Source of the DNA: a virus | Strand: one strand, 5' to 3' | IMG/VR virus record: IMGVR_UViG_3300030116_002071 | Coordinates: 999-47,700 of that record | Length of the DNA: 46,702 nt | Part shown: positions 1-46,702 of the stretch, one piece after another | Position numbering within the stretch: the first letter of the stretch is position 1 | Layout of the letters: each line of letters begins with the position of its first letter | Translations under genes and position numbers: made by a program | The notes under the pieces: generated by a model | What the model was told of the DNA's origin: nothing | Seen by the model: only the letters and a program-made list of their open reading frames with translations | Databases searched by the model: none

Positions 1-58
1 AGAGATTCACTATCTGGTAGAGATTCACTATCTGGTAGAGATTCACTATCTGGTAGAG
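1..58. repeat. Tandem 18-bp repeat at the window edge
   Basis: Three head-to-tail copies of AGAGATTCACTATCTGGT fill bases 1-54, followed by a partial copy (AGAG). On the minus strand the repeat is exactly six codons and adds Leu-Pro-Asp-Ser-Glu-Ser units to the C-terminus of the nuclease gene. The first copy starts at base 1, so the true copy number to the left is unknown. Related elements recur near 6028-6083, 6834 and 7325. Confidence 0.9.
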
Positions 59-359
59 TTTTGGTCATTGGGTCATTGATCTTGAGAATTTCGAAGCCAC
101 TCTGCGAGGTACTTGCAACCAAGATAAAAACTTTACCACCAGAACGTATATGTTTTAAATGCCAATTAATTTGATAGTTTGATAAACCACAATTCTTACC
201 CAATTTAGACTTTAATTCTAACCAAAAAGAATGACCTTCTATCATACAGTAAACGTCTGGAATTCCTCGTACTCCAGTACTACTTTCAATACGAGTAAGA
301 TGCCATTTATTTTTCTTAGCCAATTGGTTAAGTTTTTTCCATAATGCACTTTCTTTCAT
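1..359 (-). CDS. Phage PD-(D/E)XK / VRR-NUC-like nuclease, C-terminus cut by window edge
   Basis: The ORF starts at ATG 359 and has no stop before base 1, giving 119 visible residues. It shows Gly-Ile-Pro-Asp around residues 32-35 and Phe-Trp-Leu-Glu-Leu-Lys around 45-50, the PD...ExK pattern of small phage VRR-NUC or Holliday-junction-resolvase-like nucleases, followed by a Gln/Trp helix. The likely role is cutting branched DNA during replication or packaging. The last visible residues are in-frame LPDSES repeats, which are not part of the nuclease fold. No Shine-Dalgarno is present; a candidate promoter ends 6 nt before the ATG. The family call rests on motif reading only. Confidence 0.75.
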   Translation of the reverse strand, partial: MKESALWKKLNQLAKKNKWHLTRIESSTGVRGIPDVYCMIEGHSFWLELKSKLGKNCGLSNYQINWHLKHIRSGGKVFILVASTSQSGFEILKINDPMTKTLPDSESLPDSESLPDSES

Positions 360-365
360 AACCAA

Positions 366-393
366 ATAATAAATGTTCTATTTTAAAAATCAA
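366..393 (-). promoter_or_regulatory. Candidate sigma70-like promoter for a leaderless nuclease mRNA
   Basis: Read on the minus strand: TTGATT, 16 nt, TATTAT, then only TTGGTT before the ATG at 359. A start 6-8 nt after the -10 would place the mRNA 5' end at or beside the ATG. The region is AT-rich, so chance matches are possible; the same spacing recurs at other genes without a Shine-Dalgarno. Confidence 0.5.
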
Positions 394-422
394 GGTACTA
401 GACTACCTCTAAAATCAAACTG

Positions 423-438
423 AGCCATTTAAACGGCT
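423..438. repeat. Near-palindrome AGCCATTTAAACGGCT
   Basis: A 16-bp near-perfect inverted repeat centred on TTTAAA in the divergent intergenic region 360-543. A CGTTTAAATG core also occurs at about 9239-9248 upstream of the polymerase gene. It could be a binding site; no function is shown. Confidence 0.3.
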
Positions 439-478
439 TATGAAAATAGAAAATAATAAGATTTATTTAAAATAGTTA

Positions 479-507
479 TTGTGTTTTTTTGTTTTATTGA
501 TTATTAT
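479..507 (+). promoter_or_regulatory. Candidate promoter of the plus-strand early operon
   Basis: TTGTGT, 17 nt, TATTAT upstream of the first small plus-strand gene. A leader of about 30 nt follows, with GAAAGGTG as ribosome site before ATG 544. The -35 is weak. A perfect 12-bp palindrome overlaps the -10. Confidence 0.4.
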
Positions 508-515
508 GATCATAA
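504..515. promoter_or_regulatory. Candidate operator palindrome TTATGATCATAA
   Basis: A perfect 12-bp palindrome overlapping the -10 of the candidate early promoter. It resembles TTATCATGATAA at 14651-14662 and the CTTATCATA / TATGATAAG arms at 18161-18184, each at another candidate promoter. A shared repressor or regulator is an inference. Confidence 0.4.
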
Positions 516-543
516 GATAAATTAAAACAGAAAGGTGTTTATT

Positions 544-699
544 ATGGTTAGTAAGAAAAAAGAAGAATTAGTCTTTTTCAAAAAAAAGTTATCCTCTTTA
601 TTTGGAGGTGCAAAGCCTAGTGAAATGACTGATAAAAAATATGAGTTATTTAAGAAGTATGGAAGAGATTGGAAAAAACATTATAAGGGAGAAGAATAG
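544..699 (+). CDS. Small basic hypothetical protein, first gene of early operon
   Basis: 51 residues from ATG 544, preceded by GAAAGGTG. It is Lys-rich with a hydrophobic centre (residues 16-22) and a Tyr/Trp-rich C-terminus ending in Gly-Glu-Glu. Its TAG overlaps the GTG start of the next gene (TAGTG), so translation is probably coupled. It is not recognised as a known family. It is one of the few basic proteins of this operon. Confidence 0.65.
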   Translation: MVSKKKEELVFFKKKLSSLFGGAKPSEMTDKKYELFKKYGRDWKKHYKGEE

Positions 700-974
700 T
701 GCGTAAAAAAATTAGACATAAAAAACTTACAACTTATAAAGTTAGATGTAATTTAGATTTAGCGATCTTATTAACTGACGCTATTCTAAATGAATTTGAA
801 AAAGATGGCGTTTGTAAAATTCCTTTATCTGGTGGCATCACAGAACAAAAAGAAAATGGTGCTGAAGAAGATAAGCCTTACTCTTGGGAATTACAAGATG
901 CCATTTTAGATCAATTAGAAGAACTTGCTAAAGAACAAATGATAGATGATAACACAAAATCAATAGGAGAATAA
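699..974 (+). CDS. Early hypothetical protein, GTG start
   Basis: 91 residues starting at GTG 699, with AAGGGAGAAG upstream as ribosome site. The N-terminus is basic (RKKIRHKK) and the rest is acidic and helical. No known domain is recognised. The stop is 2 nt before the next ATG, typical of the tightly packed early operon. Confidence 0.75.
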   Translation: MRKKIRHKKLTTYKVRCNLDLAILLTDAILNEFEKDGVCKIPLSGGITEQKENGAEEDKPYSWELQDAILDQLEELAKEQMIDDNTKSIGE

Positions 975-976
975 TA

Positions 977-1456
977 ATGTCAGCAGATTACATTTATAAA
1001 AAGAAGGACGGCACTACCATCAGTTGTTATGGTAAGGCTTCAGAAGTTTTAAACGGCAATCTCGGTATGATCATAAAATTTGATTATTCTGGTAATTGGG
1101 GTTTATTAGATGTTACTCAATCTAAGAAGTTAAAAGAAACCGATCCAAATAGTTATTATATGGTTTGGGAAGGTAAAGATTTTAAAAGTAGAAAAGAAGC
1201 AGAAGCATACAGAAATAATTACAAGGGTAGTTCAAAACTTGTAATTAAAAATATGCAGAATTGGGAAGGTGCTGAAATATATGGCGAAGAAATAGCTTGG
1301 GACGGATTGACTGAAGAAGAGTTTGAATCTGAGTATGAAAAGACCTGTACTGATCAAAGCAGACCTAAAACTTGGAAGCAGATTTGTATCCATATTGAAG
1401 ATTGGGAGTTAAGACAAAAGATAAGACCATTAGTAACAGAATTGGAGGGTTGTTAA
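977..1456 (+). CDS. Early hypothetical protein, 159 aa
   Basis: The largest product of the plus-strand operon, with ribosome site AGGAG before ATG 977. It is Trp-rich and acidic, with a probable beta-rich N-terminal half and a helical C-terminal half. It is not recognised. The ATG of the next gene follows the stop immediately. Confidence 0.8.
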   Translation: MSADYIYKKKDGTTISCYGKASEVLNGNLGMIIKFDYSGNWGLLDVTQSKKLKETDPNSYYMVWEGKDFKSRKEAEAYRNNYKGSSKLVIKNMQNWEGAEIYGEEIAWDGLTEEEFESEYEKTCTDQSRPKTWKQICIHIEDWELRQKIRPLVTELEGC

Positions 1457-1723
1457 ATGACACCATCAAACACAATAAAAAGATTAGAAATGTACATTAA
1501 GTATTGGGATAAAAGTGTAGGTGTTCAAAAAAGTTTGAACAGACTTAAACAACAATGCACAGAGGTATCTCAAGTTATAGAACTTGGTCAAATACAACAA
1601 ATCGTTTTAGATATGGATAAGGTAATTACTGACCTACACGAAATTGATAAAACTGATGCAGAAGAATTAGATCGATATATTAATCAACAAGCTGATTTAT
1701 TTAAGGAGGAAAACAATGGTTAA
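1457..1723 (+). CDS. Early hypothetical helical protein
   Basis: 88 residues, ATG directly after the preceding TAA; GGAGG lies about 10 nt upstream. The middle (residues 20-75) looks like amphipathic helices with heptad-like Leu/Ile spacing, so a coiled coil is possible. The family is not recognised. The end overlaps the next gene by 8 nt. Confidence 0.75.
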   Translation: MTPSNTIKRLEMYIKYWDKSVGVQKSLNRLKQQCTEVSQVIELGQIQQIVLDMDKVITDLHEIDKTDAEELDRYINQQADLFKEENNG

Positions 1724-1913
1724 CTTAAATGATTTACAAAATGCAATTTGCGATATGGTAGATATACAAAAAGGTGTGCCAGAAAGAATACAAAATTATC
1801 CTAAAGACAACGAAGGCACAGATTATACTATAGGAGATTGCATAGGAGATGTATTAATTTTTTTAAGAGATTTAGAAGATAAAATATTATCAGAGGGGAA
1901 AAACAATGGCTAA
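1716..1913 (+). CDS. Early acidic hypothetical protein, 65 aa
   Basis: Starts at ATG 1716 after AAGGAGG inside the preceding gene. It is acidic, with a C-terminal hydrophobic helix rich in Leu/Ile (residues 42-58). No family is recognised. The last 8 nt overlap the next gene. Confidence 0.7.
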   Translation: MVNLNDLQNAICDMVDIQKGVPERIQNYPKDNEGTDYTIGDCIGDVLIFLRDLEDKILSEGKNNG

Positions 1914-2106
1914 AATGAAAAGTTTTTTAATGGAAGTAGAAGAGTATTTTTATGATTGTTTAGATTCAGAGGGTTTAACTAATGATCAAGCATTAGCTTA
2001 TGTGGAAACTAAATTTGGGTCTATGGGTAAAGATCATTGTAAAGAATTACTCAAGCAATTTAATGAACCAGATTTTGGAACACCAACACCAGATGATTGG
2101 AGGTGA
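1906..2106 (+). CDS. Early acidic hypothetical protein, 66 aa
   Basis: ATG 1906 follows AGAGGGG. The sequence (Leu/Met/Glu-rich, then FGSMGKDH and PDFGTPTPDDW) does not match a family I know. Gene order and overlaps support translation; the product is strongly acidic. Confidence 0.7.
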   Translation: MAKMKSFLMEVEEYFYDCLDSEGLTNDQALAYVETKFGSMGKDHCKELLKQFNEPDFGTPTPDDWR

Positions 2107-2109
2107 AAA

Positions 2110-2391
2110 ATGAAAAAAGATAAATTTAAATACAAAAAATTGTCTACGGAAGAACAAGTCAATATTGTACGAGATAAACTTCTTAGTCTAATGGAAGAAA
2201 TACGATACGAGGTTGAAGTGCCTAACATTATTTATAGTGCAATATTTACAGTAACAGAATTGGCGTATGATACTGCGCCTAATCCAAATCAAGCGCAGTT
2301 GTTAATAATGAATAGTATTATGGCGCATTTAGAAAATAGAGAAAATATAGAACTAGGATTACAAAAAAAGCGAGGTAACAATGCAAAGTAA
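2110..2391 (+). CDS. Early hypothetical protein, 93 aa
   Basis: ATG 2110 is preceded by TGGAGGTG. The basic Lys/Tyr-rich N-terminus is followed by helices. An opposite-strand ORF covering 2034-2228 is a shadow. The end overlaps the next gene by 11 nt. Not recognised. Confidence 0.75.
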   Translation: MKKDKFKYKKLSTEEQVNIVRDKLLSLMEEIRYEVEVPNIIYSAIFTVTELAYDTAPNPNQAQLLIMNSIMAHLENRENIELGLQKKRGNNAK

Positions 2392-2674
2392 ATTAGTAAC
2401 ATTTGAGATAGCTAACGGAGAGTTTACAGACAACCAATATGCGATCTTCACTAATATGTCAGATGATTGGACTGACAAAGAAATGATTACAGAAGTTTAT
2501 GGTATAGATGAGGACGATACTTGGGATACTGAAAACGCTTTTTTAGAAATGGCTAATGGAAATAGAATAGTCAAAGTATATGAAGTTAACGATATTACAG
2601 ATGCAGAAGCAAAGGTATTGAAAAAGTTTAATATTGCTTTTGATGTCTGGCAGAATTTACATAATCCAGATTAA
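2381..2674 (+). CDS. Early acidic hypothetical protein, 97 aa
   Basis: ATG 2381 follows CGAGG within the preceding gene. It is very acidic (many Asp/Glu, motif DEDDTWD near residue 45), with alternating hydrophobic residues suggesting beta strands at both ends. A DNA-mimic role would fit the charge but is not supported by any motif. Confidence 0.75.
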   Translation: MQSKLVTFEIANGEFTDNQYAIFTNMSDDWTDKEMITEVYGIDEDDTWDTENAFLEMANGNRIVKVYEVNDITDAEAKVLKKFNIAFDVWQNLHNPD

Positions 2675-2683
2675 GAGGACAAA

Positions 2684-2854
2684 ATGAAATATTATAAAGT
2701 AACAATTGCAAAAGAAGTAACTGAGGTATGGAGTGTAATGGCAAATAGTAAAGAGGAAGCTATTGCTAATTATACTAACGGCGAAGAAGAAATATCAGAA
2801 ACAGAATCATCAGAAATAATTAATGTAGAGGAGGAGGACAATGCGAGTAACTGA
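2684..2854 (+). CDS. Small acidic hypothetical protein, 56 aa
   Basis: ATG 2684 is preceded by AAGAGGAC. The N-terminal half (YYKVTIAKEVTEVWSV) looks like a beta hairpin and the C-terminal half is Glu/Ser-rich. It overlaps the next gene by 14 nt, and the GAGGAGGA ribosome site of that gene lies in this one. No family is assigned. Confidence 0.65.
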   Translation: MKYYKVTIAKEVTEVWSVMANSKEEAIANYTNGEEEISETESSEIINVEEEDNASN

Positions 2855-3011
2855 AGAAGATATGGAACTATGGATAGGTACAGATAAGAGAGGAGATTAT
2901 CCTAAACAATTTGTGCTAGAAGTTTTATGTGAAATAGCGAATGGTGAGTATGAACCAGAGCAATTAAAATCAGATGTATTAGATATGAGGGAGGATACAA
3001 ATGAAAATTGA
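2841..3011 (+). CDS. Small acidic hypothetical protein, 56 aa
   Basis: ATG 2841 follows GAGGAGGACA, one of the strongest ribosome sites in the operon. It is acidic, with a short helical region VLEVLCEIANG. It ends 11 nt inside the next gene. Unknown family. Confidence 0.65.
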   Translation: MRVTEEDMELWIGTDKRGDYPKQFVLEVLCEIANGEYEPEQLKSDVLDMREDTNEN

Positions 3012-3312
3012 TGAAATAATAAATGCGTTTAAAGATGGGGTGTTTGATGCTCTAGCTTATGGAATTAGAGATAGAGGTGGACACGCCCATAAACATAAAA
3101 ACATAGTACAACATTATTATAATCGAGGATACGATAGTGGTAATGCAATGTATGGCGATCTCTTAGAAATTCTTGAAAATAATCACAGCACTAATTATGA
3201 GCAATTAGCTGAAGCATTAGTGGGAGATGATGCTACCAAGAGATATACAATAGATGAGTTAGTGGATTACACAGAAGAACTTAAAAACATAGAGGAAAAA
3301 TATAATGGATAG
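3001..3312 (+). CDS. Early hypothetical protein with His-rich loop, 103 aa
   Basis: ATG 3001 after GAGGGAGG. Residues 27-41 contain several His residues (GGHAHKHKN ... QHYYN) that could bind metal, followed by acidic helices. It is not recognised as an enzyme. It overlaps the next gene by 8 nt. Confidence 0.75.
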   Translation: MKIDEIINAFKDGVFDALAYGIRDRGGHAHKHKNIVQHYYNRGYDSGNAMYGDLLEILENNHSTNYEQLAEALVGDDATKRYTIDELVDYTEELKNIEEKYNG

Positions 3313-3613
3313 AAGTGAATGTTTTAGAGAGTTTATAGGTGAGTTATCTAGACGACTAGCAGATGAGTCTGATTATGAAACTGAGTTAGCACCTAAACTG
3401 CAAGAACTATTAAATATGACTGGGTGGATCGTAGGAGAAGCTTGGGAGAATGGTTTAGGTGGTATCTTTAAAGGTAAATATGCTTTGATGTTGCTGACAG
3501 ATAAAGGGTGGGTAGCTGACGGCATATATTCAAAAGAAGACGCACAATATTATTTAGAAGAGAGAAAAGAAGAGCAACCAAATATTAACATTAAAATAGA
3601 AAGGGTTAAATAA
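3305..3613 (+). CDS. Early hypothetical protein, 102 aa
   Basis: ATG 3305 follows AGAGG. It has helical N-terminal residues 1-40, then a segment rich in Gly/Trp (GEAWENGLGG) and hydrophobic strands. Acidic overall. No family is recognised; its stop overlaps the next ATG by one base (TAATG). Confidence 0.75.
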   Translation: MDRSECFREFIGELSRRLADESDYETELAPKLQELLNMTGWIVGEAWENGLGGIFKGKYALMLLTDKGWVADGIYSKEDAQYYLEERKEEQPNINIKIERVK

Positions 3614-3978
3614 TGGATATAACATTAGATAGTTTAAAAAACGTGTGTTCTGATATTAAAGACAATTGGGACGCACCAAATGATAGTCATAGCAAAGCAG
3701 AATTTTATGGTATGTGTGTAGCACTTGATATGATCCAAAAGCATTATCAAGAATTAAAAGATAACAATAAATCCAAATGGTCATTGACTACTGAACAACA
3801 AAAAGAATTAGAAAAGAAAGTTTGGGAAGTTATACCAGAAGCAAAATTTTTGGATTTATATAGTAGTGACTTTGAGATGTCTGAAGATTGGCATCAAGTA
3901 TGTCAAGTGTTTGATAAAGAACATATAACTGATCGTTTAACTTTATTAGTGGTGGGAGTGAAAACAAATGATTTCTAA
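3613..3978 (+). CDS. Early hypothetical protein, 121 aa
   Basis: ATG 3613 overlaps the preceding TAA and has AAAGGG upstream. Trp-containing acidic helices dominate. The last 11 nt overlap the next gene. Not recognised. Confidence 0.75.
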   Translation: MDITLDSLKNVCSDIKDNWDAPNDSHSKAEFYGMCVALDMIQKHYQELKDNNKSKWSLTTEQQKELEKKVWEVIPEAKFLDLYSSDFEMSEDWHQVCQVFDKEHITDRLTLLVVGVKTNDF

Positions 3979-4225
3979 TAATACTTATTTAAGTCAAGAA
4001 GAATACATAGAATATTATTCTGAATTAGCAGATAACTTAATGCAAAAAAAATTGGGTAAAGAATATAAAAGATATGTACATTATGATGTGGAGGGTAACT
4101 CAAGTTATACTGAAGAAGGACAAGATATATTTAATGATATCTTAGATGCAGTAGACATATTTTTATCTGATGTAGGTATCTACCCAGAATCAGAGGAGGA
4201 GAAAAAAAATGTCATACCAAAATAA
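3968..4225 (+). CDS. Early acidic hypothetical protein, 85 aa
   Basis: ATG 3968 after GTGGGAG. Tyr/Glu/Asp-rich with a hydrophobic helix (residues 55-72). It ends 17 nt inside the next gene and contains that gene's AGAGGAGG ribosome site. Unknown family. Confidence 0.75.
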   Translation: MISNNTYLSQEEYIEYYSELADNLMQKKLGKEYKRYVHYDVEGNSSYTEEGQDIFNDILDAVDIFLSDVGIYPESEEEKKNVIPK

Positions 4226-4394
4226 AGATCACTATGATGACACAATCTATGACAGAGTATGTGACAATTGTGGAGAAATGACTAATGCCTTTGTAGGTTT
4301 TATACAAGGTTTTAACATCTATTGTGAGGATTGTTGTCCAGATAATTATGGGGAAGATAACGGATTTGATGAAGGAGGAGAAAAAAAATGTTAG
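4209..4394 (+). CDS. Small zinc-ribbon-like protein
   Basis: 61 residues from ATG 4209, preceded by AGAGGAGGAG. Cys18 and Cys21 (CDNC) pair with Cys39 and Cys42/43 (CEDCC), a CxxC...CxxC pattern typical of a small zinc ribbon. It probably binds metal and may contact nucleic acid or a host protein. The rest is acidic (DNYGEDNGFDEGG), unlike typical DNA-binding ribbons. The stop overlaps the next ATG region by 7 nt. Confidence 0.75.
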   Translation: MSYQNKDHYDDTIYDRVCDNCGEMTNAFVGFIQGFNIYCEDCCPDNYGEDNGFDEGGEKKC

Positions 4395-4579
4395 ACCAAT
4401 ATAATGAAATATTTAAAGCGCTAAGAGAAGCTAGTGTATCTATAGCGTGTTGTCTAGATGATGTTGAATCTGTAACTAAAAAAGATTTAGAACACATACA
4501 AAAACAAATAACAATATTAGAAGAATATTTAGATCCATTTTATGTGGAAGAATTGGAGAATATGAAAAATGACAAATAG
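4388..4579 (+). CDS. Early acidic helical protein, 63 aa
   Basis: ATG 4388 follows GAAGGAGG. Predicted all-helical from heptad-like Leu/Ile/Val spacing, with a Cys-Cys at residues 21-22. An opposite-strand ORF at 4312-4497 is a shadow. Not recognised; overlaps the next gene by 11 nt. Confidence 0.7.
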   Translation: MLDQYNEIFKALREASVSIACCLDDVESVTKKDLEHIQKQITILEEYLDPFYVEELENMKNDK

Positions 4580-4745
4580 TTTATATCCAATATGGTGGGA
4601 GATAGAGGAAGGCGAAGTATCTATATGGACTAATGATAACAAAGAACCTATTTCTAAAGATCATTCTATATATAAAAAAGAAATAAATTTTATTCAAGAA
4701 CAAATATCAAAATATCATATTTTTCAAGGAGAAATAAATGAGTAA
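4569..4745 (+). CDS. Small hypothetical protein, 58 aa
   Basis: ATG 4569 after TTGGAG inside the previous gene. Trp-Trp and Glu-rich N-terminus (YPIWWEIEEGEVSIW) suggests a beta hairpin, then a basic helix. Overlaps the following gene by 8 nt. Supported mainly by operon packing and a good ribosome site. Confidence 0.6.
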   Translation: MTNSLYPIWWEIEEGEVSIWTNDNKEPISKDHSIYKKEINFIQEQISKYHIFQGEINE

Positions 4746-4956
4746 AATATATATTAGAAAAGTTTACGAAAATAACAAATATACTATATCTTTTGGTACA
4801 GATGAAGATGTTAAAGATTGGAAGGAGCAAGAAAAGGAATGGATAGAACAAGATTTTTCTGTAGCTGACGATAGTATAAAATTACTTTGTGAACTTAAAA
4901 GTAATAATTTAGGTGAAGTATTGCAAAAAATTAATAGGGAGATTAAAAATGTGTAG
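4738..4956 (+). CDS. Early hypothetical protein, 72 aa
   Basis: ATG 4738 after CAAGGAG. Starts with beta-like residues (KIYIRKVYENNKYTISFG) followed by acidic helices. The final 8 nt (ATGTGTAG) overlap the next start. Unknown family. Confidence 0.7.
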   Translation: MSKIYIRKVYENNKYTISFGTDEDVKDWKEQEKEWIEQDFSVADDSIKLLCELKSNNLGEVLQKINREIKNV

Positions 4957-5131
4957 CTTTATGGACATAGATGAAGAAAAAATAAAATTAATAATTACAG
5001 AAAGAAGAATAGATAGAGTAAAAGAGTTAATTGCCAACTTTCCACCAGACACAGACAAAAAAGCAATTAAGTATTGGCAAGAAGTTTTAGGTAAATTAGA
5101 ACTCATAACATACGAGGGGACAAAACAATGA
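4949..5131 (+). CDS. Early hypothetical protein, 60 aa
   Basis: The frame is open from ATG 4913, but ATG 4949 is chosen because AGGGAG lies just upstream of it and this gives the usual 8-nt overlap. Helical, mixed charge, with PPDTDKKAIKYW near the middle. Not recognised. The end overlaps the following micro-ORF by 4 nt (ATGA). Confidence 0.65.
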   Translation: MCSFMDIDEEKIKLIITERRIDRVKELIANFPPDTDKKAIKYWQEVLGKLELITYEGTKQ

Positions 5132-5196
5132 AACTAATTTTAATCGTTATTATCATAGTTTTAATCTTAGCTTGGTTGTTTGGTTGTGAACTATAA
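5128..5196 (+). CDS. 22-residue single-span membrane micropeptide
   Basis: ATG 5128 follows GAGGGGAC and overlaps the preceding stop as ATGA. The product MKLILIVIIIVLILAWLFGC plus Glu-Leu is almost one transmembrane helix. It is the last gene before the terminator. A similar 22-residue hydrophobic peptide is encoded at 9799-9867. The size makes it hard to prove without ribosome profiling or proteomics. Confidence 0.5.
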   Translation: MKLILIVIIIVLILAWLFGCEL

Positions 5197-5227
5197 AAAA
5201 AGTCTGGGTGGATTAAACCCAGACTTT
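5192..5227. terminator. Bidirectional Rho-independent terminator
   Basis: A perfect 11-bp stem (AAAGTCTGGGT at 5199-5209 pairing with 5217-5227) with a 7-nt loop. On the minus strand it is followed by seven T, so it is strongest for the small-terminase transcript; on the plus strand only three T follow. It lies between two convergent operons. Confidence 0.85.
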
Positions 5228-5268
5228 AAACAGAAAGGACTAAATTAATATTTAGTCTTATCACAATA

Positions 5269-5769
5269 TTAAGCATTTTCTGGGGTAATGTCAATTATAT
5301 TAGACCCCTCTCCTATTTTTCTTTCTAATTCTTTTAATCTAGTTTCAAGGTCTTCTCTACTCATACCCTCTAAACTAGAATGAGTGATCTCTTTTTTATC
5401 TATAAACATTCCTGCCATTTGTCCTGCTCTATATTCTGCATTGATAGAAGCCGTAAATTGACCTTTTTGTTCAGCACCATCTCTTAATCTTTCAAAAGTT
5501 TTATATCTTTTTAATTTATCTTTCTCATACTTCTCAGTTTCTCTTTGCAATCTTTTTTCTAAGTATCTACAGATATGAGGATTAAGGTCTGGATTTAATA
5601 ACTTACTAGCCATTTCATAAGGTTTACCCTTTTTAGATGTATATCCAGCTTCTAAACAAGCGTCTACTTTCTTAATATTACCCCAGTTAGATACTAATAT
5701 GTCTACAAACTTTCTTTGTTGAGCAGTTAATTCATTTGTAGTTTTTAATTGATTACGTTTTTTTCCCAT
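5269..5769 (-). CDS. terS: Terminase small subunit
   Basis: 166 residues from ATG 5769 (AGGAAAA ribosome site); the frame is open 13 codons further upstream but without a ribosome site. The N-terminus has the small-terminase pattern LTAQQRKFVDILV, then VDACLEAGY and KLLNPD, a helix-turn-helix that recognises viral DNA. The C-terminal helices (MSREDLETRLKELERKIG) suit oligomerisation and contact with the large subunit. It is the last gene of the minus-strand block, far from the head genes, and lies next to a repeat-rich noncoding region that could hold the packaging site. Confidence 0.8.
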   Translation of the reverse strand: MGKKRNQLKTTNELTAQQRKFVDILVSNWGNIKKVDACLEAGYTSKKGKPYEMASKLLNPDLNPHICRYLEKRLQRETEKYEKDKLKRYKTFERLRDGAEQKGQFTASINAEYRAGQMAGMFIDKKEITHSSLEGMSREDLETRLKELERKIGEGSNIIDITPENA

Positions 5770-5780
5770 TTTTCCTATAT

Positions 5781-5808
5781 ATATTACATACAAAAAAAAA
5801 AATTTCAA
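5781..5808 (-). promoter_or_regulatory. Candidate promoter upstream of terS
   Basis: Minus strand: TTGAAA, 16 nt (an 11-T run inside the spacer), TAATAT, then 11 nt with AGGA before the ATG at 5769. Poly(A/T) sequence makes chance matches likely. Confidence 0.3.
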
Positions 5809-5846
5809 AAAAAAAATGCAGAGTCCAGTCCATAAGGAACTATATA

Positions 5847-5934
5847 TTCCTATTTTTTGGGAATTATTCCTAAAACTTTCCTAGTAATATTCTTCTATAC
5901 ATACTGTATTTCTGGGATTTTCCTAGTATTCCTA
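5847..5934 (+). repeat. Cluster of TTCCTA direct repeats
   Basis: Exact TTCCTA at 5847, 5867, 5878, 5920 and 5929, with another at 5772, all in the same orientation, in noncoding AT-rich DNA next to terS. Around 5861-5871 the palindrome GGAATTATTCC is embedded. Iteron-like; candidate origin or packaging recognition site by position only. Confidence 0.55.
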
Positions 5935-5943
5935 AAATATTTC

Positions 5944-5979
5944 CTTACAAATATATTTTTTTAAAAAAAAGTTTGTAAG
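5944..5979. repeat. AT-rich inverted repeat
   Basis: CTTACAAA (5944-5951) pairs with TTTGTAAG (5972-5979), and the enclosed T-run and A-run can extend the stem. It could act as a weak terminator for upstream minus-strand genes or as a DNA unwinding element. Confidence 0.5.
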
Positions 5980-6027
5980 AAACTATATAGTAGAGTTTTG
6001 GGAAAATATAAATAGTTCAACCATTTT

Positions 6028-6083
6028 GGTAGAGATTTACTCTATAACGATAGAGATTTAGTACATTCTGGTAGAGATCCACT
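6028..6083. repeat. Three copies of the GGTAGAGATTYACT element
   Basis: GGTAGAGATTTACT (6028-6041), ATAGAGATTTAGT (6050-6062) and GGTAGAGATCCACT (6070-6083), spaced about 21 bp. The last two encode the Ser/Leu-rich tail of the minus-strand gene at 6042; the first lies beyond its stop. Clearly related to the tandem repeat at 1-58. Confidence 0.75.
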
Positions 6084-6548
6084 ATTAATAGGACGTATTA
6101 GAACAAAACTTAATAAATTATCCTTTGAGTCAATAATACTGCGCCTATACAAAAGAATTTTTCTTTTTATTTTAAGTCTAACTTTTGTATTACTTTCTTT
6201 CATCATATTTTTGTAAATGATATCATACTGTTTCCATGCCACGTGCTTCTTGGTAAATACAACAATACGATTAACACAAGCAGTTTTATAACTATGATAT
6301 ATTTCGCTAGAGTTTACATTAGCCCAGTCGCAGACACTTACAAAATCCCTACATTTATTTAAAATCCAATTGTGAGAGTTCATTTTTATTAAACTAGACT
6401 TTCTATCGCTAGGCATAATCATAGTTTCTTCAATGGCATTTATAATGACTGCACGCCACATTTGTTGTTCTGGCGAAGGATTATTATATAATATTTCTCG
6501 TGAAAAACTTAATCCCATAGATTTTAAGAGATACGGAGAAGCCACCAT
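6042..6548 (-). CDS. Conserved-looking phage protein of unknown function, 168 aa
   Basis: ATG 6548 lies shortly after the previous stop with AAAGGA upstream. The N-terminal part has SPEQQMWRAVIINAIEE and a central segment HNWILNKCRDFVSVCDWANV, a Trp/Cys pattern I associate with a small phage family of unknown function. The C-terminal half is basic. The last dozen residues (SGSLPECTKSLSL) come from the dispersed DNA repeat and resemble the tail of the nuclease at 1-359. Confidence 0.7.
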   Translation of the reverse strand: MVASPYLLKSMGLSFSREILYNNPSPEQQMWRAVIINAIEETMIMPSDRKSSLIKMNSHNWILNKCRDFVSVCDWANVNSSEIYHSYKTACVNRIVVFTKKHVAWKQYDIIYKNMMKESNTKVRLKIKRKILLYRRSIIDSKDNLLSFVLIRPINSGSLPECTKSLSL

Positions 6549-6554
6549 GATCCG

Positions 6555-6821
6555 TTATCCTTTGACCAAACGAAACTTTCTACGAAGCATTTTTGCTCGA
6601 ACACTACGTCTATAAGATAATTCCTCTTCGGATAATTCTCCTATGTCTACATCATACGTTATATCATCTACTTTTTGCGCAGTGGTGCATGCTTGAAGAA
6701 TATCTTTAATATCATTATGGGTAGAGAGTAACTCTAAAAGAGCATTACTAACGGTTATGTAATCATCAAACGAAAGTTTGTCTGCAAGATCCTTGAATAA
6801 TGTCACGTATTTTTTCTTCAT
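6555..6821 (-). CDS. Hypothetical protein, 88 aa
   Basis: The frame is open to ATG 6830, but ATG 6821 is preferred because GGAG sits 5 nt upstream. The N-terminal half is helical (KDLADKLSFDDY...LLELLS), then an acidic stretch and a very basic C-terminus (YRRSVRAKMLRRKFRL). No family is recognised. It lies 6 nt before the next gene, so they form one operon. Confidence 0.65.
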   Translation of the reverse strand: MKKKYVTLFKDLADKLSFDDYITVSNALLELLSTHNDIKDILQACTTAQKVDDITYDVDIGELSEEELSYRRSVRAKMLRRKFRLVKG

Positions 6822-6833
6822 AAGCTCCATGTT

Positions 6834-6847
6834 GGTAGAGATTTACT
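6834..6847. repeat. Single copy of GGTAGAGATTTACT element
   Basis: A 14-bp exact match to the element at 6028-6041, just upstream of the minus-strand gene ending at 6555 and not in its frame. This copy shows that the repeat is a DNA element and not only a protein repeat. Confidence 0.7.
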
Positions 6848-6895
6848 AAATTTTTTTCGTGACTCATGCTTCTCTGCATCAAGCAGTTATATATA

Positions 6896-6923
6896 TGTAT
6901 AGCATTGATTTTGGTATTGACAA
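6896..6923 (-). promoter_or_regulatory. Candidate promoter for the 6042-6821 genes
   Basis: Minus strand: TTGTCA, 16 nt, TATACA. It begins right after the stop of the small basic ORF at 6925 and has the 16-nt spacing of the other candidate promoters. The rest of the leader (to 6821) carries the repeated element at 6834. Confidence 0.35.
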
Positions 6924-6924
6924 G

Positions 6925-7038
6925 TTATTTTGTTTTACACACACAAAGTCTTCCGAACAATCTTCTCTTAATGTCAGAAAAAATTTTTCGGATTTTCTTT
7001 TTTAGCTTCGTGATGCGTGAATCAGGCTTTCTTCCCAT
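6925..7038 (-). CDS. 37-residue strongly basic protein
   Basis: ATG 7038 has a good ribosome site, AAAGGAG with 6-nt spacing. The product is dominated by Lys/Arg (KLKKKIRKIF, IKRRLFGR) with two Cys near the end (CVC). It may bind nucleic acid or a membrane; the family is unknown. It follows the RHH-like gene by 14 nt and is probably co-transcribed. Confidence 0.6.
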   Translation of the reverse strand: MGRKPDSRITKLKKKIRKIFSDIKRRLFGRLCVCKTK

Positions 7039-7052
7039 AGCACACTCCTTTA

Positions 7053-7244
7053 TTAACTATTTAATAGGTTTTTCTTATACTTGTCTATAGAAATTTTTTC
7101 CTTTTTAGCTTCGGCAGCTACGTGTTGATCCACGATCATACCAATCATGGCAGCGGGAGATCGGTATGTTTTATCACATAGAGCTTTTAAAACATCATAA
7201 TCTTTTACTCGAACTGCAACACTTTTCCATTTCTTAATATCCAT
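7053..7244 (-). CDS. Small ribbon-helix-helix-like protein, possible transcription regulator
   Basis: 63 residues with AAGGAG before ATG 7244. The pattern SVAVRVKDYDVLKALCDKT then SPAAMIGMIVDQHV resembles a beta strand followed by two helices, as in CopG/Arc-type ribbon-helix-helix DNA-binding proteins. Such proteins bind palindromes as dimers, and palindromes overlap several promoters here. A candidate promoter lies at 7278-7305. The fold is inferred from pattern only. Confidence 0.6.
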   Translation of the reverse strand: MDIKKWKSVAVRVKDYDVLKALCDKTYRSPAAMIGMIVDQHVAAEAKKEKISIDKYKKNLLNS

Positions 7245-7277
7245 TGTACTCCTTATATTTAGTTGTTATATAATATG

Positions 7278-7305
7278 ATAATACTATATATATGGGATAA
7301 GTCAA
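7278..7305 (-). promoter_or_regulatory. Candidate sigma70-like promoter
   Basis: Minus strand: TTGACT, 16 nt, TATTAT (followed by CATA), with a leader of about 30 nt and AAGGAG before the RHH-like gene. The -10 context TATTATCATA is the same as at 14603-14630. Confidence 0.55.
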
Positions 7306-7324
7306 GTCCAATTGCAAGATCATA

Positions 7325-7334
7325 AGAGATTTAC
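7325..7334. repeat. AGAGATTTAC repeat core at the end of polA
   Basis: The 10-bp core of the dispersed element recurs across the polA stop codon, next to the promoter at 7278-7305. The flanks are not conserved, so it may be coincidental. Confidence 0.35.
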
Positions 7335-9205
7335 ATGGCCTCGCCAAAATCTTTTCCTAATGCGATATCCACAACATTGGGAACATTGAGCTTAACACAA
7401 TCTTGCATAGTGGTTTGTATTTGTTGTATGTCTTTTTTATCTTTGACGTTGAAACATAATTCATCATGAATTTGCACAATCGGTAAATGACCCAGTTCAT
7501 AGCACGATACGATTGCTTGCTTGGTTTGATCGGCGGCTGATCCTTGAATCAATCGGTTCAAAGCCTTGTAAGTAAAAGCACGTTTGATGTTAGCACGACC
7601 ATACTTTGCAGAAGCGTTTTCATATTGCTCAGGAGTATGTAGACCAAAATCTTTTGGCTCCCATAAATTAAAACGACACTTACGACCAAGCTTTGTTCTA
7701 ATTGTGCCCTCATCATTTGCTTTACCCATACAACGATCAGATAGTAGTTTTACAAAAGGTACTTTGCGATTGTATTTTGCAATAAGAGCGTTTGCTTCGT
7801 CATATCCTAATCCTAACATAGTGGCTAGTTTCTTCTTACCCATACCATACATCAAGCCAAGTCCAATAGTCTTTGCTTCTTTACGACCAATGCCACAAAT
7901 GTCAGCTACTGTTTGATGAAAGTCTGCATCTGCGTTTTCATACGCTTCTACTAACTCTTGACTACCTTGATACCCTTCACCAATGCTACTTGCATAATGT
8001 ACCACCAGTCTTGGTTCTTGTTGACTGTAGTCGAAACTTCCCCACTTACACCCTTGTTCCGGTAAAAACAACCCTCGTATCATAGGGCCGAACTCTTTGT
8101 TTCTGGCAGGCAGTTGTTGTAGGTTAGGGTTTGACATAGAAAGCCTACCAGAAACGGTGCCACCAGAGTCGTTTCGGAGTTGTTGTATTTCAGCATGTAT
8201 GCGACCCTGGTGTTCGTATTTCATAATACTCGATAAAAAGGTATTATGGAACTTATTTATTTCTCTTGCTTGTACGATCAGCTTACTAATCTCTGACTCG
8301 TTGTTCATTAACCACTGTTGCGTGAAGCTTGGCTCTTTACTCTTTTCTGTCTTAGGATATTCAATACCTAATTTATCATACGCATCAGCGATCTGACGAG
8401 CCGCCCAGATGTCAACATCTTTACCGGCTAGTTGCTTAATTTTATACAACGTATCTTTCTCACGCACCTGAAAATCTTTTTGTAGTTTCTGTGCCTTTTC
8501 TACATCAACACGCACTCCCTTTTGTCGCATCTGTAATAAGATAGGCAGTAATGTTTTTTCTAACTCCCAGATAGTAGATAGGTTTTGTTTGTAGAGTTCA
8601 TGTTTAAAGCGTTGCCACAATAAATAAGTAAGTCTTGCATCTTGCTCGGCGTAATGTCCAACATGTTCGGCAGGCAACTTCCACATCTCTTGTTTTGGAT
8701 CTACTCCATGAGCCTTAGCTGCTTCGATCAAATCGGTTTCGGCTTTTAACTCTCCTACATAATCTTTAGCTAAACTGTTAAGCTTATAAGAGTATCGGTT
8801 TTCATCAATTAACGCTCCTGCAATCATAGTGTCTACGATTTCCCCATGAACCTTGATACCATACGATTGCAACCACCCTACATCATACTGTGCATTGTGA
8901 AATATCTTACGACAAGGTAGAGCGCATACATCTTTCATGTATCGTAAGACTTGTTCTTTAATTAAATTACCACCACCGAAATGATCCATAGGGTAATAAC
9001 CTTGCCACCCCTCAACGGCTACGGCAAAACCTACAATCTTTCCTCGACCTGTAGCCCAACCGGCTCCTAATCCCTGATTGATCCCTTCATCTTTGGTTTC
9101 TAAATCAATAGCGATCTCTTTTGCTCCAGATAAATCTTTATATTCTGAAGGCGCTGACCATAAATTAGGTTTATAATTAAATACTAACTGCAATCTATTC
9201 ACCAA
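7331..9205 (-). CDS. polA: Family A DNA polymerase with 3'-5' exonuclease domain
   Basis: 624 residues; no ATG start exists, and translation begins at TTG 9205 or, more likely, GTG 9202 after GGGGG. Exonuclease motifs: Asp34-Leu-Glu36, FHNAQYDVGW, and YAEQDARLTYLLW. Polymerase motif A holds Asp392 (FDYSQQEPRL), motif B is KTIGLGLMYG and motif C is His580-Asp-Glu. It has no 5' nuclease domain, as usual for phage enzymes. The residue matching E. coli Pol I Phe762 is Leu449. It is the replicative polymerase of this phage. Confidence 0.97.
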   Translation of the reverse strand: MVNRLQLVFNYKPNLWSAPSEYKDLSGAKEIAIDLETKDEGINQGLGAGWATGRGKIVGFAVAVEGWQGYYPMDHFGGGNLIKEQVLRYMKDVCALPCRKIFHNAQYDVGWLQSYGIKVHGEIVDTMIAGALIDENRYSYKLNSLAKDYVGELKAETDLIEAAKAHGVDPKQEMWKLPAEHVGHYAEQDARLTYLLWQRFKHELYKQNLSTIWELEKTLLPILLQMRQKGVRVDVEKAQKLQKDFQVREKDTLYKIKQLAGKDVDIWAARQIADAYDKLGIEYPKTEKSKEPSFTQQWLMNNESEISKLIVQAREINKFHNTFLSSIMKYEHQGRIHAEIQQLRNDSGGTVSGRLSMSNPNLQQLPARNKEFGPMIRGLFLPEQGCKWGSFDYSQQEPRLVVHYASSIGEGYQGSQELVEAYENADADFHQTVADICGIGRKEAKTIGLGLMYGMGKKKLATMLGLGYDEANALIAKYNRKVPFVKLLSDRCMGKANDEGTIRTKLGRKCRFNLWEPKDFGLHTPEQYENASAKYGRANIKRAFTYKALNRLIQGSAADQTKQAIVSCYELGHLPIVQIHDELCFNVKDKKDIQQIQTTMQDCVKLNVPNVVDIALGKDFGEAM

Positions 9206-9299
9206 ACCCCCAGAAAACTAGGCTTTTTATTGTAAAACCCGTTTAAATGACCACTGAGTGCCTGTAAACAAGTCTTGCTTATGATTCTACCTCGGTTTT

Positions 9300-9470
9300 T
9301 CATTTTTTATATATGTTTAATAACATCTCTTGTGTTTTTTTTCTTTGTTCCATTTCTTTTTTTGTTTTGTCTGACAAATGTAATTTACCTTTCTCATCTG
9401 CAACCCACATAGGTGGGGGAAGAGGCATTAACAAAATAGGATGGTGATATTTTTTTCTTCTTTTACCCAT
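9300..9470 (-). CDS. Small basic hypothetical protein, 56 aa
   Basis: ATG 9470 overlaps the end of the DUF3310 gene (ATGGGTAA). The protein is basic at both ends with a central hydrophobic and proline-rich stretch (ILLMPLPPPMWV). Coupled translation is likely. About 95 nt without a gene follow before polA. Unknown family. Confidence 0.6.
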   Translation of the reverse strand: MGKRRKKYHHPILLMPLPPPMWVADEKGKLHLSDKTKKEMEQRKKTQEMLLNIYKK

Positions 9471-9675
9471 AATCTCTCTCTAATATCATTTCTAAGTAAT
9501 GTATTGCTTTTTTAATATCATCAGCTTTACCTTTACTTTGATGACGACAAACATACTTAATCACATTACCTTCTGCAAACAATAACTTATTGTCATTAAT
9601 AAATTGTGAAGGCTGTATCTTATAATTTTGGTAATGCTTTCCACCCTTTACCCACAAGTTGTTTTTCTCTTTCAT
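9463..9675 (-). CDS. DUF3310 protein (T7 gp1.7-like)
   Basis: 70 residues carrying HYQNYKIQPSQFI, LLFAEGNVIKYVCRH and KADDIKKAIHYLEM, the pattern of DUF3310, the family of T7 gp1.7 nucleotide kinase. It probably helps nucleotide supply during replication, although it contains little more than the domain core. Ribosome site AGGAAG lies inside the upstream overlapping gene. The neighbours are replication genes, which fits. Confidence 0.8.
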   Translation of the reverse strand: MKEKNNLWVKGGKHYQNYKIQPSQFINDNKLLFAEGNVIKYVCRHQSKGKADDIKKAIHYLEMILERDYG

Positions 9676-9802
9676 GTTCTTCCTTTGTTTTTAATGTAAA
9701 ACCATCTCGTATTAAATCAAATAGTTTATTCTCTACCTCAGCTTTTGTAGGTCTAGTATTAAACTCTAATTTTAAATTAATAAACCATTTCTTTTCTTTC
9801 AT
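9620..9802 (-). CDS. Hypothetical protein, 60 aa, overlapping the DUF3310 gene
   Basis: ATG 9802 after AGGAATATT; it overlaps the next gene by 56 nt, the longest overlap in this block. Basic, with a helix PTKAEVENKLFDLIRDG. It carries the ribosome site of the following gene. Unknown function. Confidence 0.6.
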   Translation of the reverse strand: MKEKKWFINLKLEFNTRPTKAEVENKLFDLIRDGFTLKTKEEHEREKQLVGKGWKALPKL

Positions 9803-9867
9803 AATATTCCTGCATTTTGTAATCCTATGATTGTACTAACAATAGTATACATAATTAAAATCGTCAT
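9799..9867 (-). CDS. 22-residue hydrophobic micropeptide
   Basis: ATG 9867 is preceded by a very strong AAGGAGG site. The product (MTILIMYTIVSTIIGLQNAG plus Ile-Leu) is one hydrophobic helix. It begins within the end of the zinc-ribbon gene and stops by ATGA overlap with the next gene. It is the counterpart in size of the peptide at 5128-5196. Confidence 0.5.
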   Translation of the reverse strand: MTILIMYTIVSTIIGLQNAGIL

Positions 9868-10051
9868 AAAAACCTCCTTCAGTTAGAGTTTTTTTTTCAT
9901 TTTCATTGTCTTCTTTGTCTCCCCAGTATACTAAAATAAAGGCATTACAATTTGGACAAGATAAATTTGTTACTATTAAATGTTCTTCATGTTCTTCACA
10001 GTCATGGTCGCCACCCCATATTAGTTCTGTGCCACAATTATAACATTTCAT
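9836..10051 (-). CDS. Small zinc-ribbon protein, 71 aa
   Basis: Cys3-x2-Cys6 and Cys32-x2-Cys35 make a zinc-ribbon pattern, with an acidic, His-containing loop between them. Ribosome site AGGAGAG; start overlaps the helicase stop (ATGA), so it is translationally coupled. It may act with the replication proteins; no specific function is recognised. Confidence 0.75.
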   Translation of the reverse strand: MKCYNCGTELIWGGDHDCEEHEEHLIVTNLSCPNCNAFILVYWGDKEDNENEKKTLTEGGFYDDFNYVYYC

Positions 10052-11664
10052 GATGCTCTCCTTTCTTGTAAAAAAATTAAATAATCACTACCGATTGGAT
10101 AGTTATAATGATGTGTAGTAGACAAAATATGTAACGACTCTTTTGCTCTTGTTACACCTGTATAATACACACGCTTCTCATCAGATCGTTCTTCTATATT
10201 CTTTTTGTTAAATGACGCAGGCCAATTTGTCTTTGAGTAAATACAAACATGATTAGCTTCACCACCCTTTACACTATGAATAGTATCAATAATAATATTT
10301 GGTTTCTTGTTTATTGTTTCTTGACCATAGTGTTTTAACAAACGAATAAAATACATAACCTGTTTTGGTTGAAAGTTTCTTTTTAATATATCCCACCAAG
10401 GTTTTTTAGATTCTTCTTCATTAAGCTCTAGTCCCGCCCATTCTACTAAACCGGCATAGTTAAAGTTTTGTGTAAGAGGTATGTTGTTCCAAAATTTTGG
10501 TGTTCTAAAATCATAGTGTTTTAAGTCTCGTAAATACTTATACATGTTTTCTGCTTGGTCTTTTGTAATCGTGTTGCCTTTCGATATAGATGTCCAAGAC
10601 TTAATAGCATCCCATTGTTTAGAATCAAAAGACTTATTGCCTTGGTTGTCAGAAAAATATAAACCTAAATTCTTTGCTGCCATTTTTAGTTCGTTTACTG
10701 TAGAGTGAACTCTTCCTAATATATACCAACTACCTTTTAGTTTATGAAACGGTATCTCTTGAAAATTTAAATAGCGTTTTACATGTCCTTCTTTATCTCC
10801 GTAGTGATATTCTTTTTCTACACTATCTAAAATACCTCTTCGTATAATTTGTGAAAAGTGATGTATGTTTTTTCCAAACCTTCTTGTCTTTCGTAATATA
10901 ACTTTGCGACCTGGAAAGTAAGTTGTGAAATATTTAGGATCAGCACCGTTCCATTTATATATACCTTGATCATCATCTCCTGCTAAATAAATACGTTTTG
11001 TATTGTCTGCTATTTTATAAATGACTGACCATTGTAACGGTGTAAAATCTTGTGCTTCATCTAATATCAATACTTCTAGTTCTGGAAAGTTTACTTCATG
11101 AATGGCTCGTTCAATCATGTCAGTAAAATCTATGAAGCTATCTTTTTTATAATGCTCGTAGGTACTAACTTTTCTAAGAAAAATATCCAGAGAATCTTTT
11201 TTGTAAGATTCTTTTTTATAAGTAAGAACTGGATCTTCCATCATGTTCCTTGCTTTATCGTAAATGCCTAATGACCAATCTCTATACATAAAACCATCAT
11301 CAGATAATCGCTTATCACTACCTTTAATAATTTTAGTTTGTAGTGCATAATCTAACATACAGTTTTTAGGATCAAACACTTCTTCATCAAAGTATCGTCT
11401 ACAATATTTATGTAGTGTTTTAAATCGTTGAAAGTCTTCTAGTGTGTATTTACTAAATGCAGATAACGCTCTGTCGATTGCAGTATCAACTGCTTTGTTC
11501 GTAAAAGATATAAACGCAATATCTTTTGGATGTATACCTTTGCGTAAATAATTTTTTAATATTCTCTCCACCAACGTATATGTTTTACCAGTTCCCGGTG
11601 GCCCGAAAATCTTTATGGTTTTATTATATATTTCTTTTTGCTTCTGGTGTTTTGAATTTTGCAT
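10048..11664 (-). CDS. UvrD/PcrA-like superfamily 1 DNA helicase
   Basis: 538 residues if started at ATG 11664, which has GAGGA 6 nt upstream; the frame extends four codons to ATG 11676. Walker A is GPPGTGKT near residues 20-27, Walker B LILDEAQD, then AGDDDQGIYKW (motif III), IIDTIHSVKGGEA (motif V) and VYYTGVTRAKESLHIL (motif VI). It is shorter than PcrA (about 720 residues) but has all motifs. Likely unwinds DNA during replication or repair. It overlaps the end of the primase gene. Confidence 0.92.
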   Translation of the reverse strand: MQNSKHQKQKEIYNKTIKIFGPPGTGKTYTLVERILKNYLRKGIHPKDIAFISFTNKAVDTAIDRALSAFSKYTLEDFQRFKTLHKYCRRYFDEEVFDPKNCMLDYALQTKIIKGSDKRLSDDGFMYRDWSLGIYDKARNMMEDPVLTYKKESYKKDSLDIFLRKVSTYEHYKKDSFIDFTDMIERAIHEVNFPELEVLILDEAQDFTPLQWSVIYKIADNTKRIYLAGDDDQGIYKWNGADPKYFTTYFPGRKVILRKTRRFGKNIHHFSQIIRRGILDSVEKEYHYGDKEGHVKRYLNFQEIPFHKLKGSWYILGRVHSTVNELKMAAKNLGLYFSDNQGNKSFDSKQWDAIKSWTSISKGNTITKDQAENMYKYLRDLKHYDFRTPKFWNNIPLTQNFNYAGLVEWAGLELNEEESKKPWWDILKRNFQPKQVMYFIRLLKHYGQETINKKPNIIIDTIHSVKGGEANHVCIYSKTNWPASFNKKNIEERSDEKRVYYTGVTRAKESLHILSTTHHYNYPIGSDYLIFLQERRAS

Positions 11665-13195
11665 GGTAATCCTCATCCATTTCGGATACGTCCTTTTTAT
11701 CTGTTCTATTCTGTATGGCTTGATGACTTACAAAATTAGGCATGTCTACAAACCATACGTTCTTCTCCCCCTCTTTATAATCAACTCGTTTACAGTTTAA
11801 CATACGCAGTGCATCAGCAGTAGTGTTAAATGTCTTTGATGCGTTTTTCTTCAAAAATCTATCGAGTGTAAGTTTTTTAAAATAACAAACATTTGTCTTA
11901 GAATCTAAAACCACATAGCCGTCTTTTAATCGGTCATATTTATCTTGTTCTATATGTGATTCAAAAAAATCTTTTAATACTGTATAACGCTCCTCTTCTA
12001 CTGTATCCATGTATTGATGATCCGTTGACTCTTGAGCCCTCTCTACAATACTCTTCATTAATAATTCAAAAGGACTAGGACCCTTTCTAGGTTTTGGTAA
12101 TGTCAACCAATACACTTTGTGTCGTAATAGTTTTACTCGCCAAGCTTTTTCATCTTTCATATCTTCTGGTGACACTGTGATTCGTGATCCCTTGTAATCA
12201 AACTCCCACCAGATACTTTTTGTATCTTGTATGTATACTATGTTTTCAAAGTCATGAATTACATCTGGTACAGATTCTGCTATGCCAAGCTTCCTAGTTT
12301 TACATACTTCTTTATTGCAGATAGCATTAAACTCTGGATGTTTGGGTGGACATTGATAACTGTAACTTCCTTTGTGTACAGATTTAGATAAACTAGATAC
12401 TTCAGTGATAGGCAACGGTGTTGTAAATATTTCTTTATTTCTTTGCATAATAATTTCTTGCAAGTCTGTATAATTTAAGTTTGAATTCTTCTTCATTTCT
12501 AACACACAAACATTGTACAAGTATTGATGGCGCATACCACCACTCCACTTTTCTGTAATTAATTTTTGCACACATGGTGGATACAAAGACCACTGTGATT
12601 CTATTTCATATTCTTTTACTTCTAACTTATAAAAGTTAGCGGGAGTTATCATACGTTTTTTAGCAATCTCTATAAACTGTCCTATAAGAACAGGTGTACC
12701 GGTTTCATTAAAAGCAAACTCCATAGATGCGTTCATATTAAAGTAAGGCATGTTTAATGCTTTATTACATGGGAATATTTCTTGCGCTAAAAAATATTGT
12801 TCATTTACTTCTGATAATTTTTTTACCACCTTTTCTACGGGTGCGTGTTCCGTAAAAAACACAAACACATGCAAGCCACCAGATTTAGATTTAACTGGCA
12901 CTAAGGGTAAATTATATGTGTTTATGATTTCAACGACTTTTTTTTCTGAGTAATCTTTATAACTGTTGGGGTCTATATCTATACAAGCCCACTTGCATTG
13001 TCCATCTATCTCAGGTTTTAAACCTAAACGCAGTTGACCTTTTAAATGTTTTACCCACACCTCTTTTGTGACGGGACTGTGTATCGTTTGATACTTTGCA
13101 GTCTTTTTACCTCGCTCATCGTCTTCCCCCGTAAGAGAAGACGTTATGTAGCGAGTATTGTCACACTCAAAGAGTGACAACAGTTCTTTGTGCAT
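11624..13195 (-). CDS. Archaeo-eukaryotic-type primase (TOTE-like AEP)
   Basis: 523 residues. The AEP catalytic signature is visible: Asp73-x-Asp75 in WACIDID, and SKSGGLHVFVFF at 104-114 with Gly106-Gly-x-His109. This matches the AEP domain known from TOTE conflict proteins and phage primase-polymerases. The long C-terminal half has no clear helicase motif and may be a regulatory or DNA-binding part. It lies between the SSB-like and helicase genes and probably makes primers. The start overlaps the previous stop (TAATG). Confidence 0.8.
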   Translation of the reverse strand: MHKELLSLFECDNTRYITSSLTGEDDERGKKTAKYQTIHSPVTKEVWVKHLKGQLRLGLKPEIDGQCKWACIDIDPNSYKDYSEKKVVEIINTYNLPLVPVKSKSGGLHVFVFFTEHAPVEKVVKKLSEVNEQYFLAQEIFPCNKALNMPYFNMNASMEFAFNETGTPVLIGQFIEIAKKRMITPANFYKLEVKEYEIESQWSLYPPCVQKLITEKWSGGMRHQYLYNVCVLEMKKNSNLNYTDLQEIIMQRNKEIFTTPLPITEVSSLSKSVHKGSYSYQCPPKHPEFNAICNKEVCKTRKLGIAESVPDVIHDFENIVYIQDTKSIWWEFDYKGSRITVSPEDMKDEKAWRVKLLRHKVYWLTLPKPRKGPSPFELLMKSIVERAQESTDHQYMDTVEEERYTVLKDFFESHIEQDKYDRLKDGYVVLDSKTNVCYFKKLTLDRFLKKNASKTFNTTADALRMLNCKRVDYKEGEKNVWFVDMPNFVSHQAIQNRTDKKDVSEMDEDYHAKFKTPEAKRNI

Positions 13196-14016
13196 TAGAA
13201 AGGAGTATCCTCTTCTTTCTTAGATGACTGACTTGGAGATGAACTATCTGCATCATTATCCATAGAATCTCCAAGTATTTTTTTGTTGTTGACAGACTTA
13301 TAAAATTCAGCACCTTGTTGTACAACACTTTCATACTCTGATGTAGTTAAAAGTTTTTCTAACTTCATTTGATAACCCCACCATGTTTGCCCTTTTTTAT
13401 TTTTTTCTTTAGTAGTCTGTAATCTATATACTTGCGCAAAACTAGCTAACTGTATAAATGTTCCAGGATTTTTTTTGGAAGGTATTTTTTGAGCGCTAGT
13501 CATGGAGTTCCACTCATTAGATTTTGTTTTTTGCGTGGACTTCATAATGATAATTACATTTTCAATAGGATTATAATTTTCATCCACTATCATACAAAAA
13601 TGATTACCAGATGCTTCTACATAATTACCGTTTGGTAAATAGTCTTTACTGCCGTCTTTTTTTGTAGTGTTAAAAACTTTATTATCATAATAAATATTGA
13701 CTGGTCTACCCGTAGAATTTGTTTTATCCATTGGCTCCCACTCAACCCATGTTGGCACAAAATAACAAGGGACTACTAACATACCAGTTTTACCACTGTA
13801 TACGTTTCCCGTAATCGCATTATAAAAATCACCTGGTTTTGCTTTACTATTATATTTAGGACTTGACTCCTCTAAGACTTCATTCTCTGCATATAATATT
13901 TTTAATAGTGGTAATTTTATAGAACTCGCATCGATATTTTCTAAACCCATGCCTGCATATTGTTCCATATCAAATGGAACTACGTCATTTTTCTTCTTCG
14001 TTGTTACTTGACTCAT
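13195..14016 (-). CDS. Probable phage single-stranded DNA-binding protein
   Basis: 273 residues, AAAGGAG before ATG 14016. The body is beta-rich with Trp and Tyr (LVVPCYFVPTWVEW, TWWGYQMKLEKL). A disordered Ser/Asp tail ends in Glu-Glu-Asp-Thr-Pro-Phe, which looks like the acidic tip by which SSBs recruit partners. Position between a coiled-coil protein and the primase supports a replication role. No OB-fold was proved. Confidence 0.6.
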   Translation of the reverse strand: MSQVTTKKKNDVVPFDMEQYAGMGLENIDASSIKLPLLKILYAENEVLEESSPKYNSKAKPGDFYNAITGNVYSGKTGMLVVPCYFVPTWVEWEPMDKTNSTGRPVNIYYDNKVFNTTKKDGSKDYLPNGNYVEASGNHFCMIVDENYNPIENVIIIMKSTQKTKSNEWNSMTSAQKIPSKKNPGTFIQLASFAQVYRLQTTKEKNKKGQTWWGYQMKLEKLLTTSEYESVVQQGAEFYKSVNNKKILGDSMDNDADSSSPSQSSKKEEDTPF

Positions 14017-14018
14017 GA

Positions 14019-14582
14019 TTACTCCTTTGTAATTATTTTAGTTTCGTTTTTAATAAATGTACCGAATAAATCAGCAGGTGTACTTTGACCGGCAAGGGTA
14101 CGTTCTTTATACCACTTCTTTAGTCGGTTTCCATGCACACTTTCTTTATGCGATACGATAACACCTCCATTAATAGGATCGTCATATTTTTGCATCACAT
14201 CATGTAAGAAAGCTTTTGCTTCATTATCCTTGGTTCGATCAAATGATGTAATGATTTGATTTTCAATGATATGATCTTGTTCATTGTCTCGTAACCATTG
14301 CATACATTCTTTTCGATTCTTGACCGTTATACTAGCAAAGTAAGACTTCTTAATCTCAACTTTGTTTCCGTCAGAAGTTACTATACTTAGTACCCCGGCT
14401 TGGTGCATCAAGTTTGGTATTGTCTCTTCAGATAACAATCGCTCTTTCTTTTCTAGCTCTTTTAACTCTGCTTGTTTCTTCTCGATTTGTTTCTGAAGCT
14501 CCAATAGGTCGTTGCACTCTTTTGAAATATCAGCTACCAAATCTGTATTGACGCTGATTTTTGATAGTTGTTCTACGTCCAT
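14019..14582 (-). CDS. Coiled-coil replication-module protein, 187 aa
   Basis: Residues 20-55 form a clear coiled coil (LLELQKQIEKKQAELKELEK), followed by a mixed alpha/beta part with MQWLRDNEQDH and a basic segment NRLKKWYKER. Such proteins occur next to SSB-like genes in marine phages, but I do not know its function; a nuclease inhibitor or DNA-binding accessory is possible. It is the first gene after the divergent promoter region 14583-14655. Confidence 0.65.
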   Translation of the reverse strand: MDVEQLSKISVNTDLVADISKECNDLLELQKQIEKKQAELKELEKKERLLSEETIPNLMHQAGVLSIVTSDGNKVEIKKSYFASITVKNRKECMQWLRDNEQDHIIENQIITSFDRTKDNEAKAFLHDVMQKYDDPINGGVIVSHKESVHGNRLKKWYKERTLAGQSTPADLFGTFIKNETKIITKE

Positions 14583-14602
14583 ATTGTCTCCTTTCTCTTA
14601 TG

Positions 14603-14630
14603 ATAATAAACAAATGTCTTGCAATGTCAA
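14603..14630 (-). promoter_or_regulatory. Promoter of the replication operon
   Basis: Minus strand: consensus TTGACA, 16 nt, TATTAT (then CATAAG), and a short leader with AAAGGAG before ATG 14582. This is the best promoter match in the window. It overlaps a candidate plus-strand promoter for the SNF2 gene. Confidence 0.65.
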
Positions 14631-14646
14631 TACAAAAATGTAAGAT
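14619..14646 (+). promoter_or_regulatory. Candidate divergent promoter for the SNF2-type helicase
   Basis: TTGCAA, 16 nt, TAAGAT. The ATG at 14656 is 9 nt after the -10, with no Shine-Dalgarno, so the mRNA would have almost no leader. It lies in the spacer and -35 of the minus-strand promoter, so the two could compete. Confidence 0.35.
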
Positions 14647-14650
14647 GTTC

Positions 14651-14662
14651 TTATCATGATAA
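14651..14662. promoter_or_regulatory. Candidate operator palindrome TTATCATGATAA
   Basis: A perfect 12-bp palindrome that contains the SNF2 start codon. It resembles the palindromes at 504-515 and 18161-18184. A protein bound here could block the SNF2 transcript. Confidence 0.4.
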
Positions 14663-16068
14663 AAAATAAATTTGCATATAAGACGCAACCCTTGTCTCAC
14701 CAAAGAGAAGCTTTGAAACAAGGGGCTAAAGATTTTTATCATGCTTTGTTTATGGATATGGGTACTGGTAAAACAAAAGTTATTATAGATACGATGAGTT
14801 ATTTATATACAGAAGATAAAATAAATTTAGTTATTGTCGTAGCACCTAATTCTGTATACAGAGGTTGGACTGATGAATTAGAAAAACACTCCTCTGTGTT
14901 TTATGAAACTTACATACATAAAAAGGACAAAGAATTTAAATTAAGTGATAAATATTTAAATTATTATCTCATTAATGTAGATGCTTTTTCTCATGACAAG
15001 TATGCAAGAAGAGTAGAAAAAATCACACATCAACATGGTATGAAAACTGCCTTAGTATTAGATGAATCTACGACAATAAAAAATAGAAGTTCTAAGAGAA
15101 CAAAAAATATTTTAAAGATTAGTCAAAATGTTTTGTATAGAAGAATTATGACGGGATCACCAATTACAAAATCACCTATGGATTTATATACACAATGTGA
15201 ATTTTTAAAAAAAGGATTATTAGGTTTTGATAATTTTTATACATTTCAATTACGGTATGCAAAATTATTTAGGTTAAATTTACCGGGTAATCGTTACCGT
15301 ATGATTGAAAACGGTTTTAAGAATTTGCATGAGTTGGAGGAAAAGATAAAACATTTTTCGTATCGCAAAAGAAAAGAAGAGTGTTTAGATTTACCACCTA
15401 AGGTATATCAAAAACGATATATTGAATTATCAAAAGAACAACGACAATATTATAATCAACTCAAAGAATATAGTAGAGCTATCTTAGAAGATGATATGGT
15501 CTCATATAATAATAAACTTACTGAAATAATAAAGTTACAACAGATATGCAACGGCTTTATGAAAACAGATAGTGGTGAGATTATAAAATTAAAAGATCCT
15601 AAGTTACAAGAGTTGTTTCATATACTAGATGAACATGATGGCAAAGTTATTATCTGGTCTAGCTTTGTATACAACATAGAACAAATAGAAAAAGAATTAC
15701 AAAAAACTTATGGTCAAGAAAGTGTGGTTACTATTTATGGATCTGTGTCTGTAGAAAAAAGAAAAAACAATGTCAAAGCTTTTCAAACAAACAGTAAGGT
15801 AAAATATTTTGTAGGCAATCCTACTACGGGCGGATACGGTTTAAATCTTACAAAAGCAACTTTAGTAATTTACTATAACAATAGTTTTAATTTAGAAGTG
15901 CGTATGCAATCAGAAGATAGAGCTTACAGACACGGACAGACTAAAGAGGTAACAGTGTTAGACTTGATTGCTAAAGATACGATTGATGAGTTTGTAGTAG
16001 AAAATTTAAAAGGTAAAGCAAAACTTAGCGCTCAAACGCTAGGAGAAGAGGCGCTTAAATTCCTATAA
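14656..16068 (+). CDS. SNF2-family DEAD/DEAH-type helicase
   Basis: 470 residues. Q-like motif PLSHQREAL, Walker A MDMGTGKT (33-40), Walker B LVLDEST, motif III IMTGSP, and the C-terminal SNF2 signature EDRAYRHGQT followed by VLDLIAKDTID. It is compact compared with cellular SNF2 proteins. It should move along duplex DNA using ATP and may act in recombination or in displacing host proteins. It is the only plus-strand gene in a 41-kb minus-strand block and ends directly against the convergent oxygenase gene. Confidence 0.93.
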   Translation: MIKNKFAYKTQPLSHQREALKQGAKDFYHALFMDMGTGKTKVIIDTMSYLYTEDKINLVIVVAPNSVYRGWTDELEKHSSVFYETYIHKKDKEFKLSDKYLNYYLINVDAFSHDKYARRVEKITHQHGMKTALVLDESTTIKNRSSKRTKNILKISQNVLYRRIMTGSPITKSPMDLYTQCEFLKKGLLGFDNFYTFQLRYAKLFRLNLPGNRYRMIENGFKNLHELEEKIKHFSYRKRKEECLDLPPKVYQKRYIELSKEQRQYYNQLKEYSRAILEDDMVSYNNKLTEIIKLQQICNGFMKTDSGEIIKLKDPKLQELFHILDEHDGKVIIWSSFVYNIEQIEKELQKTYGQESVVTIYGSVSVEKRKNNVKAFQTNSKVKYFVGNPTTGGYGLNLTKATLVIYYNNSFNLEVRMQSEDRAYRHGQTKEVTVLDLIAKDTIDEFVVENLKGKAKLSAQTLGEEALKFL

Positions 16069-16773
16069 TTAAAAAGGTTGCAAACCACACATCGATCTAG
16101 GCACACCTAAGCACGGTCTTCCATCAAATTTATTTTTATCTGCACCCTCTGTATTTTCATCGTTGTAATGAAAAAAAACCTGACCACAAAGATTACCAGC
16201 AAACCTCTCTCGCCAATGTTCACATAAGTGTCCTTTATATATCATCATATCTCCAGGTTTTAAAATTATTTTAACACCTTCTGTATTACCTTCTTGATAA
16301 ACCATCATATCTTCTAATTTACCTTCATTATGTATTTTGACATTTTCTTTTTTTATGTAACTACCAACTTTGGGATCTGGCTCTATATATATAGCCCATT
16401 CATCTCCTCCTAAATTCATAGTGGTTGATATTTCACAACTAAATCTATCTTTATGTCGTTCTAATATATTACCTTTTACATATAATCTTGCATAAGAATA
16501 TGTAGGTAATATTTTTTTATTTATAGTTTTTTCTACCACAGGTGCGCATGACTCTAATAAAGTTTCCATAGCTATGTCTCCATAATGAGAATATGAACCT
16601 GGTGCTTGTACATCAAAAAAATAACCCCAATATTCTTTGTCTGTTTTTTTATGTTCCCAAATCCATTTTGCAACCTGTGACTTGTTTTTAAAATAAGTAT
16701 AAACAAATTCACATATTTTACTGTCAACAACCTCTCTAATGACTACATAATTATTTTTATCAAAGCTCAACAT
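16069..16773 (-). CDS. 2-oxoglutarate/Fe(II) dioxygenase-like protein
   Basis: 234 residues with His107-Lys-Asp109 and distal His186 (GHLCEHW), the HxD...H iron-binding triad of the double-stranded beta-helix oxygenases. GDEWAIYIEP and KPGDMMIYKGH are typical strands. The 2OG-binding Arg is not obvious. The substrate is unknown. Start overlaps the exonuclease stop by 14 nt. It lies within the DNA metabolism block, so a nucleic-acid substrate is conceivable but not shown. Confidence 0.82.
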   Translation of the reverse strand: MLSFDKNNYVVIREVVDSKICEFVYTYFKNKSQVAKWIWEHKKTDKEYWGYFFDVQAPGSYSHYGDIAMETLLESCAPVVEKTINKKILPTYSYARLYVKGNILERHKDRFSCEISTTMNLGGDEWAIYIEPDPKVGSYIKKENVKIHNEGKLEDMMVYQEGNTEGVKIILKPGDMMIYKGHLCEHWRERFAGNLCGQVFFHYNDENTEGADKNKFDGRPCLGVPRSMCGLQPF

Positions 16774-17485
16774 TTTTTTCTACAATATCATAATAGTTTT
16801 TTACTTTTAGCATCCATAAATCTTGATATTTATTCAAGATTTTTTCATCTACTACAAATTTTTTAAATTCTAAATTAGGTGTACACATTAAAATTATACA
16901 TCTTTTTACATCATCAAACTGATAAGCGTGTGCTAAAGAATAAGCAGCTAGTTGATAGTAATAATCTGTAATCCATTCTTCTTTTTTCATTTTGTTAGAT
17001 TGTTTAAAATCACCTATAGTTAGTAAACCATCTGTTTCGCAAACTAAATCACAAGTTCCAGCCCAAAGTTGTTCATAATGTAAATGAACTTCAGTTCCGT
17101 ATACTATTTTTATGTCAGACATGTTTTGTAATATCACATGTGCCATATTTCTTGCAGTAGCACCTTTATCAGTTAAGTTTAAATATCCTTGACCATTAAG
17201 ATATTTTTCAATTACGTAGTGCATCTCAGTTCCTCTAGTGGCGGCCTCATTAGTAATTCGAGCAGCCTCTTTCTCACCAACTTTATCTTTCCATTTTCGT
17301 AACCCGTCTTTTTTTTCTTTGCTTTGTGTAGTAGATAAGATAGTGGTTACACTTGGCACTTTTTTATTGCCAACGGTGTATGTTCTTATATCTTCATCAT
17401 TTCTGTCTAAATCTTTGTAAGGGTATTTTTTAATAAAATCAAAATCACCTAAAGTAATTTTTTTATCATCAATGTTAATTTTCAT
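16760..17485 (-). CDS. PD-(D/E)XK exonuclease
   Basis: 241 residues from ATG 17485; the frame is open 23 codons upstream but that part overlaps the neighbour and looks untranslated. VPSVTTIL, RGTEMHYVIE (His89), WAGTCDLV (Asp146), IGDFKQS (Asp159, Lys161) and YYYQLAAYS (Gln178) are the motifs of Cas4/RecB-like phage exonucleases. It probably recycles host DNA or processes recombination ends. The start overlaps the upstream stop by 11 nt without a Shine-Dalgarno, suggesting coupling. Confidence 0.88.
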   Translation of the reverse strand: MKINIDDKKITLGDFDFIKKYPYKDLDRNDEDIRTYTVGNKKVPSVTTILSTTQSKEKKDGLRKWKDKVGEKEAARITNEAATRGTEMHYVIEKYLNGQGYLNLTDKGATARNMAHVILQNMSDIKIVYGTEVHLHYEQLWAGTCDLVCETDGLLTIGDFKQSNKMKKEEWITDYYYQLAAYSLAHAYQFDDVKRCIILMCTPNLEFKKFVVDEKILNKYQDLWMLKVKNYYDIVEKNVEL

Positions 17486-18158
17486 CTGAGTACAAATTAT
17501 TAAAGGTATAATTTGGGTCCATATAAGACTCATCTTCTTCTGCTGAAAAATCATATTGACTTGGTATAAAGTCTGGTGCGCCTTGTCCCGTTACCCACAA
17601 CGCAGGGTTTGTTACCCGTACTCTATTGTTAGGTTGTGCTACGATCTGACCTTTTAATTCACCACTTGTAATCGCTAGTATATGACTTTGTTTATGTTGT
17701 GCCACATCATCTCCTAGTGCATTCATGTCATCACCGTTTGTGTAGTCGATTGTAAAATAATATTTAGCATTGTAAAACTCACCATCTATTTTAGTGATCC
17801 AAGGAGAACTGCTGGTTCGATCATAGCGTATGATTGCAAATTCTCTGCTGGAACAATCCCAAGGCTGGACAAAGTGATTTGGACATCTTGGAGGAAATTC
17901 ATCAAGAACTTCATCCGCCACCAGGGATTGAATCGGCATACGAGCCCACATCGCTCCACCGTGAGGAGAGTTGACACGGTTTTCTTCGTCTTCACAACCG
18001 GTAAACACAATCTGAAAAGACAAGGAACGATCAGGTATTGCCGTAACTGCTATGGCAAGTCCATGTAAAAACTCGCCATGATAGTCTCTATGATTATGAG
18101 TAAATTCTTTTCGTACCCACACCTTAAAATAAGGTATGTTTGCAGTTAAGTAAGCCAT
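17475..18158 (-). CDS. Marine-phage protein of unknown function, 227 aa
   Basis: Begins MAYLTANIPYFKVWVRKEF, then HGEFLHGLAIAV and AIPDRSLSFQI, a pattern I associate with a phage family of unknown function. It has a His/Trp-rich centre (PNHFVQPWDCSS) and an acidic C-terminus. The ATG has no Shine-Dalgarno and lies 5 nt after a candidate -10 box, so a leaderless mRNA is likely. It heads the exonuclease-oxygenase operon. Confidence 0.75.
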   Translation of the reverse strand: MAYLTANIPYFKVWVRKEFTHNHRDYHGEFLHGLAIAVTAIPDRSLSFQIVFTGCEDEENRVNSPHGGAMWARMPIQSLVADEVLDEFPPRCPNHFVQPWDCSSREFAIIRYDRTSSSPWITKIDGEFYNAKYYFTIDYTNGDDMNALGDDVAQHKQSHILAITSGELKGQIVAQPNNRVRVTNPALWVTGQGAPDFIPSQYDFSAEEDESYMDPNYTFNNLYSDEN

Positions 18159-18160
18159 AA

Positions 18161-18191
18161 CTTATCATAACCAAATATGATAAGATATCAA
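18161..18191 (-). promoter_or_regulatory. Promoter overlapped by a 24-bp inverted repeat
   Basis: TTGATA, 16 nt, TATGAT on the minus strand (18164-18191), then AAGTT and the ATG. A perfect inverted repeat CTTATCATA-N6-TATGATAAG (18161-18184) covers the -10 and half the spacer. The arrangement is that of an operator blocking RNA polymerase. Confidence 0.6.
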
Positions 18192-18650
18192 CTAATTATT
18201 TTTTTTAAGTAACTTTTTACCTTCTGGAGTCATTCTGCTCACTAAGGTGTTAAAGCCTTTCTTAGACATTAAACCAGATTGCATTAGTCTGTTAGCTACA
18301 TTAATATCATTTTTGCTAAACTTACTCATTTTTGTTGCTCTATCTCCAGTAATAGCTCTTCCAACTGTACCAACTTTTTTCTTAGCAATAACTTTATTAG
18401 GTCTTCTATCTCCAGTGATAGCTATTCCCACTCTAGCTTTCATCATTTTAGTGCCACCCTTAGAGTAGCCTTTAGTCATCATTTTACCGCCCATAGCAGT
18501 TTTGATACCACCTCTTCGCATACCCTTGGTCATCATTTTACCCTTCATAGCAGTTTTAACGCCACCTTTACGCATGCCTTTAGCCATTTTACCTTTCATG
18601 GCTTTCATCATTTTCATGCCACCTTTAGAATATCCTTTAGTTTTTTTCAT
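18192..18650 (-). CDS. Lys/Met/Gly-rich repeat protein, 152 aa
   Basis: AAAGGAG before ATG 18650. Residues 1-75 consist of degenerate repeats of KGYSKGGTKMMKA and KGMRKGGVKTAMKGK type; a second pair of AITGDR units follows. The C-terminal part (SKNDINVANRLMQSG...TPEGKKLLKK) is a normal short helical domain. KGG-type repeats also occur at the ends of other virion-module proteins here. Probably binds DNA or the membrane by charge; no function is known. Confidence 0.75.
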   Translation of the reverse strand: MKKTKGYSKGGMKMMKAMKGKMAKGMRKGGVKTAMKGKMMTKGMRRGGIKTAMGGKMMTKGYSKGGTKMMKARVGIAITGDRRPNKVIAKKKVGTVGRAITGDRATKMSKFSKNDINVANRLMQSGLMSKKGFNTLVSRMTPEGKKLLKKNN

Positions 18651-18683
18651 GAGTTACTCCTTTGTTATAACAAGTTTAGTATA

Positions 18684-19343
18684 CTACTTTTCATCATCCT
18701 CGACAATCCAGTTATCTCGTATTTTTTTATAATCTAAATATAATTCTGTATCAGCATAGTCTCTACCTTCATTCATACAAATCATAAAATATTTTGGTTC
18801 ATATAATCTGCAACTACCATCATCTTGTTCTACATTATGTGCATAAACTTTGTTAGTAACAGATACAAAAAATTTAAAAGTAATACCCAATGCAACAGCG
18901 ATAAAAGCTATAATTACTGTAACTAGCAAACCCATTTTAATATATTCTGCTATCTCTTGCTGCTTTTTTAATTTAGCTGCTTTTGCTTCTCTAATAGCTT
19001 GTTTCTTTGCATCAATACGTTTTTTTCTTTCTTGTAATATAAACTCCCAAGTACCAGGACCAAAACGTAAGTTAATTAAATTCTTCATCTCATTTAATTG
19101 TTCTCTAGCTAACCGAGCATCTATTACTTCTTGGGCCACGTTCTCTATTGCGAAATGGTCGACATTTTTGGAATCTCTAGCCTTGATGACTTGTTGTTCA
19201 CCCATCATGGCTTTGTCAATATGACCTACTAATTCACTAATATCATTACAGGTTTGTATTTGTTGTTTTACAAAATCTACACTTTGTTTAACTAACTTAA
19301 TTCCTGAAAGGACAGCTGCTCCAGCAGTAACAGGATCAACCAT
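18684..19343 (-). CDS. Membrane protein with long basic helix, 219 aa
   Basis: ATG 19343 (GAGAAG site) is chosen over TTG 19355; it overlaps the previous stop as ATGGTTGA. The N-terminal part is helical; a charged Lys/Arg/Ala helix (ERKKRIDAKKQAIREAKAAK) precedes a transmembrane segment (LLVTVIIAFIAVALGITF) near residues 140-160; the C-terminal domain has two or three Cys and is acidic. Possibly a virion-associated or lysis-related membrane protein. Confidence 0.7.
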   Translation of the reverse strand: MVDPVTAGAAVLSGIKLVKQSVDFVKQQIQTCNDISELVGHIDKAMMGEQQVIKARDSKNVDHFAIENVAQEVIDARLAREQLNEMKNLINLRFGPGTWEFILQERKKRIDAKKQAIREAKAAKLKKQQEIAEYIKMGLLVTVIIAFIAVALGITFKFFVSVTNKVYAHNVEQDDGSCRLYEPKYFMICMNEGRDYADTELYLDYKKIRDNWIVEDDEK

Positions 19344-19566
19344 TGTTCTTCTCAATAAACCTATCTAGTTTTTCTTCTAATCTACGAAGCTGTTCTAGAA
19401 TTTGAGAAGTCTGTGACTGTGCATCGTCACGAGGCAGGTACTCTTCCCTGGTTTTATTGAGTAGTATTTGTAAGCGTTTTACTTCTGAAAACATTTTGCT
19501 GAAAGCCCAACCAAACGCTGAGGCTATAATAGTTAGCAATATGTTCCAGAACATCATCTCATCCAA
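19336..19566 (-). CDS. Small membrane-anchored coiled-coil protein, holin- or spanin-like
   Basis: 76 residues. TTG 19566 has AAGGA 7 nt upstream and is the best start; ATG 19557 is an alternative. One N-terminal membrane segment (FWNILLTIIASAFGWAF) is followed by a coiled coil (QILEQLRRLEEKLDRFIEK). Size and layout fit small phage lysis or anchoring proteins but are not specific. It is coupled to genes on both sides by overlaps. Confidence 0.55.
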   Translation of the reverse strand: MDEMMFWNILLTIIASAFGWAFSKMFSEVKRLQILLNKTREEYLPRDDAQSQTSQILEQLRRLEEKLDRFIEKNNG

Positions 19567-22500
19567 ATTTAGTTCCTTTTTGTGCTATGGCTTGGCCTAT
19601 GGTGTCTTCTGGAAATATCGCAGCAAAGTTTTGAGCTTGTGCTTGCGGGTTCAATGCTCCGATACCCGACGCTCTAGTTGGAGCTATTGCAGGAACAGGT
19701 AGATCTGCTGCTGCTATTTGCTGTGGCTCTGAAGGTTGAAAAATATTAATATTAGGTTGTGTTGCATCTGCTAATTTTCTCTCAGGATCAGCGTCAAATA
19801 TATTTTTTGTTCCTATCTTTGCAGGGCCTGTCATACCTTCATCACTAATCAAACTTACTTTATTTTCTTTTATATCTCTTTCAACTTTTTTATCGTCTGA
19901 AGTTTTTCTTTCTATCTCTCTTTTTATATCTTTTTCGTCAGGTATTCCTATTGGATACGTGCCTGTCATATAACCAAATGTTTTAGTTACAAGTTCATTA
20001 TAAAGTTGGTTAGTGCTTAAAAAATTGTCTATTTTTTCAAAAGTATTATATTTTTTAGGTATTTTTATATTGTTTAATTGAGCTAATTTATTTACTGCCT
20101 TAGGATCTGATAGTAATTGTGCCATTCTTTTTTGATAAGCTTTTTGCGACATACCAACTACAGCGGTAAACACCCTTCCTTCAGGTGTAAAAATACCGAT
20201 TCTGCTTCTTATTATATGATTTAAAGCTGATTCTAATACTTTAGGCTCTGCGCCATCTTTACTTACATTACTTGTTATTTTCATAGCTTTTTTTAAAGTG
20301 TTTAGATCTTCTAAATATTGTGGATTATCTTTAAATACTATCTTTAAAGCTTTACCATAACCTACTTTATCACTAATAAAGTTAGAAAATTTTTGATAAT
20401 TAAAACCACCAAATTTATTTAAACCATCTTGAGTTTCTTCATAACTTTTTCTTTCAATCTTATCAGCTATAATTTTTTGGAATGCCTTTAAATCTTTTTT
20501 GCTAGTTGACAAGGTGTTGACGACTTGTTTCAAAGTATTCAAATCTTTTATATCAAAAACTTCATCTACAATTTGTTTATTATTTAAATTTAAAACTTTA
20601 AGATCTGTGTTTTTTTTCATATTTTTTAACAATTCTTCAGCTTTTTTTTCTTCCCTCATAACACTTTTAAAAAGACCCCCTATTTTTTTTATCTCTTTAA
20701 ATTCATCACCAAATACCTTTTTTAAAGGGTATTCATATAAGTTCATAAAATTTTCATGTTTTTTTAAATTTGGCTTTCCATCTGCTCCTAAAACATTACG
20801 TCTATAAAAAGTCAAAACAGATTTTTTGTAAGCTTGCATAATTCTAGGTCTGTCCTGTATTACATTTAAAGTGTCATCTATTCTAGCTTTTTGACCGTTT
20901 CTAACGGCTGGATCAAAAGATTTAAAAGTGGTAGCAAAAATATCTTCATCTAATATTTTAGGTACACCATTATCTAATCTAATCATATCACCTAAAGTTC
21001 TAGTAAGAGCTCTTTTGTCCTGCGCATAACCTGTGATAAGTTCGTTGTACTCATCAACTAACCTACTATCTCCTTGTTTACCAAATTTAGACAAAGCGTC
21101 TTTTATACCGCCTTCAAACTTTCCAACTAAAGCTTTAAGTTGACCAACCTGTACACCAGAATCACTTGTTATTAATCCCTGATCTATCTCTCTTAAAAAA
21201 GTTTTCATATCAGATAAAGTATTCATAGCTGACTTTAAAGAAAGTTTAGGATTTTGTATAAACTCTTCTTGAAACAAAGATTCTATATTAGTAAATTGTT
21301 TAAACGCAGACTCTCTATTTTTAAAAGTATTAATTAAATTAACTACCCCGTCTAAAGGCACTTCTACTTTATTGTAGCGTTTCCCAAAATTTTTAAATTT
21401 TTTTGAATAGGTATCATTTAATTTTTTATTAGCCATGCCAACAGCATTTCTAATATAAACACCAGTTTTTGTAAAAATTTCTTTTGATACATCGGGGTCT
21501 ATTTTTTTAAAAGGTTCATTTAAGTTTGCTTGACTAATTTTTAATTTTTTATACGCCTTGTTTTCAGCAGCGTTTAATTTAGTGTCATCTATAAGTTTTT
21601 TTATTTTTTTTCCAACATAAGCTTCGTCTAATATAGAATTACCTGTTGTCATGTCTGCATAATTAAAAGCTTCTTCATTCATAGTTTGCCAAAACTTTTT
21701 ATAGGCTAATGCTTGTTCAAGTTTAAAATCACCCATAACTTCTTTCATGTTTTCGACATTTTGTCTTTCATAAGCAGCTAAAGCCATTTTTAAATTAACA
21801 TCATCGGTGGCCTCAGCTACATTGTAAACTAATCTTTCAGAGGCATTATTTATAGCTAATCTTTTATTTATTGTATTTGCTAATTCAGTAGCTTCCTCAG
21901 CAGTCAAGTTCATTTGATCTAAATCTTTTGGACCAAATTTTTTAGCAACATTTCTAATACCTCTTTTACCAAAACGACCTTTTACAACATCTTCTATAAG
22001 TTTTCCAGCGTTAGTAAAAATAGCATTTACTGCTCCAGTTTGTAGGGCTTTTAAGCCTGATTTCAAAGATATAGTTTCAGGCTGACTAACTAAAGCTTCT
22101 CCATATAGAGCATTACCTAAACCAATTCTAGCAATCTCTCCTGCCGCTCCACCTAAGCCAGCAGATACGGTTTCGCCTCCTATTACCATTCTTTTATTTG
22201 CTAATAGCGTAGCACCTTTAGACAGTAAGGCCGCTGCTACCTCACTTCCAATTACTAAAGCATCTCCAACTACAGAGGAAAAATCTCCAGAATCTAATCC
22301 AGGAGTATTTAAAGTTTGATACACTGCTTCAGGATCATTTTGATTTAAACCTATGTTTTGTGGTAAATTTGGATTAAAAAATTCTATCTCATCTGTTTTT
22401 GGGTTTTTTCTAAAGTTAATTTTTTCACCTGGAAAGTTTCTAAAAAAGGCAACAGCAGGGGTATTTTTTTGAGAAGAAAAAAAATCAGTTGCTAAATTTT

Positions 22501-23035
22501 GCATGCCCTCTAAACCTACAGCTTCGTTATATGCAAGAGTTTGAACTCTTCTTAATTTATCTGTCTCAATGCCCCCTGGATCATCTTCTGTAGCAGATCC
22601 ACTTAACTCTATTAATTCTTCACGACTGTAAAAATTAGGAACTGTTCGTAATCCTTTTCCTGACGTAGGTGTAAATATTTTTCGGTATCGAGGTGCCATT
22701 GTAAATATATATTCGGCATATTCAGGCAAAGGTTTATCTTCATCTTTTGCTTTAGAATAAATATAATCCGCTATTTGTTCTGGCTCCATTCCTCTAATAT
22801 CTTCATTAGTTTGTCCGTAAGCTTTTTTATAAGCTTCAGCGCTTGAATAAGCTCCGTTAGGATCTACCATCCGTGCAAAAGATAAATAATCTATAGGAGG
22901 CGCATCAACATCCTCTCTGCGTTTTTGATATAAATTATTTATTAGTTTTTCTCTTACGTCAAAATTATTTCTATCGTACTTTAAACCTGTAGACTTTTCT
23001 TTTTCGTCAAAAATTCTATCAATAGTATTTATCAT
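19559..23035 (-). CDS. Very large probable internal virion / ejection protein, 1158 aa
   Basis: The biggest gene in the window. Mostly helical and Lys-rich, with hydrophobic Gly/Ala stretches around residues 255-330 (SSVVGDALVIGSEVAAALLS) that could insert into membranes. No lysozyme or transglycosylase motif is visible. Size, place in the block and neighbours match internal core or DNA-ejection proteins of podoviruses. The C-terminal tail is Gln/Ala/Pro-rich. Its start overlaps the stop of the preceding gene by 4 nt. Confidence 0.65.
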   Translation of the reverse strand: MINTIDRIFDEKEKSTGLKYDRNNFDVREKLINNLYQKRREDVDAPPIDYLSFARMVDPNGAYSSAEAYKKAYGQTNEDIRGMEPEQIADYIYSKAKDEDKPLPEYAEYIFTMAPRYRKIFTPTSGKGLRTVPNFYSREELIELSGSATEDDPGGIETDKLRRVQTLAYNEAVGLEGMQNLATDFFSSQKNTPAVAFFRNFPGEKINFRKNPKTDEIEFFNPNLPQNIGLNQNDPEAVYQTLNTPGLDSGDFSSVVGDALVIGSEVAAALLSKGATLLANKRMVIGGETVSAGLGGAAGEIARIGLGNALYGEALVSQPETISLKSGLKALQTGAVNAIFTNAGKLIEDVVKGRFGKRGIRNVAKKFGPKDLDQMNLTAEEATELANTINKRLAINNASERLVYNVAEATDDVNLKMALAAYERQNVENMKEVMGDFKLEQALAYKKFWQTMNEEAFNYADMTTGNSILDEAYVGKKIKKLIDDTKLNAAENKAYKKLKISQANLNEPFKKIDPDVSKEIFTKTGVYIRNAVGMANKKLNDTYSKKFKNFGKRYNKVEVPLDGVVNLINTFKNRESAFKQFTNIESLFQEEFIQNPKLSLKSAMNTLSDMKTFLREIDQGLITSDSGVQVGQLKALVGKFEGGIKDALSKFGKQGDSRLVDEYNELITGYAQDKRALTRTLGDMIRLDNGVPKILDEDIFATTFKSFDPAVRNGQKARIDDTLNVIQDRPRIMQAYKKSVLTFYRRNVLGADGKPNLKKHENFMNLYEYPLKKVFGDEFKEIKKIGGLFKSVMREEKKAEELLKNMKKNTDLKVLNLNNKQIVDEVFDIKDLNTLKQVVNTLSTSKKDLKAFQKIIADKIERKSYEETQDGLNKFGGFNYQKFSNFISDKVGYGKALKIVFKDNPQYLEDLNTLKKAMKITSNVSKDGAEPKVLESALNHIIRSRIGIFTPEGRVFTAVVGMSQKAYQKRMAQLLSDPKAVNKLAQLNNIKIPKKYNTFEKIDNFLSTNQLYNELVTKTFGYMTGTYPIGIPDEKDIKREIERKTSDDKKVERDIKENKVSLISDEGMTGPAKIGTKNIFDADPERKLADATQPNINIFQPSEPQQIAAADLPVPAIAPTRASGIGALNPQAQAQNFAAIFPEDTIGQAIAQKGTKFG

Positions 23036-24585
23036 TCTTGTGGTCCTGGTAATGGTGGAACATTTTCATCCTTTATAATAGCAGGCGCTAATATTTCATC
23101 TATCTCGTCTTGTTCTTTTTTTTCTTGTTCTTTTTTTTCGATAGCTTTTTTTAAATTTAATTGATAATCATAATCGTAATCTTGCCATGTGAGCGGTAGG
23201 TCTCTTTCAGTGTATCTATAAAATTCTTTCATTGCATCTTGATACTCATCTAAACCTAAAAAACCTTTTTGGCCAGAAAAAATATGCAAATCAAGCTTAT
23301 CATTATCACGACCTATCCCATCTGGTTTTAGATATTCTTTTTCATAAGCTTCTTTACCTGCTGCTCTTAACTTACTAACATTACTCATCACCACATCTCT
23401 AACTAAGAAATCTAAACCGGTTCGTAATATCGCAGCTGAAGAACTATCTCCTACACTTTGAAAAGCAAATTGAATGTCTGGTACAGAAAATTTACCTCCA
23501 GATTCTCGAGATTTAGCAACTTTATAAACTAATTGTGTAACTAAGGTTTTAAGAGCTTGCGCTTTATTAACGGAGTTAAGATCACCACTTTTTCTAGCTT
23601 TTCTAAGTTCTCTGTTAACATATCCATATATAGAATCTTCAGGAGCATTAGCGCCTTCTCTCTCTAACACTCTAGTAACCCTATCTAATAAAGTTTGATC
23701 TTCTTTACTTCTTTCATTGAAAGCTGCATTAAATCCTGCCTTAATAGCTCCTTTGAAACTTTCTAACCCTATGGCTATACCCCCTATACCTCCAGGTAAA
23801 GCTTCTGATGTTCCAAATTGCGTGCCTAAAACACCCTCAATCTCTTTTTTTAAACGTACAACACCAGCTGCTGCTTTATACTCATTTTTAGCATTTGCTA
23901 AATTAGTAGAAGCATCATCTGTTCTTTGTTTTTCTTTTTGTTTAAAATTTATAGATCCTTGAGGTTCCTCTATTGAAACATTGTAGCCTTTTTTATAAAG
24001 CTCTTGCAACTCTTCTTGAGTTAAAGCTTTGGATACTGCCGTGCTTTCATCATCTTTCCATACAAAATAAGGTGTTCTATCTGCTATTAATTCCAAAGTT
24101 TTGTTAACACCGGTTTCATCTTTGTCATTGTCATACTCATTTATAGAAACATCATCGAACACTTTTTTACCGTCGGGAAGTGTCCTGTAAACTTTTACTC
24201 TTTTAGTGCTTGTTGTTGGTCCCTGCATATATAAATTTGGGTATTGCGCAATAACACTATTTAATTCATAAAAGCCATCTTCCGGAGCTGTTTTTAAAGC
24301 TACATATTTCATCGCTAAACTATCTTTACTTTTAGTTTTCTCTTTATACTCAGCTTCTTTTTCTTTTATACTTTGTCTTTCTTTAAAAGTAGCCACAGCA
24401 GCTGGAGCGGTTTGAGCTGCCACGCTTAATAAATCACCAAATATATTACCAGTCGCAGGTGCTTGACCAAGGATAGAGCCAAATGTAGCAGCTTCTAAAC
24501 CACGTTGCTCTGGAGCAGACAAAAATAAACTATCGTCTTGTTGTGTATTATCGTCTATGTTTAAATCTAGAATACCTCTTGCCAT
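23032..24585 (-). CDS. Probable virion protein, 517 aa
   Basis: Starts with an acidic/Gln tract, then an Ala/Pro-rich helix (ATFGSILGQAPATGNIFGDL) and a helical body with Lys/Glu coiled coils; the C-terminus is Glu/Lys-rich and ends in a PPLPGPQ tail. No enzymatic motif. It overlaps the large protein gene and the Gln-rich gene, so they are likely produced and assembled together as ejection or internal proteins. Confidence 0.6.
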   Translation of the reverse strand: MARGILDLNIDDNTQQDDSLFLSAPEQRGLEAATFGSILGQAPATGNIFGDLLSVAAQTAPAAVATFKERQSIKEKEAEYKEKTKSKDSLAMKYVALKTAPEDGFYELNSVIAQYPNLYMQGPTTSTKRVKVYRTLPDGKKVFDDVSINEYDNDKDETGVNKTLELIADRTPYFVWKDDESTAVSKALTQEELQELYKKGYNVSIEEPQGSINFKQKEKQRTDDASTNLANAKNEYKAAAGVVRLKKEIEGVLGTQFGTSEALPGGIGGIAIGLESFKGAIKAGFNAAFNERSKEDQTLLDRVTRVLEREGANAPEDSIYGYVNRELRKARKSGDLNSVNKAQALKTLVTQLVYKVAKSRESGGKFSVPDIQFAFQSVGDSSSAAILRTGLDFLVRDVVMSNVSKLRAAGKEAYEKEYLKPDGIGRDNDKLDLHIFSGQKGFLGLDEYQDAMKEFYRYTERDLPLTWQDYDYDYQLNLKKAIEKKEQEKKEQDEIDEILAPAIIKDENVPPLPGPQE

Positions 24586-25493
24586 TATGCTGGTGGCCTT
24601 TGTGTTCCAGGACCTACATTACCTCCCGGTCCTATTAAGTTATATGTAGCGTACGCACCAAGACCTGCTTGAGCCGCTTGAGCAAATGGGTTGACTCCAG
24701 GACCCGTGCCTGCTGTTATTTGTGAAGCAGCTGTTGGTAAGGTAGTCATGATACCTTTTTGAAACTCTGCTCTTTGGAAAGGCTCATAAGCTCTTGCTAT
24801 CTCTGTTTGTCGTTGTGCCTGTAATGCCTGTTGTTGTATTTGTCTTTGTAAGCCACCTAACTGTGCCGCTTGAGCCACGTCTTTTTGTTGTTGTGCCTGT
24901 TGAATCTGACCAAGCTGTCCTAGTTGTGCTCCAGCTTGTAAACCAGTTTGTGCTTGTAGCTGTTGTTGGTTTTGTGCAGCTTGTACTGCTCTGTCAAAAC
25001 CCAATGCCTGCACTTCACCAATCTTACTTAAACGTGCTCGTTCTGCTTCTGCTTGTTGCACACCTTCACGACCACCACCAAAAGCTCCTGATTGCACTGC
25101 TTGTGCAGATAATTTATTTTTAGCCATTTCAGATTGTCGATTAATTTCATCTACAACGTATGATTGAAAAGGATTCAAAAAACGATCAATATCAGGTGCA
25201 CCACTCGCTGTAACATTAGCTCCTAAAATAGAACCAATACCAGCTAAAGTTGTTGCTTGTCCCGTGCCAAATTGTCCAGCACTTTCCATTGCTTGTTGTT
25301 CTAATGGTGTCAAAGGTGCTACTTGGTAGGCCGGTATCTCTATAGGTTGTTTTGATAAATTTAATGCTTCATCATACAGAGCAAGTTTTCTTGCTTCTAT
25401 TTCAGGGGCTTCTCTTGTAAATGTGGTAGTAGTCCCTGATGTTGGCCCCGCAGGTGCTGGTGCAGGTGATCCTCCGCCAAATAGACCGCTCAT
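24585..25493 (-). CDS. Gln/Ala-rich virion protein, probable DNA-ejection component
   Basis: 302 residues. The N-terminus is Gly/Pro/Ala/Thr-rich; residues 130-230 are a long Gln/Ala coiled coil (QAVQSGAFGGGREGVQQAEA and poly-Gln runs). The pattern of SGAFGGGREG followed by helical Gln repeats is common in podovirus-type ejection or tail proteins. Function is inferred from composition and place. AAGGAAATACT precedes the ATG. Confidence 0.6.
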   Translation of the reverse strand: MSGLFGGGSPAPAPAGPTSGTTTTFTREAPEIEARKLALYDEALNLSKQPIEIPAYQVAPLTPLEQQAMESAGQFGTGQATTLAGIGSILGANVTASGAPDIDRFLNPFQSYVVDEINRQSEMAKNKLSAQAVQSGAFGGGREGVQQAEAERARLSKIGEVQALGFDRAVQAAQNQQQLQAQTGLQAGAQLGQLGQIQQAQQQKDVAQAAQLGGLQRQIQQQALQAQRQTEIARAYEPFQRAEFQKGIMTTLPTAASQITAGTGPGVNPFAQAAQAGLGAYATYNLIGPGGNVGPGTQRPPA

Positions 25494-25828
25494 AGTATTT
25501 CCTTCCTTAGTAATACACTTTGTTTTTTAAAACCAGGTAATACTTTTTGCCACCCTTCTCTACCTAAAATATCAATTGCATTATAATGTCTTTGTCTTGC
25601 AAAATCTTCAATGTCTTTTGCTATTTCTTTCATATCTGACATTTCTCCACCACCTAAAGCAATTCGTAAAGTGTTTTTTAATTTTATACAAACAGCAGCA
25701 CTTTTATTTCTTTTAAATAAAAACAACTGATGCCCGTTAATTCCGTTCTCTAGATCCTCTTTTGTAAAACCTTCACCTAAACGAGCCGATGGTTCTAAAA
25801 TCTTCCATATTTCATCGGTAAGTTTCAT
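25490..25828 (-). CDS. Small GNAT-like phage protein, 112 aa
   Basis: LTDEIWKILEPSARLGEGFT at the N-terminus, a beta-rich centre and ILGREGWQKVLPGFKKQSVLLRKEI at the end (a run of the family seen beside ejection proteins in many podoviruses, with an acetyltransferase-like fold). No acetyl-CoA motif is obvious, so it is probably structural or an assembly factor. Overlaps neighbours by 1-4 nt. Confidence 0.65.
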   Translation of the reverse strand: MKLTDEIWKILEPSARLGEGFTKEDLENGINGHQLFLFKRNKSAAVCIKLKNTLRIALGGGEMSDMKEIAKDIEDFARQRHYNAIDILGREGWQKVLPGFKKQSVLLRKEIL

Positions 25829-26715
25829 TACGTCACCAAATCATATACTCTTTTCAACTGATCTTGTTGATTATAAAAAAACTTTGCACCCACTCTTCTC
25901 ATCTGTTTAAAGTCCTTAGGATCTGCTCCTGCTAAAATACCTGCGCCCAACACGGCATCTGCTCTACTTACAAACTCACCATCTGCTAATTGTGCCAACA
26001 TGGTATCTTCATCTTTGTCTCCATTTCCACTTCCGTCTTCTACATATCCCTCTGCACGAACATAATTGTTCATATCTTTTTCATCATGGTCTGTTTTACT
26101 GGGTAAATAATTTACTCCACCTTGACTAAATTTTTTTAGTTCTGCTAAACCACCTTTCGCTGCATAAATACTTGGTGCTACAAAACCACCTTGGTCTGTA
26201 TATTGTGGTCTTTGTGATAACCCTTCAGCATCTTTTCGTGCTCTTGCATAAGCTTGTGCGTAATCTTCTTCAGTTCCCATCATACCTGGCATCATCTCAC
26301 CTTCTGGGCCTTTAGCCATTAAGCCTCCAACTAAACTAGCACCTGCTACTCCAGTTCCTAACTGTGCGGCTGGACTCATACCCTTAAAGGCTGTAACACC
26401 TTTTGCAAATAAAGAAGGTTGCGCTCCTGCTACAGCTGGTGCATTTGCAGTCTGTACATATTTCATTACATTTACACCACCACCTGGACCACCTGAATAT
26501 TTAGCCGCTTCTTGTAAAGCGACTTGTTTAGCAGTCAAACCCCCACTAGCAGTTGTTGCTCCAGCTCCACCTAATACACCTGCTTGGGCTAAACCAGCTC
26601 CACCTAAAGCAGCTAAAGCACCTATTCCTATAGCTTTTTTAGTAGATGCACCAGACATTTTAGCTATACCAAAACTTCCTATTCCAAAAATTATCGCCGC
26701 TGTAAGTGGTGTCAT
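25828..26715 (-). CDS. Probable virion protein with hydrophobic N-terminus, 295 aa
   Basis: AAAGGAG before ATG 26715. A hydrophobic Gly/Ala-rich N-terminal half (IFGIGSFGIAKMSGAS, IGIGALAALGGAGLAQAGVL) suggests membrane insertion. The C-terminal part has AAKGGLAELKKFSQGG and a conserved-looking stretch EDTMLAQLADGEFVSRADAV, seen in phage proteins near tail or ejection genes. It follows the modification cassette by 23 nt and is the first of the ejection-type genes. Confidence 0.65.
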   Translation of the reverse strand: MTPLTAAIIFGIGSFGIAKMSGASTKKAIGIGALAALGGAGLAQAGVLGGAGATTASGGLTAKQVALQEAAKYSGGPGGGVNVMKYVQTANAPAVAGAQPSLFAKGVTAFKGMSPAAQLGTGVAGASLVGGLMAKGPEGEMMPGMMGTEEDYAQAYARARKDAEGLSQRPQYTDQGGFVAPSIYAAKGGLAELKKFSQGGVNYLPSKTDHDEKDMNNYVRAEGYVEDGSGNGDKDEDTMLAQLADGEFVSRADAVLGAGILAGADPKDFKQMRRVGAKFFYNQQDQLKRVYDLVT

Positions 26716-26738
26716 ATAATTCTCCTTTATCTTATATT

Positions 26739-27524
26739 CTACTCTGTATTTTCTTGTTTATCAAGTCCGGTAGATATCATTTCATCTAGTAATCTTCCGG
26801 TATACTGATACTCTCCTACATGCGTAATATATTCTGTAATCAACGCATGACACTTGCCTCCTGTTTCACGCCATAATTTAGAAAAAGCAAAGTCCTCTCC
26901 ATAATACCTTTTATCTTCTTCATCATAAAAAGTATCAAAAAAATTATACAAATGTGGTGTAGTTGTAGTTTTGCCGTCAATAACAGTTTCTTGTTTAATG
27001 GTTCTTGTAGGATAGGCTTGTATCATTTTATCAAATACTTGTCTTTGCAATAACATACATCCTGTAGGAGCATAATTTAACTCGATCATCTCATCAGTCA
27101 TAGTTACATCGTGTTCTTCATCTTTAATTTTAACAGGAAATTTATTACCACTTGTGTTTCGTTGTAATTGATTCATACTGGTTATTACTCCTGTTTTATC
27201 AAATACCTTATCCCAGTTTATTAATTTCATAGGATAAGGTATGCTACACATTTCTACATTTTTATCTAACATTTTAAATATAGATTGTGGATAAAATAAA
27301 ATATCGCTGTCAACAAATAGTAAGTGCGTATAATCTGTATTTAAAAAATGAGCAACACAAGTGTTTCGACCTTGTGTTACTAAAGAGCTTTTCATCATGT
27401 CTAATGTGAATTCTACATTTCTCTTGTAACACTCTGCTTGCAAACGAATTATAGATTGCATGTAATGAATAGAAACATCACTATGTACAGGGGTAGCTAC
27501 GTATAATTTAATTTTTTCTTTCAT
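26739..27524 (-). CDS. GT-A type glycosyltransferase
   Basis: 261 residues from ATG 27524 (AAGGTG site). It starts KIKLYVATPVHSDVSIHY, has VTQGRNTCVAHFL and the metal-binding DxD-type motif FVDSDILF, as in GT-A sugar transferases acting on nucleotide sugars. The C-terminal part has YYGEDFAFSKLWRETGG, as in the acceptor side. Last gene of the cassette 26739-30182; overlaps the GT4 gene. The acceptor could be a virion or host molecule. Confidence 0.82.
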   Translation of the reverse strand: MKEKIKLYVATPVHSDVSIHYMQSIIRLQAECYKRNVEFTLDMMKSSLVTQGRNTCVAHFLNTDYTHLLFVDSDILFYPQSIFKMLDKNVEMCSIPYPMKLINWDKVFDKTGVITSMNQLQRNTSGNKFPVKIKDEEHDVTMTDEMIELNYAPTGCMLLQRQVFDKMIQAYPTRTIKQETVIDGKTTTTPHLYNFFDTFYDEEDKRYYGEDFAFSKLWRETGGKCHALITEYITHVGEYQYTGRLLDEMISTGLDKQENTE

Positions 27525-28440
27525 GCAACACACCTTGCAAAAAGTTTGTCCAATCTACTTTTCTTTTCTCCCAGCTATAAAATTTTTTTACAAATTTTTG
27601 TTGTTCTTGTAAGTGTTCAAAAACTTCCTGTGAGTCTAAAGTTTGAATTGCTTTTCGTATAGCAGCAGCAAACTTAGCTGCTAATCTTTTTGTATCTTTT
27701 TCGTACGTTACATACAACGGATACTCTGAACATGTTTCGTATAAGGCACCATAGTTTGTAACGATACAATACAATCCAGCTGCCATAGCTTCAAGAGCAG
27801 CATTACAACTTGTTTCTTCCCATGTGCTAGGGTATGCAAACATGTGATAACGATATATAAATTTTTGTATAAAAGAGTGTTCTTTGTATCCTATGTAATT
27901 TACATTTTCTAATCTTCTAGCCTGTTCATATAAGGGTTCGTATTTTTCTTCATTTTGTTTTTCAAAATTTTCGCCATAGATTTTACAACTACTGTATATA
28001 TCTACATGAACATTACAATCTCGTAATAAACTCATTGCTCCCAGTAATACATTTAAACCTCTCCACGGTGTAACATGAAATAACATACGAACCATATTAC
28101 CTGTCTTATAAGGTGTAACCACAGGAAAATTATTTACTGCATTTTTTATAACATGACATTTGTGTGTTGGTAGATCAAATCTATATCTGTATTTTTCATA
28201 ATTCCAATGACTGTTAAAAATATACCAATCATATTTATCGTGGTTAGTTTTATCTTCAAACCAAGGATAAATGTTAGGTTGATCGTAACTATTTTTTTGC
28301 CACAGTATATTTATTTTATTTTTGTCTAATTCTACTTTGCCCGGTATAGATGTGCATATTTGAAAATTATCTAATAACTTATCATCAACATAATGTGATA
28401 AGAACCGATGCTGGATTTCTGTACCACCTAAAGGATTCAT
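27508..28440 (-). CDS. Group 1 (GT4-like) glycosyltransferase
   Basis: 310 residues. The N-terminal MNPLGGTEIQHRF and C-terminal PSTWEETSCNAALEAMAAG with CIVTNYGALYE form the GT4 retaining-transferase signature (Glu-x7-Glu). Both Rossmann halves are recognisable; the size is slightly short for GT4 (typically 350-400). It overlaps both the SET gene and the GT-A gene, so the three are translated together. Confidence 0.88.
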   Translation of the reverse strand: MNPLGGTEIQHRFLSHYVDDKLLDNFQICTSIPGKVELDKNKINILWQKNSYDQPNIYPWFEDKTNHDKYDWYIFNSHWNYEKYRYRFDLPTHKCHVIKNAVNNFPVVTPYKTGNMVRMLFHVTPWRGLNVLLGAMSLLRDCNVHVDIYSSCKIYGENFEKQNEEKYEPLYEQARRLENVNYIGYKEHSFIQKFIYRYHMFAYPSTWEETSCNAALEAMAAGLYCIVTNYGALYETCSEYPLYVTYEKDTKRLAAKFAAAIRKAIQTLDSQEVFEHLQEQQKFVKKFYSWEKRKVDWTNFLQGVLHERKN

Positions 28441-28754
28441 GATCCATATTCCAAAAATAATTCTTGACCCTTTTTTATTTTTTTAATTGTCACCACTTTA
28501 TAGACTAAATAATCATCCCAATCTAAATCAATAAATAGCCTACAATTAGGAAAATCACTATGATTTAAAAACCCACCCATAGGAGTCCTTACGTAGCCAT
28601 GTATAATAGGTATTTTAATATGACTCATTCCTAAATCATATCTTTTAGGTATATCACATTTTGCAAAAATACCATGACCGTGAGTTGAACTAACTCCAAC
28701 AGTTAATTCTTCTGGTAATGGATTGTAATAAAATCTATCGTATTTAATTTTCAT
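28437..28754 (-). CDS. SET-domain protein, probable protein lysine methyltransferase
   Basis: 105 residues from ATG 28754; the frame extends to a TTG 15 nt upstream. Motifs: HGHGIFAKCDIP (SAM-binding strand), GGFLNHSDFPNC (the NHS...C motif) and KKGQELFLEYGS (catalytic Tyr). The protein is a minimal SET domain with no pre-SET or post-SET Cys cluster. It would methylate lysine using SAM. The start overlaps the preceding stop by 11 nt. Confidence 0.85.
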   Translation of the reverse strand: MKIKYDRFYYNPLPEELTVGVSSTHGHGIFAKCDIPKRYDLGMSHIKIPIIHGYVRTPMGGFLNHSDFPNCRLFIDLDWDDYLVYKVVTIKKIKKGQELFLEYGS

Positions 28755-28944
28755 CTTTAGTTTTGCCAACTAAAGACAATGCTTCTTCTGGAACAATTAT
28801 TTTAACATCACATGCTATGTCTTCTTGTTTTGTGTCTGTATTAGGATTGTTTACATCATGATCTGCATCAGCTTTCGTTGCATAAACCATGTTTGTTTTT
28901 TTATTTCTGTAAGTTTCTTGTGCTTCGCATTTAATTCTTTTCAT
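28744..28944 (-). CDS. Small companion protein of the oxygenase cassette, 66 aa
   Basis: Start chosen at ATG 28944; the frame is open 15 codons upstream, but that part overlaps the previous gene. It reads KCEAQETYRNKKTNMVYATK, then NPNTDTKQEDI and DVKIIVPEEAL; I have the impression that such proteins occur with phage oxygenases, but I cannot name a family. It is small, acidic and without catalytic motif. Perhaps a partner subunit. Confidence 0.6.
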   Translation of the reverse strand: MKRIKCEAQETYRNKKTNMVYATKADADHDVNNPNTDTKQEDIACDVKIIVPEEALSLVGKTKDEN

Positions 28945-28966
28945 CAATAAAATATCCCATATTAGT

Positions 28967-29653
28967 TTACTTATTGCAAGAAATATCAATCCACTTTCTA
29001 TCTTGTTTATTATCTCCTAAATATGATATAGGTATGCTTAAAGATAATCTTTTTGATAATGATGTCGCTTGATGTACTATGTGTTTAGGTATAAAAATAA
29101 TATCACCTGGTTTCATCACAACATCAATTATTGGTTTTTCTTTTGTTTGTATTTTACTAGGTCCTTCATTGCATTCTATATCCCATACTTTAAAATTAGT
29201 TTGACCCTCTACTTGAATAATAATATTATCAGCTTTATCCCAGTGTTTACTCAAACTTGTGCCTTGTTCATTTTTAAAAAGATCAAAGTATATATGTACA
29301 TCAACTTCTCCATTAGTTTCTTTTTCTATGTGATCACATAATGTGTTTATTTTTTTATTGGCTCTAGACATATCTGAAATCCAACATACGCCCTGTTTAA
29401 TAACCGGTATAATACATTGTGCGGGTATAGACCGAACATCACTCAACCATGCAGAGGGTTGCCATTTTAAATTTTCTGTATTACCAGTGGTATGAAACCT
29501 ATCAACATTTGTTATAGGTCTAATATTTATAAGCGATTCTAATTCTTTCCAACTGTATAAATTAGTGCATATTTTTGTATCATAATTTGCTTTTTTTTTA
29601 TTTATGCAATTTAATATTTTATGTAAGCCAAGAGACAATACTGTACCTTTCAC
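28967..29653 (-). CDS. JmjC/cupin-type Fe(II)/2OG oxygenase
   Basis: Start GTG 29653 (AAAAGG upstream); TTG 29638, preceded by AAAGG, is also possible. INIRPITNVDRFH near residue 43, then His137-Trp-Asp139 and distal His194 with KPGDIIFIPKHIVH, as in cupin/JmjC hydroxylases acting on proteins or ribosomal proteins. It overlaps the preceding oxygenase gene, so both are probably made together. Confidence 0.82.
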   Translation of the reverse strand: MKGTVLSLGLHKILNCINKKKANYDTKICTNLYSWKELESLINIRPITNVDRFHTTGNTENLKWQPSAWLSDVRSIPAQCIIPVIKQGVCWISDMSRANKKINTLCDHIEKETNGEVDVHIYFDLFKNEQGTSLSKHWDKADNIIIQVEGQTNFKVWDIECNEGPSKIQTKEKPIIDVVMKPGDIIFIPKHIVHQATSLSKRLSLSIPISYLGDNKQDRKWIDISCNK

Positions 29654-30182
29654 CTTTTGTAACAGGCATTACTTGATGCGGATATAAAAAATTACTTGGA
29701 AAAATAATCATATCTCCTGTTTTAAGAGTTGGTTTAGAATATGCCATATCAGTGTATGGATTAAAAAATATTAAATCGCCTCCTTCATATTCCTCATTAA
29801 TATTAATAATTATTGATAATGTTCTATTTAAGGTATTAGAAGCATCTACGTGCTTGAGGTAAAAGTTATTTTTTTGATACTTTAATAAATTTATTTCATT
29901 TAAATGTAAATTACCCATAAATTTAAATTGTTGTAAATATTTTTGAACGCCTTTTCGTATACCGTTTTCTACTATTTTATAATACGGAGGAGCTCCATAA
30001 TCATCATTGTTTAACCAATGTGACAAAACATCTCTTATCTTTGTATCCGTTTCTGGTTTATTGTTTTTACCCATAACTTCTGCTTTAATCTTACATTTTT
30101 CATCCATGTAAGAAATCATTTTTTTGCAATCTTCTTGTGAAATTATTTGTTCTAATTTAAAGATAGCTTGTTGAAGCAACAT
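29619..30182 (-). CDS. Prolyl-4-hydroxylase-like 2OG-Fe(II) oxygenase
   Basis: 187 residues. Iron ligands His111-x-Asp113 and His169 (YPHQV), and Arg179 10 residues after it (KGERYSIVSWL) for 2OG. The strand GGDLIFFNP is typical of P4H-like enzymes. A complete catalytic set is present, so the enzyme should be active. The ATG has no Shine-Dalgarno and lies 6 nt after a candidate -10, suggesting a leaderless mRNA that starts the six-gene modification cassette. Confidence 0.88.
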   Translation of the reverse strand: MLLQQAIFKLEQIISQEDCKKMISYMDEKCKIKAEVMGKNNKPETDTKIRDVLSHWLNNDDYGAPPYYKIVENGIRKGVQKYLQQFKFMGNLHLNEINLLKYQKNNFYLKHVDASNTLNRTLSIIININEEYEGGDLIFFNPYTDMAYSKPTLKTGDMIIFPSNFLYPHQVMPVTKGERYSIVSWLT

Positions 30183-30188
30183 CTTATT

Positions 30189-30216
30189 AATATACTAATA
30201 TCACCCATTTTGTAAA
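30189..30216 (-). promoter_or_regulatory. Candidate promoter of the modification cassette (leaderless)
   Basis: Minus strand: TTTACA, 16 nt, TATATT, 6 nt (AATAAG), ATG. It overlaps the end of the upstream virion gene. It has the 16-nt spacing and short gap seen at 366 and 35359. Confidence 0.5.
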
Positions 30217-30542
30217 GAGCGATCTACTAAAGCATAAGAGACTATGCCTTGTATTTTACCAGCTGTACCAGCGGTAAGTTTAAGTACATCCCCTTCCTCT
30301 AATACTAAAGTTTGTGATATTACTTGTCTAGTAGTATTAGTTGCAATGGCTGCTTTATCTATTCTAAAAGTTGCAGTAGCACTTGTATCAGTGACTTCAG
30401 TAGTAAGATCAACATCGCCAGAATGATTATTATGTGCTTGTATTTGTTTTATTAAACATCTGCCCGATACTGGTGCGGTCAACACAGTGGTTTGACTTGT
30501 GTCTGATAAATTAAAGCCTGCGTTTTTGTATTGTATAGTCAT
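30201..30542 (-). CDS. Small virion-type beta protein, 113 aa
   Basis: ATG 30542 overlaps the previous stop (ATGA). Thr/Val-rich beta sequence (TTVLTAPVSGRCLIKQIQAH, VLEEGDVLKLTAGTAG) as in head-decoration or tail accessory proteins. A related style is seen at 43466-43774. Exact role unknown. Confidence 0.65.
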   Translation of the reverse strand: MTIQYKNAGFNLSDTSQTTVLTAPVSGRCLIKQIQAHNNHSGDVDLTTEVTDTSATATFRIDKAAIATNTTRQVISQTLVLEEGDVLKLTAGTAGKIQGIVSYALVDRSLQNG

Positions 30543-30703
30543 GATATAAACCAATTAAAAGTTTGTTGCTCAGCTTTTAAATCCTCTTGATATGAAAAAT
30601 TTAATTTTTGTATAATTTGAGTCAAAGCTAAATTTATTAATCTTTGGTTTTCAATATTATATTCTTCTTTTGGTTCTGGAATAAATGTATTTATTTTAGC
30701 CAA
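30539..30703 (-). CDS. Small hypothetical protein with TTG start, 54 aa
   Basis: TTG 30703 is preceded by AGAGGA at 7-nt spacing and overlaps the end of the preceding basic gene; the stop overlaps the next start as ATGA. Sequence FIPEPKEEYNIENQRLINLA then FSYQEDLKAEQQTFNWF, helical and acidic, like small proteins found between virion genes in marine podoviruses. It fills the otherwise empty stretch 30555-30695. Confidence 0.65.
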   Translation of the reverse strand: MAKINTFIPEPKEEYNIENQRLINLALTQIIQKLNFSYQEDLKAEQQTFNWFIS

Positions 30704-30980
30704 TTTTTTTCCTCTGTTTTCTTATAGCCTCTTTGCCTGCCTTTGCTATATTTACTACTTGCGTTTTACCCATAACTTTAGCACGTTGTTCCATCACTGT
30801 TAAGATCTGTATTTTTCTAGCAAAAGGCTTACGTAATTTTTTTACCTTTGCTACTGTAGCTCTTGCATCAGCAGGAGTAGCAAACTTTATTTTAACTGTA
30901 TCTTTTGGATTTTCATCCGTGTATAATCTTCTATCACTACCCTTAGGTTTTTTTCCTGTTCCTTTTTTTGGATCTGGCAC
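30696..30980 (-). CDS. Basic conserved phage protein, 94 aa, GTG start
   Basis: GTG 30980 with AAGGAG upstream. The string KKPKGSDRRLYTDENPKDTV followed by KFATPADARATVAKVKKLRKP and QILTVMEQRAKVMGK is a recurrent marine-phage pattern of unknown function. Strongly basic. One of three short basic proteins in a row. Confidence 0.75.
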   Translation of the reverse strand: MPDPKKGTGKKPKGSDRRLYTDENPKDTVKIKFATPADARATVAKVKKLRKPFARKIQILTVMEQRAKVMGKTQVVNIAKAGKEAIRKQRKKIG

Positions 30981-31080
30981 TTATGACTCCTTGTAATGTT
31001 TTAGCTTGACGAGCATGTGTTTTAGATGCTTTTTTTAAAGCTTTAACTACTTTTTTTATTTTAGTCTTAGCTTTTTTCAT
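30943..31080 (-). CDS. Lys-rich small protein, 45 aa
   Basis: ATG 31080 overlaps the previous stop (ATGA). It is MKKAKTKIKKVVKALKKASK plus THARQAKTLQG and a basic tail, nearly a histone-tail-like sequence. Overlaps the next gene by 38 nt and carries its ribosome site. Probably binds DNA by charge. Confidence 0.6.
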   Translation of the reverse strand: MKKAKTKIKKVVKALKKASKTHARQAKTLQGVISARSKKRNRKKT

Positions 31081-31388
31081 TTACGTCTTCCTTTCTTTTT
31101 ATCAGGTTCTTTTCTTATAGCTCTATATATTATATCAGGAGGAGACATAAAATAACAGTATTCTTTTATAGTTAGTAATTTAAATGATTTTTGTTTGTGT
31201 AATCCCCATTTAAAATCTACAGCGTTTTCTTTTATCATTTCAGAGTAAAATTTATATTGATCAGGCCATTCGTGTTTAGTAAATCTCCATATTTTTTTTG
31301 CATTTAAAACCATAGCATATGGGTTAGATGTATGATCACTTTTCCAAATATTTTCATTGTCTATACTCACAATGTTTTTTATATCCAT
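31077..31388 (-). CDS. Hypothetical protein, 103 aa
   Basis: Starts at ATG 31388 just after the big tail gene, with AGGCGA upstream; probably coupled. Trp/Tyr/Lys-rich with no family recognised. Shares its stop region with the start of the Lys-rich gene. Confidence 0.65.
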   Translation of the reverse strand: MDIKNIVSIDNENIWKSDHTSNPYAMVLNAKKIWRFTKHEWPDQYKFYSEMIKENAVDFKWGLHKQKSFKLLTIKEYCYFMSPPDIIYRAIRKEPDKKKGRRK

Positions 31389-31391
31389 ACA

Positions 31392-33563
31392 TTATCGCCT
31401 GCCGTCTTGTTGAACATCAGCTTTAAAAGTTCCATATCTCCAACTTTCGTTTGTAGTAATATTTTCTATTTTTAAATTTGCTGCTCTACCTCTTGCTCTT
31501 GTATCTATTTTTTGAGTTGAATTAGAAACAGTAAACGGACCTAAGCTACTACTTGCTTCAGTATCACTAGGAAAATCTTTTAAATTAATAGTTACTTTAG
31601 CATTGCCTGTGAGAGCTCTAAAGTCTGGTATAAATCTTCTAACTTTAATAAAAAACTCACCTGTAGTTCCTGCCTCTTTTACTTCAAAATCACCACTTTG
31701 TATACTGCCGACTATAGCTGTAATTGCAGAAGTATTTACTTGATTATTACCTTTTTCATGAGCATACAGTGTAGAGGCTCCGTTAATATTTGTTACTCCT
31801 TGTATGACAGGAAAAGTTGGTACACCTGTTTCTACAAAATCCGTAGCATATGGGTTGTCGTATACAGTTTTATCATAATAAGTAGTTCTGGCTAGTGATC
31901 CTATTGACCAAACGTTTTCTAAATAATTAAAAGTAACTACTCTATCTATTTGTGTAGATCCAGCTTTTGGATAAAACCAATTAATTTCACCAAAAAGAGA
32001 ATTATAACCAGCAAATATTACATCTGAGGCATCAAAATTTAAACCTAAATCTCCATCATCAATAGTAGTAAAAACAAAATCTTCAACAGAACATGGTATT
32101 TTTTTTACAGTACCATCGTACAAGTAAAACCCACCAGCTTGTCCCATCCAATACACCACACCATTAACAGCTACTACACCATGCTGAGATATAAGTCCAC
32201 AATTTGCACCTGCTTGTTCAATACCAAAAGTAAAAGGCGGACCTATAAACCTCATACTGTAAGCTGCTGTGTCAGTAAGAATTAAATTATATGACCCAGC
32301 GTTGACTCCACCTACTATTTTAGCTCCATTATCTATTCTAAAAGTTCCTGCCGTGTTTATAGATGTTGGTGCATAATCAGTTAAACTCTCTTGATCTGAA
32401 AATCTTATAAACATTTTATCTTGTGTGCCACTAGCTATTGTTGGTTCTGTGCCTAAATGAATTAGATGTCTATCTCTATCAGATACTAAAGTCATAACAG
32501 ATTTAGTAGGTGCTCCTGATATTACAGCTGCTCTTGTTCCTAAAGCATTTGATGCTGAAGGGTCCCACGAAAAAGATTTATTATTACGTACTGTGCCTAT
32601 AAGAATTTGTCCAAAATTATCTAAAGACCAATTACCAGGTTCTAATATTACAGTAGAATCATCTGTTGCTTCACCCCAACCAAAATACGTAGATGCTTCA
32701 ATAACTGTTGCTCCATCACTGTGTGCTGCGGTTGCTGTACCAGAAGCTCCTCTACTAATACCTGTTAAATTAGATCCACTTATGCCTGTGTACGTTATTA
32801 GTTCACTATCAACTAAAATAATACCACCTGTGGCTGAAAAGTTTGCAGTGGAGTCAAGAGTAATAGTAGTTCCTGAACCACCTGTACCAGCACTATCGTT
32901 TAACAAAGCTCCGTCTAAAGTATTGGATGCTATAGGAAAAGTTTCTCCACCCCATCTGCCAGTACCAAAACCATATCCACTTACTTGACCTGCCTCACCT
33001 ACTCTAAAATAAGGAGTAACTGTAACACTTCCAGCTGCACTCATACCAGTACCAGACTCATTACTAGGCATAGTCACTGTAAAAGAATCAGATAATGCAG
33101 TTATCACTTGAAATGTGTTATTAGTAAAATTAGCAGTGGTAAAACCTGTAGCACCACCACCTGGTAAAGTAACACTACTAAATAAAAATAAATCTCCCTC
33201 TACTAAACCATGTGCTGCTTTGTTTACTGTAACTGTAGCTGATCCATTAGATGAAGTAAAAGTACAAGAAGTAAGAGCTGTATCAAGAGGACTTATATCA
33301 TAAAATGCCCCATCATAATAAACAAATAAACCTTTGTTAGTGCCTAAAGCAATATATCTTCTACCTAAAGTATCAGCCCAGATATGAGATTCTCTAGTTA
33401 CACCAACTAAGGTATCTGTAGTTGTTTGTTCCCATCCACCTATTTTTTCCGGATAGCCATAACGAAATCTTACATTATCGCAATCAATCCATTTACCCTC
33501 TGCTCCTGTTGGTGTTACTTGTTTGTTTATTCCAGGTGCTATTTTAACGTCAGTTAAAGGCAT
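31392..33563 (-). CDS. Large tail protein, podovirus tail-tube/stabilisation type
   Basis: 723 residues. Starts MPLTDVKIAPGINKQVTPTG, with IDCDNVRFRYGYPEKIGGWE, typical of a tail-tube or DNA-stabilisation protein of marine podoviruses. The body is almost pure beta strand with Ser/Thr/Gly repeats; near the middle there are Ig-like loops (TVNKAAHGLVEGDLFLFSSV). No catalytic motif. It probably forms part of the tail that channels DNA. Confidence 0.75.
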   Translation of the reverse strand: MPLTDVKIAPGINKQVTPTGAEGKWIDCDNVRFRYGYPEKIGGWEQTTTDTLVGVTRESHIWADTLGRRYIALGTNKGLFVYYDGAFYDISPLDTALTSCTFTSSNGSATVTVNKAAHGLVEGDLFLFSSVTLPGGGATGFTTANFTNNTFQVITALSDSFTVTMPSNESGTGMSAAGSVTVTPYFRVGEAGQVSGYGFGTGRWGGETFPIASNTLDGALLNDSAGTGGSGTTITLDSTANFSATGGIILVDSELITYTGISGSNLTGISRGASGTATAAHSDGATVIEASTYFGWGEATDDSTVILEPGNWSLDNFGQILIGTVRNNKSFSWDPSASNALGTRAAVISGAPTKSVMTLVSDRDRHLIHLGTEPTIASGTQDKMFIRFSDQESLTDYAPTSINTAGTFRIDNGAKIVGGVNAGSYNLILTDTAAYSMRFIGPPFTFGIEQAGANCGLISQHGVVAVNGVVYWMGQAGGFYLYDGTVKKIPCSVEDFVFTTIDDGDLGLNFDASDVIFAGYNSLFGEINWFYPKAGSTQIDRVVTFNYLENVWSIGSLARTTYYDKTVYDNPYATDFVETGVPTFPVIQGVTNINGASTLYAHEKGNNQVNTSAITAIVGSIQSGDFEVKEAGTTGEFFIKVRRFIPDFRALTGNAKVTINLKDFPSDTEASSSLGPFTVSNSTQKIDTRARGRAANLKIENITTNESWRYGTFKADVQQDGRR

Positions 33564-33571
33564 TTAAAAGC

Positions 33572-34147
33572 CTATCTTCTTAAATCATTAACTGCACTAT
33601 CGTCACTCCATCTATTCACACGAGCTACTTCAGTAACCTTACCATTACTATCTACAGTGTCAGTATATAAAGCTTTTAACTCACTTACGTTAGACGCTGC
33701 ATCTACAGCTGTACAGATCGCATCACAATCCGACCTAATAGACGCACAATACGAAGTGACAGATGTAGGTATTGTCTTTGAGCTATCCATAGTCACTCTT
33801 TGCACCAACCAATCAAACTGTCTCATTTTATCATAAGCATCTTCTTTAGCTTTTGATTTAGCTTCTGTTTTTAAAGCATCTAAATCTTTGTCTACTAACT
33901 TAATTGTTTCTGTTACTTTTTTTGATGATGGATCATAAGCATAAGTGGCATCCCCATCTTGACTTTGAAATCTGCTATCTCCAGCATCTGCTTGAACTAT
34001 TGTATACAAACCAATTGCATTTAATTCACTTTCAGACCACAAACTAAAAATAGCTTTAGGATGTTTTACACTATCTATAGTAATAGATTTTGCTGCTGAT
34101 ATGACCTCAGTAACTTTATTACTGCTAGTATCTACTAAAGCCCACAT
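33572..34147 (-). CDS. Tail-fibre-associated or assembly-like protein, 191 aa
   Basis: AAGGAG before ATG 34147. N-terminus MWALVDTSSNKVTEVISAAK resembles tail-fibre-assembly style proteins that begin with a short beta domain. The C-terminal half is helical with YDKMRQFDWLVQR. It lies between oxygenase and tail genes. Confidence 0.55.
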   Translation of the reverse strand: MWALVDTSSNKVTEVISAAKSITIDSVKHPKAIFSLWSESELNAIGLYTIVQADAGDSRFQSQDGDATYAYDPSSKKVTETIKLVDKDLDALKTEAKSKAKEDAYDKMRQFDWLVQRVTMDSSKTIPTSVTSYCASIRSDCDAICTAVDAASNVSELKALYTDTVDSNGKVTEVARVNRWSDDSAVNDLRR

Positions 34148-34169
34148 ATTTATCTCCTTAAATAATTAA

Positions 34170-34739
34170 TTAACTATATGGAGATTGTAACACATAAGGA
34201 GTGCTTGACGCTAGACTGTAATCGATAGCCCAACGTTTTTTTTCACAATAAATATCTCCAGCTTTGTGAGGTATTCTTGGATTAAAAACATAAAAAGAAC
34301 CAGGTGGAGCATAGTAATCTTTACCATCCCAGTGAAAACCACCACCCCAGTCTTCTTTCCAGTCTGGCTCTAGTAAACCCAAAACTTTTAAAACGTTCAT
34401 ATCTTCTGGTAGATCATGCCTATGATCTGTATGCATATTGTTTTCAGTATATTTATCTCTCACACCAATACCACAAAAAAACACTGGTAACTTAAATAAA
34501 TTACATTTTTGTTGTATCATAGATAATATAGACATAGCATAACCTGCTCCTATAGCTTTATCTGCTGTGGGAGGCACATCATTTATCAAATTTATTTTTA
34601 TAAATCTTTTATCTGGAGAATGATTAATTGGATATTGCATATTCCAACATTCAGCATCTAAAGACCATTGTTTTAAATCTTGAAGTAAATGTAAAGGAAC
34701 TGCATCTTTAACTATTGTTAGCTTGTGCTTCATCTTCAT
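34170..34739 (-). CDS. 2OG-Fe(II) oxygenase, 189 aa
   Basis: HxD motif His103-Thr-Asp105 (NMHTDHRHD), distal His158 (RIPHKAGD) and Lys168/Arg169 beyond it. GGGFHWDGKDYYAPPGSFYVF is the central strand region (a typical GG...P...G pattern). Either of two ATGs (34739 or 34733) can be used; AGGA precedes the second. It overlaps the end of the preceding oxygenase gene. The substrate is unknown; it sits among fibre genes. Confidence 0.83.
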   Translation of the reverse strand: MKMKHKLTIVKDAVPLHLLQDLKQWSLDAECWNMQYPINHSPDKRFIKINLINDVPPTADKAIGAGYAMSILSMIQQKCNLFKLPVFFCGIGVRDKYTENNMHTDHRHDLPEDMNVLKVLGLLEPDWKEDWGGGFHWDGKDYYAPPGSFYVFNPRIPHKAGDIYCEKKRWAIDYSLASSTPYVLQSPYS

Positions 34740-35352
34740 CCTGTCTTTCTACATTAAAATTAGCAGAAATAGATACTCTCTCTTTGTTAGACCTATTTAC
34801 AGTAACAGAATGTGGAACGTGTGCAGGAAAAATGACCACACTATCTGTTCTAGGTTCATGTTGATATTTTGTTCTAGCAAACAAAGTATCGGCTAATAAG
34901 GGAGTAGAATAAAATCTTTGATATGACATTACTTGATCTACATTATCTAGTATCAAGAAACCACTATTTTCAGGCACTTCTAAATATACAGTGGCAGTAA
35001 AATCAGTTTGTGGATGTATGTGTGTAATATTCCAATTTTCAGGTCCATTTATATTAGCCCACACTGCTGTACAATACAATTTAAATTTACCAGGTCCATA
35101 TGCTTGTATAGCATCACCAACGTCTGCTGATAGTTGATTTAAAAATTTTTCTACAAGAGAATCTTTTATTCTAACAAAATCTTTAGATTGGTAACCACCA
35201 ACATTACTTATCTTTCTGCCACCAAGATTCTTTGTCCATTCGATTAATTTATCTTTATCTTTGAAAATAAAATCTTTTTCAAATATTGGAATGCCAAACA
35301 TTCCTGTAATTTTTTTATTATCTTTATTTTCGGCAGCTTTATTTTCATCCAT
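34708..35352 (-). CDS. Putative 2OG-Fe(II) oxygenase, HxH variant
   Basis: 214 residues. FGIPIFEKDF at the N-terminus and ITHIHPQTDFTATVYLEVP, with IFPAHVPHSVTVN and ERVSISANFN, match phage and cyanobacterial oxygenases of the TIGR02466 type. Ligand candidates are His111, His178 or His181, and Arg192; the expected Asp at the HxD position is His113, so activity should be tested. The ATG lacks a Shine-Dalgarno and follows a candidate -10 by 6 nt. Confidence 0.75.
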   Translation of the reverse strand: MDENKAAENKDNKKITGMFGIPIFEKDFIFKDKDKLIEWTKNLGGRKISNVGGYQSKDFVRIKDSLVEKFLNQLSADVGDAIQAYGPGKFKLYCTAVWANINGPENWNITHIHPQTDFTATVYLEVPENSGFLILDNVDQVMSYQRFYSTPLLADTLFARTKYQHEPRTDSVVIFPAHVPHSVTVNRSNKERVSISANFNVERQDEDEAQANNS

Positions 35353-35358
35353 TATCGT

Positions 35359-35386
35359 ATAATAACGGATTTATCTAAGAATACAA
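35359..35386 (-). promoter_or_regulatory. Candidate promoter of the second oxygenase pair (leaderless)
   Basis: Minus strand: TTGTAT, 16 nt, TATTAT, 6 nt (ACGATA), ATG. The 41-bp gap between the fibre gene at 35394 and this gene has no ribosome site. Confidence 0.5.
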
Positions 35387-35393
35387 ATATTTT

Positions 35394-36023
35394 TTAGAAT
35401 TGTGTTACTTGATCAAATTGATAATTACTACCACCAGCTATAGGTTCAAAATCCCAAGCACTAGTATTACTTCCACCATCAAAACCTGCATGATAAACTC
35501 TCCAAGTTTGACCTACATCTGCTGCAAATCCTTTTTGATGCATAAGTTGTGCATTTTGTCCATGATAAATATACATTTTTACACCAGGAGCATTACCACC
35601 AGGCACACTAGCTTGAAAGTCTGTTATTACAAAAGGTGGATTAGTAGGACTAGCAGAGTACCCTAATGGGCTACTACTTACTTGATTTTCGCCTGTTAGT
35701 CTTACTGTGGTATGACCATTTGACTGCCACACAAACCAACCTCCAGGTGATTGTACAGCACTTAATTGTCCATTAACACTCGTACCAGCAGCTATTGCCA
35801 TATATCTCGGCACTCTTTGGTGCATACCAAAAACCACTATAGGACCATCAGAGGCACTAGAATAACTAACTGTGCTAGGATACCTAAACTGTAATAAACC
35901 CCCAGGTCCAGCGTATGTTCCTCTTGTTGAATTTACAGGTGCTTGTCCTATACCTCCCCAGTCTTGAAAAGCATAAGGGTTACTTGTATTAAAATTAAAT
36001 CCAGAACCTTGATTGACAGGCAT
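35394..36023 (-). CDS. Tail fibre or receptor-binding-like protein, 209 aa
   Basis: AAGGAG before ATG 36023. Gly/Ser/Tyr-rich beta sequence (SGFNFNTSNPYAFQDWGG, YIYHGQNAQLMHQKGFAADV) consistent with a fibre tip or host-recognition domain. No family is assigned. It lies directly after the fibre with T7 gp17-like N-terminus. Confidence 0.55.
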   Translation of the reverse strand: MPVNQGSGFNFNTSNPYAFQDWGGIGQAPVNSTRGTYAGPGGLLQFRYPSTVSYSSASDGPIVVFGMHQRVPRYMAIAAGTSVNGQLSAVQSPGGWFVWQSNGHTTVRLTGENQVSSSPLGYSASPTNPPFVITDFQASVPGGNAPGVKMYIYHGQNAQLMHQKGFAADVGQTWRVYHAGFDGGSNTSAWDFEPIAGGSNYQFDQVTQF

Positions 36024-36032
36024 ATTTACTCC

Positions 36033-37046
36033 TTATCCAAAATCTAGTTGAGCTGCACCTAATAAAATATTACTAGCTGATTGTACAAAATATGGAATGA
36101 TGTCAACATCATTAGCTCCAGTAGATATGGTCAAACCACCAGCAGCAGGTGTCTCATAATCTGTTCCTAAACTTAATGTTCTACTTCCTGTTCCATCTTG
36201 TATAATCATTATAACTCCAGCTTGACCAACGGACTCCGTAGATGGATTAGCTAAAGTTACGTTACCAGTAAAAGTCAAGACGAAGTTCTGGTACAAATCA
36301 AAGTCCAGAGTAGTTGAGCCAGTTGCGTTTGCAGTTTGTGTTGCTCCTCTTTGTCCAGCAGTAAAAGTGTTTGCCACATCTTTTAAGACAGTGTCTGCGT
36401 TGTATGCTTGTACATCACTTCCTATTGCTAAACCTAAAGCAGTTCTAGCGTCTGATGCTGAAGTTGATCCTGTGCCTCCACCAGCTACTGCTAACGCTCC
36501 AAACTCTAAAGCACTTGCTCCACTGTTGACTTTAAGTGGTAAGTTTGCAGAACCTAACGCTGTAAGACCTGTGCCTCCTTTTGTTACAGGCACAGTTGGT
36601 AAACTTGCAGAACCTACAGCACCACCTAAGCTATCTAGTGATACTTCAACAATGTTCGTTCCATCTGCATAAGCAAAGTATATTTTAGCTTGATCTGGAG
36701 AAAAACCAGATCCACTTGCTGTTTTAATTGTTAAATTAGTTGGGTTTGTAACTGCTGATACATCAAAAATATACATTTTTTCAATGCTATCAGGCACTGT
36801 TAATACAGTGGCTCCTGATAGGGTTACAGTAGCCACTTTGACAACCATGTTTCTTGCATTTGATATAGTGCCATCAGTCATCGCAAGTGCGACTGTAGCT
36901 CCATCACCAACTGTTACTTGTTCAAAACCACCTATTGCTTGTTGTACTAAATTTAAATTTGTGTTTGTTTTATCACCCCATGTACCAGCGTTTTCACCAG
37001 TGGCCATGAGTTCTAGTTTTAAATCTGATGAATATGAAGATGCCAT
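36033..37046 (-). CDS. Tail fibre protein with T7 gp17-like N-terminus
   Basis: 337 residues. The start SSYSSDLKLELMATGENAG, WGDKTNTNLNLVQQAIGG is the well-known particle-binding start of T7-type fibres in marine phages. The rest is beta repeats, typical of trimeric fibres. AGGAAA lies before the ATG. It would attach the virion to the host. Confidence 0.75.
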   Translation of the reverse strand: MASSYSSDLKLELMATGENAGTWGDKTNTNLNLVQQAIGGFEQVTVGDGATVALAMTDGTISNARNMVVKVATVTLSGATVLTVPDSIEKMYIFDVSAVTNPTNLTIKTASGSGFSPDQAKIYFAYADGTNIVEVSLDSLGGAVGSASLPTVPVTKGGTGLTALGSANLPLKVNSGASALEFGALAVAGGGTGSTSASDARTALGLAIGSDVQAYNADTVLKDVANTFTAGQRGATQTANATGSTTLDFDLYQNFVLTFTGNVTLANPSTESVGQAGVIMIIQDGTGSRTLSLGTDYETPAAGGLTISTGANDVDIIPYFVQSASNILLGAAQLDFG

Positions 37047-37056
37047 ATATTTTCCT

Positions 37057-38466
37057 TTATGCTGCTGTTGTTATCTTTGTCCAAGTTACAGGAGTACCTG
37101 TATCTATTCTGTTCCATGCTATTATTATTACACTTCCAACATTGCTCGTCAATACCACTCCCGATACATCATCTATAATACCCTCTCCTGTTATCTCTGT
37201 CGGGCTACCTACTGCTGATGTAGAAGACACACCTGTAACACTATATTTTGATACAGGAGTTATCGATCCTACTGAGCTTGTAGACGATACACCAGTTGGT
37301 GCAACAGAGCCAGTCATAGTAAAGGATACTGTTCCTACAGAACCAGTAAGTGCTACACCAGTAACATCTACTTCTATTTTAGGAGCTACAATAACTGAAC
37401 CGACTCCACTACTTGCTGATACTCCAGTTACTGTGGTACCAAAAGTTATAGTTTGTGTTGATCCACCTATTGAGGATGTTATGGCTACACCTGATGCAGT
37501 GACTAATACGTCAGCTGATATTGCTGCTATTGTTCCTACTGTGCTAGTTGCAGATACCCCAGTAACACTTACAGTTGCATTTGCTACTGTTGTTACAGAA
37601 CCTATTGCAGAAGTAACACTTACACTACTTGGTATGACTGCATAAGCACCACCCCATACTTGGTTACCCCAACTTAATCTTCCCCAACCCGAGCCAACTA
37701 AAAACCTATCATCAATACTTACACTACCTACAGTTGTAGTTGCTGCTACTCCAGAAGGTGCTACTAATCCTGTGTGTGTTACGACAACACTACCAACTGA
37801 AGTTGTTGCACTAACTCCAGTAGCTGTTATCTCTTGTTTTATTTCTTGACTTGTTGAGCCTACTGCTGATGTTGCAGCTACTCCTGTTGCAGCTGTTGAA
37901 CCTGTAATAGCTAAAGAGGGAGACCCTATTGCACTTGTAGAAGAAACACCTGATGCTACTACTTGACCACCAATACCCCAACCAAATTCTCCCCAAGCTA
38001 CTCTACCCCATCCAGTATTTATAACAGCATCAATAGTTACAGACCCAACAGCACTTGTTGCAGCAACACCACTTACAGTTACACCACCATCTGCTTGATT
38101 ACCCCAAGCACCTGTATTCCAAGCTAACAGTCCCCATGAGGTAGCAGATTCTGTGTTGATTTGACCACCCATACCTGAGTGGTATTGACAATAATAATAT
38201 AAAGTAGGTGCTGATGCAGCAACAGTAATGGTTGTTAAATAATTACCATCATCCTTAACTACACCAGTGGTATACTCACTACCCCCACCATGTGTGCCAT
38301 CAGAGGTAGTAGAAAACCTTAATGGATGACTTGTTGCTGCTGACCAATTAAAGACATAAGTAGCGTTTTCAGCTAATACTAATGTAGGCTGTTGTACACC
38401 ATCAATGAAGTATTTATTATACCCACTAACATTTTGTACTGTAACAGTAAATGTTCTTGTGGTCAC
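37057..38466 (-). CDS. Cupredoxin-like domain fused to 13 tandem beta repeats
   Basis: GTG start at 38466 after CAGGAG; 469 residues. Residues 15-105 look like a cupredoxin: FIDGVQQPTLVL, SHPLRFSTTSDGTHGG and YYYCQYHSGMGG, with His47, Cys93, His96 and Met99 in type-1 copper positions. Residues 110-460 hold 13 copies of a TGVSATSAVGS-type unit, interrupted by WG-rich blocks (GWGRVAWGEFGWG). Probably a fibre or surface protein. Copper binding is a hypothesis. Confidence 0.72.
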   Translation of the reverse strand: MTTRTFTVTVQNVSGYNKYFIDGVQQPTLVLAENATYVFNWSAATSHPLRFSTTSDGTHGGGSEYTTGVVKDDGNYLTTITVAASAPTLYYYCQYHSGMGGQINTESATSWGLLAWNTGAWGNQADGGVTVSGVAATSAVGSVTIDAVINTGWGRVAWGEFGWGIGGQVVASGVSSTSAIGSPSLAITGSTAATGVAATSAVGSTSQEIKQEITATGVSATTSVGSVVVTHTGLVAPSGVAATTTVGSVSIDDRFLVGSGWGRLSWGNQVWGGAYAVIPSSVSVTSAIGSVTTVANATVSVTGVSATSTVGTIAAISADVLVTASGVAITSSIGGSTQTITFGTTVTGVSASSGVGSVIVAPKIEVDVTGVALTGSVGTVSFTMTGSVAPTGVSSTSSVGSITPVSKYSVTGVSSTSAVGSPTEITGEGIIDDVSGVVLTSNVGSVIIIAWNRIDTGTPVTWTKITTAA

Positions 38467-38481
38467 AAAACACTCCTGTTA

Positions 38482-38919
38482 TTAAGCTAATCTTAGGATA
38501 CCACTTGAAGCATCAGCAGTTGGAAACTGTATTGTAAATGTACCTGAAGTAGCTGTTTTATCTCCACCAAAATCTAATACTGCAACTGCTGGATCGCCAG
38601 AAGCTGTGTCATTATAAATTAAAGCACCTCTTGCTGTAAGGGTTACACCCACAAAAGATAAATCTGCAAAGTCTACCACAGCAGTATCAGTGCTTAATGC
38701 TGGTGTTACCGCTACTAATGCTTTACCACCTGAGCTGTACCCTGAAGGTGAAGTTACCTGATTGTCTGAAGTAAAAGAAGTAGTAGATTTACCTAAAGTA
38801 GCACTGGAAGTATACATAGATAATTTAAAAGTATTTCCTCCAGGGTTAGTAAAATTATGCACTCCTTTTAAAACATCTGTCTTAAATACGTTACATACTG
38901 CACTTGTTGTTATTGCCAT
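38482..38919 (-). CDS. Virion structural protein, 145 aa
   Basis: ATG 38919 follows a fair AGGAG site. Thr/Ser/Gly-rich beta sequence throughout (TFKLSMYTSSATLGKSTTSF, GTFTIQFPTADASSG), as in minor tail or decoration proteins. No family is recognised. Follows the adaptor genes and precedes the repeat protein. Confidence 0.6.
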   Translation of the reverse strand: MAITTSAVCNVFKTDVLKGVHNFTNPGGNTFKLSMYTSSATLGKSTTSFTSDNQVTSPSGYSSGGKALVAVTPALSTDTAVVDFADLSFVGVTLTARGALIYNDTASGDPAVAVLDFGGDKTATSGTFTIQFPTADASSGILRLA

Positions 38920-38936
38920 TTTTTTCTCCTATTTAA

Positions 38937-39584
38937 TTAAGGTGAAGGTGAAGGGACTTTTACTCTTGGTACTCCGCTGTCGTATTCGCCTCTTCTTCTT
39001 CTACCCATTTGTTGCAAAGCAAAATCTTGTACACTTATAGTATACTTCTCTTGATACAGTTTGTACATATCCATAGGTCCTTTTAAATACGCAAAACACT
39101 CTACTAACACTGCATACAACAAAAGCTCTTCTTGATGCTTAGATAAAAATGTATCATTCGTTGAAGTAAAATGATCCGGATCTTTTATATAATTTAGTTG
39201 TATCTCGTAAGCCTGATCAGGCACAGGAGCAAACACAATATTCTTATCATCCCAGTTAGCATAATATTTTGGTTGACCAGTAGCGTCTGTTGGATTGTAT
39301 TCTGCTATAAAAGATGTATCTCTTTTTTCTAAAAAATCTCTTGTGCTACTATTAATAATTTGCACAGAACGCACTACCAAACAATCATCCGGTACATTTA
39401 AGTAACGAAGTGTCCCTGTTACAGCGGTTACATATTCTCTTATATCATCATAATCCACTTTATTAGCTATATCTATTTCAGCATTTCTTATGAACTGATC
39501 TAATAACGTATCTGATAATACATTAGAGTCTACCTCAGTGTAGTTTCTTACTTGTGTTAAAAAATTTGCATGTGTAATACTCAT
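38937..39584 (-). CDS. Tail-tube / head-tail connector-like protein, 215 aa
   Basis: FLTQVRNYTEVDSNVLSDTL, DQFIRNAEIDIANKVDYDDI and LRYLNVPDDCLVVRS are typical of podovirus connector proteins. The second half has NYIKDPDHFTSTNDTFLSKH and ELLLYAVLVECFAYL. It overlaps the preceding gene by 4 nt (ATGA). Confidence 0.7.
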   Translation of the reverse strand: MSITHANFLTQVRNYTEVDSNVLSDTLLDQFIRNAEIDIANKVDYDDIREYVTAVTGTLRYLNVPDDCLVVRSVQIINSSTRDFLEKRDTSFIAEYNPTDATGQPKYYANWDDKNIVFAPVPDQAYEIQLNYIKDPDHFTSTNDTFLSKHQEELLLYAVLVECFAYLKGPMDMYKLYQEKYTISVQDFALQQMGRRRRGEYDSGVPRVKVPSPSP

Positions 39585-39961
39585 GAGATCACCACTGTAA
39601 AATTTGTCCCTACTGATGAAGTTACTTCTAATGCAGTAAGTTTTGTTCCTAAAATATTATCACTACTAGCCGGGGTCATACTTGCTCCACCTGTTATACC
39701 AGTATCTCTTGTTTCCGAAAAAAATCCATTACTTATATATAATACAAATTGTTTTTGTGTATCAGGGTGCATAGGTCTAGCATTTGCTAAGGCTACAGCA
39801 TCAGCCTTAACATGTTTTTTCATAATTTGTGGATGTTTTGCTTCGAACTCAGAACGATGCACAAATGAACCATTCCATTCTTTTACCATTTCAGTATAAG
39901 GAAACTCCATACCTGATCTATCAGATATTGCCTTTGCATATTTACCTTTTGCGTATGGCAT
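39581..39961 (-). CDS. Conserved virion-module protein, 126 aa
   Basis: GKYAKAISDRSGMEFPYTEM, VKEWNGSFVHRSEFEAKHPQ is a pattern repeatedly seen in marine phage head-tail modules. Unknown function. Its ATG overlaps the previous stop as TAATG. Confidence 0.65.
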   Translation of the reverse strand: MPYAKGKYAKAISDRSGMEFPYTEMVKEWNGSFVHRSEFEAKHPQIMKKHVKADAVALANARPMHPDTQKQFVLYISNGFFSETRDTGITGGASMTPASSDNILGTKLTALEVTSSVGTNFTVVIS

Positions 39962-40650
39962 TATGCACCTTGTGGATAATAAGTTTGTGGAGTAATGTAT
40001 ACAGAAGTTCTTTGACCATCTTCTGTTAATGCTCTTTGTAACTCATCTTCGTACACTAATTTAGTAGTTTGTACTAATTGTGGATTTTTTTTCATGGACA
40101 AATAATATGCAAGACCTGCAACCATACAGGGTATAAATCGAAATACCACGTCTGCTTGATTAGTATATGCACCTGCATCTTCTATCCTTTTTAAATAATA
40201 ATATTTTAAATATGTGTACGTGCTTGCATCTGGTGTAAGATACAAAGTTATAGTAGGTGTTGTTTGTCTGTCAACATAATATTGACTAGGTTGTCCTTGC
40301 GCTCCTTTGTTTGGTAAAGCAGCATATTCACTTCGACTAATTTTAGTCAAGGATACTTCATTAGTTGATGTAGATAATCCAGTAGTTGTACTAATGTAAG
40401 CTTCTAATACATCATTAGCATTACTAGGAGCTGTATAAGTTCTTGTACCGGCAGTTAGTAATTGTTCTTTTAATTCTACCTTCCATAAGTGCACTCCTCT
40501 GTTACCCCACTCAGAAAACATAATATTTAAACTTCTTCTAGCTGATTTTAAATCATACCCACTAGAAGTTCGAACACCACAACGCTCGTACGCTTCTTCA
40601 ATAATATCGTCTATGCTTAAATCAAATGTTGTTGTTCCTGAAGTTGCCAT
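39961..40650 (-). CDS. Head-tail adaptor-like protein, 229 aa
   Basis: AAGGG before ATG 40650. DLSIDDIIEEAYERCGVRTS and SARRSLNIMFSEWGNRGVHL with LWKVELKEQLLTAG are typical of the adaptor (gp4-like) proteins of podoviruses. Helical N-terminus, beta-rich middle, and a hydrophobic C-terminal helix. Next to the connector-like gene. Confidence 0.72.
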   Translation of the reverse strand: MATSGTTTFDLSIDDIIEEAYERCGVRTSSGYDLKSARRSLNIMFSEWGNRGVHLWKVELKEQLLTAGTRTYTAPSNANDVLEAYISTTTGLSTSTNEVSLTKISRSEYAALPNKGAQGQPSQYYVDRQTTPTITLYLTPDASTYTYLKYYYLKRIEDAGAYTNQADVVFRFIPCMVAGLAYYLSMKKNPQLVQTTKLVYEDELQRALTEDGQRTSVYITPQTYYPQGA

Positions 40651-40657
40651 AATACCC

Positions 40658-41365
40658 TTATGTTATTTTAACCTTATTAGGCATTTTAAAACCACCTTTA
40701 GCCATACCACCAAATCTTCTTTTTGTGATGCCACCTTTATTAAAACCTACATTGTATTTAGATGTTAGATCAAGAGCTAAATTAGTTTTTGCACTAGGTT
40801 TTTGTTTGATAGAACCAAGTTTTTGTTTTGTGTAATCGAGTCTTCTCTCACTACCTGTTTTAGTATCAACAACCACACCTCTGTTTTCCATCTTTATAGG
40901 TAATGTCATAGATTTATAACTATATCTGCCACCTTCAGGATTTCTTAAAAATGGTTGAAATCCAGGTGTGCTAGAAACTACTTTTTTTTCTATATTTTGT
41001 AATTTTTTTTCATTAGTTATCTTTTTTGGTGTAACAATTTTTTTCTCTTTCTTAACTGCTACAACTTTCTTTTTTTTAGGTAAACTTGCAAAATAATTGG
41101 GTCTTTTAAAAGGGTCTTGTTTTAAAACAAATTGTCTTTGATTTTTTTTGCCTATACCTGATTTAACGCTTTCTTGTGTAATTAATTTTTTACTATCTCT
41201 AGTGTTAGTATTAGCTACTTTCTTTTTAACAACTTTCTTTTTTTTATCTTTTGGTCCTGGAAATACAGTTGGTTTGGGTGAACCTTTTGGACGAGACCCT
41301 CCTCTTGCTATTGCTTCTGTTGGTTTTGTACCACTCGCTAAAAACTTTTTAAAATCAAATGCCAT
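40658..41365 (-). CDS. Lys-rich protein, 235 aa, with KGG end motif
   Basis: AGGAGG before ATG 41365. Long runs of Lys/Val/Pro and Arg (KKKKVVKKKV, KKKKVVAVKK) and a C-terminus with FNKGGITKRRFGGMAKGG that resembles the repeats at 18192-18650. Likely disordered and nucleic-acid binding. Unknown function. Confidence 0.65.
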   Translation of the reverse strand: MAFDFKKFLASGTKPTEAIARGGSRPKGSPKPTVFPGPKDKKKKVVKKKVANTNTRDSKKLITQESVKSGIGKKNQRQFVLKQDPFKRPNYFASLPKKKKVVAVKKEKKIVTPKKITNEKKLQNIEKKVVSSTPGFQPFLRNPEGGRYSYKSMTLPIKMENRGVVVDTKTGSERRLDYTKQKLGSIKQKPSAKTNLALDLTSKYNVGFNKGGITKRRFGGMAKGGFKMPNKVKIT

Positions 41366-41374
41366 AGTATCCTC

Positions 41375-41746
41375 CTAACTTGAACCCTTTGTTAAACCGC
41401 CACGTATTGCAACGCCCATACCTTTTACTAAAAATTTACCTGTGCCTGCGTCTGCTGTTTTAGGTTTTTTGCCTTTTGTAGCTCCTGCAATAAAATCAGC
41501 ACGTGTTTCATCAGGATTTTCATCAATACCGTATTTTACAGACAACATACCAAAATCTGTAGAGCCCTTTTTTGTATCAGCAGTACCTCCACCACTATTT
41601 TTCAAAGGTTTTAAAACATCATCATACAAGTTTTTTTTGATATTTTTTTCTGATCTTTTCATACTTTTCTTTTGTTGCCTAGTTTGTTTTTTAGGAACTT
41701 TCAAACCACCTAAAACATCTTCAATTAATTTATTATTATCAGTCAT
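41375..41746 (-). CDS. Small basic protein, 123 aa
   Basis: ATG 41746 with GGAG upstream is chosen over GTG 41749; the A is shared with the previous stop. Lys-rich N-terminal half and a mixed C-terminus (SVKYGIDENPDETRADFIAG). One of the chain of basic proteins before the lysis gene. Not recognised. Confidence 0.6.
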   Translation of the reverse strand: MTDNNKLIEDVLGGLKVPKKQTRQQKKSMKRSEKNIKKNLYDDVLKPLKNSGGGTADTKKGSTDFGMLSVKYGIDENPDETRADFIAGATKGKKPKTADAGTGKFLVKGMGVAIRGGLTKGSS

Positions 41747-42039
41747 CACAAAACTCCATCATAATATTTATTCACTATACCACCTTTATAGGCTGCAAAT
41801 GTTTTAACATTTGTTGGCTTACCACCAACACCTTGAGCTTTCGCTCTCTTTCTTTTTACTGCACTTTTTCTTTGACTCTCTGTCATCCTTCTTGCTTTTG
41901 CCAAAGGCACACATTTAGGATATTTTCTTTTTGCATCTGCTTTTTGTTTACTTCTACCACATGGTGCAAATGAACCATCTTTTCTTTTACTTCCAATGTC
42001 CACCCACTTTTGAGCAAACCATTCTTTTAATCCTGACAC
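41746..42039 (-). CDS. Small basic protein, GTG start, 97 aa
   Basis: Starts with GTG 42039 one nt after the TAA of the preceding gene; weak ribosome site, so coupling is likely. WFAQKWVDIGSKRKDGSFAP, then CGRSKQ, KYPKCVPLAKARRMTESQRK is a recurrent marine-phage pattern with two Cys. Its role is unknown. Confidence 0.65.
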   Translation of the reverse strand: MSGLKEWFAQKWVDIGSKRKDGSFAPCGRSKQKADAKRKYPKCVPLAKARRMTESQRKSAVKRKRAKAQGVGGKPTNVKTFAAYKGGIVNKYYDGVL

Positions 42040-42510
42040 TTACCGTGTACCTTTTAATAAATCTTTATAATAAGCTATTGTTGATGGGTTTGTGAAACTA
42101 TCATCACCGTCTATATTTATTTCTATAAAAGATCCTGGCTTTTCAGCAATACCTCCACCTTCTAACTGAGTCATGCCATATAGACCGGGTGATAGCATAT
42201 TCAAATCACTTTTTTTCATTTGTTTACCAATTCTTCTTCTTTCTTTTTTGCCTAAAGCCATCATTAGACCTAATCCTGCTTTTTTAATTTTCATTTTTAC
42301 TCCTTTTTTTCTTGTTCTTACTTTTTTAGCAGCACTTGCCACTTTTGAGCCAGATGGTTTTTTTCCTTTAAAATCTTTTCTCTTTACACCACTAGGGTCT
42401 TTAATTTTACCGGCGCAAATCTTTGACGCATACGCATTAGCGTACGCACTGGGGTAGACCTTAAATTTTCTTTTAGCTGCTGCTTTACCTCTTGGGCATA
42501 ATTTTGTCAT
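42040..42510 (-). CDS. Basic conserved phage protein, 156 aa
   Basis: TAGGAG before ATG 42510. TKLCPRGKAAAKRKFKVYPS, AYANAYASKICAGK is a typical short basic phage domain. A second part is more acidic and ends in YYKDLLKG. A candidate promoter precedes it, so it could start a late sub-operon. Unknown function. Confidence 0.65.
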   Translation of the reverse strand: MTKLCPRGKAAAKRKFKVYPSAYANAYASKICAGKIKDPSGVKRKDFKGKKPSGSKVASAAKKVRTRKKGVKMKIKKAGLGLMMALGKKERRRIGKQMKKSDLNMLSPGLYGMTQLEGGGIAEKPGSFIEINIDGDDSFTNPSTIAYYKDLLKGTR

Positions 42511-42527
42511 AATATTCTCCTAGTATT

Positions 42528-42556
42528 ATTATAAACTGTTGCAAGTCTTGTGTCTA
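42528..42556 (-). promoter_or_regulatory. Candidate promoter before the basic-protein genes
   Basis: Minus strand: TAGACA, 17 nt, TATAAT, then about 12 nt and TAGGAG. It lies between the small gene ending at 42558 and the gene starting at 42510. The -10 is perfect, the -35 fair. Confidence 0.4.
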
Positions 42557-42557
42557 C

Positions 42558-42704
42558 TTACCTTACTCTAATATTCTTTTTAGACAGCTTACCTTTACTT
42601 GCCTGCATTATTCTAACTCTTTTGCCTTTTTTATATAAGCCTACTTTTTTCTTCATAGGTCCTTTAGTTATTTGTTGTCGCATACTGCCTCTATTCATTG
42701 CCAT
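42558..42704 (-). CDS. Small basic protein, 48 aa
   Basis: ATG 42704 overlaps the preceding endolysin stop (TAATG). It is MAMNRGSMRQQITKGPMKKK plus VGLYKKGKRVRIM and a basic end; very Lys/Arg-rich. Part of the chain of basic short proteins. Covers the otherwise empty stretch 42511-42703. Confidence 0.65.
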   Translation of the reverse strand: MAMNRGSMRQQITKGPMKKKVGLYKKGKRVRIMQASKGKLSKKNIRVR

Positions 42705-43165
42705 TATCGTAACCTATACCTTGTTTTGCCTTCTTTATTTTTATATGCTTCTTTGTATTCATGTCTATTTTCATCAGTGCTATAAGATACATGCACCCAT
42801 CCAGAGTGAGGATCTTTTTCTGGGTCATGAAATTCTAATATTAATTGATCGTATTTTAAATTAATATGTATCCAATCACTAAGTTCTAAATTACCTACTT
42901 CTAAAACTTCTATGTCCGCTGCTTGACCTTGCACGTGTTGTGAAGTAATACTACCACCAATTTTTGTATTTAATTCTGCACATCTAAACCCAGAACTAAT
43001 TATCATAGGTTTTTGAAAATAGTCCCTTACAGGTTGTAAAACACTTACACACAAATTTCTTAAGTTAAATATTTGTTTATCATTAGGTGTGTTATCAATG
43101 TTGTGTCTCGTAGCAGTTTGCGATCTTGTAAATTCATGTAGGCTAAAATTATCAGATAATTTCAT
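42704..43165 (-). CDS. M15-family peptidase endolysin
   Basis: 153 residues from ATG 43165 (GGAG site, TAATG overlap). FSLHEFTRSQTATRHNI, then MIISSGFRCAELN, IGGSITSQHVQGQAADIEV and WVHVSYS are M15 D,D/L,D-carboxypeptidase motifs; zinc ligands are His77, Asp84 and His125. It should cut peptidoglycan cross-links for lysis. No signal peptide is seen, so a holin is probably needed. Confidence 0.9.
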   Translation of the reverse strand: MKLSDNFSLHEFTRSQTATRHNIDNTPNDKQIFNLRNLCVSVLQPVRDYFQKPMIISSGFRCAELNTKIGGSITSQHVQGQAADIEVLEVGNLELSDWIHINLKYDQLILEFHDPEKDPHSGWVHVSYSTDENRHEYKEAYKNKEGKTRYRLR

Positions 43166-43473
43166 TAACATCTCCATCTGCGTCTTGCTTGACGTAATCT
43201 TGAATTAGGATCTTTTGCAGCTTTTGGAAACTTTTTCATTTGCCCTGCACTTCTTGCGCAAAATGATTTTCTTCTAGCTTTCTCTTTTTTTGTTAAGTTT
43301 TTCTTTTTTGTTACTGCTGTTTGTAATTTAGATCCTGGGTTTTTTCTTCTATATGCAGCAACCCCTGCTTTGGTCATACCTGCACCAGCTTTAGTAGGTC
43401 TAAAGTTTTTTTTGTTTCGGGGAGGCATGCCTCCCCTTTTTAACATTATAAGTTCTTCTGTATAACTATCCAT
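43165..43473 (-). CDS. Basic conserved phage protein, 102 aa
   Basis: AGAGMTKAGVAAYRRKNPGS, KLQTAVT, ARRKSFCARSAGQMKKF and RRWRC form a well-known short phage family, seen in T4-like and marine phages; I believe it is catalogued as DUF6321. The start is uncertain: ATG 43473 is weak, and an internal ATG lies in a GC-rich hairpin at 43419-43436. Overlaps the next gene. Confidence 0.7.
   Translation of the reverse strand: MDSYTEELIMLKRGGMPPRNKKNFRPTKAGAGMTKAGVAAYRRKNPGSKLQTAVTKKKNLTKKEKARRKSFCARSAGQMKKFPKAAKDPNSRLRQARRRWRC
43419..43436. repeat. Perfect 18-bp GC-rich palindrome
   Basis: GGGGAGGCATGCCTCCCC within the coding region for Arg-Gly-Gly-Met-Pro-Pro-Arg. As RNA it makes a 7-bp GC-rich stem with a CATG loop; on the plus strand four T follow. 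In such AT-rich DNA it stands out. Confidence 0.7.
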
Positions 43474-43774
43474 TATCTGTAGATGCTGTAATCGGTGTTA
43501 CAAAAACAGTAACAGAGGTTACATTGCTAATAGTCAAGTGAATATCTGTTTTAAATAAAATACCATCTAAAGGTATATCTACTTGATATTGATCAGCTGC
43601 ACTTGATGCTGGAGTAGCAATAACTAACTTTTGTGTACCACTAGCTCCACCATCTTTAAAAGTTAAACTTCCAGCTGAAGCATGACCAACATAATAAATA
43701 GATAGCAATCTTGTTCGACCAGACTGAATACTACCAGTGCTAGTTAAAGTTAATGCTCCTACATCTGAGTTCAT
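43466..43774 (-). CDS. Small virion beta protein, 102 aa
   Basis: TAGGAGATAATT before ATG 43774. Ser/Thr/Val-rich beta-strand sequence (GALTLTSTGSIQSGRTRLLS, TSVTVFVTPIT) like a decoration or small tail protein. Overlaps the next gene start by 8 nt. No known family. Confidence 0.6.
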   Translation of the reverse strand: MNSDVGALTLTSTGSIQSGRTRLLSIYYVGHASAGSLTFKDGGASGTQKLVIATPASSAADQYQVDIPLDGILFKTDIHLTISNVTSVTVFVTPITASTDNG

Positions 43775-43786
43775 AATTATCTCCTA

Positions 43787-44407
43787 TTAGCTAGCTGCAT
43801 CAAAACCAGTAATTTCTATTAAGAAACGCCCAGCTGTGTAAGTTGCATCACCTGTGCCCTGACTAACTAAATACAAAAACTGATCTGCTGCTATATCACC
43901 ACCAGCTACTACAGTTCCAGCAGATGCTGCACCGGCATTGATAATTTGAGTTTCTGTTAAATCACCAATAGCTGTGTCATTTACACCAGTGCCTTCAGTT
44001 GCAGAAAACAGGTCAATATCTGTGCTGCCACCAGCGGGTGTTTCAAGACAAGTCATTGTTACACCAAAAACAGTTCCCTGATTAGCAGTTGTTACTTGAC
44101 CTATGAAAGCTACACCAGATCCATCTTTACCGATAATGTCTCCAGCAGTCCCACCATCTTTAAGACCAGTTAAATCAATCATAATAGTTGTTTTAACAAT
44201 ATTAACATTTGTTGTTACATCACTTTTTAATCTATTTACTTGTGTAACATATACTGCTGCTGTGCCTTCAATACCTGCACCACCAGTGGCTTCTACTGCC
44301 ATTTTATCTCCACTTGTAACAGTTATTGCACCAGTAGTTGTGTTTTTTGACACAGTTTGAAATCCGTTTTCGGATCTGACTGGTCCTGAAAAAGTTGTTG
44401 TTCCCAT
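43787..44407 (-). CDS. Virion structural protein, 206 aa
   Basis: TAGGAG before ATG 44407. Starts MGTTTFSGPVRSENGFQTVS, then Gly/Thr/Ala-rich beta sequence with VAGGDIAADQFLYLVSQGTG. Typical composition of a head decoration or tail protein next to the capsid gene. Follows the terminator of the capsid gene, so a promoter in 44408-44495 is expected; a TATAAT sits at 44467-44472 but the -35 is poor. Confidence 0.65.
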   Translation of the reverse strand: MGTTTFSGPVRSENGFQTVSKNTTTGAITVTSGDKMAVEATGGAGIEGTAAVYVTQVNRLKSDVTTNVNIVKTTIMIDLTGLKDGGTAGDIIGKDGSGVAFIGQVTTANQGTVFGVTMTCLETPAGGSTDIDLFSATEGTGVNDTAIGDLTETQIINAGAASAGTVVAGGDIAADQFLYLVSQGTGDATYTAGRFLIEITGFDAAS

Positions 44408-44495
44408 AATTTTCTCCTAGTTGTAGATATAGTTTTCTAGGGTATCTGCCAAGCCAGTCTATATCAATTATAAATCTTGGTAATTACAGTATACA

Positions 44496-44522
44496 TAAAA
44501 AAAGGGGCTTATGTAAGCCCCT
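44496..44522 (-). terminator. Rho-independent terminator after the capsid gene
   Basis: On the minus strand an 8- to 9-bp stem (AGGGGCTTA with TAAGCCCCT, loop of two to four nt) is followed by seven T. It lies 24 nt after the stop of the major capsid gene. Confidence 0.88.
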
Positions 44523-44545
44523 CTTTTGAGACGTATAGAAAAATT

Positions 44546-45457
44546 TTAAGCTGCGCCAGGTGAGCCAAAAATTCCTCTAGGATCGGAGAATCCAAATGAA
44601 TATCTTTCTCTTGCTTTAAATCTAACATTACCAGTATCAAAGTCTCCTTCAATAGCAGTTTTGATAGGACTTCTAACAAACATTTTCATGCCGTTAGGAG
44701 CATCAGTCATAATAAAGAAAGCATCAGTATCAGTTAAGAAATGATTAATTCTGTAACCCTGTGGAATCATTCCCATAGAAGCTAAAGCATTAATATCATT
44801 ATCTGCTGTACCAACTCTTTGTGGAGTTTTTAAAATTCTCTCAGCTGTAAACTGTAATTCTTTTGGAATTATAAGTTTTACACCTTGAGTAGAAATCTTT
44901 AAACCTCTCTCATCAACAAAAGAAGCAATGTCAATTAATGACTGCTCTAATGAAGTTTCTGATAAGTCAGCAGCTGTGCTTAACTCGTTTGCAAAAGTCC
45001 CGCCACTTAATAATGGATGAACAGCAGAACAAAGTTCTACTCCATCACCACCAGTAAATGATGGGTTAAATGCGTTATTAAGAACATTAGCAGCTTTTAC
45101 TTGCTTTGTATTAGACATACTTCTTGCTAAAGCTCTTGTGTATCTTGCAGCTAGTCTGTCATACAAATTATCCTCAATAGCTTCTTCTGTAATAGCGAAA
45201 GCCATAGCAATGGTTTCATGTGTATACCTTGCTGTGAATGATTCATTTGCATCATCAAACGTTACTGCTCCACCTTCTGCTTTAACTGGAGCTGATCCAA
45301 AACCACTTAACATTACCTCTTCTTCAAAAGCTCTGTCAGATGCCTCTGTCTCGTAAATTTCTGCATGTTCATTTTCATACCTGTTATATTCCAAACCGAA
45401 AAGTGCGTTCAAGCCTGGTTCTAACTCTTTAACTAATTGTGTTCTAGATATTGCCAT
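44546..45457 (-). CDS. Major capsid protein
   Basis: 303 residues. It matches HK97-fold / Mu gpT-like major head proteins of marine phages: LEPGLNALFGLEYNRYENEH, FTARYTHETIAMAFAITEEA, RALARSMSNTKQVKAANVLN, VKLIIPKELQFTAERIL and ARERYSFGFSDPRGIFGSPG. No delta-domain protease or separate scaffold is visible nearby. TAGGAGATTAAT is its ribosome site. A strong terminator behind it suits high expression. Confidence 0.9.
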   Translation of the reverse strand: MAISRTQLVKELEPGLNALFGLEYNRYENEHAEIYETEASDRAFEEEVMLSGFGSAPVKAEGGAVTFDDANESFTARYTHETIAMAFAITEEAIEDNLYDRLAARYTRALARSMSNTKQVKAANVLNNAFNPSFTGGDGVELCSAVHPLLSGGTFANELSTAADLSETSLEQSLIDIASFVDERGLKISTQGVKLIIPKELQFTAERILKTPQRVGTADNDINALASMGMIPQGYRINHFLTDTDAFFIMTDAPNGMKMFVRSPIKTAIEGDFDTGNVRFKARERYSFGFSDPRGIFGSPGAA

Positions 45458-45468
45458 AAATTAATCTC

Positions 45469-46122
45469 CTATATACCAGTTGACAGCGAAGTTGTTTCAG
45501 AATCAAATCTTGACGCATTCGCATTAAAGTGAGCATTAATTCTGACAATAAATGGAATACCAGCAGCAGTAAAGTCAGAGTTGTCAGGATCATCTTGAAT
45601 CCCAACTATTCTCAAACCTAAAGTTGCTGTGGTAGCTATTCCACTTGTATCTAAAACAGCAGTTGATATACCAGTAGTGTTATTACCAGCATTACCATTT
45701 GCCATAGGAGCATTAGAAAATATACCTGCTCTTATTTCTGCTTCAGTATCAAAACTACTTCCACCAGCATCGCCAGCGATAACAAATAGTTGATTAGGAT
45801 CGTCATAAACGAATGCCTTAACAGGATGGTTACTATCTGCATCAGCAGAAGATCCCTTCCATTGATTAGAGAATACTACTTCTCCTGTACTAGCTGAAAC
45901 GTACTCACACCCATAGAAAACTCCCAAATATGCCACACTTCCCCCAGCAGCAGCACCGACTATATCGATGACCCCCGCAGCTAATGGAATAACAGGCGAC
46001 CCTTGGTAAATTCTATTGGAGTTATCAGAGGCTATTCTGTATTCAGTAGTACCTGTACTATTATAGTTTGCACCTAATTTTGATAAAGGTCTCAAACCAA
46101 AAGCTACATTTACATTAGCCAT
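45469..46122 (-). CDS. Capsid-associated structural protein, 217 aa
   Basis: AAGGAAAT before ATG 46122. ANVNVAFGLRPLSKLGANYN, TEYRIASDNSNRIYQGSPVI and VGVFYGCEYV-like sequence match the common partner gene found upstream of this capsid type, a probable head decoration or capsid assembly protein. Gly/Ala/Ser-rich beta. Co-expressed with the capsid gene. Confidence 0.7.
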   Translation of the reverse strand: MANVNVAFGLRPLSKLGANYNSTGTTEYRIASDNSNRIYQGSPVIPLAAGVIDIVGAAAGGSVAYLGVFYGCEYVSASTGEVVFSNQWKGSSADADSNHPVKAFVYDDPNQLFVIAGDAGGSSFDTEAEIRAGIFSNAPMANGNAGNNTTGISTAVLDTSGIATTATLGLRIVGIQDDPDNSDFTAAGIPFIVRINAHFNANASRFDSETTSLSTGI

Positions 46123-46152
46123 ATTTTATTTCCTTATAAAATAATTAACAAA

Positions 46153-46175
46153 GACTCTCATTTCTTTCGAGAGCC
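46153..46175 (-). terminator. Weak stem-loop across a stop codon
   Basis: Minus strand: GGCTCTC and GAGAGTC (7 bp, one G-U) with a 9-nt loop, then TTTGTTAATT. It overlaps the end of the 46158-46628 gene. It may be a weak terminator or attenuator ahead of the capsid genes. Confidence 0.35.
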
Positions 46176-46628
46176 ACCAAAACTTACACGAGATTGTCTG
46201 TCTATATTGACAGGCATCTCAGGTCGTTGTTCCCTTAGAATGTCGTTATCAACGGATTTTACTTGATCGGCAGTAATGTTTTGAAAATATTTTTTGCGTT
46301 GTTCGACCACTTCTTCAGGTATCCTTGCCAACACAAGGCCACCAACCCCGATTAACCCCTGATATTGTCCTTGTTGCACAACTGGATAATCGTGATCGCC
46401 AAGCTGGTTTTTAATTTCTTCTGCACGAACAAATTCCCAACCCTCTCTAAGTTTTTTAGACACATTACCTGTGTCCATAAAACCAATGCTTTCTGTTCTT
46501 ATCCAACGATGCTTGAACCCTTTTGGTGCAGGGGGTGCATCCAGACTTGATGGAGGAGTCCAAGGTTTATTTCTAGTCTCTACCTTTTCCCTTGAACTGC
46601 GTGAAGTTCTATCTATTTTTTCAGTCAT
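46158..46628 (-). CDS. Head-module protein of unknown function, 156 aa
   Basis: AAAGGG before ATG 46628, two nt after the preceding stop. FKHRWIRTESIGFMDTGNVS, KKLREGWEFVRAEEI and GLIGVGGLVLARIPEEVVEQ recur upstream of capsid genes in marine phages. Basic and probably partly disordered at the ends. Scaffold or assembly roles are possible but not shown. Confidence 0.65.
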   Translation of the reverse strand: MTEKIDRTSRSSREKVETRNKPWTPPSSLDAPPAPKGFKHRWIRTESIGFMDTGNVSKKLREGWEFVRAEEIKNQLGDHDYPVVQQGQYQGLIGVGGLVLARIPEEVVEQRKKYFQNITADQVKSVDNDILREQRPEMPVNIDRQSRVSFGGSRKK

Positions 46629-46630
46629 AT

Positions 46631-46702
46631 TTACCCTTTCACGTGTTTAGCGTATTCTTCTAATGGCACTCCTAATTTTCTAGCTATTGCTACCTGTGAA
46701 CG
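46631..46702 (-). CDS. C-terminal fragment of a gene cut by the right window edge
   Basis: 23 residues followed by TAA at 46631-46633. The end reads RSQVAIARKLGVPLEEYAKH and VKG, and looks like a conserved helical tail. It belongs to a gene upstream of the head module, such as portal or scaffold. The full gene lies to the right. Confidence 0.6.
   Translation of the reverse strand, partial: RSQVAIARKLGVPLEEYAKHVKG

What the first reader, a model, noticed from the sequence alone, without database searches (positions are those of the whole stretch)
26739..30216. Self-contained hydroxylase-SET-glycosyltransferase cassette inside the virion module
Six co-oriented, mostly overlapping genes encode a P4H-like oxygenase with complete HxD..H..R, a JmjC/cupin oxygenase, a small companion, a minimal SET methyltransferase, a GT4 and a GT-A glycosyltransferase, with a candidate promoter at 30189-30216. 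Both flanks are virion-type genes. In established pathways (collagen-type hydroxylysine glycosylation, Skp1 prolyl hydroxylation then glycosylation) hydroxylation creates the acceptor for a sugar. A phage-encoded hydroxylation-plus-sugar and methyl modification pathway for fibres, capsid or host surface is a new hypothesis.
Basis: partly seen in the sequence, partly recalled or inferred. Interest (0 to 1): 0.75.

Follow-up and report, generated by a model that had tools for sequence, protein, structure and literature searches.

The report
Phage sugar-transferase pair with swapped add-ons
A marine phage of the HTVC023P (SAR11-phage) type carries, next to its tail genes, a pair of sugar-transferase genes shared by all its relatives, into which this phage has separately picked up two oxygenase genes and a tiny lysine-methyltransferase gene; it looks like a changeable protein-decoration site, not one fixed pathway.

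Summary
The six genes are real, co-oriented and overlapping on the minus strand (30182-26739), with intact catalytic motifs. The record is an HTVC023P-type pelagiphage. The claim of a self-contained cassette fails comparison. In 83 distinct relatives the order tail gene - small core protein - GT4 - GT-A is constant, while the rest is accessory: oxygenases lie in the tail gene-GT4 gap in 29 of 83 (at least 13 state changes on the tree), SET in 10 of 83, and this JmjC only in the window. A close relative keeps both glycosyltransferases with no oxygenase or SET detected in a 41-kb (incomplete) record. Oxygenases also crowd another tail-module slot, and in an unrelated T4-like contig they sit between replication genes, so their link to the glycosyltransferases is not specific. 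The P4H model matches protein prolyl hydroxylases (Z about 20). The GT-A model matches STIV A197 and the accessory domain of lysyl hydroxylase LH3 (Z about 17), which keeps a hydroxylate-then-glycosylate reading alive but unproven. Most likely: a late glycosyltransferase pair decorating a phage protein, with independently acquired protein-modifying add-ons. Multiple oxygenases and glycosyltransferases in this phage group are already published.

The parts
29619..30182 (-). P4H-like 2OG-Fe(II) oxygenase, 187 aa, HxD...H...R complete; accessory
   Evidence: PF13640 1.5e-16; invariant H111, D113, H169, R179; AF2 pLDDT 90, nearest solved structures are protein prolyl hydroxylases, Z 20
28967..29653 (-). 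JmjC_2 (ribosomal-oxygenase-like) protein, 228 aa, non-ATG start overlapping the P4H end; not found at this place in any relative examined
   Evidence: PF08007 2.7e-16; MINA/NO66/YcfD weak matches; closest named phage relative S-H38 at 37%; the JmjC seed hits only window and S-H38 among the loci then held
28744..28944 (-). Small core protein 'sm', 66 aa, function unknown; directly precedes GT4 (or SET) in relatives
28437..28754 (-). Minimal SET-domain protein, 105 aa (starts ATG 28754, not TTG 28769); accessory, 10 of 83 relatives
   Evidence: PF00856 5.6e-9; invariant GxG, NHS, Y103; distribution
27508..28440 (-). GT4-type glycosyltransferase, 310 aa, core
   Evidence: PF00534 6.3e-14, phrog_2170 5.9e-28; EX7E invariant; beside GT-A in relatives
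26739..27524 (-). GT-A fold glycosyltransferase, 261 aa, DSD motif, core
   Evidence: phrog_1574 9.7e-32; AF2 pLDDT 78; VIA-align Z 16.8 STIV A197, 16.7 LH3 residues 293-520, 14.7 COLGALT1
30201..30554 (-). tail117, syntenic virion-module protein immediately upstream
   Evidence: phrog_1276 5.9e-8; conserved upstream of the site
30696..30980 (-). p94, Lys/Arg-rich small protein, highly conserved; present in all 10 SET-bearing relatives but widespread without SET
31392..33563 (-). Virion structural protein (723 aa) used as anchor and for the tree
   Evidence: phrog_3287 3e-79
34708..35352 (-). Further 2OG oxygenase (2OG-FeII_Oxy_5) at the second oxygenase slot
   Evidence: PF13759 9.6e-16
34170..34739 (-). 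Probable further 2OG oxygenase
   Evidence: PF13640 0.0042, below Pfam cut-off
16069..16773 (-). Protein of the family called 'ferrochelatase' (phrog_2954) that bears an invariant HxDR...HxR pattern, so probably another 2OG oxygenase

Best explanation
The stretch is a decoration locus in the tail (late) module of an HTVC023P-type phage. Shown: its constant part is the 66-aa protein plus the GT4 and GT-A genes, always downstream of the same tail-module gene; shown: unrelated oxygenase families, a minimal SET gene and occasional sugar-tailoring genes (carbamoyltransferase, CmcI-like methyltransferase, extra glycosyltransferase) are inserted here in different relatives. Inferred: the two glycosyltransferases, made with the late proteins, build a short glycan on a phage structural protein (tail fibre or a neighbour). 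Inferred: the P4H is a protein prolyl hydroxylase, the JmjC a peptide or protein hydroxylase and the SET a lysine methyltransferase, each acquired separately and each adding its own mark to phage or host proteins, not serving as steps of one obligatory pathway. In this phage the P4H could add acceptor sites for the sugar, but the glycosyltransferases seem able to work without it.
For: Conserved p54-tail117-[inserts]-sm-[SET]-GT4-GTA-p295 order; in 80 GT-A loci GT4 is on the same strand, abutting except where an oxygenase lies between (L307, L318, L332). 83-row tree: oxygenase at the site in 29 rows with at least 13 changes, SET in 10 with 5 changes. Inserts: PF13640, PF13759, PF08007, DUF6445-like, carbamoyltransferase, Gly_transf_sug, CmcI-like. 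Cultured HTVC023P has tail117-sm-GT4-GTA without P4H/JmjC/SET there. GT4 and GT-A homologues also recur together elsewhere: from the organism counts, 15 of 18 phage records with the GT4 come from groups that also have the GT-A. Structures: P4H with protein prolyl hydroxylases Z 20, GT-A with a viral GT and collagen-modifying enzymes. Precedent for phage virion glycosylation: Freeman et al. 2023, as cited in PMC12619734.
Against: No substrate was identified. In T4-like phages (Cr30, DLP6) the GT-A homologue sits beside sliding-clamp genes, and in phiM12 and DLP6 the GT4 sits beside glutaredoxin, which would fit DNA or host targets. Late expression is inferred from gene position only. The downstream neighbours have no assigned function.
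Confidence: 0.5

Rival explanations
1. One reading: P4H (and JmjC) hydroxylate a residue of a virion protein and GT4/GT-A then glycosylate that hydroxyl, as in collagen hydroxylysine or Skp1 hydroxyproline glycosylation, with SET methylating the same target.
For: P4H model nearest protein prolyl hydroxylases, Dictyostelium PHD among them; GT-A model near the LH3 accessory domain, mimivirus R699 and COLGALT1, R699 being a collagen glucosyltransferase (PMC11838735); oxygenases repeatedly inserted beside, and three times between, the GT genes.
Against: 54 of 83 relatives have no oxygenase in the tail117-GT4 gap; G002 (41 kb, incomplete) has the GT pair and no PF13640, PF13759, PF08007, phrog_2954 or SET match. 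The second slot is full of oxygenases and its tally lists no GT family. The JmjC's 26 other viral loci have no GT4/GT-A hit. The best LH3 match is to its accessory domain, not its catalytic GT domain. No Gly-X-Y repeats.
Confidence: 0.15
2. The oxygenases and SET are independent accessory genes whose targets are host proteins (for example EF-Tu or ribosomal proteins) and lie here only because this is a tolerated insertion slot.
For: P4H model ties with P. putida P4H in complex with EF-Tu; JmjC is of the ribosomal-oxygenase family; in L366 about eight oxygenases are interspersed among T4-type genes far from any GT4/GT-A; SET occurs beside terminase, helicase and resolvase genes in other phages.
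Against: In HTVC023P-type phages the oxygenases found lie mainly in two tail-module slots (27 of 42 larger ORFs in slot 1, 52 of 147 in slot 2, 6 of 42 between them) and none was found by these profiles in the first 25 kb of HTVC023P.
Confidence: 0.25
3. The GT pair glycosylates phage DNA (T4 alpha/beta-GT-like), and the oxygenases supply hydroxylated bases.
For: GT-A and GT4 homologues lie in replication or nucleotide-gene regions of T4-like phages Cr30, DLP6 and phiM12; a carbamoyltransferase at the same locus in one relative; DNA hypermodification genes were reported in some HTVC023P-type genomes (PMC9599517).
Against: No thymidylate-synthase-type hydroxymethylase in 16 records and none annotated in HTVC023P; the oxygenases are P4H/JmjC types; no TET/JBP match, though that search had no positive control; the locus is in the tail module.
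Confidence: 0.1
4. The GT pair alters host envelope glycans (for example to block superinfection).
For: Weak similarity of GT4 to EPS/LPS GT4 enzymes; pelagimyophage GTs have been discussed as LPS-modifying (PMC9599517).
Against: Tight overlap with late tail genes; no acetyltransferase, flippase or membrane anchor was noted in the locus.
Confidence: 0.15

Closest known systems
HTVC023P-type pelagiphages (HTVC023P; Wittmers et al. 2022, PMC9599517)
   Same: Same syntenic tail module with sm-GT4-GTA; several 2OG-Fe(II) oxygenases; 'eight distinct (nonorthologous)' oxygenases and glycosyltransferases already reported for the group
   Different: HTVC023P has no P4H, JmjC or SET between tail117 and GT4; the GT-pair synteny with swapped oxygenases and the SET gene are not in the passages read
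Protein prolyl hydroxylases (P. putida P4H-EF-Tu, PBCV-1 vCPH, PHD2)
   Same: Fold over the whole chain (Z 19-20), HxD...H and a basic 2OG-binding residue
   Different: 15-20% identity; substrate unknown
LH3/PLOD3, COLGALT1, mimivirus R699
   Same: GT-A fold similarity (Z 15-17); in collagen biology such GTs follow a 2OG hydroxylase
   Different: Best match is the LH3/R699 accessory-domain region; 10-13% identity; here the oxygenase is a separate, P4H-type and dispensable gene; no collagen-like target
PBCV-1 vSET
   Same: Stand-alone viral SET protein of about 100-120 aa with the core SET motifs
   Different: Nearest solved relatives by sequence score are MLL/KMT2 SET domains, vSET lower; no histone target in a bacterium; ends right after the last SET motif
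Virion glycosylation of mycobacteriophages (Freeman et al. 2023, as cited in PMC12619734)
   Same: Phage GTs decorating virion proteins is the proposed function
   Different: Not demonstrated here; whether the GT families match was not tested

Membership tests
HTVC023P-type pelagiphage group | Homologous capsid and syntenic tail module | tested here: met
   Capsid 82% to HTVC023P over 99%; same VSP-p54-tail117-sm-GT4-GTA order
Protein prolyl 4-hydroxylase (P4H/PHD) | Double-stranded beta-helix with HxD...H iron triad and a basic 2OG-binding residue | tested here: met
   H111/D113/H169/R179 invariant in 11 sequences; Z 20.1 to 4iw3 over 175 residues
Protein prolyl 4-hydroxylase (P4H/PHD) | Hydroxylation of a peptidyl proline | not testable with these tools
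   Needs an enzyme assay or virion/host proteomics
JmjC_2 / ribosomal oxygenase (ROX) | JmjC domain with HxD...H | tested here: met
   PF08007 2.7e-16; H137, D139, H194
JmjC_2 / ribosomal oxygenase (ROX) | C-terminal dimerisation and winged-helix domains of YcfD/MINA/NO66 | tested here: not met
   Protein ends at residue 228, directly after the JmjC domain (Pfam match 122-209); so a ROX-like domain, not a full ROX
SET-domain lysine methyltransferase | GxG, NHS and C-terminal Tyr motifs | tested here: met
   Invariant in 10 sequences including P-SSM7 and Kolga
SET-domain lysine methyltransferase | Methyl transfer to a lysine; post-SET or equivalent closing the channel | not testable with these tools
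   Protein ends two residues after Y103; assay or co-structure needed
GT4 glycosyltransferase | GT-B C-terminal domain with EX7E | tested here: met
   PF00534 6.3e-14; E209/E217 invariant
Collagen hydroxylysine glycosyltransferase (COLGALT/GT25 or PLOD GT) | Clear family-level similarity to the catalytic GT domain | tested here: inconclusive
   Fold match Z 14.7 to COLGALT1 and 16.7 to the LH3 accessory domain, 10-13% identity; no Pfam match to such a family
Phage DNA hypermodification system | Enzyme making a hydroxymethylated base (thymidylate-synthase-like or TET/JBP) | tested here: inconclusive
   PF00303 absent in 16 records with positive controls, but most records are incomplete; PF12851 absent without positive control
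Six-gene hydroxylase-SET-glycosyltransferase cassette | Gene set inherited as a unit | tested here: not met
   Only sm-GT4-GTA is constant; P4H, SET, JmjC vary independently

The most novel reading that the evidence does not exclude
A bacteriophage stepwise modification system in which a prolyl-hydroxylase-type oxygenase creates hydroxylated acceptor residues on a tail protein and a dedicated GT4/GT-A pair of collagen-glycosyltransferase-like fold adds the sugars, with interchangeable oxygenases changing the decoration from phage to phage.
Probability: 0.12. Interest if true: 0.8.

Novelty: new variant of a known kind. Interest (0 to 1): 0.45.

Why it matters
[quoted passage not shown] A tail-module locus with a fixed glycosyltransferase pair and interchangeable oxygenase, methyltransferase and carbamoyltransferase genes points to variable chemical decoration of phage proteins. 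A cultured relative with the core pair exists (HTVC023P on HTCC1062), so the question can be tested directly. The large family of minimal stand-alone SET proteins in marine phages appears unstudied in the papers searched.

Tried and rejected
1) p94 (Lys-rich, 30696-30980) as the SET substrate: p94 is present in all 10 SET-bearing relatives and directly precedes SET in six loci of other phages, but 78 of the 79 newly fetched p94 search loci (L164-L242) show no SET, basic small neighbours of SET are not enriched (13.5% against 23% background), and only 4 independent pairs exist on the tree: kept as a weak lead. 2) Promoter at 30189-30216: not above shuffles. 3) Collagen-like repeats as target: none in the window. 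4) JmjC single-sequence scan of viral contigs found nothing; a two-sequence alignment found 26 loci, none with GT4/GT-A. 6) PADLOC gave only a generic 2OG model for the P4H. 7) Literature: no paper found on phage SET proteins or on hydroxylated phage virion proteins; most subscription journals are not in the library.
Full report
What is there. The window is most of a 47.7-kb virus record whose capsid is 82% identical to Pelagibacter phage HTVC023P. On the minus strand, between a tail-module protein (tail117, 30554-30201) and a 295-aa protein, lie six overlapping or adjacent ORFs. Family searches give a P4H-like 2OG oxygenase, a JmjC_2 protein, a 66-aa protein without a clear family, a 105-aa SET domain, a GT4 and an ORF of phrog_1574. 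The putative promoter is one of 33 promoter-like matches where shuffles give 41.

Catalytic competence. Motifs are invariant among relatives: P4H H111, D113, H169, R179; SET GxG, NHS, Y103; GT-A DSD; GT4 EX7E; JmjC H137, D139, H194. So none looks like a decaying gene.

Conservation of the set. Eighty relatives were fetched with the 723-aa virion protein. The order p54-tail117-sm-GT4-GTA-p295 is constant where visible, while P4H, SET and JmjC are not. A second fetch with the GT-A gave 80 loci, again with GT4 beside it. On a tree of 83 distinct virion proteins, oxygenases in the tail117-GT4 gap occur in 29 rows and need at least 13 changes, SET occurs in 10 rows with 5 changes, and in three rows an oxygenase sits between GT4 and GT-A. 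The window's JmjC has no counterpart of its own type in these relatives. Across whole records, SET is in 10 of 32 and PF13640 over cut-off in 28 of 32. Record G002, a close relative (virion protein 83% identical), has the GT-A but no PF13640, PF13759, PF08007, phrog_2954 or SET match in 41 kb; it is incomplete, so this is strong but not final evidence that the glycosyltransferases do not need an oxygenase.

What fills the gap. Inserts include a second PF13640 type, PF13759 oxygenases, JmjC_2-like proteins, DUF6445-like proteins, a carbamoyltransferase, a Gly_transf_sug protein and a CmcI-like methyltransferase. Oxygenases make up 27 of 42 larger ORFs here, but also 52 of 147 in the TF337-virion protein slot and 6 of 42 between the two slots (Pfam tally of the second slot). 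Hence the association is with the tail module at large; the sugar-tailoring genes were seen only beside the GT pair, but numbers are small.

Outside the group. The GT4 homologue is found in 18 phage records and, by organism, 15 of these come from groups that also carry the GT-A homologue, which supports a functional pair. In Cr30 and DLP6 the GT-A lies beside sliding-clamp genes and in phiM12 and DLP6 the GT4 beside glutaredoxin, so a DNA or host target is possible there. In HTVC023P-type records no thymidylate-synthase-type enzyme was found and HTVC023P has none annotated. The minimal SET family has at least 589 viral relatives in the scan, in many contexts, and 18 matches in bacterial and archaeal assemblies. 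JmjC relatives lie among many other oxygenases, up to about eight in 12.5 kb of T4-type genes in L366, with no GT4 or GT-A.

Structures. The GT-A model (pLDDT 78) is closest to STIV A197 (Z 16.8), LH3 residues 293-520 (Z 16.7), mimivirus R699 (15.1) and COLGALT1 (14.7), against about 13 for other GT-A enzymes. Residues 293-520 of LH3 are the accessory domain (own knowledge); R699 has a catalytic and an accessory domain (PMC11838735), so this is fold kinship, not proof of hydroxylysine chemistry. The P4H model (pLDDT 90) matches Trichoplax PHD, P. putida P4H-EF-Tu, PHD2 and PBCV-1 vCPH at Z 19-20.

Literature. Wittmers et al. 2022 (PMC9599517) reported eight non-orthologous 2OG oxygenases, glycosyltransferases and a 'ferrochelatase' always next to an oxygenase in HTVC023P-type genomes. 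The wide spread of EGLN3-like proteins in marine phages is also published (PMC12774648). Virion glycosylation is known for mycobacteriophages (PMC12619734 citing Freeman et al. 2023).

Judgement. The genes are real and competent; the cassette is not a unit. The best-supported picture is a conserved late glycosyltransferase pair, probably decorating a phage protein, in a slot that collects protein-modifying genes. The hydroxylation-then-glycosylation pathway is possible for this phage but not required by, and not specifically supported by, the comparative evidence.

Noticed in passing
window 16069-16773; L081 19302-19922 (HTVC023P gp67): The family named 'ferrochelatase' (phrog_2954; gp67 of HTVC023P; the 'ferrochelatase' partner of oxygenases in PMC9599517) has an invariant HxDR...PG(D/Q)...HxR pattern, so it is probably itself a 2OG oxygenase and misnamed.
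   Followed up: partly
L366 1-12543: About eight different 2OG oxygenase genes plus a JmjC gene are interspersed, mostly singly, between T4-type genes (helicase-, sigma-factor- and 46/47-like by eye) in 12.5 kb.
   Followed up: partly
window 30696-30980; L164-L242: p94: a Lys/Arg-rich about 94-aa protein, 75-86% identical between marine phages whose other proteins are far less alike, in at least 593 viral loci, no known function.
   Followed up: partly
L089-L163: Stand-alone minimal SET proteins (about 100 aa) are widespread in viral contigs, often directly after the terminase large subunit or beside helicase, resolvase or virion genes.
   Followed up: partly
window 34170-35352: Two more oxygenases, one clear and one probable, in the second slot upstream of the 723-aa virion protein.
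   Followed up: yes
window 18192-18650: Lys/Gly/Met-rich protein made of short repeats (KGGMKMMK..., MTKGMRRGGIKTAM...).
   Followed up: no
relatives, e.g. L031 12637-12795 and L047 8635-8760: A 42-53 aa strongly basic peptide (KKRPGRHKKRLNKHEKR...) lies between tail117 and sm in many relatives and is missing in the window's own subclade.
   Followed up: no
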